A stretch of 64,000 nucleotides of DNA, from positions 1-64,000 of the forward strand of contig NZ_FNCE01000008.1 of assembly GCF_900100655.1 (NCBI RefSeq). Reading direction: 5' to 3'. The notes beneath the pieces are model-generated. The model saw only the letters and a list, made by a program, of their open reading frames with translations. It made no database searches and was not told the origin of the DNA. Positions 1 through 64,000 of this stretch are shown in pieces (the first letter of the stretch is position 1; every line of letters begins with the position of its first letter). Origin of the DNA: Limimonas halophila (GTDB lineage: Bacteria > Pseudomonadota > Alphaproteobacteria > Kiloniellales > Rhodovibrionaceae). Position numbers and translations under genes: made by a program.

Positions 1-17
1 CCGCCACCAATGGGCCA

Positions 18-165
18 CGCTGAACGCTTGGCAGCTTCACCCCATCAAACGGCGACACCTGGGGCACCGGTCGCACAGCAGGCCCTTTCGCCGCCGCCAC
101 CGCCACGCCAAAGGCGAACCTCGACAGCTTCACACCGTCTTCGCCGCGCGCTGAACGCTTGGCAG
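18..165. repeat. Direct repeat pair upstream of tRNA-Gly
   Basis: A 17-base string CGCTGAACGCTTGGCAG occurs at 18-34 and again at 149-165. The first copy is followed by CTTCACCCC and a related CTTCACACC lies at 128-136, so the duplication is imperfect and larger than the exact match. No convincing gene covers 1-210. The repeat may be the tail of a repeat-bearing locus that lies outside the window. Confidence 0.4.
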
Positions 166-210
166 CCGCGGGCACATCGGCTATATGACGGAGGTGAACG
201 CGAGCCGGAT

Positions 211-285
211 GCGGGCGTAGCTCAGGGGTAGAGCACCAGCCTCCCATGCTGGTAGTCGCGGGTTCGAATCCCGTCGCCCGCTCCA
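211..285 (+). tRNA. tRNA-Gly (anticodon CCC)
   Basis: A complete cloverleaf can be drawn. The acceptor stem GCGGGCG (211-217) pairs with CGCCCGC (275-281), the anticodon stem CCAGC/GCTGG encloses the loop CTCCCAT giving anticodon CCC, and the T arm carries GGTTCGAATCC. The discriminator is T at 282 and CCA (283-285) is encoded in the DNA. It decodes GGG glycine codons, which are expected in a GC-rich genome. Confidence 0.95.
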
Positions 286-318
286 TTTCCCACCGCGCCT
301 CACACAAAGCCGAAAAGC

Positions 319-1155
319 TCAACCCCAGGCCTCGTCCACGGCCAGGGCGGCCGATTGCTTCTGGTGCACGGCGTACAGCCGGTCCAGCGCCTCGCGTTCC
401 AGCCTCGGATCGTCGTCGGGCGCGGTGCCGCACGAAGCCAGCGCCTTGCGCACGTCCACGCGCCGGCCGAGGAATTTCAGCGCCACGGTCGCCGTGGTCG
501 GGTGCCGGCCGGGCGAGAGTGCCAGCCACGTCTGGAGCCCGTTCAGCCAGGTCAGGTGGTTGCCGTACGCGGGGTACAGGATCGTGTAGCAGAAGTTGTG
601 CGCCCCGAGCATCTCGTATTCGACGACGTGGATGCGGTCGGTGAGCACCACCACCTCGCCCACATATTTCAGGGTGTTGCGCGGCCCCTTGGACGAGGCC
701 GGCCGACTCGCCAGCTCCACGTTCTTCCATACCGCGCGGCCCTGGTCGTGGAAGATGTGCACCAGGGACTTGGTGATGGCGTTGTCGCCGGCGCCCGAAT
801 AGAAATAGCGGTGGTAGTAGCCGTAGTAGCGGTCGGGCAGCGGCTGGGCGTTGGCGTAGACCTGCGGCGGATAGCCGGGCAGCGGCGATGCGCCGCCGAA
901 CCGGGCGGACGCGCCGGGCTTGAGCGCCACGATCTCGGCGAAGCGCGCGTGCGGCATGCGCAGTTCGGACTCCTCCACGCCGAAGTGATCGCAGATGCGC
1001 CGCATGCTCCGGCGCGAAGGCGCGGCCGTGCCCGCCAGGTAGCGGTTGAACTGCGCCCGGTTGATGTCCATGCGCCGGCACACCTCGGCGATGGAGGGTG
1101 CGTAGCTGCACAGCAGCGCCAGGTTTTGCGCAAAGTCGGCGTCGCTGTCCGCCAT
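319..1155 (-). CDS. XRE-type helix-turn-helix transcriptional regulator
   Basis: This 278-residue protein has an N-terminal Cro/C1-like helix-turn-helix (about residues 20-65, containing VCRRMDINRAQFNRYLAG) followed by a large C-terminal part of roughly 200 residues that I do not recognise but which is rich in Tyr and Gly and could bind a ligand. The start ATG at 1155 is preceded on the minus strand by GGGAGG. The gene is divergent from the CocE-type hydrolase at 1310, and a palindrome lies between them, so local control of that hydrolase and the peptide importer is plausible. The DNA-binding class is clear; the ligand and target are inference. Confidence 0.8.
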   Translation of the reverse strand: MADSDADFAQNLALLCSYAPSIAEVCRRMDINRAQFNRYLAGTAAPSRRSMRRICDHFGVEESELRMPHARFAEIVALKPGASARFGGASPLPGYPPQVYANAQPLPDRYYGYYHRYFYSGAGDNAITKSLVHIFHDQGRAVWKNVELASRPASSKGPRNTLKYVGEVVVLTDRIHVVEYEMLGAHNFCYTILYPAYGNHLTWLNGLQTWLALSPGRHPTTATVALKFLGRRVDVRKALASCGTAPDDDPRLEREALDRLYAVHQKQSAALAVDEAWG

Positions 1156-1200
1156 CCCGGCCTCCCGGCGGCCTGCTCATCAGCCCGGTTGTGATGCTAG

Positions 1201-1236
1201 ATGATGCGCCGTGCGCGTCAACGCGCATCATGCGCG
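1201..1236. promoter_or_regulatory. Nested palindromes, candidate operator of the divergent regulator
   Basis: ATGATGCGC (1201-1209) is an inverted repeat of GCGCATCAT (1223-1231) with a 13-base spacer. CGCGCAT-C-ATGCGCG (1222-1236) is in addition a perfect 7-1-7 palindrome. Both lie between the start codons of the XRE regulator (1155) and the hydrolase (1310), the usual place for an autoregulatory operator. Confidence 0.45.
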
Positions 1237-1309
1237 AAAGCGTCCGCGAAATTGTTGCCCGCGCGCCGGGCGGCGTACCCTGCTGATCCAACGGTTACGG
1301 GGAGAGATT

Positions 1310-3340
1310 ATGGACGCCGGCACAGTGGACACGCGCGCGATCGAAGAGCTTTCCAACGTCTGGATTCCCATGCCCGACGGCACGCGCCTGGCGGCGCGGA
1401 TCTGGCTGCCGCCGGGCGCGCGCACGGAGCCGGTGCCGGCGATCCTGGAGTACATCCCCTACCGCAAATCCGACCACACCGCCCCGCGCGACAGCGAGAT
1501 GCACCCCTACTTCGCCGCCAAGGGCTACGCCTCGCTGCGTGTGGACCTGCGCGGCAGCGGCGATTCCGAGGGGCTGCTGCAGGACGAGTACCTGGAACAG
1601 GAGCTTCAGGACGGCTGCGCCATCCTGCGCTGGCTGGCCGAGCAGCCCTGGTGCACCGGCACGGTGGGGATGATCGGCATCTCCTGGGGCGGCTTCAACG
1701 GCCTCCAGGTCGCCGCCAAGCAGCCGCCGGAGCTGGGCGCGGTGGTCTCGGTCGCCTCCACCGACGACCGCTACAGCGACGACGTCCACCACATGGGCGG
1801 CTGCATGCTGGCCGATAACCTGACGTGGGCCACGAACATGCTCGCCCACACCTCGATGCCGCCGGACCCGGCGACCGTGGGCGAGAGCTGGCGCGAGCAG
1901 TGGCTGGACCGCCTGCGCCACAGCGGCTTCTGGCTGGACACCTGGCTGCGCCACCAGCGCCGCGACGCCTACTGGCAGCACGGCTCGGTGTGCGAGGACT
2001 ATTCGGCCATCAAGGCGCCCATCTACGCCGTTTCCGGCTGGGCCGACGGCTATTCGGACGCCGTCTTCCGCCTGCTGCGCAACCTGGACGCGCCGTGCAA
2101 GGGCCTCGTCGGCCCGTGGAGCCACACCTACCCGCACCTCGGCGAGCCCGGTCCGGCCATCGGCTTCCTGCAGGAGTGCGTGCGCTGGTTCGACCACTGG
2201 CTGAAGGGCGTCGACACCGGGATCATGGATGAGCCGCGCCTGCACATGTGGATGAAGGACAGCGTGCAGCCCGCGACCTCCTACGAATGCCTGCCGGGCC
2301 GCTGGATCGCCGAGCGCGACTGGCCCGCGCCGGACATCACGCACCAGCGCCACACCCTGACGAGCTGCGGCCTGGAAACGGCCCCGGACGCGGGCGCGGC
2401 CGACGGCACCCCCAGCTGGGTGCGCTCGCCGCTGCACGTGGGCCTCTACGCGGGCAAGTGGTGCGCCTACGCCAACGGCCCCGACATGCCCCACGACCAG
2501 CGCCTGGAGGACGGCGGCGCGGTCGTCTTCGACGGGCCCGAGCTTGCGCAGCGCACCGAGATCTGCGGCGCGCCCGAGGTGACGCTCGACCTCGCCAGCG
2601 ACAAGCCGGTGGCGATGGTGGCCGTGCGCCTGTCCGACGTGCAGCCGGGCGGCGAGGCCACGCGCATCACCTACGGCCTGCTCAACCTCACCCATCGCGA
2701 GCGCGACGACCAACCCGAGCCGCTGGCGCCCGGCCAGCGCTACCGCGTCACCGTGCGCCTGCACGAGATCGCCTACGCCCTGCCGGCGGGCCACCACCTG
2801 CGCCTGGCGATCTCCTCGTCCTACTGGCCGCTCGCCTGGCCGTCGCCCGAGCCCGCGAAGCTGACGATCTGGCCGGGCACGAGCACCTTCGACCTGCCCG
2901 TGCGCCCCATCAAGGCCGCGGACGCGGAGGGCCTGCCGCCCTTCGGCGAGCCCGAGATGGCGCCGGGCGATCCCAAGGAAGTCGACACCAAGGCCGAGCA
3001 GAACTGGTGGATCGTCCACGACCTCGCCAAGGACCGCGTGCGGCTGACCGTGCATCAGCGTGAAGGACCGATCCACCTGATCAACCAGGGCATCACCTTC
3101 ACCGAAACCAACGACGAGCATTACGCTTTCACGGGCAACCGGTACGACAGTGTGCGCGCGGAAACCTGGTACCGGCGCGAGGTCAGCCGGCCCGGCTGGG
3201 CGGTCACGACGCTGACGCACTGCGTGCTGACCTCGGACAGCGAGGCCTTCGAGCTGCACGCCGACATCGACGCCTACGAGGGCGATCAGCGCGTCTACAC
3301 GCACAGCATCCACAACCGGATTCCGCGCGACCTCGTCTAG
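1310..3340 (+). CDS. CocE/NonD family alpha/beta hydrolase (X-Pro dipeptidyl-peptidase S15-like)
   Basis: The 676-residue length and layout match the CocE/S15 family: an N-terminal alpha/beta hydrolase domain, then a C-terminal jelly-roll (about residues 400-560, with DLASDKPVAMVAVRLSDV). The nucleophile is Ser125 in GISWGG, and EYIPYRKSD near residue 47 carries the Tyr of the family's oxyanion region. Family members hydrolyse esters, amides or proline-type peptides. The start was set at ATG 1310 because GGGGAGAG lies just upstream; an in-frame ATG at 1211 would run through the palindrome region. It lies 101 bases before the binding-protein gene of a peptide-type ABC importer, suggesting that imported substrates are cleaved by this enzyme. 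No signal peptide is visible, so it is probably cytoplasmic. Confidence 0.88.
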   Translation: MDAGTVDTRAIEELSNVWIPMPDGTRLAARIWLPPGARTEPVPAILEYIPYRKSDHTAPRDSEMHPYFAAKGYASLRVDLRGSGDSEGLLQDEYLEQELQDGCAILRWLAEQPWCTGTVGMIGISWGGFNGLQVAAKQPPELGAVVSVASTDDRYSDDVHHMGGCMLADNLTWATNMLAHTSMPPDPATVGESWREQWLDRLRHSGFWLDTWLRHQRRDAYWQHGSVCEDYSAIKAPIYAVSGWADGYSDAVFRLLRNLDAPCKGLVGPWSHTYPHLGEPGPAIGFLQECVRWFDHWLKGVDTGIMDEPRLHMWMKDSVQPATSYECLPGRWIAERDWPAPDITHQRHTLTSCGLETAPDAGAADGTPSWVRSPLHVGLYAGKWCAYANGPDMPHDQRLEDGGAVVFDGPELAQRTEICGAPEVTLDLASDKPVAMVAVRLSDVQPGGEATRITYGLLNLTHRERDDQPEPLAPGQRYRVTVRLHEIAYALPAGHHLRLAISSSYWPLAWPSPEPAKLTIWPGTSTFDLPVRPIKAADAEGLPPFGEPEMAPGDPKEVDTKAEQNWWIVHDLAKDRVRLTVHQREGPIHLINQGITFTETNDEHYAFTGNRYDSVRAETWYRREVSRPGWAVTTLTHCVLTSDSEAFELHADIDAYEGDQRVYTHSIHNRIPRDLV

Positions 3341-3441
3341 CGGCGTGCGGAGTCCGCGAACGCGGCGCCAAAGCCAAAACGATCACAACCGTGCGCCGCC
3401 GCCTGTGTCTGGGAGATGGGAACCACAAGGAGGTTTCACGG

Positions 3442-5037
3442 ATGGCGGATACCAACACACCCGAGCAGGGCAGCGGCATCAGCCGCCGCGGCCTGCTGCA
3501 AACCGGCGCCGTCGCGGTGATCGGCGGCTCGTTCATGCCGCTGTCGCAGGCCGTGCGCGCCGCCGAGGGATCGGTGCTCACCGCGCGGTCCTACGCCGAC
3601 ATCGACAAGCTCGACCCCGGCTTCTACCAGAACGCCTACAACGTGGACGTGATGAACTGCATCTATTCCAAGCTGGTGCAGTACAAATCCGGCCACGCGT
3701 GGGACTGGGAGCTGCAGGCCGCGGAATCCATCGAACAGGTCGATTCCACGCACATCCGCTTCAAGCTGCGCGAAGGCATCATGTTCACCGGCGGCTACGG
3801 CGAGATGACCGCCGAGGACGTGAAGTTCTCCTTCGAGCGCATCCTGGAGCACGACTCCCCGGTGAAGGGTGACTGGGCGGCGCTCGAGCGCGTGGACGTC
3901 GAGGACAAATACACCGGCGTCATCGTGCTCAACCGGCCCTTCCAGCCGCTGTGGAACATCACGCTGCCCTACGGCGCCGGGCACATCGTCTCCAAGAAGG
4001 CCGTCATGGAGGCGACGGAGAACGGCGGCGACTTCGGCATGAACCCGCCGTGCTTCTCCGGCCCCTACGTGCTGGATGAGTGGAAATCGGGCCAGCACGT
4101 CAAGCTGAAGCGCAACCCGGACTACACGGGCCCGGCGGAGGTCGGCTTCGACGAGGTCCGCATCCTCCCCATGGACGACGACAAGACGGCGGAGATCGCC
4201 TACAAGTCCGGGGACCTGGATTTCACGCAGATCAGCCTCGCCTCGCTGAAGAATTTCAAGCAGTCGCCCCCGGCCAAAACCAAGATCGAGGAGTATCCCT
4301 CGCTCTATTACCTCTGGGTCGGGATGAACCTCGACCATCCCAAGCTGCAGGACAAGAACCTGCGCAAGGCGATCCAGTGGGCGATCAACACGCGCCAGAT
4401 CGTCGACGCCGCCTACTTCGGCCAGGCGGAGCCGTCCACGGGCATCATCGCGCCGGGCCTGGTCGGCCACCGCGAAGAGGCCCTGATCCCGCCCGAAGGC
4501 GACCTGGAAAAGGCCAAGGCGTTCATGGCGAAGGCCGGGGTGGACAGCGTCACGCTGACCATCGACACACTGAACGCGACGACCTTCAAGACGATCGCCG
4601 AGGTGGTGCAGGCGCAGCTCAAGCGCATCGGCGTCGACCTGGAAATCAACGTGCAGGACTCGGGCTCGTTCTGGACGCTCGGGATGGAGAGCGAGGGCGA
4701 CCGCTGGCAGAAGGTCCAGCTGATCGTGAACCGCTTCTCCATGGTGCCCGACCCCTACTACGCCACGCAGTGGTTCACCTGCGAGCAGGTCGGCAAGTGG
4801 AACTGGGAGCGCTTCTGCAACGAGGAATTCGACAAGCTGCACAAGCAGGCCGTCGAGGTCGCGGACAAGGAGAAGCGCGCCGAACTCTACCACCGCATGC
4901 AGGACATCATGGAGGAGTCCGGGGCGTACCGCTTCGTCACCCACGAGGGCAATCCCGTGGTCTACCGCGAGACGGTGTCGGACCCGAGCGTGCGCCCCGA
5001 CGGCCGGCCGCTGTACCGCGACTTCAAGACCGTCTGA
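3442..5037 (+). CDS. ABC transporter substrate-binding protein, family 5 (peptide/nickel type), Tat-exported
   Basis: This 531-residue periplasmic binding protein has a twin-arginine leader (SRRGLLQTGAVAVIGGS, about residues 14-30) ending near AVRAAEG. The family 5 features follow: ITLPYGAGHIVS, the lobe containing FSGPYVLDEWKSGQHVKLKRNPDY, and VRPDGRPLYRDF at the C terminus. The start at 3442 is chosen for the strong AAGGAGGT at 3427-3434. It is the binding component for the permeases and ATPases that follow. Tat export implies folding before secretion, which occurs in a minority of family 5 proteins. The ligand (peptide, opine, sugar-peptide or metal chelate) cannot be read from sequence alone. 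Confidence 0.9.
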   Translation: MADTNTPEQGSGISRRGLLQTGAVAVIGGSFMPLSQAVRAAEGSVLTARSYADIDKLDPGFYQNAYNVDVMNCIYSKLVQYKSGHAWDWELQAAESIEQVDSTHIRFKLREGIMFTGGYGEMTAEDVKFSFERILEHDSPVKGDWAALERVDVEDKYTGVIVLNRPFQPLWNITLPYGAGHIVSKKAVMEATENGGDFGMNPPCFSGPYVLDEWKSGQHVKLKRNPDYTGPAEVGFDEVRILPMDDDKTAEIAYKSGDLDFTQISLASLKNFKQSPPAKTKIEEYPSLYYLWVGMNLDHPKLQDKNLRKAIQWAINTRQIVDAAYFGQAEPSTGIIAPGLVGHREEALIPPEGDLEKAKAFMAKAGVDSVTLTIDTLNATTFKTIAEVVQAQLKRIGVDLEINVQDSGSFWTLGMESEGDRWQKVQLIVNRFSMVPDPYYATQWFTCEQVGKWNWERFCNEEFDKLHKQAVEVADKEKRAELYHRMQDIMEESGAYRFVTHEGNPVVYRETVSDPSVRPDGRPLYRDFKTV

Positions 5038-5059
5038 CCCCCGCGCACCAACCGTCCGT

Positions 5060-5088
5060 CCGGCGGGCTTCCGGGTGGAGCCCGCCGG
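5060..5088 (+). promoter_or_regulatory. Intercistronic stem-loop after the binding-protein gene
   Basis: CCGGCGGGCT (5060-5069) and AGCCCGCCGG (5079-5088) form a perfect 10-bp stem with a 9-base loop and no following T-run. In importer operons such a hairpin typically protects the 3' end of the binding-protein mRNA or weakens read-through, so that binding protein exceeds permease. That role is inferred from position. Confidence 0.5.
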
Positions 5089-5122
5089 GCCGCATGGGGA
5101 TACAACGGGAGGGTGACGCGCC

Positions 5123-6064
5123 GTGTGGTTCTTTCTGGCCCGCCGGGTGGGCCTTGCCGCGGCGATCGTGATCGTGGCGGTGACGCTGCTCTACCTCATG
5201 ATCCACGCCGTACCGGGCGACCCGGCCTCCATCATCCTCGGCCCGCGCGCAACGCCCGAGCTGAAGGCCGAATTGCGCGCCGAAATGGGCCTCAACCAGC
5301 CCCTGCCGCTCCAGATCCTGGGCTTCTTCTGGGATCTGCTCCATGGGGACCTGGGCCGGGACGTCTTTTCCGACCGTCCCGTGGCGGACATCGTTTTCGA
5401 GCGCCTGCCCCACACGATCACGCTGATCCTGACCTCGATCGCGTGGGCGGCGGCGATCGGCATCCCGCTGGGGTGCTATTCCGCCATGCGCCGCAACACC
5501 GTGATCGACAAGATCACGGGCGTGCTCTCGGTGAGCACGATCGCCATACCCTCCTTCGTCATGGCGCTCTACGCGCTCCTGCTGTTCGCGGTAACGCTGA
5601 ACTGGCTGCCCGCCATCGGCGTCGGCGACGGCGGCTTCTGGGACGGGCTCGAACACCTGATCCTGCCCGCCTTCGCCGTGGGCATCTCCTGGGTGGGCTA
5701 CATGGCCCGCATCGTCCGCGCCTCGATGCTGGAGGTGCTGGGCGAGAACCACGTGCGCATGGTGCGCGCCTTCGGCGTCGCGGAGCGGCACATCGTCACG
5801 CGCTACGCCCTGCCCATCGCCATTATGCCCACGGTCACGCTCGTCGGTGTGGGCATGGCCCACCTGCTCTCGGCCGCGGTGTTCGCCGAGACGGTGTTCG
5901 CCCGGCCCGGCGTGGGCTCGCTGATCGTGGATGCGGTGGACTCGCGCAACTACCCGGTCGTCATGGGCTGTGTGCTGGTGACCACGGGGCTCTTCGTCAT
6001 CGCCACCACGATCGCGGACGTCATCAACGGGCTGCTCGACCCCCGGACACGGGAGAACCTGTGA
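5123..6064 (+). CDS. ABC transporter permease, DppB type
   Basis: A 313-residue inner-membrane permease with the usual layout: N-terminal helix (FFLARRVGLAAAIVIVAVTLL), the conserved HAVPGDPASIILGPRATPE periplasmic segment, and the EAA-like cytoplasmic loop around GENHVRMVRAFGVAERHIVTRYALPIAIMP that contacts the ATPases. It starts with GTG at 5123 behind GGGAGGG. It forms a heterodimeric channel with the next gene. DppB/OppB-type membership is clear; substrate specificity follows the binding protein. Confidence 0.92.
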   Translation: MWFFLARRVGLAAAIVIVAVTLLYLMIHAVPGDPASIILGPRATPELKAELRAEMGLNQPLPLQILGFFWDLLHGDLGRDVFSDRPVADIVFERLPHTITLILTSIAWAAAIGIPLGCYSAMRRNTVIDKITGVLSVSTIAIPSFVMALYALLLFAVTLNWLPAIGVGDGGFWDGLEHLILPAFAVGISWVGYMARIVRASMLEVLGENHVRMVRAFGVAERHIVTRYALPIAIMPTVTLVGVGMAHLLSAAVFAETVFARPGVGSLIVDAVDSRNYPVVMGCVLVTTGLFVIATTIADVINGLLDPRTRENL

Positions 6065-6065
6065 C

Positions 6066-6959
6066 ATGACCGCGGCGGCACACACCGGGGCGGCGTCCGG
6101 CGGCAAGCGCCGGCCGAGCGCCCTCCTGCAGCACTGGCGGCGCCTGCGCCGCGACCAGCTCGGCCTGTTCGGCCTGATCCTCGTGGTTCTGATGGTGGGC
6201 AGCGCCATCCTGGCGCCGTGGATCGTCCCGTACGACCACACGCAGATCATGGCGGGCGGACGGCTGACCGCGCCCTCGTGGGACCACATCATGGGCACGG
6301 ACCAGCTCGGCCGCGACGTCTTCTCGCGCGTCATCATGGGCGGGCGCGTGGCGCTCCAGGTCGCGCTCGCGGCGCTGGCGACGGCGCTCTCGGCGGGGCT
6401 GGTGCTCGGCCTCATCGCCGGCTTCGGCCCGCGCTGGCTGGACAGCGGCATGCTGCTGGTGCTCGACGCCATCCGCGCCTTCCCGGTGGTCATTTTCGCC
6501 CTGGCGGTGGTGACGCTGCTGGGCCCCAGCCTGTGGACCGTGGTCCTGGTGGTGGCGATCACCTCGGTCCCCATCTACGCGCGCATCGTGCGCACGCAGA
6601 CCCAGTCCCTGCGCAACGACGAATTCATCCAGGCCGAACGCGCGCTGGGCGCGGGCACGCCGCGCATCTTGGCGGTGCACGTCATGCCCAACGTGATCGG
6701 CCCGCTGCTGATCCTGGCCAGCATGGACGTGCCGCTCGTGATCACGATGGAAGCGGGCCTGAGCTTCCTGGGCATGGGTGTGCAGCCGCCCACGCCCTCC
6801 TGGGGCACGATCCTCAACGACGGCTTCAACTACATCAGCAACTCGCCCTGGCCGGTGATCGCGGGCGGCATTCCGATCATCATCACCACGCTGGGCTTCA
6901 CCTTCCTGGGCGAGGCGCTGCGCGACATCTTCGATCCCAAGCTGCGAAAGGATCTGTGA
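6066..6959 (+). CDS. ABC transporter permease, DppC type
   Basis: A 297-residue partner permease beginning one base after the stop of the previous gene. It has the N-terminal helix of OppC_N type, the motif HIMGTDQLGRDVFSRVIMGGRV that marks DppC/OppC proteins, and the coupling loop around IQAERALGAGTPRILAVHVMPNVIGPLL. The C terminus is the usual FLGEALRDIFDPKLRK. Together with the DppB-type protein it makes the inner-membrane pore. Confidence 0.92.
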   Translation: MTAAAHTGAASGGKRRPSALLQHWRRLRRDQLGLFGLILVVLMVGSAILAPWIVPYDHTQIMAGGRLTAPSWDHIMGTDQLGRDVFSRVIMGGRVALQVALAALATALSAGLVLGLIAGFGPRWLDSGMLLVLDAIRAFPVVIFALAVVTLLGPSLWTVVLVVAITSVPIYARIVRTQTQSLRNDEFIQAERALGAGTPRILAVHVMPNVIGPLLILASMDVPLVITMEAGLSFLGMGVQPPTPSWGTILNDGFNYISNSPWPVIAGGIPIIITTLGFTFLGEALRDIFDPKLRKDL

Positions 6960-7954
6960 TGGCGACCGCGGCCGATCCCCTGCTGGACATCCAGGGCCTG
7001 TCGCTGGACTTCGCCAGCCCGGCGGGCCCCGTCCACGCCCTGCGCGACATCGACGTCACCGTGCCGCGCGGGCGCATCGTCGGCGTCGTTGGCGAAAGCG
7101 GCTGTGGCAAGTCCACGCTGGCCTCGACGATCATCCGTCTGCTCGCCGCCAACGCCAGCATCGTCTCGGGCCACATCCTGTTCGAGGGCGAGGACCTGGC
7201 AACGGCGAGCGAGCGCCGCATGCGCCAGCTGCGCGGCTCGCGCATGTCGATGATCTTCCAGGACCCCATGACGGCCCTGAACCCCGTGCGCTCGATCGGC
7301 GATCAGATGATCGAAATCCAGCACCGCATGGGCGGGTCGAAGGCGGACAAGCGCCGGCGCGCGCGCGACATGCTGGCGACCGTGGGCATCCCCGACCCGG
7401 ACAACCGCCTCACCGCCTATCCGCACCAGTTCTCCGGCGGCATGCGCCAGCGCATCTGCATCGCCATGGCGCTCTTGGTGGAGCCGTCGCTGATCCTGGC
7501 GGACGAGCCCACGACGGCGCTGGACGCCACGCTGGAGGTGCAGATCGTCAACCTGCTCAAGCGCCTGCAGGCCGACACGGGGTGCTCCATCCTCTTCGTC
7601 TCCCACCACCTCGGCACGGTGACGGAGCTGTGCGACGACGTGGTGGTGATGTACGCGGGCGAGGTCGTGGAAGCCGGCGACGTGCGCGAGATCTTCCACA
7701 ACCCCAGCCACCCCTACACCCAGGCGCTGCTGCGCTGCGATCCGGGCCGCATCCGCGAGCCCACGCGCCAGCTGCCCACCATCCCCGGCGAGATCCCGGA
7801 CCTTTCCGACCTGCCGCCGGGCTGCATCTTCCAGAACCGCTGCCCGCGGGCGCACGCCCGCTGCGCCCGCGAGGCGCCCGGCCGCCACCGCGTGAGCGAG
7901 GGCCACACGGCGAGCTGCCACCTGCTCGCCGAGACCGAGGAGGTGCCGGCATGA
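6959..7954 (+). CDS. ABC transporter ATP-binding protein, DppD type
   Basis: A 331-residue ATPase starting at ATG 6959, which overlaps the stop codon of the permease (TGATG), so translation is coupled. Walker A GESGCGKS is at residues 45-52, the Q-loop follows in MIFQDPM, the signature is FSGGMRQR, and Walker B is LILADEPT. The C-terminal oligopeptide-transporter extension with CIFQNRCPRAHARC is present. It energises the importer together with the next gene. Confidence 0.93.
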   Translation: MATAADPLLDIQGLSLDFASPAGPVHALRDIDVTVPRGRIVGVVGESGCGKSTLASTIIRLLAANASIVSGHILFEGEDLATASERRMRQLRGSRMSMIFQDPMTALNPVRSIGDQMIEIQHRMGGSKADKRRRARDMLATVGIPDPDNRLTAYPHQFSGGMRQRICIAMALLVEPSLILADEPTTALDATLEVQIVNLLKRLQADTGCSILFVSHHLGTVTELCDDVVVMYAGEVVEAGDVREIFHNPSHPYTQALLRCDPGRIREPTRQLPTIPGEIPDLSDLPPGCIFQNRCPRAHARCAREAPGRHRVSEGHTASCHLLAETEEVPA

Positions 7955-8952
7955 GCGAGCCGCTGCTCTCCGTCGAGGACCTGCGCGTGCGCTTCCGCAG
8001 CCTGGGCACGGTGCGCGCGCTGGTGCGCGGCGTGCACGATCCCTTCATCGACGCCGTCTGCGGCGTGTCCTTCGAGGTCCGGGCCGGCGAGACCCTCGGG
8101 CTGGTGGGCGAGAGCGGCTCCGGCAAGTCCACGGTCGCCCGGGCGATCATGGGCCTGACGCCCTCGCAGGAGGGCTCGGTCCGCTTCGAGGGGCGGGAAC
8201 TGCGCGGCATGGCGGCGCGCGAGCTGCGCGCCCTGCGGGCCGACATGGCGATGATGTTCCAGGACCCCGTGGGCTCGCTGTCGCCGCGCCTGACGGTGCG
8301 GGCGCTCATCACCGAGCCCTTCCGCATCCACGGGCGCACGGACGTGGACCTGGACGCCGAGGCCGACCGCCTCCTGCAGATGGTGGGGCTGACGCCGGAC
8401 TTCGGCGGGCGCTTCCCCCACCAGCTCTCCGGCGGGCAGGCGCGGCGCGTGGGCGTGGCGCGGGCGCTGGCGCTCAACCCCAAGCTCATCATCGCCGATG
8501 AGCCCACGGCGGGGCTGGACGTCTCCGTTCAGGGGGAGGTGCTGAACCTGCTCGCGCACCTGCAGCAGGAACTCGGGCTCGCGATCCTCATCATCACCCA
8601 CAACCTGAACGTGGTCCGCCACGTCACCGACCGCACGGCCATCATGTACCTCGGCCGCTTCGTCGAGCAGGGCGAGACGGAAACCATCTTCCGCGCGCCG
8701 CGCCACCCCTACACGGCGGCGCTGCTCTCGGCGAACCCGGAGCCCGACCCGGACGCCGAGCATGCGCGCGTGGAGCTCCAGGGCGAGGTGCCCAGCCTGA
8801 TGAACCGGCCCTCGGGCTGCGAGTTCCACCCGCGCTGCCCCTATGCCCAGGACCGGTGCGCGCGGACCGCGCCGCCCCTGACCGAAGCCGGCGGCGCGCA
8901 CCGCTACACCTGCCACTTCCCCTTGAACGCCGAGGCCATGGCGGCCGAATAA
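7951..8952 (+). CDS. ABC transporter ATP-binding protein, DppF type
   Basis: This 333-residue second ATPase overlaps the stop of the first by four bases (ATGA). It has Walker A GESGSGKS at residues 53-60, signature LSGGQARR, Walker B LIIADEPT, and the C-terminal cysteine-containing extension FHPRCPYAQDRC of this family. Two different ATPases per importer are typical for Dpp/Opp systems. It is the last gene of the operon, ahead of a strong terminator. Confidence 0.93.
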   Translation: MSEPLLSVEDLRVRFRSLGTVRALVRGVHDPFIDAVCGVSFEVRAGETLGLVGESGSGKSTVARAIMGLTPSQEGSVRFEGRELRGMAARELRALRADMAMMFQDPVGSLSPRLTVRALITEPFRIHGRTDVDLDAEADRLLQMVGLTPDFGGRFPHQLSGGQARRVGVARALALNPKLIIADEPTAGLDVSVQGEVLNLLAHLQQELGLAILIITHNLNVVRHVTDRTAIMYLGRFVEQGETETIFRAPRHPYTAALLSANPEPDPDAEHARVELQGEVPSLMNRPSGCEFHPRCPYAQDRCARTAPPLTEAGGAHRYTCHFPLNAEAMAAE

Positions 8953-8992
8953 CACCGACGCCCCCGCGAATCGCGCGGGCTCACAAAAAATC

Positions 8993-9027
8993 GGGGCGCG
9001 GCGGGAGATCTGCCGCGCCCCTTTTTT
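8993..9027 (+). terminator. Rho-independent terminator of the peptide importer operon
   Basis: A perfect 10-bp stem GGGGCGCGGC (8993-9002) / GCCGCGCCCC (9012-9021) with a 9-base loop is followed by six T (9022-9027). It sits 40 bases after the stop codon of the last ATPase gene and faces rightwards. Confidence 0.93.
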
Positions 9028-9104
9028 CATGTCCGGCCGTATGGTCCGTGTGCCGGCGGCGTTATACCAGCGAGCCAATCAAGTCATAAGCTGCGCGAGC
9101 ATAA

Positions 9105-9196
9105 CCCCATCCCCCTCTGGGTTTCGGGCTGTCGCCCCAAACCCGTCTCCCCCTTCCCCTGCCAGGGGAAGGGGGAGATGACAGAGGGGGTTGGGG
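9105..9196. repeat. Extragenic palindromic element, copy 1
   Basis: Nested inverted repeats fill the gap between two convergent genes. Outer arms CCCCATCCCCCTCT (9105-9118) and AGAGGGGGTTGGGG (9183-9196) match in 13 of 14 positions. The inner arms TCTCCCCCTTCCCCT (9146-9160) and AGGGGAAGGGGGAGA (9164-9178) are a perfect 15-bp stem with a 3-base loop. The same design recurs at 60510-60604, so this is a dispersed repeat family and not a local oddity. Confidence 0.8.
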
Positions 9197-9222
9197 TCGA
9201 TGATTTCATCAACTCGGCGGTA

Positions 9223-10665
9223 TTACTCCTCCGGCTTCGCCAGCGGCACGGGCACGAAGTGCGAGCCGTCGTCGCGCTGGACCAGGAGCACCACGGAGTC
9301 CGCGCCGCGCTCCAGGGCCTCGTTGACGTAGCCGTAGACGTCGCCGGGCGAGGTCACCTCGGTCTGACCGACCTGGGCGACGACATCGCCGGGCCGGATG
9401 CCGCGGCTGGCGGCGGGGCCGTTCCGCGCGACCTCGACCACCACGGCGCCGTCGACGCCGCGCGGCAGGTCGAACTGACCAAGCACCTCGGCGTTGGCGG
9501 GCGCCAGCTTCGCGCCGAGCGCCATGGCGGCTTGCTTGGTGTCCGGCTCGTCCTTCTGCGTGGGCGCTTTTTCGGCCGCCGCCGAGGGCCGCTCGCCCAG
9601 CTCCACGGTGCGCGTGATCGTCTCACCGTCGCGCCAGACGGTCATCTCGACGGACTCGCCGGGATCGAAGCGCGCCACGCGGCGGGCGAGGTCGTTGGAA
9701 TCCGCGACCTTCTCGCCCTCCAGCTCCAGGATGACGTCGCCGGTCTTGAGGCCGGCTTTCTGCGCCGGGGCGCCGTCCGCGACGCCGCCGACCAGCGCGC
9801 CGTGCTCGGCGTCCAGTTCCAGGCCCTTCGCCAGCTGCTCGGTCACGGGCTGCACGGTCACGCCCAGCCAGCCGCGGGACACCTTGCCGTCCTCGCGCAG
9901 GTCGGCGATCACGGGCTCGGCGACCGAGGCCGGCAGGGCGAAGCCGACGCCGACGCTGCCGCCGCTGGGCGAGAGGATGGCGGTGTTCACGCCGATTACC
10001 TGGCCGTCCATGTTGAACAGCGGCCCGCCCGAGTTGCCCTGGTTGATGGCGGTGTCGGTCTGGATGTAGCGGCTGTACGGACCGGCGTTGATGTCGCGCC
10101 CCCGCGCCGAGACGATGCCGGCCGTTACCGAGCCGCCGAGGCCGAAGGGGTTGCCGATGGCAAGCACCCAGTCGCCGATGCGGGCTTTTTCGGAATCGCC
10201 CCAGCTCAGCGCCGTCAACTCCTTGTCGGCGTCGATCTTGAGCAGCGCCAGGTCGGTTTCGGGGTCCGAGCCCACGATCTCCGCCTTGATCTGGGTATCG
10301 TCCTGAAGAATGACGGTGACCTCGTCCGCCTTCTTCACGACGTGGTGGTTGGTGACGACGTAGCCCTCTTCGTCGATGACGAAGCCGGAGCCGAGCGACC
10401 GCAGCTCGCGCTCGCGCTCCTGCTGCGGGGCGCCGCCGAACTGCTCGAAGAACTCGCGCAGCGGATGGCCCTCGGGCAGCTGCCCGAGCATCCCGCCGCG
10501 GCCTTCGACGGTCTGGGTGGTGGAGATGTTCACGACCCCGGGCAGCAGCTTCTGCGCCAGCGGGGCGAAGGTGTCCGGCGCCTTCTGCTGCGCCTGCGCG
10601 GTCGTGGCGAGCGCCAGCGCGACGGCGGCGCTCGCAAGCGCGCGCGTCAGGTGGGCGACTGTCAT
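9223..10665 (-). CDS. degP: Periplasmic serine protease DegP/HtrA (Do family)
   Basis: This 480-residue envelope protease/chaperone degrades misfolded periplasmic proteins. A signal peptide ends at about TAQAQ (residues 22-26). The catalytic triad is His108 in TNHHVV, Asp138 in TDLALL and Ser212 in GNSGGP, followed by two PDZ domains (about 270-360 and 390-475; GWLGVTVQPVTEQLA begins the first). The start at 10665 is preferred because AGGAG lies 7 bases upstream on the minus strand and the leader then has a normal signal peptide; an ATG at 10701 would add 12 residues. Its expected inducer is envelope stress, but I saw no specific operator. Confidence 0.94.
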   Translation of the reverse strand: MTVAHLTRALASAAVALALATTAQAQQKAPDTFAPLAQKLLPGVVNISTTQTVEGRGGMLGQLPEGHPLREFFEQFGGAPQQERERELRSLGSGFVIDEEGYVVTNHHVVKKADEVTVILQDDTQIKAEIVGSDPETDLALLKIDADKELTALSWGDSEKARIGDWVLAIGNPFGLGGSVTAGIVSARGRDINAGPYSRYIQTDTAINQGNSGGPLFNMDGQVIGVNTAILSPSGGSVGVGFALPASVAEPVIADLREDGKVSRGWLGVTVQPVTEQLAKGLELDAEHGALVGGVADGAPAQKAGLKTGDVILELEGEKVADSNDLARRVARFDPGESVEMTVWRDGETITRTVELGERPSAAAEKAPTQKDEPDTKQAAMALGAKLAPANAEVLGQFDLPRGVDGAVVVEVARNGPAASRGIRPGDVVAQVGQTEVTSPGDVYGYVNEALERGADSVVLLVQRDDGSHFVPVPLAKPEE

Positions 10666-10831
10666 GGAACGGCTCCTCATGGGGACCTGAGTCGGATGCA
10701 TGGTCTGGCGTCGGCTGCGTGGCCCGCGGCCACGGCGTCGCTGACGCCGCAGCGTGCCATGCAGGCGCCGGGATGTGCCAGAAAGATGGCGGCGGCGTGC
10801 CCGCCGGGTGGCGGGTGTACCGGCGACGCGG

Positions 10832-11251
10832 TTACTCGCCCAGCAAATGCAGCGCCAGCTGACGGCTCTTCGGGTTCTGGCGGTGCTCGAACAGGAAGAT
10901 TCCCTGGTACCGCCCCAGCAGCATGCGCCGGTCGCGCACCGGAATCGCCAGGTGCGTCTGTGTCAGCGCCGCGCGGATGTGGGCGGGCTGGTCGTCGGAG
11001 CCCTCGGCCGTGTGACGGTAGAGGGCCGTATCCTCGCACACGAGCTGACGGAAGAAGTCCAGCATGTCGTGCTGAACGTCCGGATCGATATTTTCCTGAA
11101 TAACGAGCGAGGCCGAGGTGTGGCGCAGGTAAAGCGTCAAGAGGCCATCCTGCAGCGTCTGCTCGTTTACCCACTCGGCGACGGCCTGGGTCATTTCGTA
11201 AAAACCCTGACCCGCCGTGCGGAATTCCAGTTCCGTCAGCCGCTGCTGCAT
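10832..11251 (-). CDS. YjbQ/UPF0047 family protein (secondary thiamine-phosphate synthase family)
   Basis: The 139-residue length and the motif HTSASLVIQENIDPDVQHDM, followed by a second His-rich block (LYRHTAEGSDDQPAHI), identify the compact YjbQ family. Some members have a weak side activity as thiamine-phosphate synthase, but the physiological role is unknown. The protein should be cytoplasmic and trimeric, with the conserved His residues lining a metal site. A genuine thiE gene lies 12 kb away, so there is no need to assign thiamine synthesis to this protein. Confidence 0.88.
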   Translation of the reverse strand: MQQRLTELEFRTAGQGFYEMTQAVAEWVNEQTLQDGLLTLYLRHTSASLVIQENIDPDVQHDMLDFFRQLVCEDTALYRHTAEGSDDQPAHIRAALTQTHLAIPVRDRRMLLGRYQGIFLFEHRQNPKSRQLALHLLGE

Positions 11252-11402
11252 GCCGAAGTCTCTCCCGTCCGGGTCAACTCACCAAGGGATATGACACCTG
11301 AGCAACCCACGGCAATGCCCGAGGTGCCCGCCCCCGGCCCGCTGGACGGTCCGGCATCCATGCGCTGCTCCATGTGCCGTACCACGCCTGCGCCACCCCA
11401 AA

Positions 11403-11416
11403 TTGATGCGAGTCAA
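11403..11416. promoter_or_regulatory. FNR/FixK-type box
   Basis: TTGAT-GCGA-GTCAA fits the TTGAY-N4-RTCAA consensus of FNR/FixK/FnrL regulators. It lies in the 321-base gap between yjbQ (start 11251, leftward) and a 66-residue gene (start 11573, rightward), roughly midway. Nothing else was recognised in this gap. Which gene it controls, if either, is not decided by position. Confidence 0.5.
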
Positions 11417-11572
11417 AGCTTCGACAGCGGCGATGGGCAAGCCTCCGCGCGGCTTCCCACAGCACACAGGACGCGACACCGCCCCGCCCGTGCACCCCGC
11501 GCGGCCGGGAGCGGCCCGGGTCACGCCGGCTGCGGGACTCCACCATCGACCAGCGAACGCGGAGCCTCGCCC

Positions 11573-11773
11573 ATGGCGGCCCTGGTCCTCGAAGTCGACG
11601 ACCATCAGGTGGGCGTCCTCATCCCGACGCGGGGCGGCTACGTCCTCTTCGCCGCGCTGCCGGCCGTCGCCCCCATCGACCAGACCCGCTTCCGAACCGT
11701 CGAAGCGGCGCGATCCGCCGCGCGCGAGCGCCTGCACGCCCGCGCCGGGAGCCCGCCGACCGTCTCCGCCTGA
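11573..11773 (+). CDS. Small hypothetical protein, 66 residues
   Basis: A short protein beginning MAALVLEVDDHQVGVLIPTR with GGAG about ten bases upstream of ATG 11573. The first half is hydrophobic-beta in character and the second half basic (FRTVEAARSAARERLHARAG). I do not recognise a family. Its codon usage follows the GC-rich pattern of neighbours. It is followed after 125 bases by the Anbu-like gene on the same strand and preceded by an FNR/FixK-like box, so both might form an oxygen-responsive unit; this is speculation. Confidence 0.5.
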   Translation: MAALVLEVDDHQVGVLIPTRGGYVLFAALPAVAPIDQTRFRTVEAARSAARERLHARAGSPPTVSA

Positions 11774-11898
11774 CGCCGCCGCCGGCCGCAGCCCGCACGG
11801 ACGCAGAATCCGCCCGCCGGCCACCCGCGTGTTGCCGGCACCCGGGCCAGCTGGCAGGTTGCGCGCCGCTTTCGCGCTGGAGTCGGGAAGGACGCGCA

Positions 11899-12693
11899 AT
11901 GACGTACGCCTTGGCGATCTGCGTTCGCGAGGGACTGGTCTGCCTGGCCGACGGCCGCATCACCAGCGGCAACCAGGTGTCCTCGGCGCGCAAGGCGACG
12001 CTGCACGGGCCGGAGGGGTCGCAGTTCGTCGTCATGACCTCGGGCCTGCGTTCGCTGCGCGACAAGACGCTGGCCTATCTGGACCGCGAGCTGCCCACGC
12101 ACGGCGACAGCGAGAGCACGCGCCTGCTCGACGCCGTGGACACCTACGCCGGCTGCCTGCGCCGGACCGCGCAGGAGGACAAGGCCGCCGTCGAGGCCTC
12201 GCGGCTCACCTTCAACCTGCACGCCATCATCGCGGGCCAGCTCCCCGGCGACCCGCATCCCACGGCCTACCTGGTGTACCCGGAAGGCAACTGGATCGAG
12301 GTCACCGAGCGCACGCCCTACTTCGCCGTCGGCGCCAGCGGCTACGGCAAGCCCATCCTGGACCGCACGGTCACCTACGACACCCCGCTGCGCATGGCGC
12401 TCAAGGCGGCCTACCTGTCGTTCGACTCGACACGCGTGAGTTCCGCCGACGTCGGCTATCCCGTCGACGTGATGACGCTGCCCGCCGCCGACGGGCAGTG
12501 GCGCACGGCCACCTTCGAGCACGACGACCTGCGCGAGCTGCGGGAGTGGTGGAACCGCAACCTCACCCACATGGCCGCGCAGCTTCCCGACGATCCCTTC
12601 GCCGACAACCTCCTCCCCGAAGACGCCCGGCGGCGCAGCAGCCTCGCCCCCGCCGAGGACGCCGACGTGACCGGAAATCCGGCTTCGTCCTAA
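11899..12693 (+). CDS. Anbu-like proteasome-type Ntn-hydrolase
   Basis: The 264-residue protein begins M-Thr2-Tyr, so removal of Met would expose the catalytic Thr of an Ntn hydrolase. The segment LAICVREGLVCLADGRITSGNQVSSARK has the pattern of Anbu (ancestral beta-subunit) proteins, with Asp and Lys at the places used for Thr activation in proteasome subunits. VVMTSGLRSLRDKTLAYL and YPEGNWIEVTERTPYFAVGASGYGKPILDR follow as in that family. Anbu usually occurs with an ATP-grasp protein, an alpha-E domain protein and a transglutaminase; none is nearby. The C-terminal 25 residues look disordered. Substrate unknown. Confidence 0.75.
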   Translation: MTYALAICVREGLVCLADGRITSGNQVSSARKATLHGPEGSQFVVMTSGLRSLRDKTLAYLDRELPTHGDSESTRLLDAVDTYAGCLRRTAQEDKAAVEASRLTFNLHAIIAGQLPGDPHPTAYLVYPEGNWIEVTERTPYFAVGASGYGKPILDRTVTYDTPLRMALKAAYLSFDSTRVSSADVGYPVDVMTLPAADGQWRTATFEHDDLRELREWWNRNLTHMAAQLPDDPFADNLLPEDARRRSSLAPAEDADVTGNPASS

Positions 12694-12755
12694 CCCTGCG
12701 CGGGATTGTTAACACTCCCGCAACCGTGCCAAGCTACGTTCGAAGGTGGCAGGGC

Positions 12756-12778
12756 CCGCATCGGCAAAGCCGATGCGG
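12756..12778 (+). promoter_or_regulatory. Leader stem-loop upstream of the carboxypeptidase gene
   Basis: CCGCATCGGC (12756-12765) and GCCGATGCGG (12769-12778) form a perfect 10-bp hairpin with an AAA loop. It ends 36 bases before the chosen GTG start. There is no clean T-run, so it is more likely a leader structure than a terminator. Confidence 0.4.
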
Positions 12779-12814
12779 TGTGTTTCTGGTCCGGCATCGG
12801 GGGGAGACCGGGAC

Positions 12815-14164
12815 GTGCGCACGGGGCCGATTTCACATGCTGGCGGCGCGGCCCGGCGGGCTGCCCGCTGTGTTCGCACAGCGGCCCATCCGGCGGCTGT
12901 GGCGGCTGTGCTGGCGGTTGTAGCCGCGCTGGTCGTGAGCGGCTCGCCGGCGCGCGCCGGCTACGCCTCGATCGTCGTGGACGCCGAGACCGGCGAAGTG
13001 CTGCACGCCGCCAATTCGCGCGCGCGGCTCTATCCAGCGTCCTTGACCAAGATGATGACCCTCTACATGACCTTCGAGGCGCTGAAGGAGGGTCGCCTGA
13101 AGCTGAACGAACAGCTTTACGTCTCCCGGCGCGCGGCGGGCATGACCCCAACGAAACTCCACCTGCGGGCGGGCGAGACGATCAGCGTGCGCAACGCCAT
13201 TCTGGGTGTCGTGACCAAGTCCGCCAACGACGCCGCCGTCGTGCTGGCCGAGGCACTGGCGCGCAGCGAGTTCCGCTTCGCCCTGAAGATGACGGAAACC
13301 GCGCGCGAGTTGGGCATGCGGCGCACGCAGTTCCGCAACGCCTCGGGCCTGCCCAACCGCCACCAGGTGACGACGGCGCGCGACATGGCGCGCCTCGCCG
13401 ATGCGCTGATCGACAACTTCCCACACTTCTACCGCTACTTCCAGCGGGAGGCCTTCACCTACGACGGCCACACCTACCACAACCACAACAACCTGTTGGA
13501 CAAATACGCGGGCACCGACGGCATCAAGACCGGCTACACCTCGGATGCCGGCTTCAACCTCGTCGCCTCGGTCGAGCGCCGCGGCCGCCGGCTGATCGGC
13601 GTCGTCATGGGCGGGCAGTCGGCGCGCTCGCGCGATCAACACATGATGACGCTGCTGGACCGCGCGTTCGCCCAGGTGCGCGAGCGCCGCAACATCGAGG
13701 TGGTCGGGCCGCCGTCGGAAAAGCCGTCGCGCAGCATTCGCCTGGCCAGCGCCGAGGACGCCGCCGACAATGGCGCCAGCGGCATGGGCGACATCAGCCA
13801 GCGCGATGTGCCGGTCCCGCCGGACGGCGGCCGGCCCGCGGACGTGCGCCGTGAGGGCCGCACCTTCGCGCACGAGCGTGGGCAGTGGGCCGTCCAGGTG
13901 GGCGCCTATTCGCGCGCCCAGCCGGCCCGGCTGGCCGCCATGAAGGCCGCCGAGCAGGCGCCCACGCTGCTGACCGGCACGGACGTCGCCGTCACCCGCA
14001 TCGACGCGAGCAGCGGCCACATCTACCGCGCCCGCCTGCGCGGCCTGGCCCGGCCGCGCGCCATGCAGGCCTGCCGCCTCTTGGAGGCCGTCGACCGCAG
14101 CTGCCTCGTCATCCAGCCGGGCGGCGGTGTCGAGGTGGCGTTCCAGGCCAACGAGGGCGGGTAA
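12815..14164 (+). CDS. D-alanyl-D-alanine carboxypeptidase (DacA family) with C-terminal SPOR domain
   Basis: A 449-residue penicillin-binding protein that trims peptidoglycan stem peptides in the periplasm. A signal/anchor helix (about residues 24-48, AAVAAVLAVVAALVVSGSPARA) precedes the catalytic domain with SxxK at Ser76-Lys79 (PASLTK), SAN at 136-138 and KTG at 238-240. Residues about 365-445 form a SPOR domain (WAVQVGAYSRAQPARLAAM), which binds denuded glycan at division sites. The start is GTG 12815 because GGGGGGAG lies 8 bases upstream; in-frame starts at 12746 and 12773 lack such a site and would overlap the leader hairpin. Confidence 0.92.
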   Translation: MRTGPISHAGGAARRAARCVRTAAHPAAVAAVLAVVAALVVSGSPARAGYASIVVDAETGEVLHAANSRARLYPASLTKMMTLYMTFEALKEGRLKLNEQLYVSRRAAGMTPTKLHLRAGETISVRNAILGVVTKSANDAAVVLAEALARSEFRFALKMTETARELGMRRTQFRNASGLPNRHQVTTARDMARLADALIDNFPHFYRYFQREAFTYDGHTYHNHNNLLDKYAGTDGIKTGYTSDAGFNLVASVERRGRRLIGVVMGGQSARSRDQHMMTLLDRAFAQVRERRNIEVVGPPSEKPSRSIRLASAEDAADNGASGMGDISQRDVPVPPDGGRPADVRREGRTFAHERGQWAVQVGAYSRAQPARLAAMKAAEQAPTLLTGTDVAVTRIDASSGHIYRARLRGLARPRAMQACRLLEAVDRSCLVIQPGGGVEVAFQANEGG

Positions 14165-14172
14165 GATCCCCT

Positions 14173-14730
14173 TCAGGCCGCCAGCGTGAACGCGTCTTCG
14201 GCCGACGGCGGCATGTCCGGATTGGGTTGCGGCTGGTCGTCACCGCCAGCGACGACATCGCGCAGCCGGCGCCGCCCCAGCCAGCTCACGTCCAGTGCCA
14301 GCGGATGCCCCGGCCGTGTCGCCAGCATCCAGGTTTTCGCTTCGCGCTGCACGGCCGGCTTGTGAACGGCCTGCCAGCGGCGCATGTCCCAGCCCTCGGC
14401 GCGCACCGCCGGCGTCTCCACCGGCGCGAAGGTCCACGGTCGCAGGCGGCCGCCACGGGCGTCCCACGCCGTCACCCGCCGCGGCAGGTAGCCGGGACCC
14501 TCGAAGTGCGCCATCCACAGCAGCAGCTCGCGGTCCAGGTTTTCCAGGAAATAGCCGGGGACGCGCCCGCCGGGCCGCGGCAGCACCACGGGAAACGGAC
14601 CGCCGGCCGCCGTCCGGCGAACGTGGTTCAGCAACACCCCCGGCGTGACGCGCACCTCCCCGGCACGCCGGCCGAAGACGGTGCGCCGCAGGTCCGGGTC
14701 CATGAGTGTGCCGTAGACGAAGAACAGCAC
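14173..14730 (-). CDS. Gamma-glutamylcyclotransferase-like (AIG2/GGCT fold) protein
   Basis: The N terminus VLFFVYGTLMDPDL is the hallmark YGTLM motif of the GGCT fold, and VPGYFLENLDRELLLWMAHFEGPGYLPRRVTA carries the Glu/Tyr region of its active cavity. Length is 185 residues. The start is set at GTG 14730, which has GGGAGG 7 bases upstream; a GTG at 14766 would add 12 residues with no good ribosome site. Members cyclise gamma-glutamyl amines or break down glutathione-like compounds; the true substrate cannot be told. It converges with the carboxypeptidase gene, 8 bases apart. Confidence 0.8.
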   Translation of the reverse strand: MLFFVYGTLMDPDLRRTVFGRRAGEVRVTPGVLLNHVRRTAAGGPFPVVLPRPGGRVPGYFLENLDRELLLWMAHFEGPGYLPRRVTAWDARGGRLRPWTFAPVETPAVRAEGWDMRRWQAVHKPAVQREAKTWMLATRPGHPLALDVSWLGRRRLRDVVAGGDDQPQPNPDMPPSAEDAFTLAA

Positions 14731-14801
14731 CGGCGTCCTCCCGCGTTCGGGGCAAGCATGGCGCACCCCGGCGGCGGCAGGGAAGAGCCGGGGCCGGCGG
14801 T

Positions 14802-14985
14802 TAGAGCATCGTGCGTGAAATCGTGTTTGCCAAGAAAGTCGGAAGCCTCACGCTAGGTTCCTGTTTTTCCTGTGCGAGTGCGAGCAGATTCACGCACGAG
14901 CAAGCGGAATCACGCCGGGACGGCCACGGCGGCGTGGGCGTGACACCCCGAACGAGCTGATTCCGCTTTACGGCGATCTGCTCTA
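14802..14985. mobile_element. MITE-like palindromic element, 184 bp
   Basis: Terminal inverted repeats TAGAGCA (14802-14808) and TGCTCTA (14979-14985) bound the element. Two perfect 11-bp inverted repeats lie inside: TCGTGCGTGAA (14809-14819) with TTCACGCACGA (14889-14899), and AAGCGGAATCA (14902-14912) with TGATTCCGCTT (14958-14968). There is no coding capacity. The right terminus overlaps the stop codon of the chemoreceptor gene: read leftwards it supplies TAG. No target duplication could be recognised. Confidence 0.65.
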
Positions 14986-16377
14986 GGCGCGATAATCGAT
15001 GCGCACGCCGCCCCAATGCTTGCCGTTGACGTAGATCGGGGCGGACACGTCCTTCAGCAACAGGTTGTGGTCTCCCATCTTGCGCCGGTACGCCTGCAGC
15101 AGAAAGGGTTCGGTGTTGGCGCCCGCGGCGCGCCCCACGCGGTCCTGGAACCAGGTGCGCTGGCGGCTGTACTTGGCGTTCCACGTGGGATCGTCCGACT
15201 GCGGGTAGGACACGTGCTTGTTGTGCGTGGGCAGGTAGCCGTTCTTGTCCACGGCGCAGCAGGCCACCATGCGCTCGTCCGTCTGCAGCGCGGGTTCCTG
15301 GATGGGCGGCAGCACGCGGTCGGTGAAGGTGCTGAACGGCGCTTCGTGGCGCACCGGGTTGGTTCCGGGAATCTCCTCGTAGCGGAAGTCGAAGAGGGTC
15401 GCCTCGTCGATCTGCCCCCGAGCAATGGCGTCCTCGAAGGCGCGGCCGATCTCGTCGGCCTTCTGCTGCGCGAGCTGGATGAAGGGGGTGTCCACCGTCT
15501 CGACGTCGGCGGAGGCGGTAAGGCCGATCAGGCGCTCGGCGCTGTCCTTCAGGCGATCCGTGCGCTCACCGGCCTCCGACAGCGTGGCGCTCGACGCCTC
15601 CACACCCTCGGAGAGATCCTTCACGGTCGTCACCAGCTCGGTGCAGCTGGACTCGATCGTCTCGGCCGCTTCCGCGATATGGTTCGCGCGATCCTCCATG
15701 CCGCTCATCGCCTCGGCGATGCTGCCGACGCCGTCGCGGATGACCTGCGTGCCCTGGCTGACGCTGCGGGCCCGCTCGGTCGAGTCCCGCCCCTGGCGCA
15801 GCAGGGCGTCGGCCTCCTCGCGCAGGTGGCTGAGCGTGGAACTGATTTCCTCCGTCGCCTTGCCGGTCTGGTTGGCCAGCTCCTTCACCTCGTCGGCCAC
15901 GACGGCGAAGCCCTTGCCCGCCTCGCCGGCGCGCGCCGCCTCGATGGAGGCGTTGAGGGCGAGCAGGTTGGTCTGCTTGGCGATGGCGTCGATGCGCGAG
16001 GCGGCCGAGCCCACCTGCTCCAGCGCGGTCTGAAGCCCGTTCAGCCGCTCTTCCATGCTCGACACAGCATCCACCAGGCCGTGGATCTGCTCCACGGACT
16101 CGTCGATCGACTGGCGCGAGGTGGCGACAGTCTCGCTGACCGAGGCGGCGTCGTCGCGGCTCCGGCGCGCTGCCTCGGCGATGCGCGTGTTCTGCTCGGA
16201 GACCTCGCTGGTCGCCTGGTGCAGCTGCTGCAGCGCCCCGGCCTGCGCGGTCACGCGCTCGCTGAGATCCGCCACGCTGCCCGCCACGTCGGCCAGGTCG
16301 ACGCCGAGGGCGCCCGCCTCCTCGGCGAGGCGTTGCATGAGGTTGTGGCCCTGCTCGGGCGCGGCGTCGCCGGACAT
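14983..16377 (-). CDS. Soluble methyl-accepting chemotaxis protein with C-terminal sensor domain
   Basis: This 464-residue chemoreceptor has no transmembrane segment. Residues about 40-290 are the coiled-coil signalling domain with the highly conserved hairpin around [23 protein letters not shown] and [15 protein letters not shown], which binds CheA/CheW. The remaining 165 residues form a separate C-terminal domain ([20 protein letters not shown] ... [22 protein letters not shown] ... GGVRIDY) that resembles a PAS/Cache-like sensor, so the usual order of sensor then signalling is reversed. It should report a cytoplasmic cue. The stop codon lies in the terminus of a MITE-like element. Confidence 0.9.
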
Positions 16378-16830
16378 CTGGTCCCTCCCCGGTTCGTGTT
16401 GACCGCCGCCGGCGCGCGTTTTCCTTTGCTAAATTTTGTCGCGCGCAAACATTTGGCGGCGCTCGATTGGCAAAACCAGCTTTTCGTCAGAAGTTAAACT
16501 TTTCCTGAGGTACAGGCCAGTTCGCCGTATTCACAAGATAGCGACCGCGCGATTGCCGCGTGCGGTGGCAAGCGGACCAGAATTCAGTCCAGCTTCTCGG
16601 TGGGACAAGGCTTCATCCAATCGTCATGCGCGCGTCACACGGCTGTCGCGGTGCCGCCCCATGCTCCGCACGGCATCAAAGCCGCTCCGGGGTTTCCGGC
16701 CGCCCGGCAAACCGGGCACCGCCCCCCGGCGGCCCCTTGCCGAGACGACCGGCGCGCGGCCGGCGGCGCCGACCGGGGCTGCCGGGCCGTCCCGTCGTGC
16801 CCTCTCCCACCCCGCATGGGACACGCTTCA
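16378..16830. other. Gap before the DMT gene: chemoreceptor promoter region and possible transcript
   Basis: The first part (about 16425-16530) is AT-rich for this genome and should hold the promoter of the leftward chemoreceptor gene. The rest is GC-rich and holds no gene I trust, yet it ends in a clear rightward terminator at 16831-16862. Since no coding region feeds that terminator, an unannotated small RNA or short gene transcribed to the right is possible. Confidence 0.35.
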
Positions 16831-16862
16831 CCCGGCCGGCGCACTGCCGGCCGGGGCTTTTT
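16831..16862 (+). terminator. Orphan Rho-independent terminator
   Basis: CCCGGCCGGC (16831-16840) pairs perfectly with GCCGGCCGGG (16846-16855) around a 5-base loop, followed by GC and five T (16858-16862). It faces right, while both flanking genes are transcribed leftwards. Confidence 0.7.
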
Positions 16863-16892
16863 ATCCACGATGCCGGTTATCCACGATGCCGG
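16861..16892. repeat. Tandem 16-bp duplication with DnaA-box-like cores
   Basis: TTATCCACGATGCCGG occurs twice head to tail (16861-16876 and 16877-16892). Each copy begins TTATCCACG, one base from the DnaA box consensus TTATNCACA. With only two copies it is not an origin. Confidence 0.6.
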
Positions 16893-16903
16893 GACCAGCC
16901 GGA

Positions 16904-17806
16904 TTACGACGCGACGTAGCGCGCGGCGGCCTGACGCTTCAGGCGGACGCTGAAGTAGGCGATGAGCGTGACGACGACGAACACGCCCGCCGCGAAGGCC
17001 GTGGGCGTGGGCAGCTCGTCGAGCACCAGCCAGACCCACAGCGGGCCGAGCAGCGTTTCCAGCAGCATCAGCAGCCCGACCTCGGGCGCGGTGATGTAGC
17101 GCGGCCCGATGGTGATGAAGCCGAACGCGCCGGGCACCACGACCAGCCCCATGGCCAGCATCCACGGCACGTCGCCCGCGCCGATGGGCACAGGCGGCGT
17201 GTGGCCGAGGGCGACGGCCCCGACCAGCACACCCACCGCCGACCACAGCGCGCCCAGCGCGGTGGCGGGGACCATGTTGATGTCCTTGCGGTGGCGCATG
17301 ACCACGAAGTTCGCCGACAGCGAGAGCGAGACCACGATCCCGGCCAGATCGCCCGCCCAGGTGCCCTGTTGCAGCCCGTCGCCCACCAGCACCGCGATCC
17401 CGCTCAGCACCAGGACGGTGGCCACCCAGGTTTCCGCCGCCACGTGCTCGCGCAGGAAGACGCGCGACAGCACCGCGCCGAACAGCGGTCCGCCGGCGAT
17501 GATGACCAGGGTGTTCGCCGCGGCCGTGTGCGTGACGGAATACACGAACAGCGTGGTGTTCACCGCGAAAAAGAGCGACACCAGCAGCCCCCAGCGCCCG
17601 GTCGCGCGGAAGGCTCCCAGCGCCCGCCCGCGGTGAATCACCAGCATGGCCGCCGCCAGGGCCAGGAAGGTCAGCACCCCGCGCCAGACCACGGTGGTCC
17701 ACACGCCGGCCTCGACAAGACCGACCAGCAGCGCGTCCGGCGAGAGGATCGTGACCCCCAGCGCCGTGATCAGCAGCCCCTTCAGGTGATCCGGAATGGT
17801 GTTCAC
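16904..17806 (-). CDS. DMT family (EamA) transporter
   Basis: A 300-residue inner-membrane protein with about ten hydrophobic segments arranged as two EamA repeats (about residues 10-140 and 150-290). Characteristic stretches are VWRGVLTFLALAAAML and the second-repeat equivalent VGLLMLLETLLGPLWVWLVL with its following Glu-Leu-Pro. Members export metabolites, amino acids or drugs; the substrate is not determined. It stands alone, divergent from hspQ. Confidence 0.88.
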   Translation of the reverse strand: MNTIPDHLKGLLITALGVTILSPDALLVGLVEAGVWTTVVWRGVLTFLALAAAMLVIHRGRALGAFRATGRWGLLVSLFFAVNTTLFVYSVTHTAAANTLVIIAGGPLFGAVLSRVFLREHVAAETWVATVLVLSGIAVLVGDGLQQGTWAGDLAGIVVSLSLSANFVVMRHRKDINMVPATALGALWSAVGVLVGAVALGHTPPVPIGAGDVPWMLAMGLVVVPGAFGFITIGPRYITAPEVGLLMLLETLLGPLWVWLVLDELPTPTAFAAGVFVVVTLIAYFSVRLKRQAAARYVAS

Positions 17807-17911
17807 GCGCCGTCTCCCCCTTCACCGGCGGGACGGCGTATGCCATCTCGAAACCGGACGCGAAAGATGCCGCACCGGTTGTGCGGCCCGACCCGAACCG
17901 AACACGGGCAG

Positions 17912-18229
17912 ATGAGCGAGCAGCAGGCACGGTTCTCGGTGGGCCAGGTGGTCCACCACCGCAAGTTCGGCTACCGCGGCGTGATCGTCGGCGTCGACCC
18001 CGAGTACCGCGGCACCGAGGAGTGGTACCGCATCATGGCGCGCAGCCAGCCGCCGCGCGACAAGCCCTGGTACCACGTCCTCGTCCACGACGCCTCGCAC
18101 CGCACCTACGTGGCGGAGCGGCACCTGGAACCCGACTCCTCGGGCGAGCAGATCGACCACCCGGACCTGGGCCGGTTCTTCGACACCTTCGAGCGCGGTT
18201 TCTACCGCTGCCGGTCCAAGCGCCAGTAA
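17912..18229 (+). CDS. hspQ: Heat-shock protein HspQ
   Basis: A 105-residue protein matching HspQ, a hemimethylated-DNA-binding (YccV) fold protein that acts as a specificity factor and substrate of the Lon protease. Diagnostic stretches are FSVGQVVHHRKFGYRGVIVGVDP, WYHVLVHDASHRTYVAERHLEP, and HPDLGRFFDTF near the end. ATG 17912 was chosen because the family begins just before the ARFSVGQ motif. It has its own short upstream region of about 100 bases shared with the divergent transporter gene. Confidence 0.93.
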   Translation: MSEQQARFSVGQVVHHRKFGYRGVIVGVDPEYRGTEEWYRIMARSQPPRDKPWYHVLVHDASHRTYVAERHLEPDSSGEQIDHPDLGRFFDTFERGFYRCRSKRQ

Positions 18230-18267
18230 AGGGGGAGCGGGGAAGCCGAGCACGGCCCGCCCGCTCT

Positions 18268-19044
18268 TCAGAACACCATCTTCCCGGCAAGCCCGAAGCG
18301 GGCCAGCACGGCTTCCATCCTCCCGGTACGCTCGGCGCGGTCCAGCAGCCGCGTCAGCGCCGCGGCCCCGATCGGGCCACCGGGGCGCACCAGCGCGCCC
18401 AGGCGATACATCTGATCCGGGTGGCGCGACACCGCCAGCTTGGCCTCGAGCGCCGGGCGCTCGTCGAACATCAATTCCAGGAAGGAGATGGTCACGACGG
18501 CCACATCCACGCGGCCGTCCAGCACCTTCGCAACGTTCTCGCGGTGGCTCGTGCTCAGACGGATATCGAAGGCCTGCCGCAGCCGGTCGGGATCGCTCTC
18601 CATGTCGGCGAAGGCGTAGTGGTAGCCGATGTGGGCGGCGATCGTCTTGTCCGCGACCTCGGCGAACCACGCCTGGGAGTCCACGCGGTCGGCCGCCGCC
18701 ACCAGAACCTCACCGTCCGTGACGATGGGGCGCACGGTGTCGAAGGCGATCCCACGCTCACGCCAGCCCCAGCGCGGGGACTCGAACAGCATGACGTCGA
18801 AGCGCCCGCGCCGGAAATCCCGGTAGCGGCGACGCGCGGAGGTGGGGACGAAGGTAAAGCTGTGGGCGTCCTGCAGCGCGTTGAGTTCGCGCAGCAGTGC
18901 CTGGGTGACGCCCCCGTCGGCCAAGTGGTCGTCGACGTACGGGGGAAAGGCGTAGCCGCCCACGCGCACCGTCTCCGCCGGCGCCCCCGTGGCGGCAACG
19001 GCCAGAACGGCGGCCAGCAGGATGCGGACGGCGACGCGGCGCAT
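18268..19044 (-). CDS. Periplasmic binding protein, family 3-like
   Basis: 258 residues with a signal peptide (ILLAAVLAVAATGAPA, cleavage near residue 23) followed by a family 3 solute-binding fold: VRVGGYAFPPYVDD at the first strand, RRYRDFRRGRFDVMLFESPRWGW in lobe 1, and DGRVDVAVVTISFLELMFDERP in lobe 2. There is no transporter gene nearby, so it may serve an importer elsewhere or a sensor. Family 3 proteins bind amino acids and similar small polar molecules. Confidence 0.82.
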   Translation of the reverse strand: MRRVAVRILLAAVLAVAATGAPAETVRVGGYAFPPYVDDHLADGGVTQALLRELNALQDAHSFTFVPTSARRRYRDFRRGRFDVMLFESPRWGWRERGIAFDTVRPIVTDGEVLVAAADRVDSQAWFAEVADKTIAAHIGYHYAFADMESDPDRLRQAFDIRLSTSHRENVAKVLDGRVDVAVVTISFLELMFDERPALEAKLAVSRHPDQMYRLGALVRPGGPIGAAALTRLLDRAERTGRMEAVLARFGLAGKMVF

Positions 19045-19217
19045 GCGATCTCCTCAACCCCTCGACGACGTCACCTGCAGGATGGTTTCCGGCAGAAAAC
19101 GCGATTAGGAAAGGCATAAAGGGGATGACGGTCAAGCAACGCTGCCTTGACCGCCGACCGCACGATATAAACAATTGTTCCAAATTTTTCGATGACACGC
19201 AGGACGCGAGCGACCCG

Positions 19218-20465
19218 ATGGCCGTTCCCAGTCTCTACGACGCGCTCAGCCACCCGCCCGACCGCGCCGCCGGCAACGCGCCCGATCTGTCAGTCTACCG
19301 CGCGCCCGGGGCGCCGAGCTACGGGAGCTTCCGCTATCACGCCCCCGCGCACGGCTTGGTGGCGACCGGCGACGCGGCTAATCCCATGCCGGAATGGACG
19401 GACCGCTTCGACATCGCCTGGACCAAGCAGGGCGATCGCGGCCCGCTGGTGGTCTTTCTGCACGGCGTGCCCACCAACCGCATGCAGTGGGAGCCCATCC
19501 AGCGCCTGATGGCCCCGTTCTGCCGCACGATCTCGGTGGACATGCTGGGCATGGGGGAGAGCAGTCAGCCCCGGATGTACGGCCAGCGCGACGGCCACGC
19601 CCCGAACGCGCTGTGGCGTTGGGTCAACGACACCGACTGGCTCGAACAGCTGATGCAGCACGAATTCCCCGGCCAGCCCTTCGTGCTGGTGGCGGACGAC
19701 TGGGGCGGCGGCATCGCGGCGCACTACGCGGCGCGCTTTCCCGAGCGGGTCAGCGCGCTGGCGCTGCTCGACCCCGTGGCCTTCGACGGCTACCCGGTGA
19801 ACGAGATCCAGGCCGTGGGCCGCGCCGCGCAGTGCCCGAACACCCAGGCCGGGGACGCCCAGTTCGCCCAGCTCATGGCGGCCTTCGACCAGACGCTCGC
19901 GCAGATCCTCAAGTCGATGGTCTACCGCCGCGACGTCTACAACCAGTACAGCATCCGCGCCATCACCTTCCCCTACGTGGAGACGGACTACGAGCGCAAC
20001 GCGGGCGGCGACGGCGTCTCGGGCATCGCGGATTCGATGACGCTGCGCCTGAAGCTGCACAACATCCGCGTGCTCGCCGATCGCGCCAGCGTGCTCGCCC
20101 CGGCGCAGCTCCTGCCGCACCATCCGGAGAAAAACCCGCACGGCGTCGCCTACGAGACCATCACGATGCCGACGCTCGTGGCCTGGGGCGAGTATGACGA
20201 GATGATGCCCGCCGGGCAGATCCACCGCTTCGCCAACGTGCTGGGCACGGACGACGTCGAAACCCGGCTCATCCCCCGCGCGGGCCACTTCGCCCACACC
20301 GACCAGCCGGTGGCGACGGCCGACGCGCTGCTCGGCTTCATCCGCCGCACCCACGGCCGGCGCGCGCTGGCGGACGTCTACATGGGCCTGGACGGCATCT
20401 GGAAGGGTGACGAGCGCGCGCTGATCCGCGACCTGCGCGCGGTTTACGGCGTTGGCGGGGGCTGA
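19218..20465 (+). CDS. Alpha/beta hydrolase, haloalkane dehalogenase/epoxide hydrolase-like
   Basis: A 415-residue hydrolase with an Asp nucleophile: Asp161 in VADDWGGGIAA, followed directly by Trp as in haloalkane dehalogenases and many epoxide hydrolases. The oxyanion segment is LHGVPTNRMQW, where classical dehalogenases have HGNPT, so the halide-stabilising Asn is missing. The acid is probably in AWGEYDEMMPAG and the His in RAGHFAHTDQP. It is about 100 residues longer than typical dehalogenases, with extra N- and C-terminal parts. Start 19218 is inferred; an ATG at 19125 would add 31 residues. Its 3' end overlaps the Mug-like gene by 22 bases tail to tail. Confidence 0.75.
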   Translation: MAVPSLYDALSHPPDRAAGNAPDLSVYRAPGAPSYGSFRYHAPAHGLVATGDAANPMPEWTDRFDIAWTKQGDRGPLVVFLHGVPTNRMQWEPIQRLMAPFCRTISVDMLGMGESSQPRMYGQRDGHAPNALWRWVNDTDWLEQLMQHEFPGQPFVLVADDWGGGIAAHYAARFPERVSALALLDPVAFDGYPVNEIQAVGRAAQCPNTQAGDAQFAQLMAAFDQTLAQILKSMVYRRDVYNQYSIRAITFPYVETDYERNAGGDGVSGIADSMTLRLKLHNIRVLADRASVLAPAQLLPHHPEKNPHGVAYETITMPTLVAWGEYDEMMPAGQIHRFANVLGTDDVETRLIPRAGHFAHTDQPVATADALLGFIRRTHGRRALADVYMGLDGIWKGDERALIRDLRAVYGVGGG

Positions 20466-20971
20466 AAGCCAGCCAGCGCCGCCAGCTCCAGCCACGGCGC
20501 CAGCGACCAGTGCCCGCGCGCCGCGCCCGAGGGCGACGGCAATACGAACACGCGGCTGGCGGCGAAGGGCGAGTCCGGCTGTTCGCCCGTGGCGACGCGG
20601 CGGCCGTAGACGACCCGCGCCGGCCGCTTGCCGACGAAGGCGACCCATGCGGGGCGCACGCGGTCGATGCGCGCGATGAGGCCCGCGACGTCGTCGCCAT
20701 CGCGGGGAAGCTCGGCGTCGCCGCCGCTAGCCGTTTTGCAGAGATCGGTGAGGCCGAGGCCGTGGCGCGGCAGGCTGCGGAAGTCCTCGGGGCGCAGTTC
20801 GTGCGGCGTCAGGCCCGCCTGCGCCAGCGCGCACCAGAAGCGGTTGCCGGGACCGGCGTAATAGGCGCCGCGCGCCGCCGACACCCGCCCGGCCGCGCTG
20901 CCGCAGAAGACCACGCGCAGGCCGGGCTCAAGCACATCGGGAAGCGCCGCTCCGGAAAGCGCGGGCGTCAC
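20444..20971 (-). CDS. Mug/TDG-like DNA glycosylase, altered active-site motif
   Basis: A 175-residue protein of the uracil-DNA glycosylase superfamily. LRVVFCGSAAGRVSAARGAYYAGPGNRFW aligns with the first motif region of Mug (GINPG...SA...G...NRFW), and VFVLPSPSGAARGHW is motif 2 with the DNA-intercalating loop. The catalytic Asn of GINPG is replaced (GSAAG), so base specificity or catalytic residue differs from E. coli Mug. It starts with GTG at 20971, overlapping the sspB stop codon by four bases (GTGA), which indicates translational coupling. Role: excision of mismatched or damaged pyrimidines, inferred. Confidence 0.8.
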   Translation of the reverse strand: MTPALSGAALPDVLEPGLRVVFCGSAAGRVSAARGAYYAGPGNRFWCALAQAGLTPHELRPEDFRSLPRHGLGLTDLCKTASGGDAELPRDGDDVAGLIARIDRVRPAWVAFVGKRPARVVYGRRVATGEQPDSPFAASRVFVLPSPSGAARGHWSLAPWLELAALAGFQPPPTP

Positions 20972-21483
20972 TCCTTGCGGCGGAAGCGGTCCAGCGTGAC
21001 CACGTTGTCGCCCGGCGCCTCTTCGGCCGCCTCGTCTCCGGCGCCGCCCGCGGACTCCGTGGCGGGCGTTTGCGGGTTGGCGTGCTCGACCTCGCCGGCG
21101 TCGGCCTGAACGCCGCTGTCGTCGCCCGCCTCGAACTGGAGACCGAAGCGCACCGAGGGGTCGGCGAAGGAGGTCACCGCCGCGAAGGGCACGACCACGC
21201 GCTCGGACCGGTTGTTGAAGCTGAGCGTGACGGCGAAGGCGTCCTCGCCCACGTCCAGGTCCCAGAACTGGTACTGGAGCACGACCGTCATCTCGTGCGG
21301 ATAGCGCTCCCGCAGGGTCGCCGGCATGTCGACGCCGGGATGCTCGCTGCGGAAGGTGATGTAGAAGTGGTGCTCGCCGGGCAGCCCGTGCTCGGCCACA
21401 TACGTCAACGCCTCGCGCACGACCCCGCGCAGGGCGTTTTCCACCATGACATCGTAGTGGAGACCGTCGCCGCTCTCGGTCAT
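20968..21483 (-). CDS. sspB: ClpXP adaptor SspB (alphaproteobacterial type)
   Basis: This 171-residue adaptor captures proteins carrying the ssrA tag and delivers them to the ClpXP protease. The substrate-binding domain fills residues 1-115 (LPGEHHFYITFRSEHPGVDMP, YPHEMTVVLQYQFWDLDV, FAVTLSFNNRSERVVVPFAAVTSF). A disordered acidic linker follows, and the C-terminal VVTLDRFRRK is the ClpX-binding tail. ATG 21483 has GGGAGA upstream. It lies about 100 bases downstream of ssrA on the same strand, so tag synthesis and tag recognition genes are adjacent. Confidence 0.94.
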   Translation of the reverse strand: MTESGDGLHYDVMVENALRGVVREALTYVAEHGLPGEHHFYITFRSEHPGVDMPATLRERYPHEMTVVLQYQFWDLDVGEDAFAVTLSFNNRSERVVVPFAAVTSFADPSVRFGLQFEAGDDSGVQADAGEVEHANPQTPATESAGGAGDEAAEEAPGDNVVTLDRFRRKE

Positions 21484-21579
21484 CCCCGCTCTCCCGCGTC
21501 GCCTTCACGTGTTCGGCGCACGCTTCTAACCCGAAGCCCGCGGGCGAGGAAAGTGGGCCGTCCGCCATGCATACGAGAA

Positions 21580-21928
21580 ATGGGGCCTTCTGTTGCTAGG
21601 TGGCCCCGAACCCCACCTGGCCCTGCTCAGTGGACCAGGGATTTCAGGCGGTCGCCTAGGCTGCTATTACGCAGCCGCAGCAACCGGAGCGCGATTGTCG
21701 TTCGCACTTCTTGGGATGCCCGATCACGGCGGGCTGCCGAGCGAAAGGCACGCCTTTCAACGCGCGTCGATCCTGGTTCGCCCCCCTCGATCCCCCTGAG
21801 CCGGGAGGAAGGCCGGCGGCGCGCGCCGCGCCGGCCGGCGTGTTGGTGGAGGCGCCGGGTACTGCCCCCGGGTCCGCTACGTCTAGTTGGCGTGCCGTTT
21901 ATCGCCATAGTCGGGTGCGACCCGACAT
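21580..21928 (-). ncRNA. ssrA: tmRNA gene, circularly permuted two-piece form
   Basis: tmRNA rescues stalled ribosomes and adds a degradation tag. The acceptor piece comes first (about 21928-21844): a GTCGGG/CCCGAC hairpin (21910-21926), a T arm with stem 21855-21859/21867-21871, then acceptor strand CGCCTCC (21854-21848), A and encoded CCA (21846-21844). A 58-base spacer (21843-21786) follows. The coding piece begins at 21785 with GGGGGCG, which pairs with CGCCTCC including a G-U at the third pair, then the D-loop-like CCAGGATCGACG. Codons 21705-21670 read ANDNRAPVAAAA, then TAA TAG. The 3' end near 21580 is estimated from a GGGGCC/GGCCCC hairpin (21602-21607 with 21582-21587). Confidence 0.95.
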
Positions 21929-21933
21929 CAATC

Positions 21934-21962
21934 AATATAGGGCGTTGGCGCGGCTGTTTGAA
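21934..21962 (-). promoter_or_regulatory. Sigma-70-type promoter of ssrA
   Basis: On the minus strand TTCAAA (21962-21957) and TATATT (21939-21934) are separated by 17 bases. Transcription would start about 21927, just before the first hairpin of the acceptor piece. It is divergent from thyA. Confidence 0.7.
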
Positions 21963-22032
21963 GGCCCCAGCCGCTGCTTGGCGTGCCCCCGGTCGGCGGC
22001 TACCCTCGCGCTCCCGTGAGCCGGAGCCCGCC

Positions 22033-22932
22033 ATGACCGACCCCGCCCATCCCGACACGCAGTACCTCGACCTGCTGGCGCGGGTGCTCCGCGACGGCGA
22101 AGCGCGCGGCGACCGCACGGGGGTGGGCACGCTCGGGCTCTTCGGCGCCACGCTGCACTTCGACCTGACGGCGGGCGCGCCGCTGCTCACCACCAAGAAG
22201 GTGGCGTGGAAACACGCCGCCTGCGAGCTGCTCTGGTTCCTCTCCGGCAGCACCAACATCCGCCCGCTGCTCCGCCACGGCGTGCGCATCTGGACCGCCT
22301 GGCCGCTGGAGCGCTACCGCCGCCAGACCGGCGAGGCCATCGACCAGGCCAGCTTCGAGCAGCGCGTTATCGAGGACGAGACCTTCGCCGTGCGCTGGGG
22401 CGACCTGGGCCCGGTCTACGGCAAGCAGTGGCGCGACTGGGTGGATGCCGACGGTCACCACCACGACCAGATCGCCGCGCTGATCCAGGGGCTGCGCACG
22501 CGTCCCGAAAGCCGGCGCCACCTGCTCTCCGCCTGGAACGTGGGGGAGTTGGACCGCATGGCGCTGCCGCCCTGCCACGTCAGCTACCAGTTCCACGTCG
22601 CCGGCGAGCGCCTGTCCTGCCTGCTCTACCAACGCAGCGCCGACGTTTTCCTGGGCCTGCCCTTCAACATCTTCGAGGCGGCGCTGCTGACCGCGCTGCT
22701 GGCGGACCAGACCGGGCTCCGTCCGGGCGAGCTGGTGTGGACCGGCGGCGACGTGCACCTCTACCGCAACCACGTGGAGCAGGCGCGCACCCAGCTTCAG
22801 CGCACGCCGGCCGCGCAGCCGCGGCTTTGCCTGCGCCGCACGCCGGCGACCATCGACGGCTACACCCTGGATGACGTCGCGGTCACGGGCTACGACCCCC
22901 ACCCCGCGATCAAGGCGCCCATCGCCGTTTAA
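22033..22932 (+). CDS. thyA: Thymidylate synthase
   Basis: A 299-residue ThyA converting dUMP to dTMP with methylenetetrahydrofolate. The catalytic Cys181 lies in LPPCHVSYQFHV; GDRTGVGTLGLFG near the N terminus holds the Arg that binds phosphate, and RRHLLSAWNVGELDRMALPPCH and LYQRSADVFLGLPFNI are typical. Compared with the 264-residue E. coli enzyme it has an extra loop (about residues 90-118), an insertion known in part of the family. No dfr gene follows, although thyA and folA are often adjacent; the next genes are thiE and pyrE. Confidence 0.96.
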   Translation: MTDPAHPDTQYLDLLARVLRDGEARGDRTGVGTLGLFGATLHFDLTAGAPLLTTKKVAWKHAACELLWFLSGSTNIRPLLRHGVRIWTAWPLERYRRQTGEAIDQASFEQRVIEDETFAVRWGDLGPVYGKQWRDWVDADGHHHDQIAALIQGLRTRPESRRHLLSAWNVGELDRMALPPCHVSYQFHVAGERLSCLLYQRSADVFLGLPFNIFEAALLTALLADQTGLRPGELVWTGGDVHLYRNHVEQARTQLQRTPAAQPRLCLRRTPATIDGYTLDDVAVTGYDPHPAIKAPIAV

Positions 22933-22947
22933 CGGTGAATGACGGGA

Positions 22948-23595
22948 TCACCCGGCGACCAGATTGTCGGCGCCGAAGCTGCGGCGGATGCGCTGGGCCG
23001 CCGCGCCCGGATCGTCCGCGTGGCAGATGGCGGAAATCACCGCCAGGCCGTCGACGCCCGTGCCGGCGAGCTGGCCCGCGTTCGCGCCCGTGATGCCGCC
23101 GATCGCCACGGCCGGCAGCCCCACCTGCCGGGACAACTCGGCCACGCCCTCGGGGCCGATGGCGGGGTCCGGGTCCGCCTTGGAGCCGGTGCCGAAAACC
23201 GGCCCGATGCCGACGTAGTCCACCAGCTCGGGATCGACGCCGGCGGCCTCATGCGCGTTGTGCACGGAGGTGCCGATCAGCATCTCCTCGCCGATCAGCC
23301 GGCGTGCGTCGGCCGCATGCATGTCGTCCTGGCCGAGATGCACACCATCGGCGCCAGCAGCCAGGGCCACATCCACGCGGTCGTTGACGATCAGCGGCAC
23401 CCCGCGCGGGGCGAGCAGCGCTTTGAGGCGCTTGGCGTTCGCCACCTGGTCGCGCGCGCAGGTGTGCTTGTCACGCAGTTGAACGACGCTCACGCCGCCG
23501 GCCACGGCGCTGAGCACAACCTCCTCAAAGGGCGTCCCCGCCGTGTCCGCGGCGCCCAGGATCAGATACAGGCTGAGATCGGGGCACGCTCGCAT
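22948..23595 (-). CDS. thiE: Thiamine-phosphate synthase
   Basis: 215 residues with the TIM-barrel motifs of ThiE: VSVVQLRDKHT, PLIVNDRVDVALAAGADGVHLGQDDM, GTSVHNAHEA, DYVGIGPVFGTGSK and VAIGGITGANAGQLAGTGVDGLAVISAI. It couples the pyrimidine and thiazole halves of thiamine in the cytoplasm. It stands alone between thyA and pyrE, converging with thyA. No TPP riboswitch was recognised in the short region upstream of its start at 23595. Confidence 0.94.
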   Translation of the reverse strand: MRACPDLSLYLILGAADTAGTPFEEVVLSAVAGGVSVVQLRDKHTCARDQVANAKRLKALLAPRGVPLIVNDRVDVALAAGADGVHLGQDDMHAADARRLIGEEMLIGTSVHNAHEAAGVDPELVDYVGIGPVFGTGSKADPDPAIGPEGVAELSRQVGLPAVAIGGITGANAGQLAGTGVDGLAVISAICHADDPGAAAQRIRRSFGADNLVAG

Positions 23596-23751
23596 CGTGA
23601 AACGCCCGTATGCTTGAACGGAGAGGATAACGCGCTTCGCCCCTTCAGGCCAGGAGTCGTGCGGATACGCGTGGATTCGGATGCATTTGCCGTTGAGCCG
23701 CGGCGCCGGACCGCCTATCGCTTGCGCGGCTGAGGTACGGAGGACACCCGC

Positions 23752-24432
23752 ATGCAGGCGCTCACCCCGCAGGCCCGCACCACCGCCAGCATCCTGCTGG
23801 AGATCGGCGCGGTGCTGTTCAGCCCCGACGCCCCCTTCACCTTCACCTCGGGCCGGCGCAGCCCCGTCTACGTCGACTGCCGCGCGGTGATGAGCTATCC
23901 GCGCGCCCGTGCCAAGCTGATGGCGCTGGGCCGGGAAACCATCGAAGAGGGCGCGGGCTACGCCTGCTTCGACGCCGTCGCGGGCGGCGAGACCGCCGGT
24001 ATCCCCTTCGCCGCGTGGCTGGCCGAGCGCATGGGGCTACCCATGGTTTACGTGCGCAAGAAGCCCAAGGGCTTCGGCCGCGACGCCCGCATCGAGGGCC
24101 ACCTCCGGCCCGGCGCGCGCGTGCTGCTGGTGGAGGACCTGGCGACCGACGGCGGCTCCAAGGCCGGGTTCGTCGACGCGCTGCACGAGGCGGGCGCCAC
24201 GGTCGAGCACGCCTTCGTCCTCTTCCACTACGGCATCTTCCCCGAAAGCACCCGGGTGCTGGCCGACCGCGGCGTGCAGCTGCACGCGCTGGCGACCTGG
24301 TGGGACACCGTCGCGGTGGCGGAGGAACAGGGCTACCTCGACGCCCAGGGCCTTGCGACCGTGCGCGACTTCCTGAACGATCCGGACGCGTGGTCGGCGG
24401 CCCACGGCGGCCCGGACGGCAGCGGGAGCTGA
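23752..24432 (+). CDS. pyrE: Orotate phosphoribosyltransferase
   Basis: 226 residues. The PRPP-binding motif VLLVEDLATDGGSK is at residues 124-137, and FTFTSGRRSPVYVDCRAVMSYP and VYVRKKPKGFGRDARIEG are characteristic of PyrE. It makes OMP from orotate and PRPP in pyrimidine synthesis, the pathway whose dTMP branch is served by thyA 1 kb upstream. The C-terminal tail after residue 210 is a weakly conserved extension. Confidence 0.95.
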   Translation: MQALTPQARTTASILLEIGAVLFSPDAPFTFTSGRRSPVYVDCRAVMSYPRARAKLMALGRETIEEGAGYACFDAVAGGETAGIPFAAWLAERMGLPMVYVRKKPKGFGRDARIEGHLRPGARVLLVEDLATDGGSKAGFVDALHEAGATVEHAFVLFHYGIFPESTRVLADRGVQLHALATWWDTVAVAEEQGYLDAQGLATVRDFLNDPDAWSAAHGGPDGSGS

Positions 24433-24529
24433 CCGGCGCCAGCCCGCCCCGCCGCAACCGGTGGCCTCAATCCCCGTGCATGAAATTTAACGCTCGTTTA
24501 GTCTGATCGTGGCATAACCCCAATGGGGG

Positions 24530-26614
24530 ATGATGGCCGCCGGCCGCATGCGGCGGCGCCACGATCGGGGGGTCAGCGTGGGCCGCGTCACACCGGCCCC
24601 GGGCGCAAACGGGGCGAAGCTTTGCCAGCGCCGGACGCGATGCGCCGTAGCGGTCGTCCTGTCGTTCGCCGCGGCCCTGCCCGCGCACGCGGCGTCGGGC
24701 GACTACACCGAGATGTCGCTCGAACAGCTGATGGACGTCGAAGTCACCTCGGTCTCGCGCTACCCGCAGGCGGTGCGCGACGCGGCGGCTGCCGTGTCCG
24801 TCCTGAGTCGCGCCGAGATCCGCCGCGCCGGGGTCACCACAATTCCGGACGCCCTGAGGCTGGTGCCGGGCGTTCAGGTGGCCCAGATCGGCGCGGGCGC
24901 CTGGGCCGTCTCGGCGCGCGGCTTCAACGCCGCCACGGCCAACAAGCTGCTGGTCATGATCGACGGCCGGTCGATCTACACACCCTTCTTCTCCGGCGTG
25001 GTGTGGGACCGGCACGACCTCGTTCTGGACAACATCGAGCGCATCGAGGTGGTGCGCGGCCCCGGCGGCGCGATCTGGGGCGCCAACGCGGTCAACGGCG
25101 TCATCAACATCATCACGCGCGACAGCGCGGCCACACAGGGCAGCTACGCCCGCCTAACCAGCGGCACGGTGGACCGCGCCATCGCCGAAATGCGCCACGG
25201 CGGCCGCCTGGGCGGCGGCACCGCCCGTGTGTCCGCCAAGGCCCGCCGCCGCAAGGCCGGCGAGCGCGTGGGTGGTGGCACACTCGACGACGCCTGGACC
25301 CTGGGCCAGCTGTCGTTCCGCGCCGACACGCCCGCGCTCGGCGGCGACCTGATGGTGTCCGGCGGCGCCCGGCGCAGCGAGGTGAACACCGAGGTCGACG
25401 TCGTGGACCCGGCGACGGCCGGCTCGCGCACGGCCCTGGGCGCCAACGAAACCACGCTCGGCCACGTCACCGGCCGTTGGTCGCGCACGCTTGCCGCGGG
25501 CGGCCGGGTGCAGGTCCAGGGGAGCTACGATCACACCGCGCTCGACTCCACGCTGATCGGTATCGACCGCGACCGCCTCGACCTGCACGGCCAGCACCGG
25601 CTTGCGCCGCGGGGTGCGCACGAGCTGATCTGGGGGCTGCGCTTCCGCGCCGTCCGCGAATCCATCCGCGAGACGCCGACGTTGGGGGTGCGCGACGACA
25701 CCCGCGTCACCACCCGGCTGAGCGCCTTTGCCCAGGACACGATCGCGCTCACCGAAACGCTCGACCTGATCCTGGGCGGCAAGCTGTCGCGCAACATCTA
25801 CACGGGCGTCGAGGTGCAGCCGAACGTGCGCGCGAGTTGGCGGGTCGCTCCGCGCCACACGCTCTGGGGCGCGGTGTCCCGCGCCGTTCGCACCCCCTCG
25901 CGCGTCGAGGCCGACGGCGACTTCGCGGTGCCCACGAACGCCGCGGCCAACAACGGCGCGCCCGTCGTGCCCGTGGTGCGCGGCACGGACGACGTGGACG
26001 CGAGCAGCCTGATCGCCTACGAGCTGGGCTACCGGGGGCGGCCGTCGCCGGACACGCGCCTGGCCGTATCCGCCTTTTTCAACGACCACGACGACCTGAT
26101 CGGCACGCGCCGCGTCGGCACCAGCGCCGCGATCAATCCGCAGCGCGTCGAGGTCGTCAGCGTCTTCGACAACACCCTATCGGGCACCAGCGCGGGCGTG
26201 GAGGTGGAGGGCACGTGGCAGGTCGCGCCGGCCTGGCGCCTGACGGCGGGCTATTCCTTCATCGAGCTGGACGTTGATGGGAGCGGGCCGGACGGACGGG
26301 CCCAAGCCCGGGACATGGAAGGGCGAACCCCGGCGCACCAGGGCGCGCTGCGCTCGCGCTGGCGCGTGCGCGACGATCTACGTGTCGACACGACGCTGCG
26401 CGCCGTGGACGAGCTGCCGGCGGCGAATGTCCCCGCCTACGTCCAGCTCGACGCCCGCGTGGCCTGGGAGTTGGCCCCCGACACAACCCTGGAGGTGAGC
26501 GGCCGCAATCTGCTGGAGGCCGAAACCACGGAATTCCGTACCGGCGCCTTCCCGGGCTTCGCCACCACGCGGGCCGAGCGCAGCGTCTTCGCCAGCCTCG
26601 AGGTGCGCTTCTAG
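24530..26614 (+). CDS. TonB-dependent outer-membrane receptor
   Basis: A 694-residue receptor. After a long N-terminal leader (hydrophobic core CAVAVVLSFAAALPAHA, about residues 38-54) the plug domain runs to about residue 165, with VSVLSRAEIRRAGVTTIPDALRLVPGVQVAQIG, SARGFNAATANKLLVMIDGRSIYTPFFSGVVWD and IERIEVVRGPGGAIWGANAVNGVINIIT. The barrel follows and ends in ASLEVRF with a terminal Phe. Gene order with the YfiR-like protein and a histidine kinase is a recurring arrangement, suggesting that the receptor takes part in sensing as well as uptake. ATG 24530 is accepted although the leader is rather long; ATG 24533 is equally possible. Confidence 0.92.
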   Translation: MMAAGRMRRRHDRGVSVGRVTPAPGANGAKLCQRRTRCAVAVVLSFAAALPAHAASGDYTEMSLEQLMDVEVTSVSRYPQAVRDAAAAVSVLSRAEIRRAGVTTIPDALRLVPGVQVAQIGAGAWAVSARGFNAATANKLLVMIDGRSIYTPFFSGVVWDRHDLVLDNIERIEVVRGPGGAIWGANAVNGVINIITRDSAATQGSYARLTSGTVDRAIAEMRHGGRLGGGTARVSAKARRRKAGERVGGGTLDDAWTLGQLSFRADTPALGGDLMVSGGARRSEVNTEVDVVDPATAGSRTALGANETTLGHVTGRWSRTLAAGGRVQVQGSYDHTALDSTLIGIDRDRLDLHGQHRLAPRGAHELIWGLRFRAVRESIRETPTLGVRDDTRVTTRLSAFAQDTIALTETLDLILGGKLSRNIYTGVEVQPNVRASWRVAPRHTLWGAVSRAVRTPSRVEADGDFAVPTNAAANNGAPVVPVVRGTDDVDASSLIAYELGYRGRPSPDTRLAVSAFFNDHDDLIGTRRVGTSAAINPQRVEVVSVFDNTLSGTSAGVEVEGTWQVAPAWRLTAGYSFIELDVDGSGPDGRAQARDMEGRTPAHQGALRSRWRVRDDLRVDTTLRAVDELPAANVPAYVQLDARVAWELAPDTTLEVSGRNLLEAETTEFRTGAFPGFATTRAERSVFASLEVRF

Positions 26615-27197
26615 ATGCCCCGCCCTGGCCCGCCATCCCGCCAGTCCGCACGCCGCTGGCTGGTGTCGGTGGCGGCACACGGCCTGGTGGCGGCCGCGCT
26701 GGGCTTCACGATCCCGGCCACCACCTCCGGCGCCGCGGCGGCGTCGGCGGACGACGTGAAAGCCGGATTCGTGTTCAACTTCGCCAAGTTCGTCACCTGG
26801 CCCGGCAACAAGCAGCCGGGCGAGACCCTGACGCTGTGTTTTCAACGCGGCTCGATCGCCCCGTCCGCCTACGCGCGCCTGACGGGGAAGACGGTCCGTG
26901 GGGCGACGGTGCGCACGCGCACCGTGGCACAGGCCACCAGCGTGCCGCCAGCCTGTCACCTCCTGGTGCTGGCCGGCGAGCGGCCGCCCCCGACCGCGAT
27001 TCGCCGCACGGCCGAGCGCCGCGCCATCCTGCTGATCGGCGACGGCCGCGGCTTCGTCCGGCGCGGCGGGCACATCGGGCTGATGCGCCGGGGCGGCAAA
27101 CTGCGCTTCCGCGTGAACCTGTCGGCGCTGACCCGGTCGGGGCTGCAGGTGCGCGCGGGGTTGCTCCGGCTGGCGGAAGAGGTCATCAGGAAGGGTA

Positions 27198-27205
<8 letters not shown>
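26615..27205 (+). CDS. YfiR family periplasmic protein (DUF4154)
   Basis: 196 residues with a signal peptide (about residues 15-42) followed by VKAGFVFNFAKFVTWPGNKQPGETLTLCFQRGS, the signature of YfiR proteins. The typical end block with RNVLLIGDG-like sequence is seen as RRAILLIGDGRGFVRRGGHIGLMRRGGKLRFRVNLSALTRSGL. YfiR of Pseudomonas restrains a CHASE8-type diguanylate cyclase from the periplasm. The start codon follows the receptor's stop with no gap, and the end overlaps the kinase gene by 8 bases. Confidence 0.9.
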
Positions 27206-28763
<1,558 letters not shown>

Positions 28764-28849
28764 GCGGCTGCCCCATCCTCACCGGCTGCACCGCGCGCTT
28801 CGCCCCGTTATCCTCTTCGCCCACGATCACCGGGAGAGGAGGCGGCTGG

Positions 28850-30529
28850 ATGCGCGCGCTGGCGGCAGCAGCGATCACGGCGGCCCTGGCGCTCACGAGC
28901 GCGGGCGCGGCGGCGCAGGATGGCGAGGCCGGCGGCGCCGGCACGCTGACCATCGGGATCGACCAGTTCCCCTCGACCTTTCATCCCAGCATCAACGCCA
29001 TGCTGGCGAAGGCCTACATGCACGGCCTGACGCGCCGGCCGGTGACGGCCTACGGGCCGGACTGGGATCTCGTGTGCATGCTCTGCACCGAGGTGCCGAC
29101 GCTGGACAACGGCCTGGCGGAAAAGGAGACCCTGCCGAACGGCGACACCGGCATCGCCATCACCTACAAGCTGCACCCCGAGGCGCGCTGGGGCGACGGT
29201 CACCCGGTGACCAGCGAGGACGTGAAGTTCGCCGTGCGCGTGGGCCAGCACCCCAAATCGGGTGTGCCGGGAACCGAGATCTACGAGCGCATCCGCGAAG
29301 TTGAGGTCCACGGCCCCAAGCGCTTCACGCTGCACATCGACCGCGTGACCTTCGACTACAACGCGTTTTCCATGCCCCTCCTGCCCGCGCACCTGGAGCG
29401 CGAGGTCTTCGACGCCGACCCGGCCGAGTACCGCCATCGCACCACCTTCCAGCGCCAGCCCACCAATCCGGGCCTCTACAACGGCCCTTACCGCATGGCG
29501 TCGGTGGAGCGCGGCTCGCGCGCGGTGTTCGAGCCCAACCCCGAGTGGCACGGCGAACCGCCCGCCTTCGACCGCGTGGTGGTGCGCACGATCGAGAACG
29601 CGGCGGCACTGGAAGCAAACCTGCTTTCCGGCAGCATCGACATGATCGCGGGCGAGCTGGGCCTGACGGTGAACCAGGCGCTGAAGCTCAAGGAGCGCGC
29701 GGGCGATCGCTTTCAGTTCGCCTTCAAGCCGGGGCTGATCTACGAGCACATCGACTTCAACCTGGGCAACCCGATCCTGAAGAACCGGAAGGTGCGCCGC
29801 GCGCTGGCCTATGCCGCCGACCGGGAGATGATCGTCCAGCAGCTCTTCGGCGGCGAGCAGCCGGTGGCGGACGGCCCCATCAGCCCGCTGGCCGACGCCC
29901 ACGCGGAGGACGTCCCCACCTACGGCCACGATCCCGAAAAGGCGCGCGAGCTGCTCGACGCCGCCGGGTGGGACGACAAGCGCCGCGGCATCCGCCACAA
30001 GGACGGCGAGCCGTTGCGCCTGACCTTCATGACCACGGCCGGCAACCGCGTGCGCGAGCTGGTGCAGACCACGCTGCAAAGCCAGTGGAAGGCCGTGGGC
30101 GTGGACGTGCGCATTGCCAACCAGCCCGCGCGCGTCTTCTTCGGCGAGACGATGGCCAAGCGCGACTACAAGGCCATGGGGATGTACGCGTGGCTGTCCG
30201 CCCCGCGCAGCGTGCCGCGCACGACGCTGCATTCCGACCACATCCCCACGGCGGACAACAACTGGTCGGGCCAGAACTACCCCGGCTACACGAACAAGCG
30301 CATGGACGAGTTGCTGACACGGATCGAAACGGAACTGGACACCCAAAAGCGCCACGAGTTGTTCGCCGAGATGCAGCGCCTCTACGCGAAGGACCTGCCG
30401 GCGCTGCCGCTCTACTGGCGCGCGCAGGCGCACGTCCTGCCCACGTGGCTGACCGGTTTCCGCGCAACCGGCCACCAGTTCCCCAGCACGCTCTGGGTCG
30501 AGCAGTGGGGGCGTAGCGGCGCGCAATGA
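28850..30529 (+). CDS. ABC transporter substrate-binding protein, family 5
   Basis: A 559-residue periplasmic binding protein with a Sec signal peptide (cleavage near GAAAQD, residues 19-24). Family 5 motifs include ITYKLHPEARWGDGHPVTSEDVKFAVRVGQHP, NPGLYNGPYRMASVERGSRAVFEPNPEWHG and the C-terminal block KDLPALPLYWRAQAHVLP. GGGAGAGGAGG precedes ATG 28850. It heads a cluster with two permeases and no ATPase gene. It differs clearly from the Tat-exported paralogue at 3442 in leader and length. Confidence 0.9.
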   Translation: MRALAAAAITAALALTSAGAAAQDGEAGGAGTLTIGIDQFPSTFHPSINAMLAKAYMHGLTRRPVTAYGPDWDLVCMLCTEVPTLDNGLAEKETLPNGDTGIAITYKLHPEARWGDGHPVTSEDVKFAVRVGQHPKSGVPGTEIYERIREVEVHGPKRFTLHIDRVTFDYNAFSMPLLPAHLEREVFDADPAEYRHRTTFQRQPTNPGLYNGPYRMASVERGSRAVFEPNPEWHGEPPAFDRVVVRTIENAAALEANLLSGSIDMIAGELGLTVNQALKLKERAGDRFQFAFKPGLIYEHIDFNLGNPILKNRKVRRALAYAADREMIVQQLFGGEQPVADGPISPLADAHAEDVPTYGHDPEKARELLDAAGWDDKRRGIRHKDGEPLRLTFMTTAGNRVRELVQTTLQSQWKAVGVDVRIANQPARVFFGETMAKRDYKAMGMYAWLSAPRSVPRTTLHSDHIPTADNNWSGQNYPGYTNKRMDELLTRIETELDTQKRHELFAEMQRLYAKDLPALPLYWRAQAHVLPTWLTGFRATGHQFPSTLWVEQWGRSGAQ

Positions 30530-31473
30530 CGGCCTACATCGTTCAGCGCGTCACGGAATCCCTGATCGTCCTCTTCGTCATGTCCTTCGTGATCTACGGG
30601 CTGATGGGGCTCATGCCGGGCGATCCCATCGACCTGATGATCCAGGCGGACCCGGACCTGACCACGGAGGACCAGCAGCGCCTGAAGGAGTTCTACGGCC
30701 TGGATCAGCCGCTCACCGAGCGCTACTGGAACTGGCTGACGGCCGCGCTCTCCGGCGACTTCGGCTACTCGCGCCTCTACGGCCAGCCGGTGCTGGAGGT
30801 GCTGTGGCCGCGCCTCATCAACACCCTGGTGCTGCTGGGCGCCTCGTTCGCGCTGGCGGTCGCCATCGCGCTGCCCGCCGGGATCGCCGCGGCCTCGCGC
30901 CCGCAGTCGTGGCTGGACAACGCCGTCAACCTGGGCGCCTTCGCCGGCATTTCCGTGCCGCCGTTCTGGCTGGCGATCCTCCTGATCCTGCTGTTCGCCG
31001 TGGCGCTCGGCTGGCTGCCCGCGGGCGGCATGGGCCAGGACGGCGGGCTGTGGGTGCAGCTCCAGCACCTTGCCCTGCCCGTGCTGGCGCTGACGCTCTC
31101 GCGTGTCGGCGGGATCGTGCGCTACGTGCGCGGGGCGATGATGGAGGCGCTGCGCGAGAACCACATCCGCACCGCGCGCGCCAAGGGCCTGTCGCGAACC
31201 CGCGTGCTCTTCGGCCACGCGCTGCGCAACGCCATGATCCCCGTCGTCACCATCCTGGCGCTGGACATGGGGATGCTCGTCTCCGGCGCGCTGATCACGG
31301 AGACGGTCTTCGGCTGGCTGGGCATGGGCAAGACGATCTACGACGCCGTCATGGGCAACGACTACAACCTCGCCCTTATGGGCCTGCTGTTCGCCACCGC
31401 GCTCACCCTCGCCGCCAACCTGCTGGCCGACCTGACCTACGCCTGGTTGGACCCGCGGATCTCGTATGGGTGA
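30526..31473 (+). CDS. ABC transporter permease, DppB type
   Basis: 315 residues, start overlapping the binding-protein stop by ATGA. It carries YGLMGLMPGDPIDLMIQADPDLT in the first periplasmic segment and the coupling loop RENHIRTARAKGLSRTRVLFGHALRNAMIPVV. Six hydrophobic segments are visible. It forms the channel with the next gene. Confidence 0.91.
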   Translation: MTAYIVQRVTESLIVLFVMSFVIYGLMGLMPGDPIDLMIQADPDLTTEDQQRLKEFYGLDQPLTERYWNWLTAALSGDFGYSRLYGQPVLEVLWPRLINTLVLLGASFALAVAIALPAGIAAASRPQSWLDNAVNLGAFAGISVPPFWLAILLILLFAVALGWLPAGGMGQDGGLWVQLQHLALPVLALTLSRVGGIVRYVRGAMMEALRENHIRTARAKGLSRTRVLFGHALRNAMIPVVTILALDMGMLVSGALITETVFGWLGMGKTIYDAVMGNDYNLALMGLLFATALTLAANLLADLTYAWLDPRISYG

Positions 31474-32419
31474 CGGCATGAGCGAGAGCGACAGCCAGCT
31501 CGCCGCCGAGGCCGGACGCGCGCTGGGGCCGTCGGGCTCGCCCACGCGGCTGCTGTGGCGGCGCTTCCTGCGCCACCGCCTGGCCGTGGGCGGGCTGATC
31601 GTGCTGGCCGTGCTGGCATTGGCGGCGCTCGCCGCACCGCTGATCGAGGCGTGGACCCCGCTGAGCGCCACGCGCGTGGACCTGATGGCGCGCTTCGCCG
31701 GGCCGTCGCTGGCGCACCCGCTGGGCACCGACGAACTGGGCCGCGACCTGCTGCTGCGCCTGCTCTACGGCGGGCGAGTGTCGCTGACCGTGGGGCTGGT
31801 GGCGGCGATCATCGCCTCCATCATCGGCACGGTCATCGGGCTGGCGGCCGGCTACTTCGGCGGCTGGCTGGACGCGCTTTTGATGCGCGTCACCGACGGC
31901 TTCATCGCCCTGCCGCTGCTGCCGCTGCTGATCGTGCTGGCGGCGGTGGACTTCACCAAGCTGGGCCTGCCGGAAGGCCTGATGCAGGCGGAGTCCGCCA
32001 GCGTCTATCGCATCGTCATCCTCGTGGCGCTGGTGGGCTGGACGCCCGTGGCGCGGCTGGTGCGCGGGACCACGCTGTCCATCCGCACGCGGCCCTACGT
32101 GACGGCGGCCCACGCGCTCGGCGCCGGGAACCTGCGCGTGATGGCGGTGCATATCCTGCCCAACGCCGCCGCGCCCATGATCGTGGCGACGACCCTGGCG
32201 TGCGGGAACATCATCCTGCTGGAATCGGTGCTGAGCTTCCTGGGCCTGGGTATCCAGCCGCCCATGGCGTCCTGGGGCAACATGCTCACCGACGCGCAGG
32301 AGCTGATCTACTCCGCGCCCATGCTGGCGGTGTGGCCGGGGATGCTGATCTTCCTGACGGTGATGGCCTTCAACTTCGTCGGCGACGGGCTGCAGGACGC
32401 CCTCTCGCCCGAGCAGTGA
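31466..32419 (+). CDS. ABC transporter permease, DppC type
   Basis: 317 residues, start ATG 31466 overlapping the previous gene by 8 bases; ATG 31478 is a possible alternative. It shows the DppC marker HPLGTDELGRDLLLRLLYGGRVSL and the coupling loop AAHALGAGNLRVMAVHILPNAAAPMIV. No ATP-binding gene follows: the next gene encodes a stress protein. The importer must borrow ATPases, perhaps those encoded at 6959-8952. Confidence 0.91.
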   Translation: MGDGMSESDSQLAAEAGRALGPSGSPTRLLWRRFLRHRLAVGGLIVLAVLALAALAAPLIEAWTPLSATRVDLMARFAGPSLAHPLGTDELGRDLLLRLLYGGRVSLTVGLVAAIIASIIGTVIGLAAGYFGGWLDALLMRVTDGFIALPLLPLLIVLAAVDFTKLGLPEGLMQAESASVYRIVILVALVGWTPVARLVRGTTLSIRTRPYVTAAHALGAGNLRVMAVHILPNAAAPMIVATTLACGNIILLESVLSFLGLGIQPPMASWGNMLTDAQELIYSAPMLAVWPGMLIFLTVMAFNFVGDGLQDALSPEQ

Positions 32420-32501
32420 GCGCGGCCCGGAAACGGGGTTTGGGCAGGGCTCCGGCGTCGTCTATGATCAGAAACCAGTGGCAAAAAGGCGCGACCACCC
32501 C

Positions 32502-33368
32502 ATGACCATCCGCAGCATTCTGTGCGTCGTCGACGGCACGGACGCCAGCGCGGCGACGCTCGGCACGGCGCTCACCCTCGCCCGGCAGCAAGAAGCCTAC
32601 GTCGAGGCGCTGCACGTCGAGATGGACCCGCGCGACGCCGCGCCGCTGGCGGCGGACGGCGCGACCTCCACGATGATCCAGGACATCATGGACACCGTGG
32701 AGGAGGAGAACCGGCGGCGAAGCCAGGCCGCCCGCGAGGTCTTCCGGCGCGAGGCGGAGCAGGCCGGGGTGCGCGTGGTCGATCCCGACGCCGAGGTGCC
32801 CGAGGGCGTCGCCACAGGCCTGCGCACGCGGCGCGGCCGCGAGCACGAGGTGGTCGCCGCGCGCGGCATGGTGTTCGACCTCGTGGCCGTGCCGCCCCGC
32901 CGCGACGGCAGCGAGCCGCCCGCGACCGCGACGCTGGAATCCGCGATCATGGAGACCGGCCGGCCGACGCTGGTGTCGCCCGGGCAGGTGCCGGCCGTGG
33001 TGGGCAAGCACGTCGCCGTGGCGTGGCGCGCCACGGTGCCGGGGGTGCACGCGCTCCAGGGCAGCCTGCCGCTGCTGAAGGCGGCCGCGTCCGTCAGTGT
33101 CATTACCGTGGACGAGGGCCACAGCGGCCCCGCGCCGGCCGAGGTCGCGCGCTATCTGGCGCATCACGGGGTGCACGCGACGCCGCGCGCGGTCGAGCCC
33201 GAGGACCGCGACGTGGGCCAGGCCGTGCTGGAGGAAACGGAAGCCGCGGGTGCCGATCTGCTGGTCATGGGCGCCTACGCGCACAGCCGTCTGCGCCAGC
33301 TCATCCTGGGCGGGGTGACGAGCACCGTGCTGCGCTCGGCGGCGATGCCGCTGGTGCTGGCGCACTGA
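32502..33368 (+). CDS. Universal stress protein, tandem UspA domains
   Basis: 288 residues with two Usp-like halves. The N half opens SILCVVDGTDASAATLGTALTLARQQEAYVEALHVE; the C half has VGKHVAVAWRATVPGVHALQGSLPLLKAAASVSVITVDE and ends with GADLLVMGAYAHSRLRQLILGGVTSTVLRSAAMPLVLAH, where the G-x-x-x-x(S/T) nucleotide-binding pattern is kept. ATG 32502 is used; a GTG at 32478 would add 8 residues. It is related in layout to the protein at 43705. The SDR gene follows 7 bases later and may be co-transcribed. Confidence 0.88.
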   Translation: MTIRSILCVVDGTDASAATLGTALTLARQQEAYVEALHVEMDPRDAAPLAADGATSTMIQDIMDTVEEENRRRSQAAREVFRREAEQAGVRVVDPDAEVPEGVATGLRTRRGREHEVVAARGMVFDLVAVPPRRDGSEPPATATLESAIMETGRPTLVSPGQVPAVVGKHVAVAWRATVPGVHALQGSLPLLKAAASVSVITVDEGHSGPAPAEVARYLAHHGVHATPRAVEPEDRDVGQAVLEETEAAGADLLVMGAYAHSRLRQLILGGVTSTVLRSAAMPLVLAH

Positions 33369-33375
33369 CACCGCA

Positions 33376-34134
33376 ATGAGCAGCGAGTCCTACATCCGCA
33401 ACGACCGCCCGACGGTGGTGCTGACGGGCGCCAGCCGCGGCATCGGCCACGCGACCGTGGCGCGCTTTTCCAACGAGGGCTGGCGCGTGATCACCTGCTC
33501 GCGCGAGGAGGTGCCGGCGGAGTGCAAGCGCGACCCCAACTGGACGCACCACATCACCGCCGACCTGGGCGACCGCGCGGACGTCGCGCGCTTCATCGAG
33601 GAAGCGGGCGACATCCTGGCGGACGGGCCCATCCACGCGCTGGTCAACAACGCCGCGTTTTCCCCCAAGACGCCCTTCAAGGAGCGCGTGGGCTGCCTGA
33701 ACGGCGACATGGAGGAGTGGCGGCGCGTCTTCGAGCTGAACTTCTTCGCCCCGCTGGCGCTGGCGCGCGGTTTCGCCGTGGCGCTGCGCAAGGGCAAGGG
33801 GACGATCGTGAACATCACCTCGATCGCCGGCCACGCGACGCACCCCTTCGCGGGCTCGGCCTACGCCACCTCCAAGGCGGCGCTCTCGGCGTTGACGCGC
33901 GAACTGGCGGTGGAGATGGCGGAGCTGGGCGTGCGCGTGAACGCCGTGGCGCCGGGCGAGATCGAGACCTCGATGGTGGGGCCGGAGTACGAGACCCTGA
34001 TCCCGCGCATCCCCATGCACCGCATGGGCACACCGCACGAGGTCGCCGGGGCCGTCTTTCAGCTGTGCAGCCCCGACTTCGGCTACGTCACCGGCAGCGA
34101 GATCTTCGTCACCGGCGGGCAGCATTTGTATTGA
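33376..34134 (+). CDS. SDR family oxidoreductase
   Basis: 252 residues with the classical SDR layout: dinucleotide motif TGASRGIG at residues 17-24, NNAA at 91-94, catalytic Ser149, Tyr163 and Lys167 (YATSK), and the C-terminal GYVTGSEIFVTGG. The reaction (3-ketoacyl, sugar or alcohol oxidation) cannot be told from motifs. It follows the Usp gene closely, and the AT-rich island begins right after its stop. Confidence 0.9.
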   Translation: MSSESYIRNDRPTVVLTGASRGIGHATVARFSNEGWRVITCSREEVPAECKRDPNWTHHITADLGDRADVARFIEEAGDILADGPIHALVNNAAFSPKTPFKERVGCLNGDMEEWRRVFELNFFAPLALARGFAVALRKGKGTIVNITSIAGHATHPFAGSAYATSKAALSALTRELAVEMAELGVRVNAVAPGEIETSMVGPEYETLIPRIPMHRMGTPHEVAGAVFQLCSPDFGYVTGSEIFVTGGQHLY

Positions 34135-34188
34135 CGAAGCCCTCCGAGGCTGCACCGCGACACAAACACACTGCCCAAAAGTCGCTAT

Positions 34189-35103
34189 TCAGGGTTCCAC
34201 CGGGCTTGTCTCGTGTTCGATGGGGCCTTGGCCCGACGGTCTCCGCACAGTCTCTCGATAAAGAATGAACAGCCCAGAGGCGACGATAACACCTGCACCG
34301 ATCCAAGTCGCAGGATCGGGCCAATCCCGCCAAATCAGCCAACCCCACAGCACCGACCAGATGAGCGCCGTATAATCAAACGGCGCCAAGATCGGTGCTT
34401 CCACCATTCGATAGGCCAAAGTCAAAAAGATCAATGCCGAGCCGCCCAGCGTGCCCAGTGTGAAAAACGCCGGCCAATGAACCGGCGCCGGGTGGACCCA
34501 TACCTCAGGCATCGCGAACCCAGTTATAATCAGTGGGAACACAACCGTTGACGCCACCATCGATGCCGCGTCTTCGCTTTCCGCATATCGCCGCGCGAGC
34601 AGCACCAACAATGACTCGCTAAACGCTGTTCCCAACGGAAGCAGAACCGTCCAGTTGAAAACTGTGCTGCCCGGCTGGAGCACGATCAGGACACCACCGA
34701 AGCCAACAAGAACACTGATCCACCGCAACACACCGACCCGTTCTCCCAAAAGCACAGGAGTCAACGCTGTCACCATCAGCGGGCCGGAGAAGGCGATGGT
34801 CCAGGCAGAGGCCAAAGGCATTGTCCGAAGCGCGAAAAAGAAAAATCCAACCGCGCCCAAGGCAAGGATCCCACGCAGCAGATGCAGCCACAATCGTTCG
34901 GGCCACAACCGGCGTATGCCACCCGTCGACATTGCGAGCACGAATATGGCCGGCAATGCAAAGAGATTCCGAAAAAAGATCAATTGGGTAACCGGATAAA
35001 ACTCACCAAGCCATTTGGCCATCGCATCCATCGTCGCCAACGAAAAGACGCCCGCGGATACCGTAAAGATCCCAAAGGCAGCATTCTTTCCAGCAGTAGC
35101 CAT
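34189..35103 (-). CDS. DMT family (EamA) transporter in an AT-richer island
   Basis: 304 residues, about ten transmembrane helices in two EamA repeats (ATMDAMAKWLGEFYPVTQLIFFRNLFALPAIF in the first; APFDYTALIWSVLWGWLIW in the second). The first repeat resembles the RhaT/YdcZ-like exporter group with FxxxM-A-K-W. Its base composition is noticeably lower in GC than the genes before 34134. It points away from the methyltransferase gene, with which it shares a 309-base upstream region. An exporter next to a tailoring enzyme suggests a small acquired cassette. Confidence 0.87.
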   Translation of the reverse strand: MATAGKNAAFGIFTVSAGVFSLATMDAMAKWLGEFYPVTQLIFFRNLFALPAIFVLAMSTGGIRRLWPERLWLHLLRGILALGAVGFFFFALRTMPLASAWTIAFSGPLMVTALTPVLLGERVGVLRWISVLVGFGGVLIVLQPGSTVFNWTVLLPLGTAFSESLLVLLARRYAESEDAASMVASTVVFPLIITGFAMPEVWVHPAPVHWPAFFTLGTLGGSALIFLTLAYRMVEAPILAPFDYTALIWSVLWGWLIWRDWPDPATWIGAGVIVASGLFILYRETVRRPSGQGPIEHETSPVEP

Positions 35104-35299
35104 TTCCCCCTCCAGCCGCCTTCTGCCGCAGCCGCTTCAGAGCACCGGCATCTGACCACCCCCGGTGGCCCGTATCGAGGCCACACCTCTCCGGAAAAGC
35201 CCGCCCCCCGACCCCGAATTCTGCGCCCTGATTGAACTCAGCCTTGGAACGCTGCAACCTCTGACCGATACTACCGTCGCCGCCTACCACTCAAAAATG

Positions 35300-35396
35300 T
35301 GTGATATGGCCACATAATCACAACTTTCGTTGAAACTGCCCGCAAACTCGTTTAGATTGTATATCCGGATCGGCACTTCCGGATCTGGTGTATAAC
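35300..35396 (+). promoter_or_regulatory. Promoter region of the methyltransferase gene with two dyads
   Basis: The 35104-35412 gap is AT-rich. TGTGAT (35300-35305) and ATCACA (35317-35322) form a dyad with an 11-base centre. ATCCGGA (35363-35369) and TCCGGAT (35378-35384) form a second dyad that overlaps the likely promoter, with TATAAC (35391-35396) as a possible -10. Both may be operator sites for a regulator not encoded here. No convincing -35 was found. Confidence 0.35.
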
Positions 35397-35412
35397 CTAA
35401 GCTGGGGTTTCC

Positions 35413-36438
35413 ATGCAGGCACAGCACGAGACTCATCCGGAAATCGCTAAATTAAGCGACATCCGAGCCATGCTCACGGACGATGCGCTTCTGTCAAAAC
35501 TTTTAACAAGTGTTCCGAAGAAATTACCTAGCACTCTTTCTTATACTGAGGAAGGGAGCCAGTATTTCGCTGAACTTTGCCATCAGCCCGAATACTATCC
35601 AGCCCACGTCGAGCGTAGATTACTTAAAACACACAGTGCAAACATTATTGACTACGTTAAGCCAAGTCAGATCGTTGATCTGGGATGCGGAAGCATGGAG
35701 AAGACTCAATTATTAATCCATGAAGCCATAAAAAAGCACAACCATATTAATTTTGTTCCCTGCGACATTGACCCTAACATTATACAAACTGGAATCTCCA
35801 AGCTTAATTATTTTTACGGGAACGAATTATCCATTTATCCTGTGCAAGGTTTATTCGAGGAGTGCATAAGCTGGTCCCCAAAGATAGATGGATCGACGCT
35901 ATTTACATTCATGGGACTGACCTACGGTAATATGACCCACGAAGAGCGTGACAGCTTCCTTCGTTTTCTCAGAACGAGCATGAATGGCGACGACTATTTC
36001 CTGCTTTCGGTTGATCTTGTGAAAGACCGCGCAACGATGGAAAACGCCTATCAAGACACGAACGGTCTGGTCGCCAAAAGCATGCTGGAATCGCTCAAAT
36101 TTTTAAATGCGTTTTACGATGCGGATTTCCTTTTGGACCAGTTTTACCACCTTGCCCAATATGAACCGGATCGCAGATGCATCGTTGAATATCTGGTCAG
36201 CCGGTGCCATCAAAGTGTGGAAATCCCGAAGCTCGGCCTGTCAATTGAAATACAAGAGCAAGAGCGCATTGAAGCTGAATTTAGCGAAAAATTTCTTTTC
36301 GAGGATCTCATTTCCGACTTGAGCAGATGGGGTTTTTGCCCGGCACAGACATACACCGATGTTGACATGCAATATGCGATGATCCTTTTGCATCGTGGGC
36401 GGCAAGTGGACGCGAATGCCCTTCGGAGCGCTGCGTAG
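35413..36438 (+). CDS. EgtD-like L-histidine N-alpha-methyltransferase (Methyltransf_33)
   Basis: 341 residues. YTEEGSQYFAELCHQPEYYPAHVERRLL matches the EgtD fingerprint (YDxxGSxLFxxITxxPEYYPxRxE), VDLGCGSMEKTQLL at 88-101 is the SAM-binding motif of the family, and FTFMGLTYGNMT replaces the FxGSTxGN segment. EgtD trimethylates histidine to hercynine, the first step to ergothioneine. No egtB homologue is nearby, so hercynine or another methylated amino acid may be the product. The gene is far AT-richer than its surroundings: the line 35521-35580 has 25 G/C of 60. Its divergent neighbour is an exporter. Horizontal gain is likely. Confidence 0.82.
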   Translation: MQAQHETHPEIAKLSDIRAMLTDDALLSKLLTSVPKKLPSTLSYTEEGSQYFAELCHQPEYYPAHVERRLLKTHSANIIDYVKPSQIVDLGCGSMEKTQLLIHEAIKKHNHINFVPCDIDPNIIQTGISKLNYFYGNELSIYPVQGLFEECISWSPKIDGSTLFTFMGLTYGNMTHEERDSFLRFLRTSMNGDDYFLLSVDLVKDRATMENAYQDTNGLVAKSMLESLKFLNAFYDADFLLDQFYHLAQYEPDRRCIVEYLVSRCHQSVEIPKLGLSIEIQEQERIEAEFSEKFLFEDLISDLSRWGFCPAQTYTDVDMQYAMILLHRGRQVDANALRSAA

Positions 36439-36896
36439 ATCCCCATGCTTCTCCAGCGCTACTGGCAACATCAAATCTCAGCAGGGATCCTGCATGCGAA
36501 GGGCTGCCAACATTCAGACAAGGCGACGGGCCGACCGTGGGCGCGCGGGCCTGTGACGCAGTGTTTGGGCAGACGCCGATTGAACACTCCGGTGGGGCAA
36601 CCTAGACCCGCGACGGATCAACTCGGGCATGTGACTGACATATAACTAGCCCCAACACCGCGAACCTCATCACCGCGTCGGCACTGTCTCTGACCTTCCC
36701 CTGGAAGGTTCGGTTCCCACGCATCACATACAGCGTTGCCCAAAAGTTTTGCACGACGCTGTGGCGTTTTGCTGTTGTGGTCTTTACTGCACAGTAGGTT
36801 CGTCGGTCAGTGTAACTTCATAAGCAAAAGCACTGGCAACGCTACGTTCCTAAGGAGCTGTAGGGTGCCCCGACCTAAATAGGCCGGGGCGGGGTG
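36439..36896. other. 458-base gap at the right edge of the AT-richer island
   Basis: No convincing gene lies here. ACCTTCC (36693-36699) and GGAAGGT (36703-36709) make a perfect 7-bp dyad with a 3-base centre, in a context like a MerR/CueR copper operator but with the spacer shortened from 7 to 3. CCCCGACC/GGCCGGGG (36868-36875 / 36882-36889) is a hairpin just past the end of the leftward binding-protein gene, without a T-run. The rest looks like decayed sequence. Confidence 0.4.
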
Positions 36897-37670
36897 TCAC
36901 TGAATAGTTGTACCCGTGTACTTCTTGACGATGTTCTGAATCGTTCCGTTCTCTTTCAGTTTGGCGAGAGCCTTGTTCATCGCCTTGATTTCGTTCTGCG
37001 GCACGGATTTCTTGGAGAGCATAAAGTGAACCGGGGACGACTGAATCGTCACGCTCTGTTCGATCTTGTCGACGACGCCAGCCTGTTTCGCCTGATACCC
37101 GACCACGAAGGGGTTGCCGAGTGTACCGTCGGCGCGCCCGGCGGCAAGCATCTTGGCGTTGATCTTGATGCTGTCCGCTTTCGCGATCTGATCTTTATAT
37201 TTCTTATTGATGAGCGAGTCGACATTCTCGCCGTACTCAAATCCGCGAAGAACCCGCAGCTTTTTCCCCTTTGAAAGGAAGTCTTCGAGGCTGCTATACT
37301 CGGTGTTGTCGGATGAGCGCTTCCACAGCGCAGATTGAAACTTCATATACGGATCGGAAAAGTTCGCATATTTTTTCCGCTTTTCGTTTATATTGGCCTG
37401 GGTTCCGATGTCCACCTGACCCTTTTTAAGCATCAATTTTGTTCGCTTCCAGGGCATCTTCTGCCAACTGATTTCGCAGCCCATCTCCTCGGCAACAGCG
37501 CGCAGGATATCGGGATCGATCCCCTTGGGCCCGTCGTCGCCCGGCATCATGTACGGCGGCCAATTGTTCCACGCGGGCTTCAGCGGATCCTCGCAAGCGC
37601 CGGCCGCGGCCGTGTGCGCCGAGAAGCCGACGATCAACGTGGCAGCAACCGTGGCGATCCGTGCTTTCAT
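36897..37670 (-). CDS. Periplasmic binding protein, family 3
   Basis: 257 residues with a signal peptide (ATVAATLIVGFSAHTAAAG, cleavage near residue 24). Lobe 1 shows WNNWPPYMMPGDDGPKGIDPDILRAVAEEMGCEISWQKMPWKRTKLMLKKGQVDIGTQANINEKRKKYANFSDPY, the typical family 3 pattern with an aromatic pocket. No ABC permease is nearby. The next gene upstream on the same strand is a membrane chemoreceptor 81 bases away, so this protein may hand a ligand to that receptor or be its co-regulated partner. Confidence 0.88.
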   Translation of the reverse strand: MKARIATVAATLIVGFSAHTAAAGACEDPLKPAWNNWPPYMMPGDDGPKGIDPDILRAVAEEMGCEISWQKMPWKRTKLMLKKGQVDIGTQANINEKRKKYANFSDPYMKFQSALWKRSSDNTEYSSLEDFLSKGKKLRVLRGFEYGENVDSLINKKYKDQIAKADSIKINAKMLAAGRADGTLGNPFVVGYQAKQAGVVDKIEQSVTIQSSPVHFMLSKKSVPQNEIKAMNKALAKLKENGTIQNIVKKYTGTTIQ

Positions 37671-37751
37671 CGTGTCCTCCTCCCGTGAGCGGGTTCTGGT
37701 TGTTGGCCCGGCCGCCGGGCGGTGACGCTGAAGAGCAGCCGGGCCGACGCG

Positions 37752-39626
37752 TTACCCTTGGCGGATCTTGCCAAGGAAGGTTTCGACCTCGCTGTTCAAG
37801 TCGTTGGCGACCTGGGCCAGCTCGTCCGAGGTCGAGAGGACGGTCTGGGCCATCTGGCCCGTGTCTTCGGTCGCCGAGCGGATGTCGCCCACCCGCTGGC
37901 TGACCTGCTTGGTGCCGTTCGCCGCCTCGTCGACGCCGCGGGAGATTTCGCTCGTCGCCGAGTTCTGCTGCTCCGCGGCCGAGGAGGCGTGCGTCACGGC
38001 TTCGTTGATCTCGCGGATCGTGCCCGTGATGCCCTCGATCGAGGTTACGGCCTGATCCGAGACATCGCGGATGTTGCTGATCTGCTGGCTGATGTCCTGG
38101 GTGGCGTTCTGCGTCTGGTTGGCGAGCGACTTCACCTCGTCGGCCACCACGGCGAAGCCCTTGCCGGCCTCGCCGGCCCGCGCCGCCTCGATCGTGGCGT
38201 TGAGGGCCAGGAGGTTCGTCTTCTCGGCGATGTCCTGGATCATCGTCACGACCTCGCCGATCTTCTGCGCCGCTTCCTTGAGCTGCTGGACCGTCTCGTT
38301 GGTCTGCTCGGCGCGGGTCACGGCCTCGCCGGCCTTGTCGGCGGATTCGTTGATCTGGCGCGTGACCTCGTTGATGGAGCTGGAAAGCTCGTCCGCCGCG
38401 GAGGCGGTGGCGTTGACGTTGTCGGAGGCCTGCTCGGCGTGCTTGGCGACCTCCTGCGCCTCGTCGTTCGTGTAGCGCGCGCGCTCGGTGAGCTGTTCGG
38501 CGTTGGTGCGGACGTTCTGGCTGCCGTCCGTCACGCGGCGCACGATCCGGCCGACGGATTCCTCGAAGGTATCGGCCAGCTCGTTCATCATGCGCGCCTT
38601 TTCCTCTTCCTGGCGGCGCTGCTGCTCGGCCTGCTCCTGCTCCAGGCGCTCCTTTTCCTGGGCGTTGTCGCGGAAGACGCGGAAGGCGCGGGCCATCGCG
38701 CCCATCTCGTCGGCGCGTTCTTCGTCCGGAACGCGAACGGAGGTGTCGCCCTCCGCAAGGTCGCGCATCGCCGCCGTCAGCCGCTGCATCGGGTTGAGCA
38801 GGGCACGCGACAGCGAGAACGACAGGGACACCGCCACGACCCCGACCATGACGGCGAACACCAGCAGGGTGATCTTCACCGTCTGCGCTTGCGCGGCGCC
38901 CGTGGTGGCGGAGATCGCCTCGCGCGCCTTTTCGAGCTGTGCTTCGGCCGCGCTGCGCATGTCGGACTGAACGCGGTCCAGCGTGTCCGTGAACGCCGCT
39001 TCGGCCTCGGCAACGCGGTCGCGGTTGGCTTCCAGCTTTTCGCGCGCGGTTGTCTTCGCGGCTTCCAGCGCGTCCGTGGTGTAGGCAATGCGCAGCTTGC
39101 CGATGGTTTTACCCTGGCGCTTGACGGGGGTTGCCCGCACCTTCGCGCCGTCGGGAAATTTGCCGGCCTTGGCGAACGTGCTGCCGCTCTGGTCCAGCGC
39201 CTCGGCGCCCACGACCAGATCGAACTGGGTCAGGCTTTTCAGCGAACTCTTCGCGTCGCCCTTCGCCAGCGTCCACAGCGGCTTGACGAGCGCGGGGGCA
39301 CCCAGGCTGGTCAGGACGTCGAGCTGGCGTTCGAAAGCGCGGTTCTGGGCCTCGATCGTGCGCTGTCCGGACGCCTCGATCGCGCCGAGCAGCTGGTCCA
39401 TCGTCTCTTGCTGTTGCTCTTCGAGGCTCTTGAACGCTTGCGTGGACCGCGCCTGCGCGTTGTTCAGGCTTTCTTTCTGGATCGAAAGGGCTTTTCCGCC
39501 GAGATCGGATATATACCCCATATTGATCTTATAAACAAATCCAAAGCCAGCCGCCAAAACAATTGCCAATATTGGTAATGTAACGGCCAAAATCCGGGAT
39601 TTGGCACTTCGTTTGATCAAGTTCAT
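37752..39626 (-). CDS. Membrane methyl-accepting chemotaxis protein
   Basis: 624 residues. TM1 is about residues 11-33; a periplasmic domain of about 215 residues with helical and Cache-like character ([30 protein letters not shown]) follows; TM2 is about 250-272; HAMP covers about 273-330. The signalling domain has [26 protein letters not shown] and [15 protein letters not shown] and ends without a CheR-binding pentapeptide. A Gln/Glu-rich coiled coil ([21 protein letters not shown]) links HAMP and signalling parts. It is the larger of two chemoreceptors in the window. Confidence 0.92.
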
Positions 39627-39970
39627 TTTTCAGATTCCCCCGGATACAACATCTGACCTTCGCTGATCGGAGATATCCCGGACGCAAGCGACGCTCCCAC
39701 GCGGTCCGCCGAATGCCGGACGCAGGCCGCCACCGCGGCAGGCCGCGCGACAAAGCCTGTGCGACGTGTGCGCGAAGCGGGGTTCACTCGGGCCTCCTGC
39801 CACGTGCATCAAGATTCGGCATACCATTGGTGGAGGGATGCGTCACCCGGTCTAGTAATAATACATGTCATTTTTATGGGAAACACCCAGCGCGTAGAAC
39901 ACGACTCTCAAGAACACGCGTTCGTTGATGCGCGAACGGGTACAGTCCGCGGGCCAGCGGTTCCAGGCGG
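39627..39970. other. 344-base gap, no feature recognised
   Basis: This is the upstream region of the leftward chemoreceptor gene (GGGGGA lies just before its ATG) and the downstream region of the PadR-like gene. It includes an AT-rich stretch at about 39853-39890. I saw no gene, hairpin terminator or clear operator. Confidence 0.4.
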
Positions 39971-40525
39971 TCAGGATGCGTGCCGGCAGAGCCGATCCCG
40001 CAAATCGGTGAACCACGCTAGGCGCTCGCGGGCGGCGGCGATGTCCTGGTCCAGCCAGTCGAGGAAATAGCCGGGCTCGCCGGCGTAGGTGGCGCGCAGG
40101 TCGGTCAGGCGGTCCAGCTCGCGTTCCAGCATCGCCACCAGCATGTCCACCTGCGCGCGCCGCTCCTCGGGCGTCAGCAGGTGGAGGAAGCGCATCTTCA
40201 GCGCGATGATGAGCTTGTTGATGTCGTTGATGGGCGCGCGCACGGCCGAGGTCAGCAGGCGCCGGATCGCTTCCCACCCGGCGTCGGTCAGGCGCAGGCG
40301 CGCGTTGTCCTGCATGCCCGCGCCGTCGACGGGTTCGATCAGCCCCTCCACGATCATCAGCTCGACAGGCATGCCCGAGAGGTCGAGCGCCGGGCCGACG
40401 ATGCGCTCGGTGAAGTGGCGCACGTCCGCCGCCAGCTCGGCGTAGCGCATCTCCGACGCCGCGAGCGCGCCCAGCGCGGCCAGGCGCACGGCCTCGGTCG
40501 GCATGAGGGTGTTGTCGCGGTACAT
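39971..40525 (-). CDS. PadR-like transcriptional regulator
   Basis: 184 residues. The N-terminal half looks like a winged helix (PTEAVRLAALGALAASEMRYAELAADVRHFTERIV, LMIVEGLIEPVDG and LRLTDAGWEAIRRLL). The C-terminal half is a helical arm (LIIALKMRFLHLLTPEERRAQVDMLVAMLERELDRLTDL), as in PadR/virulence activator proteins, used for dimerisation. It starts 46 bases after hemA on the same strand, so it is probably co-transcribed and might adjust tetrapyrrole or efflux genes; the target is unknown. Confidence 0.72.
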   Translation of the reverse strand: MYRDNTLMPTEAVRLAALGALAASEMRYAELAADVRHFTERIVGPALDLSGMPVELMIVEGLIEPVDGAGMQDNARLRLTDAGWEAIRRLLTSAVRAPINDINKLIIALKMRFLHLLTPEERRAQVDMLVAMLERELDRLTDLRATYAGEPGYFLDWLDQDIAAARERLAWFTDLRDRLCRHAS

Positions 40526-40571
40526 GGCGCTCCGCCGCTCACACCGGAGGAAGGGCGGTTCGTGGCGCGGC

Positions 40572-41783
40572 TCAGGCCGCCGCCCGCAGCCCCAGATCCT
40601 GCCAGACGTCGGTGAGCGCGTTCACCAGGCGATCCACGTCGGCGTCGGTGTGGTGCGGGTTGGGCGTGAAGCGCAAGCGCTCGCTGCCCTTCGGCACCGT
40701 GGGGTAGTTGATGGGCTGCACGTAGATGCCGTGGCGGCGCAGCAGCGACCAGGAGGCCTCGTTGCACGCCTCGGGATCGCCCACCAGCACGGGCACGATG
40801 TGGCTGTAGCTCGGCGCCACCGGGATGCCCGCGGCCGTCAGCCGCGCCTTCACCGTGGCGGAACGCTCGTGCAGCGCCTGCCGCTCGGCGTCGCTGTGCT
40901 TGAGGTGGCGGACACTCGCCAGCGCCCCCGCCGCCACGTGCGGCGGCAGCGCCGTGGTGAAGATGAAGCCCGACGCGTGCGAGCGCACGAAGTCCACCAG
41001 ATCCGACGACCCCGTGATGTAGCCGCCCATGCAGCCGAACGCCTTGGCAAGCGTGCCCTCGATGATGTCCAGGCGGTGCATCAGCCCCTCGCGGTCGGCA
41101 ATGCCGCCGCCGTTGGGGCCGTAGAGGCCGACGGCGTGCACCTCGTCCAGATACGTCAGCGCGTTGTAGCGCTCGGCCACGTCGCAGATCTCGTCGATGG
41201 GCGCGACGTCGCCGTCCATGGAATAGACGGACTCGAACGCCACCACCTTCGGCCGATCCGGGTCTTCCTGCGCCAGCCGCCGTGCCAGATCCTCGGGATC
41301 GTTGTGGCGGAAGATCTGCTTGTCCGCGCGCGAGTGCCGGATGCCCTCGATCATCGAGGCGTGGTTGCCGGCATCCGAGAAGACGATGCAGTTGGGCAGC
41401 CGGCTGCCCAGCGTGGACAGCGTCGCCATGTTGGAGACATAGCCGGAGGTGAAGAGCAGGCCGGCGTCCTTGCCGTGCAGGTCGGCCAGCTCGCGCTCCA
41501 GCAGGACGTGGTGGTGGTTGGTGCCGGAGATGTTGCGCGTGCCGCCCGCGCCGGCGCCCGAGCGGTTGAGCGCCTCGCGCATGGCATCCAGCACCACGGG
41601 GTGCTGGCCCATCCCGAGGTAATCGTTCGAGCACCAGACCGTGACGTCCGCGACCTCGTCGGAATCGTGGCGCAGGGCGCGCGGGAACTCCCCGGCGCAG
41701 CGCTCCAGATCCGCGAAGATGCGGTAGCGCCCTTCAGCCTTCAGCGCATTGAGCTTGTCGCGGAAGAACTGCGCGTAATCCAT
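40572..41783 (-). CDS. hemA: 5-aminolevulinate synthase (ALAS)
   Basis: 403 residues. This PLP enzyme condenses glycine and succinyl-CoA to 5-aminolevulinate, the first tetrapyrrole step in alphaproteobacteria (C4 pathway). [59 protein letters not shown] and the Schiff-base Lys247 in [14 protein letters not shown] are all intact. The end has the usual [18 protein letters not shown]. No bacteriochlorophyll genes are in the window. The next gene downstream is a PadR-like regulator. Confidence 0.96.
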
Positions 41784-41923
41784 GCGTCACGTCCGTTCGT
41801 CTCGCGCGCGGTCGATCGCGCCCTTGGCGGTTATCGCGCCTAGGTAACATGGTGCCCCGTCCGGGGGCACCCCATGCGCGTTTTCTTCGCACCCACCTGT
41901 CGCGGGCCGGTGGACCGACCGCC

Positions 41924-43420
41924 TCAGCCCGCCCACGTGCCGTAGGTCCGCGAGGCCGGGCGGTAGACGAGCACCCGGTGGTTGTCGGTGTCGCTCACCA
42001 GGATGCGGTCGGGGCCGTCCGCCCACACGCCCGCCGGCTCGAAGGGCGGCTGGCAGCGCGCGTCCTGGCAGGTGAAGCCGTCGTCCAGATCGCGCACGCG
42101 CCGGGCCGCCAGGTCCAGCACGCGGACCTTGTGGTTGAAGGTGTCGGCGACCAACACCTCGCCGGCCTCCACCGCGACCCCCAGCGGATGCTGCAGCGTT
42201 GCCAGCTCGAAGGGGCCGTTGTCGGCGCCGAAGACGAACAGCCCCTCGCCCACGACCGTGGCCACCTCGCCGCTGTCCAGGCCGATCATGCGCACGGCCG
42301 ACGCCTCGCTGTCGGCGACGTAGAGGCGGTTGGTCGCCGCATCCAGCGCCAGGCCGCTCGGCTGGGCCAGCTGGGCGTCCGTCCCGGGGCCGTCGATCAG
42401 CTCCTCGCCGCCGTTGCCCGCCAGCGGCGCCAGCTCGCGGCCCTCAATGTCCAGCTGCAGCACCTGGTGGGTGCCGGCGTTGGCGATGTAGAGCATGCCG
42501 CCCGCCAGCTCCAGATCCCACGGCGAGGCCAGGGACGCCGCCAGCGAGGGCTCGCGCTCGTCCACGACCATACCGCGCTCACCCGTGCCGGCGAGGGTGT
42601 GCACCGTCCCGCGCGCGAGGTCGATGCGGCGGATGGCGTGGTTGCCCGTGTCGGCGACGTAGATTCCCCGCGCATCCGCGATCAGCCCCTGCGGCCCGCG
42701 GAACGCGGCGCGCTCGCCCGGCCCGTCCGTGAACCCGGGGCTGCCGCTGCCGTAGCGCGCGAGCACGGCACCGTCGTCGTCCAGCAGCGCTACCTGATGG
42801 TGCCCGGCGTCCGCGATCGCCCAGCGCTTCGCCTCACCGGGCACCGGCTTGAGCTTGCCCGGAAAGCGCAGCGTGCCCCCGGCGTCCCGCTCGGGCTCGC
42901 CGGCCAGGGGCGAGGGCCGCAGCACGCCCTGGGTATCCCAGCGCTCGACGAACTCGGAAACGACGGTGAGCAGGCGCTCGGGATCGGGCTCGCCGCTCAT
43001 CTGCCCGAGCACGTAGCCGTCCGGTCCGATGAGCACGAGCGTCGGCCACCCGCGCACCGCGTAAGCGCGCCACAGCTCGAAGTTCACGTCGTTGACGACG
43101 GGATGCTCGATCCCCGCCCGCGCGATCGCCGCGCGCAGCATGTCGGGCTGCTGCTCGGCCGGGAACTTGGGGCTGTGCACGCCGACGACCGCCACCTCCT
43201 CGGGGTAGGCGGCCTCGACCATCTTCAGCCCCGGCAGCACGTGCATGCAGTTGACGCAGCAGGTGCTCCAGAAATCGAGGATGACCAGCTTGCCCGACAG
43301 ATCCTTGAGGGTCAGCGGGCGGTCGGTGTTGAACCAGTCGGCCTCCGGCACGTCGATGTCGGGCGCGTGCACGCGCGGCGTGTCAAAGGTGCTGCCGGCT
43401 TCCGATTCCAGATCCTGCAT
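41924..43420 (-). CDS. Thioredoxin-like/NHL-repeat protein (NHLRC2-like)
   Basis: 498 residues. The N-terminal thioredoxin domain (about 1-165) has WSTCCVNCMHVLPGLKMVEAAYP, with the redox pair Cys55/Cys58 in CCVNC, like the CCINC of NHLRC2-type proteins. The rest is a beta-propeller of NHL repeats, seen as repeated GLIADARGIYVADTGNHAIRRID-like strings (for example GVAVEAGEVLVADTFNHKVRVLDL near the end). No signal peptide is seen. GCAGGAG lies 9 bases before ATG 43420. The family's role is poorly defined; redox-linked scaffold or enzyme is likely. Confidence 0.85.
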   Translation of the reverse strand: MQDLESEAGSTFDTPRVHAPDIDVPEADWFNTDRPLTLKDLSGKLVILDFWSTCCVNCMHVLPGLKMVEAAYPEEVAVVGVHSPKFPAEQQPDMLRAAIARAGIEHPVVNDVNFELWRAYAVRGWPTLVLIGPDGYVLGQMSGEPDPERLLTVVSEFVERWDTQGVLRPSPLAGEPERDAGGTLRFPGKLKPVPGEAKRWAIADAGHHQVALLDDDGAVLARYGSGSPGFTDGPGERAAFRGPQGLIADARGIYVADTGNHAIRRIDLARGTVHTLAGTGERGMVVDEREPSLAASLASPWDLELAGGMLYIANAGTHQVLQLDIEGRELAPLAGNGGEELIDGPGTDAQLAQPSGLALDAATNRLYVADSEASAVRMIGLDSGEVATVVGEGLFVFGADNGPFELATLQHPLGVAVEAGEVLVADTFNHKVRVLDLAARRVRDLDDGFTCQDARCQPPFEPAGVWADGPDRILVSDTDNHRVLVYRPASRTYGTWAG

Positions 43421-43619
43421 CTAGGGCTCCTGCGTCACGACCCTGGCGTGCGGGGTCGTCGTTCGATGGGCGCGGGTGTGGCGGGCATGGGCGCCGCTGT
43501 CCACCCCGCGACGTGCCTGTTGCGCTTCGTGCCCGAAACAGCGACCCTTGCTTATGCTTAGCCTGGGCGGGCCAGCCCACCCTACGGGCCAGCCCCACCC
43601 TGGTGCCCGTCACCACGTG

Positions 43620-43633
43620 TTGACGTGGATCAA
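43620..43633. promoter_or_regulatory. FNR/FixK-type box upstream of the universal stress gene
   Basis: TTGAC-GTGG-ATCAA fits TTGAY-N4-RTCAA in both halves. It is centred about 78 bases before the ATG of the rightward Usp gene, a normal activator position. FNR/FixK control of Usp genes under low oxygen is common in proteobacteria. Confidence 0.65.
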
Positions 43634-43704
43634 TGCACCAACAGGCGCGCCGGGCAAGCCTGAACCGCCGGCTCCGGCCAGCGCGGAACCGAACGGGGAG
43701 CGCA

Positions 43705-44556
43705 ATGACCTACAAGAACCTCCTTCTTCACCTCGACACCACGGACGCCTGCGCGCAGCGCACGGACGCGGCCGTGGCCCTGGCGGCGCGCAGCAACGCG
43801 CACCTGACGGGCCTGATGGCGCTGGGCAGTTACCAGCCGCCGGCGTGGCTGCAGATGCCACAGTCCCTGATCGACCAGCGCCGGCAGGCGGAACAGGAAG
43901 CCTACCAGAAGATCAAGGCGGACATGGAAAAGCGCGCCCACAGCGGCGGCATCCAGAGCGACGTGCGCTGGAGCAACGTCAGCGCCGACATCGTCGGCCG
44001 CGAGGTCGGGCTGCACGCGCGCTACAGCGACATGGCCATCGTGGGCCAGCCCAACCCCGACGATCCCGGGCCGCTCGACCATCACGACCTGGGCGAGGTC
44101 GTCGTCAGCTCCGGCCGGCCGACGCTGGTGATCCCTTACATCGGCGCGCGCACGGAGCACAACGACATCCGCCTGGGCAAGCGCGTCATGGTGGCCTGGG
44201 ACGCCAGCCGCGAGGCGGCGCGCGCCGTCAACGACGCCATGCCGCTGCTGGAAAAGGCGGACCAGGTGGACGTGCTGGTCGCCAACGCGGGCAAGGACTC
44301 GCGCAAGCACGGCGACGAGCCGGGCGCGGACATCGCGCTGCACCTGGCCCGGCACGGCATCCACGTCGAGGTGCACCGCACGGAGACGCGCGACGTGGAC
44401 GTGGGCAACGTCATCCTCTCGCGCCTGTCCGACCTGGACAGCGACCTGCTGGTGATGGGCGGGTACGCCCACAGCCGCATGCAGGAGCTGGTCCTGGGCG
44501 GCGCGACGCGCACGATGCTGCACCACATGACCGTTCCGGTGCTGCTCAGCCACTGA
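43705..44556 (+). CDS. Universal stress protein, tandem UspA domains
   Basis: 283 residues, two Usp halves: N half KNLLLHLDTTDACAQRTDAAVALAARSNAHLTGLMAL, C half GKRVMVAWDASREAARAVNDAMPLLEKADQVDVLVANAG with the nucleotide loop LLVMGGYAHSRMQELVLGGATRTMLHHMTVPVLLSH. ATG 43705 follows GGGGAG. It is related in layout to the protein at 32502 but has a stronger C-terminal ATP motif. An FNR/FixK box lies upstream, so induction by oxygen limitation is predicted. Confidence 0.92.
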   Translation: MTYKNLLLHLDTTDACAQRTDAAVALAARSNAHLTGLMALGSYQPPAWLQMPQSLIDQRRQAEQEAYQKIKADMEKRAHSGGIQSDVRWSNVSADIVGREVGLHARYSDMAIVGQPNPDDPGPLDHHDLGEVVVSSGRPTLVIPYIGARTEHNDIRLGKRVMVAWDASREAARAVNDAMPLLEKADQVDVLVANAGKDSRKHGDEPGADIALHLARHGIHVEVHRTETRDVDVGNVILSRLSDLDSDLLVMGGYAHSRMQELVLGGATRTMLHHMTVPVLLSH

Positions 44557-44619
44557 TCGAGCGGCGAGCCGCGGACAGACATCTCGCGGCTCGCCGCCCC
44601 GGCCATTTTCCGGGACGGT

Positions 44620-45219
44620 TCATGCGTCGGGCGCGTCCTCGCGGTGGCCGGCGTTGGCGTAGTGGGCACGCTTTTCCGCGTTCCAGACCCGGAGCACCTT
44701 CGTTCGATACGGCTGGCTCTGCGGCCGGTTGCGCGAGTGGTAGTCGCCGATGGCCTCCATCCAGGAATTCGTCTCCCGGTGCAACGCCATGAGGAATTCC
44801 ACGGCGTAGGCCACGTTGATCGCCGGCGTGAAAGCCTGTTCGATGCTGTCGAAGGCGTGGCCGTGGTACTTCAGGCTCACCTGCATGCAACCCACGTCGA
44901 TGTTATCCGCACCCTGGCGTTGCAGGCGCCTCACCGCCTTCACGGCCGCCCGCTTGCTCGGATAATAGCGGCCGTCGCCGTCGACGTTGATCGTCCACGG
45001 CCAGGCAAATCGTTCCGGCCAGGGCCCGCTGCCGCGCCCGGTTTCCACCTTGGAAATCGCGGTCATCAGGTGGGTGGGCAAATCGGGGCGCAGTTCCTCC
45101 GCCATGGCGATGGCGCGGGCGCAGACGTCGCGCGCTGGCGTCGCCGCCGCCGGGGCCGCCAGCCCGGCCAGTGCCGCCGTCGCCGCCGCCATCGATGCCA
45201 CCCACGCAATCGCTCGCAC
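44620..45219 (-). CDS. Lytic transglycosylase-like protein (SLT fold)
   Basis: 199 residues with a signal peptide (IAWVASMAAATAALAGLAAPAAA). The catalytic Glu is in TAISKVETGRGSGPWPERFAWPWTINVDG, and the SLT strings NIDVGCMQVSLKYHGHAF and FTPAINVAYAVEFLMAL follow. It cleaves peptidoglycan glycan strands in the periplasm. The GTG at 45219 was chosen since GGGAG lies 8 bases upstream and the signal peptide then begins properly; a start near 45378 would add an unlikely Arg/Cys-rich leader. The start of the sRNA candidate lies about 240 bases away on the other strand. Confidence 0.85.
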   Translation of the reverse strand: MRAIAWVASMAAATAALAGLAAPAAATPARDVCARAIAMAEELRPDLPTHLMTAISKVETGRGSGPWPERFAWPWTINVDGDGRYYPSKRAAVKAVRRLQRQGADNIDVGCMQVSLKYHGHAFDSIEQAFTPAINVAYAVEFLMALHRETNSWMEAIGDYHSRNRPQSQPYRTKVLRVWNAEKRAHYANAGHREDAPDA

Positions 45220-45422
45220 GGCCCATGCTCCCGGCTTGCTCGCGCAGCCCGGAAAGCAAGTACCGTGCCGGCGGCGCCCGGCGCTGCATCGCACAAAAAG
45301 CTGCCGCGGACCGGGAACACGCGACCAAGGCGCCACGGATCGCCAAAAGCCGCACGGAAAAACTGTAAGCCACTGCAAAACAGGTATATTCTATGGCGAA
45401 ATCGCACACGGGCCGCTGGCTG

Positions 45423-45451
45423 TTGCCATCCCGTTCGGCCGGGCGTATATT
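45423..45451 (+). promoter_or_regulatory. Sigma-70-type promoter of an orphan transcript
   Basis: TTGCCA (45423-45428) and TATATT (45446-45451) are separated by exactly 17 bases. Initiation would fall near 45457, with a terminator 70-100 bases further on. Confidence 0.65.
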
Positions 45452-45456
45452 GTGCA

Positions 45457-45557
45457 GTGCGGCATGGCGATGGTGGGCATCGGCGTGTCGGATGACGCTC
45501 CCTGCGAGCGTCGACCTCCCCTAGACTGGCCGTGCGCGTTCGCGCACGGCCTTTTTT
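45457..45557 (+). ncRNA. Candidate small RNA, about 100 nt
   Basis: The transcript between the promoter and the terminator holds a hairpin GACGCTC-CCTGC-GAGCGTC at about 45493-45511, a single-stranded GACCTCCCCTAGAC stretch that is complementary to Shine-Dalgarno-like sequences, and the terminator hairpin. Short reading frames exist but have no good ribosome site. This layout is typical of Hfq-type trans-acting sRNAs. I matched it to no known family, including 4.5S and 6S RNA. 5' end and function are predictions. Confidence 0.5.
45528..45557 (+). terminator. Rho-independent terminator
   Basis: GGCCGTGCGCG (45528-45538) and CGCGCACGGCC (45541-45551) pair perfectly, with a CGTTCG apex, followed by six T (45552-45557). 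It faces right, opposite in direction to both flanking genes. Confidence 0.88.
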
Positions 45558-45570
45558 CCGTCCGGGCCGG

Positions 45571-46449
45571 TTAAAAGCGCGCCGGCTCCAGCTCCCCCAG
45601 GGCCGCCACCACGGCGCGCATGTCGTGCGCCAGCTGCGCCAGGCCGGGCCCGCGGCGCACCGTCTCCTCGTCCATGTAGAGGGCGCGGTTCATCTCGATC
45701 TGCAGGGCGTGGACGCCCTCCCACGGCCGCCCGTAGTGGCGCGTGACGAAGCCGCCCGAGTAGGGGCTGTTGTGGCGCACGTTGTAGCCGAGCTGCGTGA
45801 GCGCCGTTTCCACGGCCGCGGGAACGCGCGGATCGCAGGCGGCGCCGTGGCTGTCGCCGAGGACGAAGTCCACGCGCCGGCGGCCCGCGTCGCGGTCCAT
45901 GGGGCCGCCGATGGAGGGCATGGAATGGCAGTCCACGAGGATGCAGGCGCCGAAGCGCTCGCGCGTGTCGGCGATCAGGCGCGACAGGGCGTTGTGGTAG
46001 GGCCAGTAGTAGGCGCGGATGCGCGACAGCGCCTCGGCGAAGGTGAGCTTGTCGCTGTAGATCTCCGAGCCGCTGGCGACCACGCGGGCGATCGTGCCCA
46101 GCCCCGCCGCCACGCGCGGCGAGCGCGTGTTGGCGTAGCCCGGCAGCGGCTCGTTGAACATGCGCGGGTCGAGTTCGAAGGGCTCGCGGTTCACGTCCAC
46201 GTAGGCGCGCGGGAAGTTCGCCTGCAGCAGGGGCGCGCCCATCTCCGGCGCGGCGGCGATCAACTCGTCGACGAAGCCGTCCTCGCTGCGGCGCAGGCTC
46301 ACCCGGTCGAGCCGCGCGCTGGCGACGAAGGCCGGGGGATAATGGCGGCCGCTGTGCGGCGAGGCGAAAACCAACGGCAGCGTCTGCGCGCTGGGCAGCC
46401 GGACCTGATGCGGGGTGAGAATCTCACACGGCTCGATCTCGGCTTCCAT
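45571..46449 (-). CDS. N-formylglutamate amidohydrolase family protein
   Basis: 292 residues. LVFASPHSGRHYPPAFVA at the N terminus, ACILVDCHSMPSIGG in the middle and YSGGFVTRHYGRPWEGVHALQIEMNRALYMDE near the end are the conserved His/Asp/Glu blocks of the N-formylglutamate amidohydrolase family, a metal-dependent hydrolase that acts in histidine degradation in HutG-type members. No hut genes flank it, so a different N-acyl substrate is possible. ATG 46449 is used; a longer start would add a low-complexity N terminus. Confidence 0.9.
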   Translation of the reverse strand: MEAEIEPCEILTPHQVRLPSAQTLPLVFASPHSGRHYPPAFVASARLDRVSLRRSEDGFVDELIAAAPEMGAPLLQANFPRAYVDVNREPFELDPRMFNEPLPGYANTRSPRVAAGLGTIARVVASGSEIYSDKLTFAEALSRIRAYYWPYHNALSRLIADTRERFGACILVDCHSMPSIGGPMDRDAGRRRVDFVLGDSHGAACDPRVPAAVETALTQLGYNVRHNSPYSGGFVTRHYGRPWEGVHALQIEMNRALYMDEETVRRGPGLAQLAHDMRAVVAALGELEPARF

Positions 46450-46762
46450 GACGCTCGCTGACTGTCGATCGCACTCGCCGGTATCCATGGCACCCGCACG
46501 CCTTGGGGCCACGACGGGGCTCCGGCCACCGGCCCGCGCGCCCCATCCTGCCCGCCGGACAAAAGGGATCGGGCGCGGTGCGGCGGGCGGGGTGACTCCG
46601 CGCGACCGCATCGCGCCCACCGCCAAGGGTGGCGGCGCCCCGCCCCCGCTGCAAGGTCCCTGTTCGCTGGGCTTGAACGCAGCCAGCGCCAATGCTACAG
46701 GCCACACACAGCGACGGGCGGCCCCGCAAGCATGCGAGACACGGCCGCCGCGACGCCGGTAT
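46450..46762. other. 313-base gap upstream of tRNA-Val
   Basis: GC-rich sequence with no gene, hairpin or operator that I can support. It must contain the promoters of the leftward amidohydrolase gene and of the tRNA, neither of which has a clear -10/-35 pair. Confidence 0.4.
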
Positions 46763-46837
46763 GGGCGCGTAGCTCAGCGGCAGAGCGCCTCGTTGACATC
46801 GAGGAGGTCGGTGGTTCAAATCCACCCGCGCCCACCA
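46763..46837 (+). tRNA. tRNA-Val (anticodon GAC)
   Basis: Acceptor GGGCGCG (46763-46769) pairs with CGCGCCC (46827-46833); the anticodon stem CCTCG/CGAGG encloses TTGACAT with anticodon GAC; the T loop is in GGTTCAAATCC; discriminator A and CCA (46835-46837) are encoded. It reads GUC and GUU codons. Confidence 0.96.
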
Positions 46838-47250
46838 TTCGGTTTTTGCCCGGTTTTGCAGTTGCCTGGTGACTTGCCGTGGACGCGCCGTGCGGTCGGT
46901 ATTGACCGGCGCGGATGTGTTTCCGTCAGCGCATTCATTTAAGCGACAATCACCGATCCGCCTCGCTGCCGGCATTCCGGCCTTGCCCGCAAAAGCATCG
47001 GCGTGGGTGTTGATCCGGAGTCCACGTCCCCACCCCTCCAACCGCGTTCACGGCGCCGTCCGACCAGCAGCGCAGGCAGCTGCCCCGGGTCCGGGGCCAC
47101 TCGGCTGACACAGAAAGATTCCAGCCCGTCCCCTTTCCGGTCGCGTCACCGCGCGCCATGATGTTTCGCGTCGCATAGATCGGCACCGGGACGACGCCCG
47201 ATCCCGCAACCCGGGTGGACGACCGGCGCACCGACGGAAGGGACGGCGCC
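46838..47250. other. 413-base gap after tRNA-Val, no feature recognised
   Basis: No terminator hairpin with a T-run, no repeat and no protein-coding stretch with the codon pattern of the genome was seen here. A short run of AT-richer sequence around 46915-46955 may hold a promoter for the rightward gene at 47251. Confidence 0.4.
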
Positions 47251-47676
47251 GTGGACGGGTTCATGGTGGCCCTGATGACCTGGATCGCCTCGGTTTCCGG
47301 CTTGCCAGAACCCGAGAACCCGCCCGCCGTGCGCCGGCTCTCCGCCGAGGAGATCGTCGCCCGAGCGCGCCCACCGCAAGCGCGTCAGCCCCACGCGGGG
47401 CGCAGCTACGTCGCGCTCTACCGCGCCGGGACGCGCACCATCCTGCTGCGCGACGACTGGTCTCGCGACAGCCTGCGCGACCGCTCCATCCTGGTGCACG
47501 AGCTGGTCCACCACATGCAGGCGGCAGCGGGGCGCGACTACCCCTGTCCCGGCGCGCGGGAGCGCGAGGCGTACGGCATCCAGGGGCGCTGGCTGAAGCG
47601 CCAGGGCGGCAGCCTGTCCGAAACCCTCGGCATCAACACCCTGCACCTGCTGCTTTTAACGCGGTGTGGACGGTGA
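47251..47676 (+). CDS. Small zinc-peptidase-like protein with HExxH motif
   Basis: 141 residues. DRSILVHELVHHMQAAAGRDYPCPGAREREAYGIQGRWL has the zinc-binding HELVHH (HExxH) helix, followed by a Glu-Ala-Tyr stretch that could give the third metal ligand. The first part is hydrophobic (MVALMTWIASVSGLP) and could be a signal or anchor. GTG 47251 was chosen for GAAGGGA upstream; a GTG at 47215 has none. Its stop is 4 bases from the stop of the giant gene, which converges with it. Members of this kind are annotated as DUF6647-like; I cannot confirm that name. Confidence 0.72.
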   Translation: MDGFMVALMTWIASVSGLPEPENPPAVRRLSAEEIVARARPPQARQPHAGRSYVALYRAGTRTILLRDDWSRDSLRDRSILVHELVHHMQAAAGRDYPCPGAREREAYGIQGRWLKRQGGSLSETLGINTLHLLLLTRCGR

Positions 47677-47680
47677 CCTG

Positions 47681-50600
47681 TCAGCCGAGCATCAAGCCGT
47701 CGTCGAGCGGCCCGGCGGTGAGGGCTTGTGCGTTTTCGGGCTCCAGCGCGGACGCGTCGCCGGGATCGAGGTTCACGGCGCCGGGATCGAAGCCGTCCCC
47801 GACGGCTTCGCCGCCGAGCTCGATCCGCACGCGGCCGTCCTCAACGCCGATCGCCGCCTCGGCCGAGCCGTCGGCGAAGGCCACCTCGACCTGGCCGTTC
47901 AGGCCGAGCTCCACGGTGGCGCCGTCGGCGCGGGAAATCGTCAGGGTGTTGCCCGCCGCTTCGACGGCGTAGGCGTCGATCGCGCGCGCCAGTTCGACGC
48001 GATCGCCGTCGCCGCCGGTGAAGCTCACGTCGCCGCTGGCCGGCACCTGGATCGTCTCGCTGGCGGCCGTGCCCACGACGCGAGCGGCGAAGGGCACCGC
48101 CTGGGTATCGCTCTGCCCGTCCAGGATCACGCGGTTGCCGCTGCCGTCGCCCTGCGGCAGCCCCGCCCCGTCCGGGTTCAAGTCGACCTGCGCCGGATCG
48201 AAGCCGTCACCCACGGTGACGCCCCCGAGCGTCAGGGAAATCCCGTCCGGGCCCGGCTGGACCGCGGCCGTCGCGCTGCCGCCGTCGAAGATCAGCGGGA
48301 CCTCGGCGTTCAGCGACACCTCCGCGCGCGTGCCGTCCGCGCCGTCGAACACCAGGGTGTTGCCGCCCGCGCTGACGTCGTAGTCGGTAAGCGCGCCCGG
48401 AAGCTGCACGACGTCACCCGCGCCCGGCCGCAGCGCCGCGATCGCGCCGGGCTCCAGGCGCACGCCCTCGGCGTCCGCCGTGCCGTTCACCTCGGCCGGG
48501 AAGGGCAGCGTGAGCGTCTGCTCGCCGCCACCCAGGACCACGAGATCCCGGGCCGGACCCACCGTCACCTCGGCCGTGGCCGTGGCGCTGCCGCCGCGGC
48601 CATCGTTGACGCTGTACTGGAAGCTGTCCGTCCCCGTGAAACCGGCGTCGGCGGTGTAGACGATCTCGCCCGCCTCGTTGACCCGGACCGAGCCGTTGGC
48701 CGGCGAGCTGGTGATCGCTGCGCTGAGGTCGTCGTCGTCGGGATCGGAATCGTTGGCGAGCACGTCCAGCGGCGCCGGCTCGGCGTTGGTGATGCGGAAG
48801 CTGTCGTCCTTGGCGACGGGCGGGTCGTTGACGTCGGTGACCTCGACCGTGGCCGTCGCCGAGGACGACGCGCCCGATCCGTTGCGCACGGTGTAGCCGA
48901 AGGTCGCCGTGCCCACGAAGCCGGCGTCCGGTGCAAAGGTCACCGTGGCGTCGTCGTTCACGCTCACCGTCGCGTTGTCGGGCGTGGATTGCAGCGTCAC
49001 GGAGGGGTCCACGCCGACGGGGATCTGGTCGTTCGCCAGGAGGTCGAGGTCGGTCTTCGTGCCCTCCTTCACCGAAAGCACGTCGTCGGCCGCGACGAGG
49101 TCGCTGGCGCTTTCCGTCACCTCGACGGTCGCCTGCGCCGTGGCGGTCACGCCCGCCTCGTTGGTCACCGCGTAGGTGAAGGTGTCCGTGCCGTTGAAGC
49201 CCGCGGCCGGGGTGTAGCTCACGGTGTTGTCGTCGGTCAGCGTGGCGGTGCCGTTGGCGGGCGGCTCGGCCAGTTCGATCGTGAGGCCACCGTCATCGGC
49301 CGCGCCGTCGTTCGCCAGGATCTCGAGCGTGACGTCCTCGCGGCCCTGGACGACGGTGAAGGCGTCGTCGGTCACCTCCGGCGGCGGGTTCACGCTGACC
49401 GTGACGGTGGCCGTCGCGGTTTCGCCGCCGGGGTCGCTGGCGACGTAGGTGAAGCTCGTCTCGCCCACGAAGCCGTCGTCGGGCGTGAAGGCGATCGTGC
49501 CGTCGCCCTGCGGCGTGGCCGTCGCGTTCGCCGGCGTGGTCTTGAGACTGACGTCGAGGTCGTCGCCGTCCGGGTCGCTGTCGTTCTCCAGCACCGCCAG
49601 CGTCGTGGTCTCGTCCGGCGAAACCCCGAAGGTGTCGTCCTTGGCGACGGGGGCCGAATTGCCGGGGGCGACATCGAAGGTCAGCGTCGCGGTGTCCTGG
49701 CGGCCGGTGCCGTCGCGCACGATGTAGGTCAGGCTGTCCGTGCCCGAAAAGTTCTCGCTGGGCGTGTAGGTGATCGTGCCGCCATCGGCTTGGGCGGTGC
49801 CGTTGTCCGGCGAGGACTGCAGGCTGACGCTGAGCTCGTCGCCGTCGTCCGGATCGCTTGCCAGCGGCTCGTCCCCACCGAGCACGTCGACCTGGGCTTC
49901 GCCGTTGAGCTCGACCGTGGCCTCGTCGTCCGTCGCGACCGGATCGTCGGGCTGCGGCTCGACGTCGATGGTCAGCGTCTTGGTGTCCGACGTCCTGTCC
50001 GTTTGATCGACGACCTGGAAGTCGATCGCGGCGAAGCCCGCGCCGTTGGCGTCCGCCGGCGGCTGATAGATCAGCCCGTCCGAGGCGATCGTGCCCGCGG
50101 CGATGGAGTCGCCGGCTTTCACGGCTTCTCCGTCGTCCGGCTGGCCGTTGCCGTTGGCGTCCCTGAAGAGCGTGCCCTCGCCGTCGCCGGGCATGGCCTC
50201 GATATCGACCGCCGCCAGGCCGTCGCCGCTGTCGGGATCGTCGAAGGGAAAGTCGTCCGCCTCGAAGACGAGCGTCTGGTCCTCGTCGATCTCGCGCGTG
50301 ACGTTTTCGCTGACCGGATCGTCCTCGACGCCCTCGACCTCGACAGGGACCGTCACGGTGTCGGTGGTGCCGGTACCATCGTCGACCCGGACGGTGAAGC
50401 TGTCGCTGCCGTCGAACTCCGTGTCGGGGGTGAACGCCGCATTGCCGGGCTGGCGCTCGATCGACCCGGTCGGGGCGTCGGCGATGGCACTCAGGCTGCC
50501 GTTCGTGGGCGCGTCGGTGACGGTGAACGACAGCGTTTGCCCGGTATCCGCGTCGCCCACCGCAAGCAGGGGCGCGATATCGATGTCGGTATCGCCCTCG

Positions 50601-51979
50601 GTGACGGTAAGCGGTTCGTCCAGTGTGCCGTCGTCGTCGGCGTCGCCGGTGAACTGCGGGGCCTGCCCGACGGTCCTGAAATCGAGCGTGTCGTTGTCGT
50701 CGATGCCGGCGAAATCGTTGGGGGTGCCGGTCGCAGTGTCCTCGTCCGTGATCGCGCCCGCGTCGATCTGGACGGCGAAGCGCGTCCCGGCGATGAGGTC
50801 GCTCGACGGATCGATGGTCAGCTTATCGCCGTCGATCGACACCGTACCGTCGCCGCCGCCCGTGTCGTTTTCAACGTCGAAGGATTCCGACTGCGAGGGC
50901 GCGTCGGGCGCGATCAGATCGATCGAGCCGCTGTCGCCGAAGTCAATGGGCTCGTCGAAGGTGAGCACCAGCGAATCGCCCGGCGGGTGGGCGATCGTGT
51001 CGTCGCCGGGATCGCTGTCCGCCAGGGTCGGCGGGGTGGTGTCGGTGACGCTGACCTCGGCCGTGACCTCGTTCGAGGAAAAGGTCTGGCTGCTGCCGTT
51101 GTTGCGCGTGTCGGCGGAGGTCGTACCGGTCGTTCCGACCGTGCCGTCCCAGGCGCGCAGGGTGAGCGTGTTGCCGCCCAGCGGATCGCCCGTGTCCTCC
51201 TCGTCGGGCAGGAAGCGCAGCTTGTCCTCAGGCGCCAGGAGCACCGCGCTTTCCTGGGAAACCGCGCTGAGATCGGCGAAATCCTGCCAAGTTTCACCGC
51301 TGTCGGTGGAGAATTCGAAGGTGCCGTTGTCCGCCTGAACGCCCGTCACGGCCGTGCCGACCTGTGCCGTATCGGTGTCCGGATCGCTCAGGTTCACGCC
51401 GCTCTTGCCGAGCACGTCCGAGACGGCCATGCCGTCAGGATCGCTCGCGTTCTGCTCCACGGTGTCCAGCCCCACCGTGGCCGCATCGACCGTGGGCGCG
51501 TCGTTGACCGGCGTGACCGCGACGGCGCTCGTTGCCGAACCGGTGTCGCCGCTCCCGTCGGTGACGGACAGCTCGACCGTGCGCTCGTCGCTGCCCGGCT
51601 GGTCGGTGGTGTTCCGGAAGGTGACGGCCTGCGCCAGCGCTCCCACGTTGTCTTCGCTGGCCTTGCCGTTGAGATCGACGGTCAGGGCGTCTCCGCCGGT
51701 GACCGTCCCGTCCCCGTCGGTTCCGCTGGTTTCCGTGACCGTGCCGATCGTCGTCGAATTGAAAACGAGATCGCCGCTGTTGATCGAAAAATCGCCGTCG
51801 GTGTCGATGGCGAGCTCGTCGTTGTCCTGCGCGTTCCCGGTCACCTGCACCGTTACCGAGCCGTCAGCGACATCGCCCGAGCCGTCGGGATCGCTCACGC
51901 TCGCGTTCGGATCGATGCGGGTGGCGCCATCGCCTTCGGTCCAGTCCAGATCGGCAAACGTGATGTCGGGCGTCGCCAT
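47681..51979 (-). CDS. Giant cadherin-like/tandem-95 repeat protein, probable secreted or surface adhesin
   Basis: 1,432 residues, strongly acidic and rich in Asp, Thr, Gly. N-terminal part: Ig/cadherin-like units with FEFSTDSGETWQDFADLSAV and LTLRAWDGT. Next, an SbsA-type Ig domain (TPPTLADSDPGDDTIAHPP ... DSLVLTFDEPIDFG). Then about six tandem-95-type units such as PVAKDDSFRITNAEPAPLDVLANDSDPDDDDL and PVAKDDTFGVSPDETTTLAVLENDSDPDGDDL, with Ca-binding DPDGDD strings. The last 240 residues are two copies of a unit that I do not recognise, each ending VGDGFDPxxVxLxPxG/D. There is no signal peptide and no RTX nonapeptide; type I secretion is a guess. ATG 51979 has CGGAG upstream. Confidence 0.9.
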   Translation of the reverse strand: MATPDITFADLDWTEGDGATRIDPNASVSDPDGSGDVADGSVTVQVTGNAQDNDELAIDTDGDFSINSGDLVFNSTTIGTVTETSGTDGDGTVTGGDALTVDLNGKASEDNVGALAQAVTFRNTTDQPGSDERTVELSVTDGSGDTGSATSAVAVTPVNDAPTVDAATVGLDTVEQNASDPDGMAVSDVLGKSGVNLSDPDTDTAQVGTAVTGVQADNGTFEFSTDSGETWQDFADLSAVSQESAVLLAPEDKLRFLPDEEDTGDPLGGNTLTLRAWDGTVGTTGTTSADTRNNGSSQTFSSNEVTAEVSVTDTTPPTLADSDPGDDTIAHPPGDSLVLTFDEPIDFGDSGSIDLIAPDAPSQSESFDVENDTGGGDGTVSIDGDKLTIDPSSDLIAGTRFAVQIDAGAITDEDTATGTPNDFAGIDDNDTLDFRTVGQAPQFTGDADDDGTLDEPLTVTEGDTDIDIAPLLAVGDADTGQTLSFTVTDAPTNGSLSAIADAPTGSIERQPGNAAFTPDTEFDGSDSFTVRVDDGTGTTDTVTVPVEVEGVEDDPVSENVTREIDEDQTLVFEADDFPFDDPDSGDGLAAVDIEAMPGDGEGTLFRDANGNGQPDDGEAVKAGDSIAAGTIASDGLIYQPPADANGAGFAAIDFQVVDQTDRTSDTKTLTIDVEPQPDDPVATDDEATVELNGEAQVDVLGGDEPLASDPDDGDELSVSLQSSPDNGTAQADGGTITYTPSENFSGTDSLTYIVRDGTGRQDTATLTFDVAPGNSAPVAKDDTFGVSPDETTTLAVLENDSDPDGDDLDVSLKTTPANATATPQGDGTIAFTPDDGFVGETSFTYVASDPGGETATATVTVSVNPPPEVTDDAFTVVQGREDVTLEILANDGAADDGGLTIELAEPPANGTATLTDDNTVSYTPAAGFNGTDTFTYAVTNEAGVTATAQATVEVTESASDLVAADDVLSVKEGTKTDLDLLANDQIPVGVDPSVTLQSTPDNATVSVNDDATVTFAPDAGFVGTATFGYTVRNGSGASSSATATVEVTDVNDPPVAKDDSFRITNAEPAPLDVLANDSDPDDDDLSAAITSSPANGSVRVNEAGEIVYTADAGFTGTDSFQYSVNDGRGGSATATAEVTVGPARDLVVLGGGEQTLTLPFPAEVNGTADAEGVRLEPGAIAALRPGAGDVVQLPGALTDYDVSAGGNTLVFDGADGTRAEVSLNAEVPLIFDGGSATAAVQPGPDGISLTLGGVTVGDGFDPAQVDLNPDGAGLPQGDGSGNRVILDGQSDTQAVPFAARVVGTAASETIQVPASGDVSFTGGDGDRVELARAIDAYAVEAAGNTLTISRADGATVELGLNGQVEVAFADGSAEAAIGVEDGRVRIELGGEAVGDGFDPGAVNLDPGDASALEPENAQALTAGPLDDGLMLG

Positions 51980-52149
51980 CGCAAGCGGCTCCGGTCGTTC
52001 GGGGTCGATGGGGCGGGAGCAAACAAAGTGCCAAGACCGGCGTTGCCACGCGGTTAACCGTGCGCCCCGAACGCCCCACATGCCGGGGCGGGCTCGCGCC
52101 GGAAGCGCGGGGCCGCTACCCTGAGCGCCCAACCGGGGACACCGCGCCC

Positions 52150-53145
52150 ATGCCCGAACCGCTCACGCCGCCGCAGGCGAGCAAATCCGACGGCAGCCCG
52201 CGCACGATCGGCGTGGAGCTTGAATTCGGCGGCCTGACCTGCGCCCACGCCGCCGCCGTGGTCGCGCGCCAACTCGGCGGCACAGTGCGCGAGATCGACC
52301 GCTACCGCTTCGTGGTGGACGGCACCGCGCTGGGCGCCATCCGCGTGGAGCTGGACACGCAGTTCGTCCACCCCGGCGAAACCACCGACCCCGAACAGCG
52401 CGTCGCCCTGGAACGCGAGCGCATGGGCGACCTGCTGGAAGGCGCGCTGCGCACCGCCATCGGCGAGGTGACGGCGCTCTACCTGCCCGTGGAGCTGGTT
52501 GTCCCGCCGGTGCCCGTGGCCAGTCTCCCCGAGCTGGACGCGCTGCTGCCGGCGCTGCGCGAGGCGGGGGCGCGCGACACCGGGGCCTCGCCCATCTACG
52601 GCTTCGGGCTTCAGCTCAACATCGACCCGCCCGATCTGGACCCGGCGACGCTGCAGGCGCTGATGCGCGCCTACGCCATCAGCGGCGCCCACCTGCGCCG
52701 CGAGATCGGCGTGGACTGGACGCGCCGCCTGCTGCCCTTCGTGGAGCCGTGGCCGCGCGCCTACCTGCGCGCCCTGCTCGCCGAAGAGACGGCCCCGGCG
52801 CTGAGCGCGCTGATCGACACCTACCTGACCCACAATGCCACGCGGAACCGCGACCTGGACCTGCTGCCGCTGTTCTTGTGGCTCGACCCCTCGCGGGTGC
52901 GCGCCGCCGTGAGCGACCCGCGCCTGCAGCCGCGCCCGGCGATGCACTACCGCCTGCCCGACTCCCGCCTGGAGGACCCGGCGTGGTCCGTCACCGGGGA
53001 ATGGAACCGCTGGGTGACGCACGTGGAGCGCCTGGCCGCCGATTCCGAGCGCCTGCGCGCGGCCGGCGCCGACTACCTGGACCGGCTGCGCGGCGACCGG
53101 CTGAGCGACTGGGCGGACCAGGTCGCGGCCTGGCTGGGGCTTTGA
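52150..53145 (+). CDS. Putative amidoligase (Amidoligase_2, glutamine-synthetase-like fold)
   Basis: 331 residues. RTIGVELEFGGLTCAHAAAV places Glu23 and Glu25 where the family binds Mg/ATP, and the next strands (TVREIDRYRFVVDG, AIRVELDTQFVHP, VPVASLPELDALLPALREAGA, SPIYGFGLQLNIDPPDLD) follow the Amidoligase_2 pattern. These ATP-dependent enzymes form amide bonds between amino acids or to proteins, but almost none has an established substrate. The next gene begins inside its stop codon and encodes a class-I amidotransferase-type hydrolase, the recurring partner of this family. ATG 52150 is preferred over ATG 52060, which would add 30 low-complexity residues. Confidence 0.85.
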   Translation: MPEPLTPPQASKSDGSPRTIGVELEFGGLTCAHAAAVVARQLGGTVREIDRYRFVVDGTALGAIRVELDTQFVHPGETTDPEQRVALERERMGDLLEGALRTAIGEVTALYLPVELVVPPVPVASLPELDALLPALREAGARDTGASPIYGFGLQLNIDPPDLDPATLQALMRAYAISGAHLRREIGVDWTRRLLPFVEPWPRAYLRALLAEETAPALSALIDTYLTHNATRNRDLDLLPLFLWLDPSRVRAAVSDPRLQPRPAMHYRLPDSRLEDPAWSVTGEWNRWVTHVERLAADSERLRAAGADYLDRLRGDRLSDWADQVAAWLGL

Positions 53146-53807
53146 CGGCGCGGCGGCCCCGCATCGGCGTCACGGGCTCGGCCGGGCGCGGCTGGTGGAT
53201 GTGGCTGTTCAACCGCGTGGCCGTCGCGCGGGCGGGCGGCACGGCCACGCGCCTGACGCCCGAAGACGGCGCGCGCGTCGACAACCTCGACGGCCTCATC
53301 ATCGGCGGCGGCGACGACATCGACGCGCGGCTGTACGGCCACGACCTCTACCTGGAGGTCCGCATCGACCCGGCGCGCGACGCGCTGGAGCTGCGCTGTC
53401 TGGAAGCGGCGGCGGCGCGGGGCATTCCCGTGCTCGGCATCTGCCGCGGCGCACAGATCCTCAACGTTTTTCGCGGCGGCACGCTGCACCCGGACATCGG
53501 TGCCGCCTATCCCGGGGTGCGGCGGCGGCGGACGACGCTGCCGCGCCTCTCGGTAACGGTAACGGCGGGCTCGCGCCTGCACGGGATTCTCGGGCTGACC
53601 CGGTGCCGTGTGAACGCGCTGCACCATCAGGCAATCGACCGCCTGGGCAACGGCCTGACGGCCGTGGCCCACGACCGCGCCGGTATCGTCCAGGCCGTGG
53701 AGGATCCGGCCGCGCCCTTCCTCGTGGGCCTGCAGTGGCACCCGGAATTCCTGGTCTTCAACCGCAGCCAGGCCCGGCTGTTCGCGGCGCTGGTGGATGC
53801 CGTCTGA
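53142..53807 (+). CDS. Class-I glutamine amidotransferase-like / gamma-glutamyl hydrolase (PuuD-like)
   Basis: 221 residues starting with TTG 53142, which overlaps the amidoligase stop (TTGA). PRIGVTGSAGRGWWMWLF is the family N terminus; the catalytic Cys101 lies in LGICRGAQ and His200/Glu202 in QWHPEF, so the triad is complete. It resembles peptidase C26 enzymes that split gamma-glutamyl bonds. As a partner of an amidoligase it could release ammonia or remove the ligated group. A later ATG (53200) would delete the first strand, which supports the TTG start. Confidence 0.82.
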   Translation: MTARRPRIGVTGSAGRGWWMWLFNRVAVARAGGTATRLTPEDGARVDNLDGLIIGGGDDIDARLYGHDLYLEVRIDPARDALELRCLEAAAARGIPVLGICRGAQILNVFRGGTLHPDIGAAYPGVRRRRTTLPRLSVTVTAGSRLHGILGLTRCRVNALHHQAIDRLGNGLTAVAHDRAGIVQAVEDPAAPFLVGLQWHPEFLVFNRSQARLFAALVDAV

Positions 53808-53904
53808 CCCCCGGGTTTGCCGCGCGCCGGTCATGCGGCACCCTGCTCGCGCGTGACCACCGCGACGACGCGGCCGAACGCAACCGACAGAGGAGGCCAG
53901 CCGC

Positions 53905-54390
53905 ATGACGCGCCACCGCATGACGCTTCGGGCGACCGTGACCGCACCCATCACCGCCCTCGCCCTCGCCGCCGCCGCGCCCGCATCCGCCGGCTCCGGC
54001 GCCGACGGCCTGATCAAGGTGAAGAGCGAACACAGCGTGGAAACGACCCTGGACCGCCTGGCGTCGGCGCTGGAATCCAAGGGGCTGACGGTCTTCGCCC
54101 GCGTCGACCACCGCGAGAATGCCAAGGGCGCGGACCTGGACCTGCCGGCGACGCAGGTGCTGATCTTCGGCAACCCCAAGCTGGGCACACCGCTGATGCA
54201 GGCGCAGCGCTCGGTCGCCATCGACCTGCCGCAGAAGGCCCTGGCCTATCAAGACGACGAGGGACAGGTCTGGCTGGCCTACAACGACCCCGCCTACCTC
54301 GCCGAGCGCCACGGCCTCACCACCCGCGACGGCGTGCTCGACAAGATCGGCAAGGCGCTCAAGGCCTTCGCGGCGAAGGCGACGCAGTAG
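53905..54390 (+). CDS. DUF302 domain periplasmic protein
   Basis: 161 residues with a signal peptide (ALALAAAAPASAGS, cleavage near residue 31). The mature part has HSVETTLDRLASALESKGLTVFARVDHRENAKGADLDLPATQVLIFGNPKLGTPLMQAQRSVAIDLPQKALAYQDDEGQVWLAYNDPAYLAERHGL, which is the DUF302 pattern. The function of the family is unknown. AGAGGAGG is 9 bases before ATG 53905. It converges with oxyR. Confidence 0.9.
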   Translation: MTRHRMTLRATVTAPITALALAAAAPASAGSGADGLIKVKSEHSVETTLDRLASALESKGLTVFARVDHRENAKGADLDLPATQVLIFGNPKLGTPLMQAQRSVAIDLPQKALAYQDDEGQVWLAYNDPAYLAERHGLTTRDGVLDKIGKALKAFAAKATQ

Positions 54391-54396
54391 GCCCCG

Positions 54397-55314
54397 TCAC
54401 GCGACGAACGGCACCTCGCGGGCGGTTTCGCGCAACACGCGCGCGATGGCGGGCAGGTGGTCGGCCCAGGGGTGGCGGCGGCGCCAGACCATGCGCACGC
54501 GCCGGCCGGCCCTGGGGTCGACGATCGGGATGGCGCGCACGCTTTCCGGCAGCGGGCCCGTGGCGTGAACGGCGAGCGCGGGCAGCAGCGTCGCCCCCAT
54601 GCCGAAGGCGACCATCTGGCGCAGGGTTTCGATGCTGGTGGCGCTGAAATCGGCCTCCCACGGGCCCTGCCCGACGACCGTGGCGCACAGCTCGCGCGCC
54701 TGGTCGCCCAGGCAATGCCCGTCGGTGAGCAGCATCAGCGGCTGCTCCGCCACCTCGGCCATGGCCACGCTGTCCCGGTCCGCCAGCGGCCCGTCGGCGT
54801 GGCACAGGAAGTAGAAGGGCTCGTCGAACAGCACCTCGCCGTCCAGGCGCGCGTCGTCCGCCGGCGGCGTCGCCAGCAGCAGCGCGTCGTGCTCGTGCGC
54901 GCCCACGCCCGCCAGCAGCTCGTCCGTGGTCGCCTCGCGCACGGCGAGCTGAAGATCGGGAAAGGCGCGCTCCAGCGGCTTCAGACACAGCGGCAGCAGA
55001 TAGGGCGAGAGGGTGGGGATCACCCCCACCGCCAGCTTGCCGGAGAGCGGCCGGGAAAAGCCGCGCGCCATCTCGTCGAACCGCCCGGCCTCGTCCAGCA
55101 CCCGCCGCGCCTGCGCCACCAGCGAGCGCCCCTCGGCCGTGAGCGCCAGCGCGCGCCCCGAGCGCTCGAAGAGGGTCACCCCCAGGTCGTCCTCCACCTT
55201 CTTCAGCGCGCCCGAGAGGGTCGGCTGGCTCACGCCGCAGCGCGCCGCCGCACGCCCCACGTGGCCCTCGGCCGCGACGGCCGCGATGTAGCCCATCTCC
55301 CGCAAAGAGGTCAT
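54397..55314 (-). CDS. oxyR: Hydrogen-peroxide-sensing LysR regulator OxyR
   Basis: 305 residues, LysR type. The winged helix is at about 1-60 (VGRAAARCGVSQPTLSGALKKVEDDLGVTLFERSGRAL). The sensor Cys pair is Cys201 and Cys210 in LTDGHCLGDQARELC, the arrangement that forms the disulphide of active OxyR. It is transcribed away from katG, and a candidate operator lies between the two genes. Peroxide induction of katG through this regulator is the expected circuit. Confidence 0.93.
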   Translation of the reverse strand: MTSLREMGYIAAVAAEGHVGRAAARCGVSQPTLSGALKKVEDDLGVTLFERSGRALALTAEGRSLVAQARRVLDEAGRFDEMARGFSRPLSGKLAVGVIPTLSPYLLPLCLKPLERAFPDLQLAVREATTDELLAGVGAHEHDALLLATPPADDARLDGEVLFDEPFYFLCHADGPLADRDSVAMAEVAEQPLMLLTDGHCLGDQARELCATVVGQGPWEADFSATSIETLRQMVAFGMGATLLPALAVHATGPLPESVRAIPIVDPRAGRRVRMVWRRRHPWADHLPAIARVLRETAREVPFVA

Positions 55315-55350
55315 GCGCGCCGCTCCCGCCCGTTATTGGAAAGACCGATC

Positions 55351-55374
55351 AAAATCATCGACGAAATAGATTTT
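55351..55374. promoter_or_regulatory. Candidate OxyR operator
   Basis: AAAATC (55351-55356) and GATTTT (55369-55374) form a dyad with a 12-base centre in an AT-rich stretch otherwise unusual for this GC-rich DNA. It is 36 bases upstream of the oxyR start and in the 293-base oxyR-katG gap, a LysR-type position. No exact ATAG-N7-CTAT match was found. Confidence 0.5.
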
Positions 55375-55382
55375 ACACATAA

Positions 55383-57800
<2,418 letters not shown>

Positions 57801-57835
57801 TCGGCACGGCGATCCACCAGCCACGACCGCATCCC

Positions 57836-57870
57836 GACGGCGCCGGGTCCCTCCCGGCGCCGTCTTTTTT
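57836..57870 (+). terminator. Rho-independent terminator of katG
   Basis: GACGGCGCCGGG (57836-57847) and CCCGGCGCCGTC (57853-57864) pair perfectly over 12 bp with a TCCCT loop, followed by six T (57865-57870). It lies 35 bases after the katG stop. Confidence 0.94.
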
Positions 57871-57926
57871 CGCGCCCACCGGACGGCTACCCTCTGAGCG
57901 GAGGTCGCTCGGACGGACGAGGGCGC

Positions 57927-59267
57927 ATGAGCTTGCACCAGCCGCTGGGCCGGCGCGCGGAAGCCGGCCACCCCGTCACCCTGGGCGTGATCGGCGCGGG
58001 GCGCCTGGGCACCGAGGTTCTGGCGCAGGCGCGGCGCGTGCCCGGCATCCGGGTGCTGGCGATCGCCGAGCGCGACCCCGAGCGGGCGCGCCGGGCCGCC
58101 ACCGACGCCGGCTGGCCCGACGACGCGCTGACCCACGACGACATCGCCGCCGCGCGGCGCGCGGGCACCACGGCGATCACCGACGATCCCTTCGCCCTCA
58201 TCGCCGCCGAGGGGCTGGAGGTGGTGCTGGACGCCACGGCGGAGGCGGCGCCGGGCGTGGAGCACGCGCGCGCGTGCGTGGAATACGGCCGCCACCTCGT
58301 TATGGCGAACCTGGCCGCGGACGTGATCGCCGGGCCGCTGCTGGCGGCGGAGTTCGAGCAGGCGGGGCTGGTCTACTCCCTGGCCTACGGCGACCAGCCG
58401 GGGCTGATCTGCGAATTCGTCGACTGGGCGCGCACCGCCGGGTTCGCGGTCACAGCGGCGGGCAAGGGCACGCAGTACCTGGACAGCTTCCACCTCGCCA
58501 CGCCCACGAACGTCTGGGATCTCTACGGCATCCCCGTCGAGCGCGCGCAGCAGCTCGGGCTCAACGCGCGCACCTACACGGCCGCCCTGGACGGCACCAA
58601 GGCCGGGATCGAGATGGCCGCCGTCGCCAACGCCACGGGCCTGAGCGCGCCGCCGCGCGGGCTGCGCTTCGCGCCGGTCGGGGTGAGCGACCTGGCCCAC
58701 GTTCTGCGCCCAGCCTCGGTCGGCGGCAAGCTGGACCGCGCGGGCGAGGTCGAGGTCGTCTCCAGCCTGGAGCGCGACGGCCGCCCCGTGGCCGACCACC
58801 TGCGCTGGGGCATCTTCCTGGTGCTGGAAGCGCCGGACGACCATGTGGCCCGCGCGCTGGGCGGCTACGGCCTGCGCACGGACGTCAGCGGCCACTACGC
58901 GGCGCTGACGCGGCCGGTTCACCTCGCGGGGCTGGAGATGACGATCTCCGTCGCCAGCGCCGCGCTGCGCGGCGAACCCACGGGCGCGCCGCGCACCTTC
59001 GCCGCCGACGTCGTCACCGTCGCCAAGCGCGACCTCGCCGCCGGGGAGATGCTGGACGGCGACGGCGGCGCCTGCGCCTGGGGCATGCTGCTGCCCGCCG
59101 CCACCAGCCGCTCGCTGAACGCCCTGCCCATCGGCCTCAGCCGGCAGGTGCGCCTGACCGCCCCGGTGCCGCAGGGCGAGGTGGTGACGCGGGACCACGT
59201 GGCCCTGGACGACACCGACGAGGCCGTGCGCGCTCGCCGCGCCATGACCGCGCTGATGAGCGCCTGA
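57927..59267 (+). CDS. NAD(P)-binding dehydrogenase with C-terminal SAF domain
   Basis: 446 residues. An N-terminal Rossmann fold (VTLGVIGAGRLGTEVLAQARRVPGIRVLAIAERDPERA) precedes a homoserine-dehydrogenase/Gfo-Idh-like middle (VVLDATAEAAPGVEHARACVEYGRHLVMANLAADVIAGP). The C terminus has an SAF-type beta-clip (LPIGLSRQVRLTAPVPQGEVVTRDHVALDDTDEAV). SAF-domain proteins of this type are sometimes mislabelled as flagellar FlgA. The reaction is not established; oxidation of a small hydroxy acid or sugar acid is plausible. zapE follows 6 bases later on the same strand. Confidence 0.78.
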   Translation: MSLHQPLGRRAEAGHPVTLGVIGAGRLGTEVLAQARRVPGIRVLAIAERDPERARRAATDAGWPDDALTHDDIAAARRAGTTAITDDPFALIAAEGLEVVLDATAEAAPGVEHARACVEYGRHLVMANLAADVIAGPLLAAEFEQAGLVYSLAYGDQPGLICEFVDWARTAGFAVTAAGKGTQYLDSFHLATPTNVWDLYGIPVERAQQLGLNARTYTAALDGTKAGIEMAAVANATGLSAPPRGLRFAPVGVSDLAHVLRPASVGGKLDRAGEVEVVSSLERDGRPVADHLRWGIFLVLEAPDDHVARALGGYGLRTDVSGHYAALTRPVHLAGLEMTISVASAALRGEPTGAPRTFAADVVTVAKRDLAAGEMLDGDGGACAWGMLLPAATSRSLNALPIGLSRQVRLTAPVPQGEVVTRDHVALDDTDEAVRARRAMTALMSA

Positions 59268-59273
59268 TCCGCC

Positions 59274-60434
59274 ATGCCCGATACCCCGCTTTCCGGCGTC
59301 GAGGAGCACGCCCACGGCCCGCTGTACGCCTACCGCGCCATGAAGCGCGCGGGCGAGGTGCAGCACGACCCCATGCAGGAGCTGGCGGCGGAGAAGCTGC
59401 AGTCCCTGCACAACGCGCTGCTGCACTACGCGCCGACGACGGGGCGCAAGGGCCTCAAGGAGCGGCTGGGCCTGGGCCGGCGCAAGCAGGAGCCGCCGCA
59501 GGGCCTCTACATCTTCGGCGGCGTGGGGCGCGGCAAGTCCATGCTGATGGACGTCTTCCACGCCCACGCGCCCACCGAGGCCAAGCGGCGCGTCCACTTC
59601 TACACCTTCATGGCCGAGGTCCACGAGCGCCTGCACGCCTGGCGCCAGACCGCCAAGGCGGCCAACAAGGAAGACCCGCTGCCCGAGGTCGCCGCCGAGA
59701 TGGCGCGCGAGGCGTGGCTGCTGTGCTTCGACGAGTTCCAGGTGGTCAACGTCGCCGACGCCATGATCCTGGGCCGGCTGTTCGAGGCGCTGTTCGAGCA
59801 GGGCGCGGTCGTGGTCGCCACCAGCAACACCCCGCCGAACCGCCTCTACGAGGGCGGGCTGCAGCGCGAACGCTTCACGCCCTTCATCGAACTGCTGCGC
59901 GAGCGCATGGACGTGCTGGAACTGGACGGCGGCGTCGACTACCGGCTCAACCAGCTGCGCGAGCTGAGCACCTACCACACGCCGCTGGACTCAGCCGCGC
60001 GCGCGGCGATGGACGCGGCCTTCCGGCGGCTGACCGAGGGCGCGACACCCGAAGCCGACCGGCTGACGGTTAAGGGGCGCACGATCACCGTGCCCCAGGC
60101 CGCGCGCGGCGTGGCGCGGGCGGACTTCGCCACGCTGTGCGAGCAGCCGCTGGGGGCGCAGGACTACATGGCGCTGGCGGCGCGCTACCACACCCTGGTG
60201 CTGGACGACGTGCCGCAGTTGGACGACAGCCGGCGCGACGCGGCGCGGCGCTTCACCGCGCTCGTCGACGCGCTCTACGAGCACCGCTGCAACCTCGTCG
60301 TCGCCGCCGACGCCGAGCCGCACCATCTCTACACCGGCCACGACGGCGCCGAGGCCTTCCAGCGCACCAGCTCGCGCCTGATGGAGATGCAGGCCCGCGC
60401 CTACATCGACACGGCGTGGCTGGGTGGCGGCTGA
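59274..60434 (+). CDS. zapE: Cell division protein ZapE (AFG1-like AAA ATPase)
   Basis: 386 residues. Walker A is GGVGRGKS at residues 82-89 (YIFGGVGRGKSMLMDVF) and Walker B is LLCFDEFQV, followed by sensor-1 VVVATSNTPPNRLYEGGLQRERFTPFI and the arginine-finger region LAARYHTLVLDDVPQLDDSRRDAARRF. ZapE associates with the Z ring and modulates division; the mitochondrial relative AFG1 works with proteases. An unrelated metabolic gene is upstream in the same operon, so the link is probably only positional. Confidence 0.94.
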   Translation: MPDTPLSGVEEHAHGPLYAYRAMKRAGEVQHDPMQELAAEKLQSLHNALLHYAPTTGRKGLKERLGLGRRKQEPPQGLYIFGGVGRGKSMLMDVFHAHAPTEAKRRVHFYTFMAEVHERLHAWRQTAKAANKEDPLPEVAAEMAREAWLLCFDEFQVVNVADAMILGRLFEALFEQGAVVVATSNTPPNRLYEGGLQRERFTPFIELLRERMDVLELDGGVDYRLNQLRELSTYHTPLDSAARAAMDAAFRRLTEGATPEADRLTVKGRTITVPQAARGVARADFATLCEQPLGAQDYMALAARYHTLVLDDVPQLDDSRRDAARRFTALVDALYEHRCNLVVAADAEPHHLYTGHDGAEAFQRTSSRLMEMQARAYIDTAWLGGG

Positions 60435-60509
60435 CGGGCCGCGCAAACACGGCGGCATGCGCGCCTGACGGCACGCGATGCCATCAGTCGTGATTGGGGT
60501 TCGGAGCAT

Positions 60510-60604
60510 CCCCACCCCCTCACAGTCTCCCCCTCCCCTTCGCCGAAGGGGAGGGGGAGAAGCCGGCGCGGGCGCCAGTCCCCGCGCCGGCAGAGGGGGT
60601 GGGG
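60510..60604. repeat. Extragenic palindromic element, copy 2
   Basis: Outer arms CCCCACCCCCTC (60510-60521) and GAGGGGGTGGGG (60593-60604) match perfectly. Inner arms TCTCCCCCTCCCCTTCG (60526-60542) and CGAAGGGGAGGGGGAGA (60544-60560) match over 17 bp. A third hairpin, GCCGGCGCGGG (60562-60572) / CCCGCGCCGGC (60581-60591), is present only here. Copy 1 is at 9105-9196 and shares the design and the G/C-rich arm sequence. Confidence 0.8.
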
Positions 60605-60664
60605 ATCGATCCTGCTTCCCGAGAATCCGAACGAGCCGAGGTAACTACGCGAGCGGGTTACCGT

Positions 60665-62158
60665 TCAGCTCTCCGGAAAGCCCATCAGGAAGATGGCGGC
60701 GTCGCCCGAGCCGTCGCGCGCCTGGTTCGCGAGCACCACGGCGGCCGGGCCGCCCCGCTCCAGCTCGACCAGATCGAAGTCCAGCACGAACCAATCCAGC
60801 GGCGGAAAGCCGCCCGCCTGACGCAGGCCGCGTTGCTTGGCGGCGAGACGGACGACGCGGTCCTTGCCGCGCGAGCCGGTGAGCCCCATCAGGCCGGGGC
60901 TGCGCTTGCGCTCGATTGTGTAAATATCGCCGTTTTCGGCGACTCGAACCCGGCGGGGCAACACGACACGCTTGTCGTATTCCGTCCCGTAATCCGCTTC
61001 GGGCCCGGTGATAACCTTCGGTTCGTCACGCATGGTCAACAGCCAGGGGTGGGCCATCTCACCCAGGCCGACAGCCGCGGAGGCGCTTACGGCCGAACCA
61101 GAGCCGCGTCGGCCGAGCTGCATTCGCCCGGGCCCAGTCCACAGCGCAACAGTGCTGTCGTCCACGGGCGTCGCGTCGAAAATGTCTGCACCCGCGAATG
61201 CACCGTCGCTCGCCTCACGCGAGACCTCGCCGCCGGAAAGCCGCAGCCGCTCGACCGAACCGGCGAACGTTTCGGTTTCCGTGCGGCGCTGCCCATAGAG
61301 CCCGCTGTCCACAACACGCAGAAAACCGCGATAGTCGCCACCAACGGGGTTTAGGCCTCGTTCTTGAAAAATGCGGCTGTGCACGCGTGTTACGGTTCCC
61401 TTTTCCGGTGAAAAATCGTGCCCCCATGTTGCGGCGATCTCGGTGGCACCGTCGTCGTTGACGTCGCCGGCCCCCACGTGAAGCGCGCGACCCGTTCCCG
61501 TCCCAGGGCGGTGACTGGTGCGCTTTACGAGCTGACCCTGCTCAAGGTCAGCCACCTCAAGCCGGTTGCGGTACAGCAGCGCCAGTGACAGCGTTTCGCC
61601 GGGCGCCGAAGTGATCGCCAGCCGCCGCGGATGGCCCTGAACGTCCAAGCGGCGCGGGCGCATGGCGGCCTGCCGCGTGGATTGCGTTCCGCCCGACCGG
61701 GTGGTCGTCGCCTGCCCCGTGCCGGTGGTGGCTTGCGTGCCCTTGGCCGAGGTCTGTTGGCCCCCACTGGCCGAGGCACCTTGCCCCGCACCGGGCTGAG
61801 GTTTGCCCTTCACGGGGGCGAGCGCGACGATGGCGCCGTTGGACCGCCGCGTGATCGCCAGGACGGGACCGGAGCCGGTCTTGCGCAGTTCGGCGTGGAG
61901 GCCGGCATCGTCAGGGAGCCCGTCCGGATCTTCGCTCTGCAACACGGTGAAGCCGCGGTCGAGCAGCCCGTTCACCAGCTTCTGGAAGGCGGGAACCGCA
62001 TAGGGATTGCCGTAGTCCGAGGCGACGACGACCTTGCTCGCGCCGTCCCAGCTGTCCAGGCGATCCCAGACCTGCGGCCAGCCGCCCGATGCGGCGAGCG
62101 CGGCGCTGGCGGCGAGCGGAAGCGCGACGGCGGCAGTGAGGCACGCGCGGCGAAACAC
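60665..62158 (-). CDS. Secreted FG-GAP/VCBS-like repeat protein
   Basis: 497 residues with a signal peptide (ACLTAAVALPLAASAALAAS). A Thr/Ser/Gly/Gln-rich low-complexity linker (about residues 120-170, GKPQPGAGQGASASGGQQTSAKG) separates a small N-terminal domain from a beta-propeller-like part with VGAGDVNDDGATEIAATW, the FG-GAP/VCBS D-x-N-x-D-G calcium motif. GTG 62158 follows AGGAGG. The end of the protein reads AAIFLMGFPES. Function is unknown; it is probably exported to the periplasm or beyond. Confidence 0.75.
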   Translation of the reverse strand: MFRRACLTAAVALPLAASAALAASGGWPQVWDRLDSWDGASKVVVASDYGNPYAVPAFQKLVNGLLDRGFTVLQSEDPDGLPDDAGLHAELRKTGSGPVLAITRRSNGAIVALAPVKGKPQPGAGQGASASGGQQTSAKGTQATTGTGQATTTRSGGTQSTRQAAMRPRRLDVQGHPRRLAITSAPGETLSLALLYRNRLEVADLEQGQLVKRTSHRPGTGTGRALHVGAGDVNDDGATEIAATWGHDFSPEKGTVTRVHSRIFQERGLNPVGGDYRGFLRVVDSGLYGQRRTETETFAGSVERLRLSGGEVSREASDGAFAGADIFDATPVDDSTVALWTGPGRMQLGRRGSGSAVSASAAVGLGEMAHPWLLTMRDEPKVITGPEADYGTEYDKRVVLPRRVRVAENGDIYTIERKRSPGLMGLTGSRGKDRVVRLAAKQRGLRQAGGFPPLDWFVLDFDLVELERGGPAAVVLANQARDGSGDAAIFLMGFPES

Positions 62159-62272
62159 GGGACAACCTCCTCGTAGAAGGACCGGTCTCGGCAACCGGCC
62201 GCGTGATCTTCGGGCAAGCGGGCCGGATGGCAGCATACCGCATCCGACGCGGCAAGCGTGCGGCCCGAAACG

Positions 62273-62307
62273 AAAAAAGGGGGAGATTCCGCCCGGAAAT
62301 CTCCCCC
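62273..62307 (-). terminator. Rho-independent terminator of the porin gene
   Basis: On the minus strand GGGGGAGATTTCC (62307-62295) and GGAATCTCCCCC (62290-62279) pair over 12 bp with one bulged T and a 4-base loop, followed by six T (62278-62273). It lies 22 bases past the porin stop. Confidence 0.92.
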
Positions 62308-62329
62308 ACCCGTCAGCCTATTGCGGGAC

Positions 62330-63853
62330 TTAGAAGGCCCACTTGAGTTCCACCATGCCAAGGCCGGCCGTGTCCTGCTCGCCGCCGAGCGTGTCGTCCA
62401 CGCCCTGACCCGGCTCGAAGACCGAAGCGATGGCGCGCGTGGAAACGTACTGGCCCCACTGGTATTTCAGCTGAGCCGTGCCCTGGACGCCGGCAAAGCT
62501 GTCCACGTCATTGGCCGAACCAGGCACGGCTTCCAGGCCGCCGGTTGCCTCGTACCACAGAACGTTCACCTGACCGTGGTACGACAGCTTCGGCGTCAGG
62601 TTACCCGTGGAACCGACCGTCCCGCGGATCTGACCGGGGTTCAGGCCAGTGCCCGAGTTCTGGATGCCGCCGTAGGTGGCGCCGTTCCCACCGATCGGTG
62701 CACCGCTGCTGCGACCGACGCCGAGGATGTCGCTGCTCGCGGGACCGGCGAAGTCGAAGCCGGTGCCGAACAGGCCCGAGCCGAGCGCGGGGTTGACCGG
62801 CTGATAGCCGAAGAAGCCGCCGTCGATGCCATCGTGACCGGAGAAGCGGGAGATGTCGGTGATGCCAAGCCAGCCCTCAACGTCGTTGTCGAAGGGATCG
62901 TCGTCACCCGAATTGAGGCGGAAGCTGGCGTACGGCTGGAAGGCATCCGTCGCCTTGTACTTCGCACTGAAGTAGGCGGCGTACGCCTGGATATCGTCAT
63001 TCGCCAGCGACTGCTGGTTCAGCTGCGCGTTCGGCGAAGCCACTGTTCCGGCGCCGCTGTCAAACTCACCGAAAGCGCCCATCGCTTCGGCCAAAACGTT
63101 GAGCTTGCCGAAGTTCCCAACATACTCGCCACCGAACCAGGTGTTGTTGTTGTCGTGCTGGTTGTTGCGCGCGTGCGCAATGATCGGCGCAACGCGGCCC
63201 TGCTCGCCAAGATCGAAGTCCACCTTACCGGCGAAGACGCTCATGTCCGCGTCACCATCCGCGATCTCGGGCGCAGTTTGCCGGACGAAGCCCTGATCTG
63301 CATCGTTCGCGTCGGTAATCGGCATCCAGAAGATTTCATACGACGTGCCGCCGCCGAGATCGCCGCTGAAGCCGAACGTCGGCGCATCGTCACCGTACAG
63401 CAAGCCGCCGGTGCCAATATCGAGCGCCTTGAACTCCCAGCCGCCGCCGAGCTTGAAGGCAGGCGAGAACTCGTACGTGAAGTACACACGCTCCAGACCG
63501 AAGCGCTGACCGCGATTGATTCGGTCGACGGTGTTGATGGACGTCGTGAAGTCATTTTCGAGGATAATCTTGCCGGTCCAGTTGTCACCGGCGAACGTCG
63601 CACCGAACCGAATTTCCGAGCGGACGTGCTCATCGTCGGTCTGGATGTTGCCGCCGGCGTCCGTCCGGAAATTGTTGTTCCCCAGCAGGCCCTGCGCACC
63701 GACATACGTGGGCTGGAACTTGCCCTGCGCAACGAAATTGATGTCGATGCCGTCCTGCGTGACCGCCTGGGCGGACGCGCCCGTGGGCGCCGCCGCCGTC
63801 GCGAGCCCGATCGCCGCAAGGGCGGTCGTGCAACGCAAAAACCGCTTAGCCAT
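62330..63853 (-). CDS. Outer-membrane beta-barrel protein, porin-like
   Basis: 507 residues with signal peptide (TTALAAIGLATAAAPTGASAQ, mature from about residue 29). The mature protein alternates polar and aromatic residues as in a beta-barrel (DDEHVRSEIRFGATFAGDNWTGKIILENDF, FGLERVYFTYEFSPAFKLGGGWEF) and ends with a terminal Phe (MVELKWAF), the outer-membrane insertion signal. GGGGGGAGGGCAC precedes ATG 63853. It likely forms a diffusion pore or specific channel. The 147 bases upstream to the window's end show an imperfect hairpin near 63895-63925 but no clear promoter. Confidence 0.86.
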   Translation of the reverse strand: MAKRFLRCTTALAAIGLATAAAPTGASAQAVTQDGIDINFVAQGKFQPTYVGAQGLLGNNNFRTDAGGNIQTDDEHVRSEIRFGATFAGDNWTGKIILENDFTTSINTVDRINRGQRFGLERVYFTYEFSPAFKLGGGWEFKALDIGTGGLLYGDDAPTFGFSGDLGGGTSYEIFWMPITDANDADQGFVRQTAPEIADGDADMSVFAGKVDFDLGEQGRVAPIIAHARNNQHDNNNTWFGGEYVGNFGKLNVLAEAMGAFGEFDSGAGTVASPNAQLNQQSLANDDIQAYAAYFSAKYKATDAFQPYASFRLNSGDDDPFDNDVEGWLGITDISRFSGHDGIDGGFFGYQPVNPALGSGLFGTGFDFAGPASSDILGVGRSSGAPIGGNGATYGGIQNSGTGLNPGQIRGTVGSTGNLTPKLSYHGQVNVLWYEATGGLEAVPGSANDVDSFAGVQGTAQLKYQWGQYVSTRAIASVFEPGQGVDDTLGGEQDTAGLGMVELKWAF

Positions 63854-64000
63854 TGTGCCCTCCCCCCGGATGGGTGGTTTTCACGATTTTACAAAGCCTG
63901 CGTTACCCCGCATAGCAGGGCTGCGTCAACCTCATGGTCCAAATCGCTACCATGTTTTCATTCCGCTCCGCATCCCTCACCCGCCAGTCCGGTCGCCGTG

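Follow-up and report, generated by a model that had tools for sequence, protein, structure and literature searches.

A pair of overlapping genes in Limimonas halophila, one for a predicted amidoligase and one for a predicted amide hydrolase, raises the question of which bond the two enzymes form and break, and on which molecule. None of the amidoligases in this family has, to our knowledge, a firmly identified substrate. In the window (the whole 64,000-nucleotide stretch of DNA that was analyzed), the amidoligase gene P1 occupies 52150..53145 on the forward strand, running from an ATG at 52150 to a TGA at 53145, and encodes a 331-residue Amidoligase_2 protein with a predicted glutamine synthetase (GS)-like fold. 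P2 lies on the same strand at 53142..53807 (TTG at 53142, TGA at 53807) and encodes a 221-residue Peptidase_C26 protein of the PuuD-type gamma-glutamyl hydrolase group. Both reading frames were verified at 52150-53145 and 53142-53807 as first proposed, and the P2 start codon lies over the P1 stop codon in the forward-strand bases TTGA (53142..53145), an arrangement that suggests translational coupling of the two genes.

Predicted activities of the two proteins

P1 matched PF12224 in one single stretch (E 4.1e-50; 171.4 bits, cut-off 22) that joins residues 17-289 to positions 2-244 of the 245-position profile, and the GVELEF motif that had marked it as an amidoligase lies at residues 21-26. 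It is the one PF12224 match in its genome, and a search of NCBIfam at E 1e-5 returned zero matches. Across the loci described below, R18 and P113 were invariant in 73 of 73 P1 proteins, the window counted, as were ten charged or polar residues: E23, E25, D69, E115, N157, R232, D237, R262, H266 and R268. E23, E25, D69 and E115 are candidate acidic metal ligands, and loss of the Glu ligands, which had been proposed as a check on the amidoligase assignment, was seen in none of the 73 aligned proteins.

An AF2 model of P1 (pLDDT 88.1, pTM 0.87) was compared with known structures by VIA-align, and the top match was a glutamine synthetase (5dm3_E; Z 13.0, rmsd 3.8, 214 aligned residues, 9% identity). 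All 50 of the 50 VIA-align rows listed were GS-family proteins, including GmaS and the 1-naphthylamine GS, although VIA-align reports only entries ranked by Foldseek, and further families may lie beyond these 50 rows. Foldseek itself gave weak matches, the best to YbdK (E 0.047) with GmaS and yeast GS lower down. A profile search of P1 against PDB sequences gave no meaningful match, the best being an unrelated-looking protein at E 0.059, and hhalign of P1 against the four GS-family proteins of its own genome gave a probability of 0.25%. The likely GS-like fold of P1 rests on the VIA-align match to its model, with the sequence-level link to GS undetected. By eye, RPxxHYRLP in P1 resembles the GS motif RxExRxPD with His replacing Glu, a likeness read from the sequences rather than from a superposition; in the four GS-family proteins R356, E358 and R360 are invariant. 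Enzymes with the GS fold, such as GS, GmaS, PuuA and GCL, activate a carboxyl group as an acyl phosphate, in most cases the gamma-carboxyl of glutamate, and then join it to an amine.

P2 matched PF07722 at E 4.2e-44 (151.4 bits, cut-off 20.5) and the GATase family PF00117 more weakly at 43.7 bits. In a Foldseek search with its AF2 model (pLDDT 91.0), Lin1909, SpuA and PuuD chains filled the 14 best rows, with E from 1e-22 to 4e-17. Glutaminases of the CTP-synthase and GMP-synthase-like kinds trailed from 1e-13, and a profile search of PDB sequences likewise placed Lin1909, SpuA and PuuD as the best relatives. The complete Cys/His/Glu triad claimed for this protein was upheld, with C101, H200 and E202 invariant in 66 of 66 P2 proteins together with R102, G103, Q105, N158, H161, Q163 and Q184; the CRG elbow and the VN-x-x-H-x-Q motif of Lin1909 and SpuA are kept as well.

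Position 184 separates P2 from these relatives. It is Gln in 66 of 66 P2 proteins and Glu in the aligned Lin1909 and SpuA and, by eye, in both strong C26 paralogs of the same genome, which holds nine PF07722 matches, three of them strong. Gln184 marks the P2 subfamily, and because it replaces Glu, the substrate of P2 may be a different one. P2 also scored 68.8 bits against the PuuD equivalog NF008471, far short of the cut-off of 266, which makes it a relative of PuuD rather than an orthologous PuuD. PuuD-type C26 enzymes cleave gamma-glutamyl amides, and we take P2 for a predicted gamma-glutamyl hydrolase with its own specificity.

Tandem conservation across genomes

Within the window's family 3 of 3 genomes carry P1, and within its order 13 of 61 do. 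Wider samples contained PF12224 in 29 of 387 genomes for the window's class, read as Alphaproteobacteria, in 27 of 397 for its phylum and in 23 of 370 for the class of genome G755, read as Gammaproteobacteria. Presence across genomes is patchy. Loci were collected as wide regions around PF12224 matches plus one Sneathiella contig, and a BLAST match to P1 was required. This kept 56 of 59 discovery loci and 17 of 19 held-out loci, or 73 loci in 72 genomes with the window included; L081, L082, L134, L155 and L173, which match PF12224 without a BLAST match to P1, were left out, and PF12224 matches in G668, G552 and G1114 (a contig-edge fragment) lay outside the wide-region set.

A P2 gene lay directly downstream of P1 on the same strand in 66 of the 73 loci (51/56 discovery, 15/17 held-out), which bears out the claim that such pairs recur in bacteria. 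Gene order and strand were constant in all 66 pairs. With starts set by script near the expected position, 53 of the 66 overlap, 19 of them by exactly four bases, and a single pair lies more than 50 bp apart (73 bp). Distance matrices for P1 and P2 were correlated (Mantel r 0.74, with 0 of 2000 permutations as high), and the tandem, overlapping arrangement persists in at least two classes of the phylum. P1 and P2 are a real module that travels as a unit in many bacteria, and the window's locus is an ordinary two-gene member of this family.

In seven of the 73 loci no P2 was found beside P1. Two of these, L021 and L167, come from genomes in about 370 and 290 contigs. The other five (L078, L080, L132, L133 and L172) form one fully supported P1 clade (100/100) without a C26 partner. 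A conserved neighbourhood lacking the second gene had been proposed as a challenge to the pairing, and this challenge left the pairing standing: P2 is kept at 66 of 73 loci, although this one clade does without it. Members of this clade retain the invariant P1 positions, and R192 is replaced in three of the five, which hints at another specificity. A scan of IMG/VR with P1 motifs returned 10 pattern-matched stretches, none of which was confirmed as a viral relative, and a phage origin of the pair was set aside.

Candidate reactions and the neighbouring genes

From the observed families, conserved residues, synthetase-like P1 model, PuuD/SpuA-like P2 fold and tandem overlapping genes, we judge it marginally probable that P1 and P2 are a co-translated pair that makes and breaks a gamma-glutamyl-type amide, probably in the cytosol. 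P1 would use ATP to activate a carboxyl as an acyl phosphate, most likely the gamma-carboxyl of glutamate, whether free glutamate or glutamate that terminates a small molecule, and would join it to a primary amine. P2 would hydrolyze the same gamma-glutamyl amide through a thioester on Cys101, with Cys101, His200 and Glu202 as its triad. If P2 does cleave the product of P1, the level of the conjugate would be set by the balance of the two enzymes. We favor this model because of the ligation chemistry of the GS fold, the cleavage chemistry of C26 enzymes and the precedent of a ligase encoded beside the hydrolase of its product. Against it stand the missing sequence link between P1 and GS, Gln184, the score below the PuuD cut-off and the five-member clade without P2. 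As the acceptor, a small amine is our tentative first choice and a lipid head-group amine a weaker candidate; a peptide, protein or wall fragment seems unlikely, and something else equally so.

Neighbouring genes were compared by clustering at 40 loci and by a Pfam tally of the 111 genes directly adjacent to the pair at the 56 discovery loci, in which 25 of 138 families were listed. Neither the clustering nor the listed families gave a constant third gene, and apart from P1 and P2 the largest neighbour cluster covered at most 8 of the 40 loci. These data bear on the possibility that the pair assimilates or detoxifies a small environmental amine by gamma-glutamylation in the manner of the Puu, aniline and ethanolamine pathways. 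Such a role has the nearest chemistry of both folds behind it, and in both L063 and L078 an FAD oxidoreductase, PuuB/DAO-like by eye, is found near P1. No oxidase, dehydrogenase or amine permease was recurrent in the clustering, however, and none of these leads the listed Pfam tally, which leaves amine assimilation a possible but rather unlikely function. In L078 the oxidoreductase is directly downstream of P1, at the place of the missing C26 gene.

The family that does lead the listed tally is the VTT domain (PF09335; DedA/TVP38/YqaA), with 7 of the 111 adjacent genes. A profile built for this analysis assigned these to L020, L022, L024, L026, L070, L125 and L061; the VTT gene of L061 is 3.6 kb away and on the opposite strand. 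Seven of the 56 discovery loci, from four lineages, have a same-strand VTT gene immediately beside the pair, at a distance of about 90 bp or less: L020, L024, L025 and L026, which belong to one family, and L022, L070 and L125. A search of 54 of the 55 discovery genomes (G175 left out) found 241 VTT matches, or 4.5 per genome. By chance a flanking VTT gene would be expected at about 0.13 discovery and about 0.04 held-out loci, Poisson figures that ignore relatedness and give orders of magnitude.

The VTT lead arose post hoc, out of the tally of adjacent genes, and was recorded before the held-out neighbourhoods were retrieved, which comprised 19 new loci from G755's class, 17 of them matching P1. 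Here too, VTT outnumbered every other adjacent family (5 of 33 genes), and gene calls together with tblastn placed an abutting, same-strand VTT gene at 7 of 17 loci from seven different families (L156, L161, L162, L163, L164, L169 and a remnant in L165), or 6 of 17 with the remnant set aside. The VTT gene is on the pair's strand in 14 of 14 loci. The one in L162 was missed by the gene caller and recovered by tblastn, whose seeds were VTT proteins already found, so that more distant adjacent DedA types may escape it. In L157 and L158 a VTT gene lies 2.2 kb downstream. The L165 remnant (L165:10055-10279) is a 75-residue YqaA-like stretch that adjoins the pair, and a full-length match is present on another contig of the same genome.

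The linked VTT proteins are of two types, YqaA-like and TVP38-like, to which we gave the labels COG1238 and COG0398 by resemblance. On the P1 tree, which has many weak forks, the VTT label needs at least 11 changes, so the neighbour looks to have been gained or lost repeatedly. Six of the linked YqaA proteins were combined into a profile (A6), used at a threshold of 140 bits that was set after the two-peaked scores had been seen. It was searched against 65 of 71 P1-bearing genomes (omitting G007, G139, G175, G351, G516 and G570) and against two P1-less samples, one of 79 genomes and one of 80. Beyond the window's class, YqaA was present in 18 of 30 P1-bearing genomes, five of which (G498, G554, G574, G629 and G658) are not established members of G755's class, compared to 2 of 79 P1-less genomes of that class. 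After removal of five seed and three other linked genomes the counts were 10/22 against 2/79 (p 1.7e-6 by a Fisher test that ignores relatedness). Restriction to established members of G755's class gave 16/25 against 2/79, and 8/17 against 2/79 (p 6.8e-6, again with relatedness ignored) without seeds and linked genomes. Within the window's class, 17 of 35 P1-bearing and 15 of 80 P1-less genomes carried YqaA (p 0.0014, relatedness likewise ignored), a difference that was gone among genomes of at least 3 Mb (16/32 against 15/44, p 0.12), and co-occurrence in this class was dropped as support.

The recurrent DedA/VTT neighbour suggests a lipid or membrane-carried substrate for the pair and, indirectly, favors a link to the cell envelope. 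P1 and P2 could add a (gamma-glutamyl) group to an amino-lipid of the inner leaflet and take it off again, with the DedA/VTT protein moving the modified lipid across the membrane, by a logic like that of MprF. The abutting genes of both types, above the chance expectation in both sets, favor this, as does the co-occurrence of YqaA with P1 outside the window's class even where the two are unlinked. DedA proteins are described as lipid flippases or scramblases; in one review, COG0586 proteins are UndP flippases, COG0398 proteins are putative phospholipid flippases, and the COG1238 (YqaA) branch is called little known, with a substrate that is perhaps an uncharged or cationic lipid (PMC10127716). 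On the other side, gene calls and tblastn found no adjacent VTT gene in 59 of 73 loci, the window's among them. The three VTT matches in the window's genome (the two listed places are both on other contigs) include none to the YqaA subfamily by the A6 profile, the co-occurrence in the window's class vanishes under the control for genome size, and the DedA protein may carry cargo other than the conjugate. We regard a lipid target as unlikely. The fuller scheme, in which the amidoligase-C26 pair and a YqaA/TVP38-type protein carry out reversible lipid tagging, probably with gamma-linked glutamate on an amino-lipid that is moved across the inner membrane, is slightly less likely still.

The original prediction had pointed instead to a removable tag on a peptide, a protein or peptidoglycan, with the wall or the adjacent repeat protein as a possible target. 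That protein is encoded upstream of P1 on the reverse strand (47681-52132) by a 1483-residue ORF with Ig/cadherin-like (Big_9/cadherin-like) repeats, and taken as the longest ORF it lies 17 bp from P1; judged by eye, that start is set too far upstream, and an ATG near 51980 is the better candidate. Pup ligase is one example of a GS-fold ligase. The repeat gene is, however, on the strand opposite to P1, and none of the clusters that spanned at least three loci contained it. Big_9 was not among the families with at least two members in the tally (25 of 138 listed), where its E of 6.5e-95 would rank near the top of the two-member families. No recurrent small-protein gene was noticed either, very short ORFs lying outside the gene calls. 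The repeat protein was accordingly rejected as a conserved target. The idea of an attaching and removing pair keeps its families, candidate active sites and recurrence and loses this target, and we consider a peptide, protein or wall tag quite improbable.

Other genes around the pair did not recur in the clustering or the listed tally, with one exception. P2 is followed by a DUF302 gene (from 53905, forward strand), beyond which lie a LysR regulator (54397-55314, reverse strand) and a KatG-like catalase-peroxidase named by eye (55596-57800). A KatG-like gene is also directly upstream of the pair in L060, and with two loci involved this was treated as probable coincidence. About 5 kb from the pair, an N-formylglutamate amidohydrolase family protein (PF05013; 45571-46707, reverse strand) represents another enzyme family that acts on glutamyl amides. 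Further off, GC content falls to 0.54-0.56 between 34000 and 38000, compared to about 0.70, in a stretch that was possibly acquired and that holds, by eye, a methyltransferase-like ORF (35413-36438, forward strand) and a solute-binding-like ORF (36897-37670, reverse strand).

P2 might alternatively act as the glutaminase subunit of an amide synthase and supply ammonia with which P1 would amidate a carboxylate on some molecule; its relation to class-I GATases (PF00117), the overlapping genes that would suit a fixed complex and the likeness of the P1 fold to that of ammonia-using enzymes fit such a role, but gamma-glutamyl hydrolases are nearer relatives of P2 than glutaminases are, and five P1 proteins with the invariant positions do without P2, so the ligase is not always dependent on it. 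We retain ammonia donation only as a rival reading, as improbable as the tag, and prefer the make-and-break model for a gamma-glutamyl-type amide.

Comparison with known systems

The combination of Amidoligase_2 with a class-I GATase was reportedly predicted by Iyer et al. in 2009. Such pairs have since been reported and discussed with their function not tested, as far as the available parts of two papers go (PMC10580990, PMC10945688). The phage amidoligase and GATase in the first of these show the same pairing as P1 and P2, with PF13522 as the partner, whereas the partner of P1 is PF07722/C26 and the pair is chromosomal (PMC10580990). In the literature searched, outside which most subscription papers lie, no paper used "amidoligase" together with "DedA", or together with the full enzyme name of PuuD, and the association of P1-P2 with DedA is unreported as far as that literature goes.

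The operon link between amidoligase and DedA, which was upheld in the held-out set, joins two separate substrate questions into one, and a VTT neighbour in several lineages is a first testable clue to the pair's target. Lipid tagging, if true, would for the first time assign a substrate to the COG1238 DedA proteins and, along with them, to this family of amidoligases. The analogy here would be MprF, which combines lipid aminoacylation with a scramblase (PMC11980842). It is a working analogy that holds only if a modified lipid is the cargo of the DedA partner. The folds and chemistry of MprF are different.

The make-and-break model finds its nearest parallels in gamma-glutamylation pathways. 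P2 matches PuuD and SpuA of the Puu/Spu system (PuuA, PuuD/SpuA) in fold and motifs, and differs in having Gln184 at the SpuA Glu; no PuuB or PuuC lies between P1 and P2, and the window's genome has four GS-family and two other strong C26 proteins elsewhere. GlnA4 shows gamma-glutamylation chemistry on ethanolamine (PMC6529630). According to a further paper, the aniline system sets AtdA1, a GS-fold gamma-glutamyl-amide synthetase, beside AtdA2, a GAT-like hydrolase of its product, and the hydrolase role of NpaA2 in the 1-naphthylamine system NpaA1/NpaA2 is its authors' inference from AtdA2 (PMC11335346). The Atd and Npa ligases described there belong to the GS family and share an operon with a dioxygenase, whereas for P1 no sequence relation to GS was detected; both systems have in common with P1-P2 the arrangement of a GS-fold ligase together with a hydrolase of its product.
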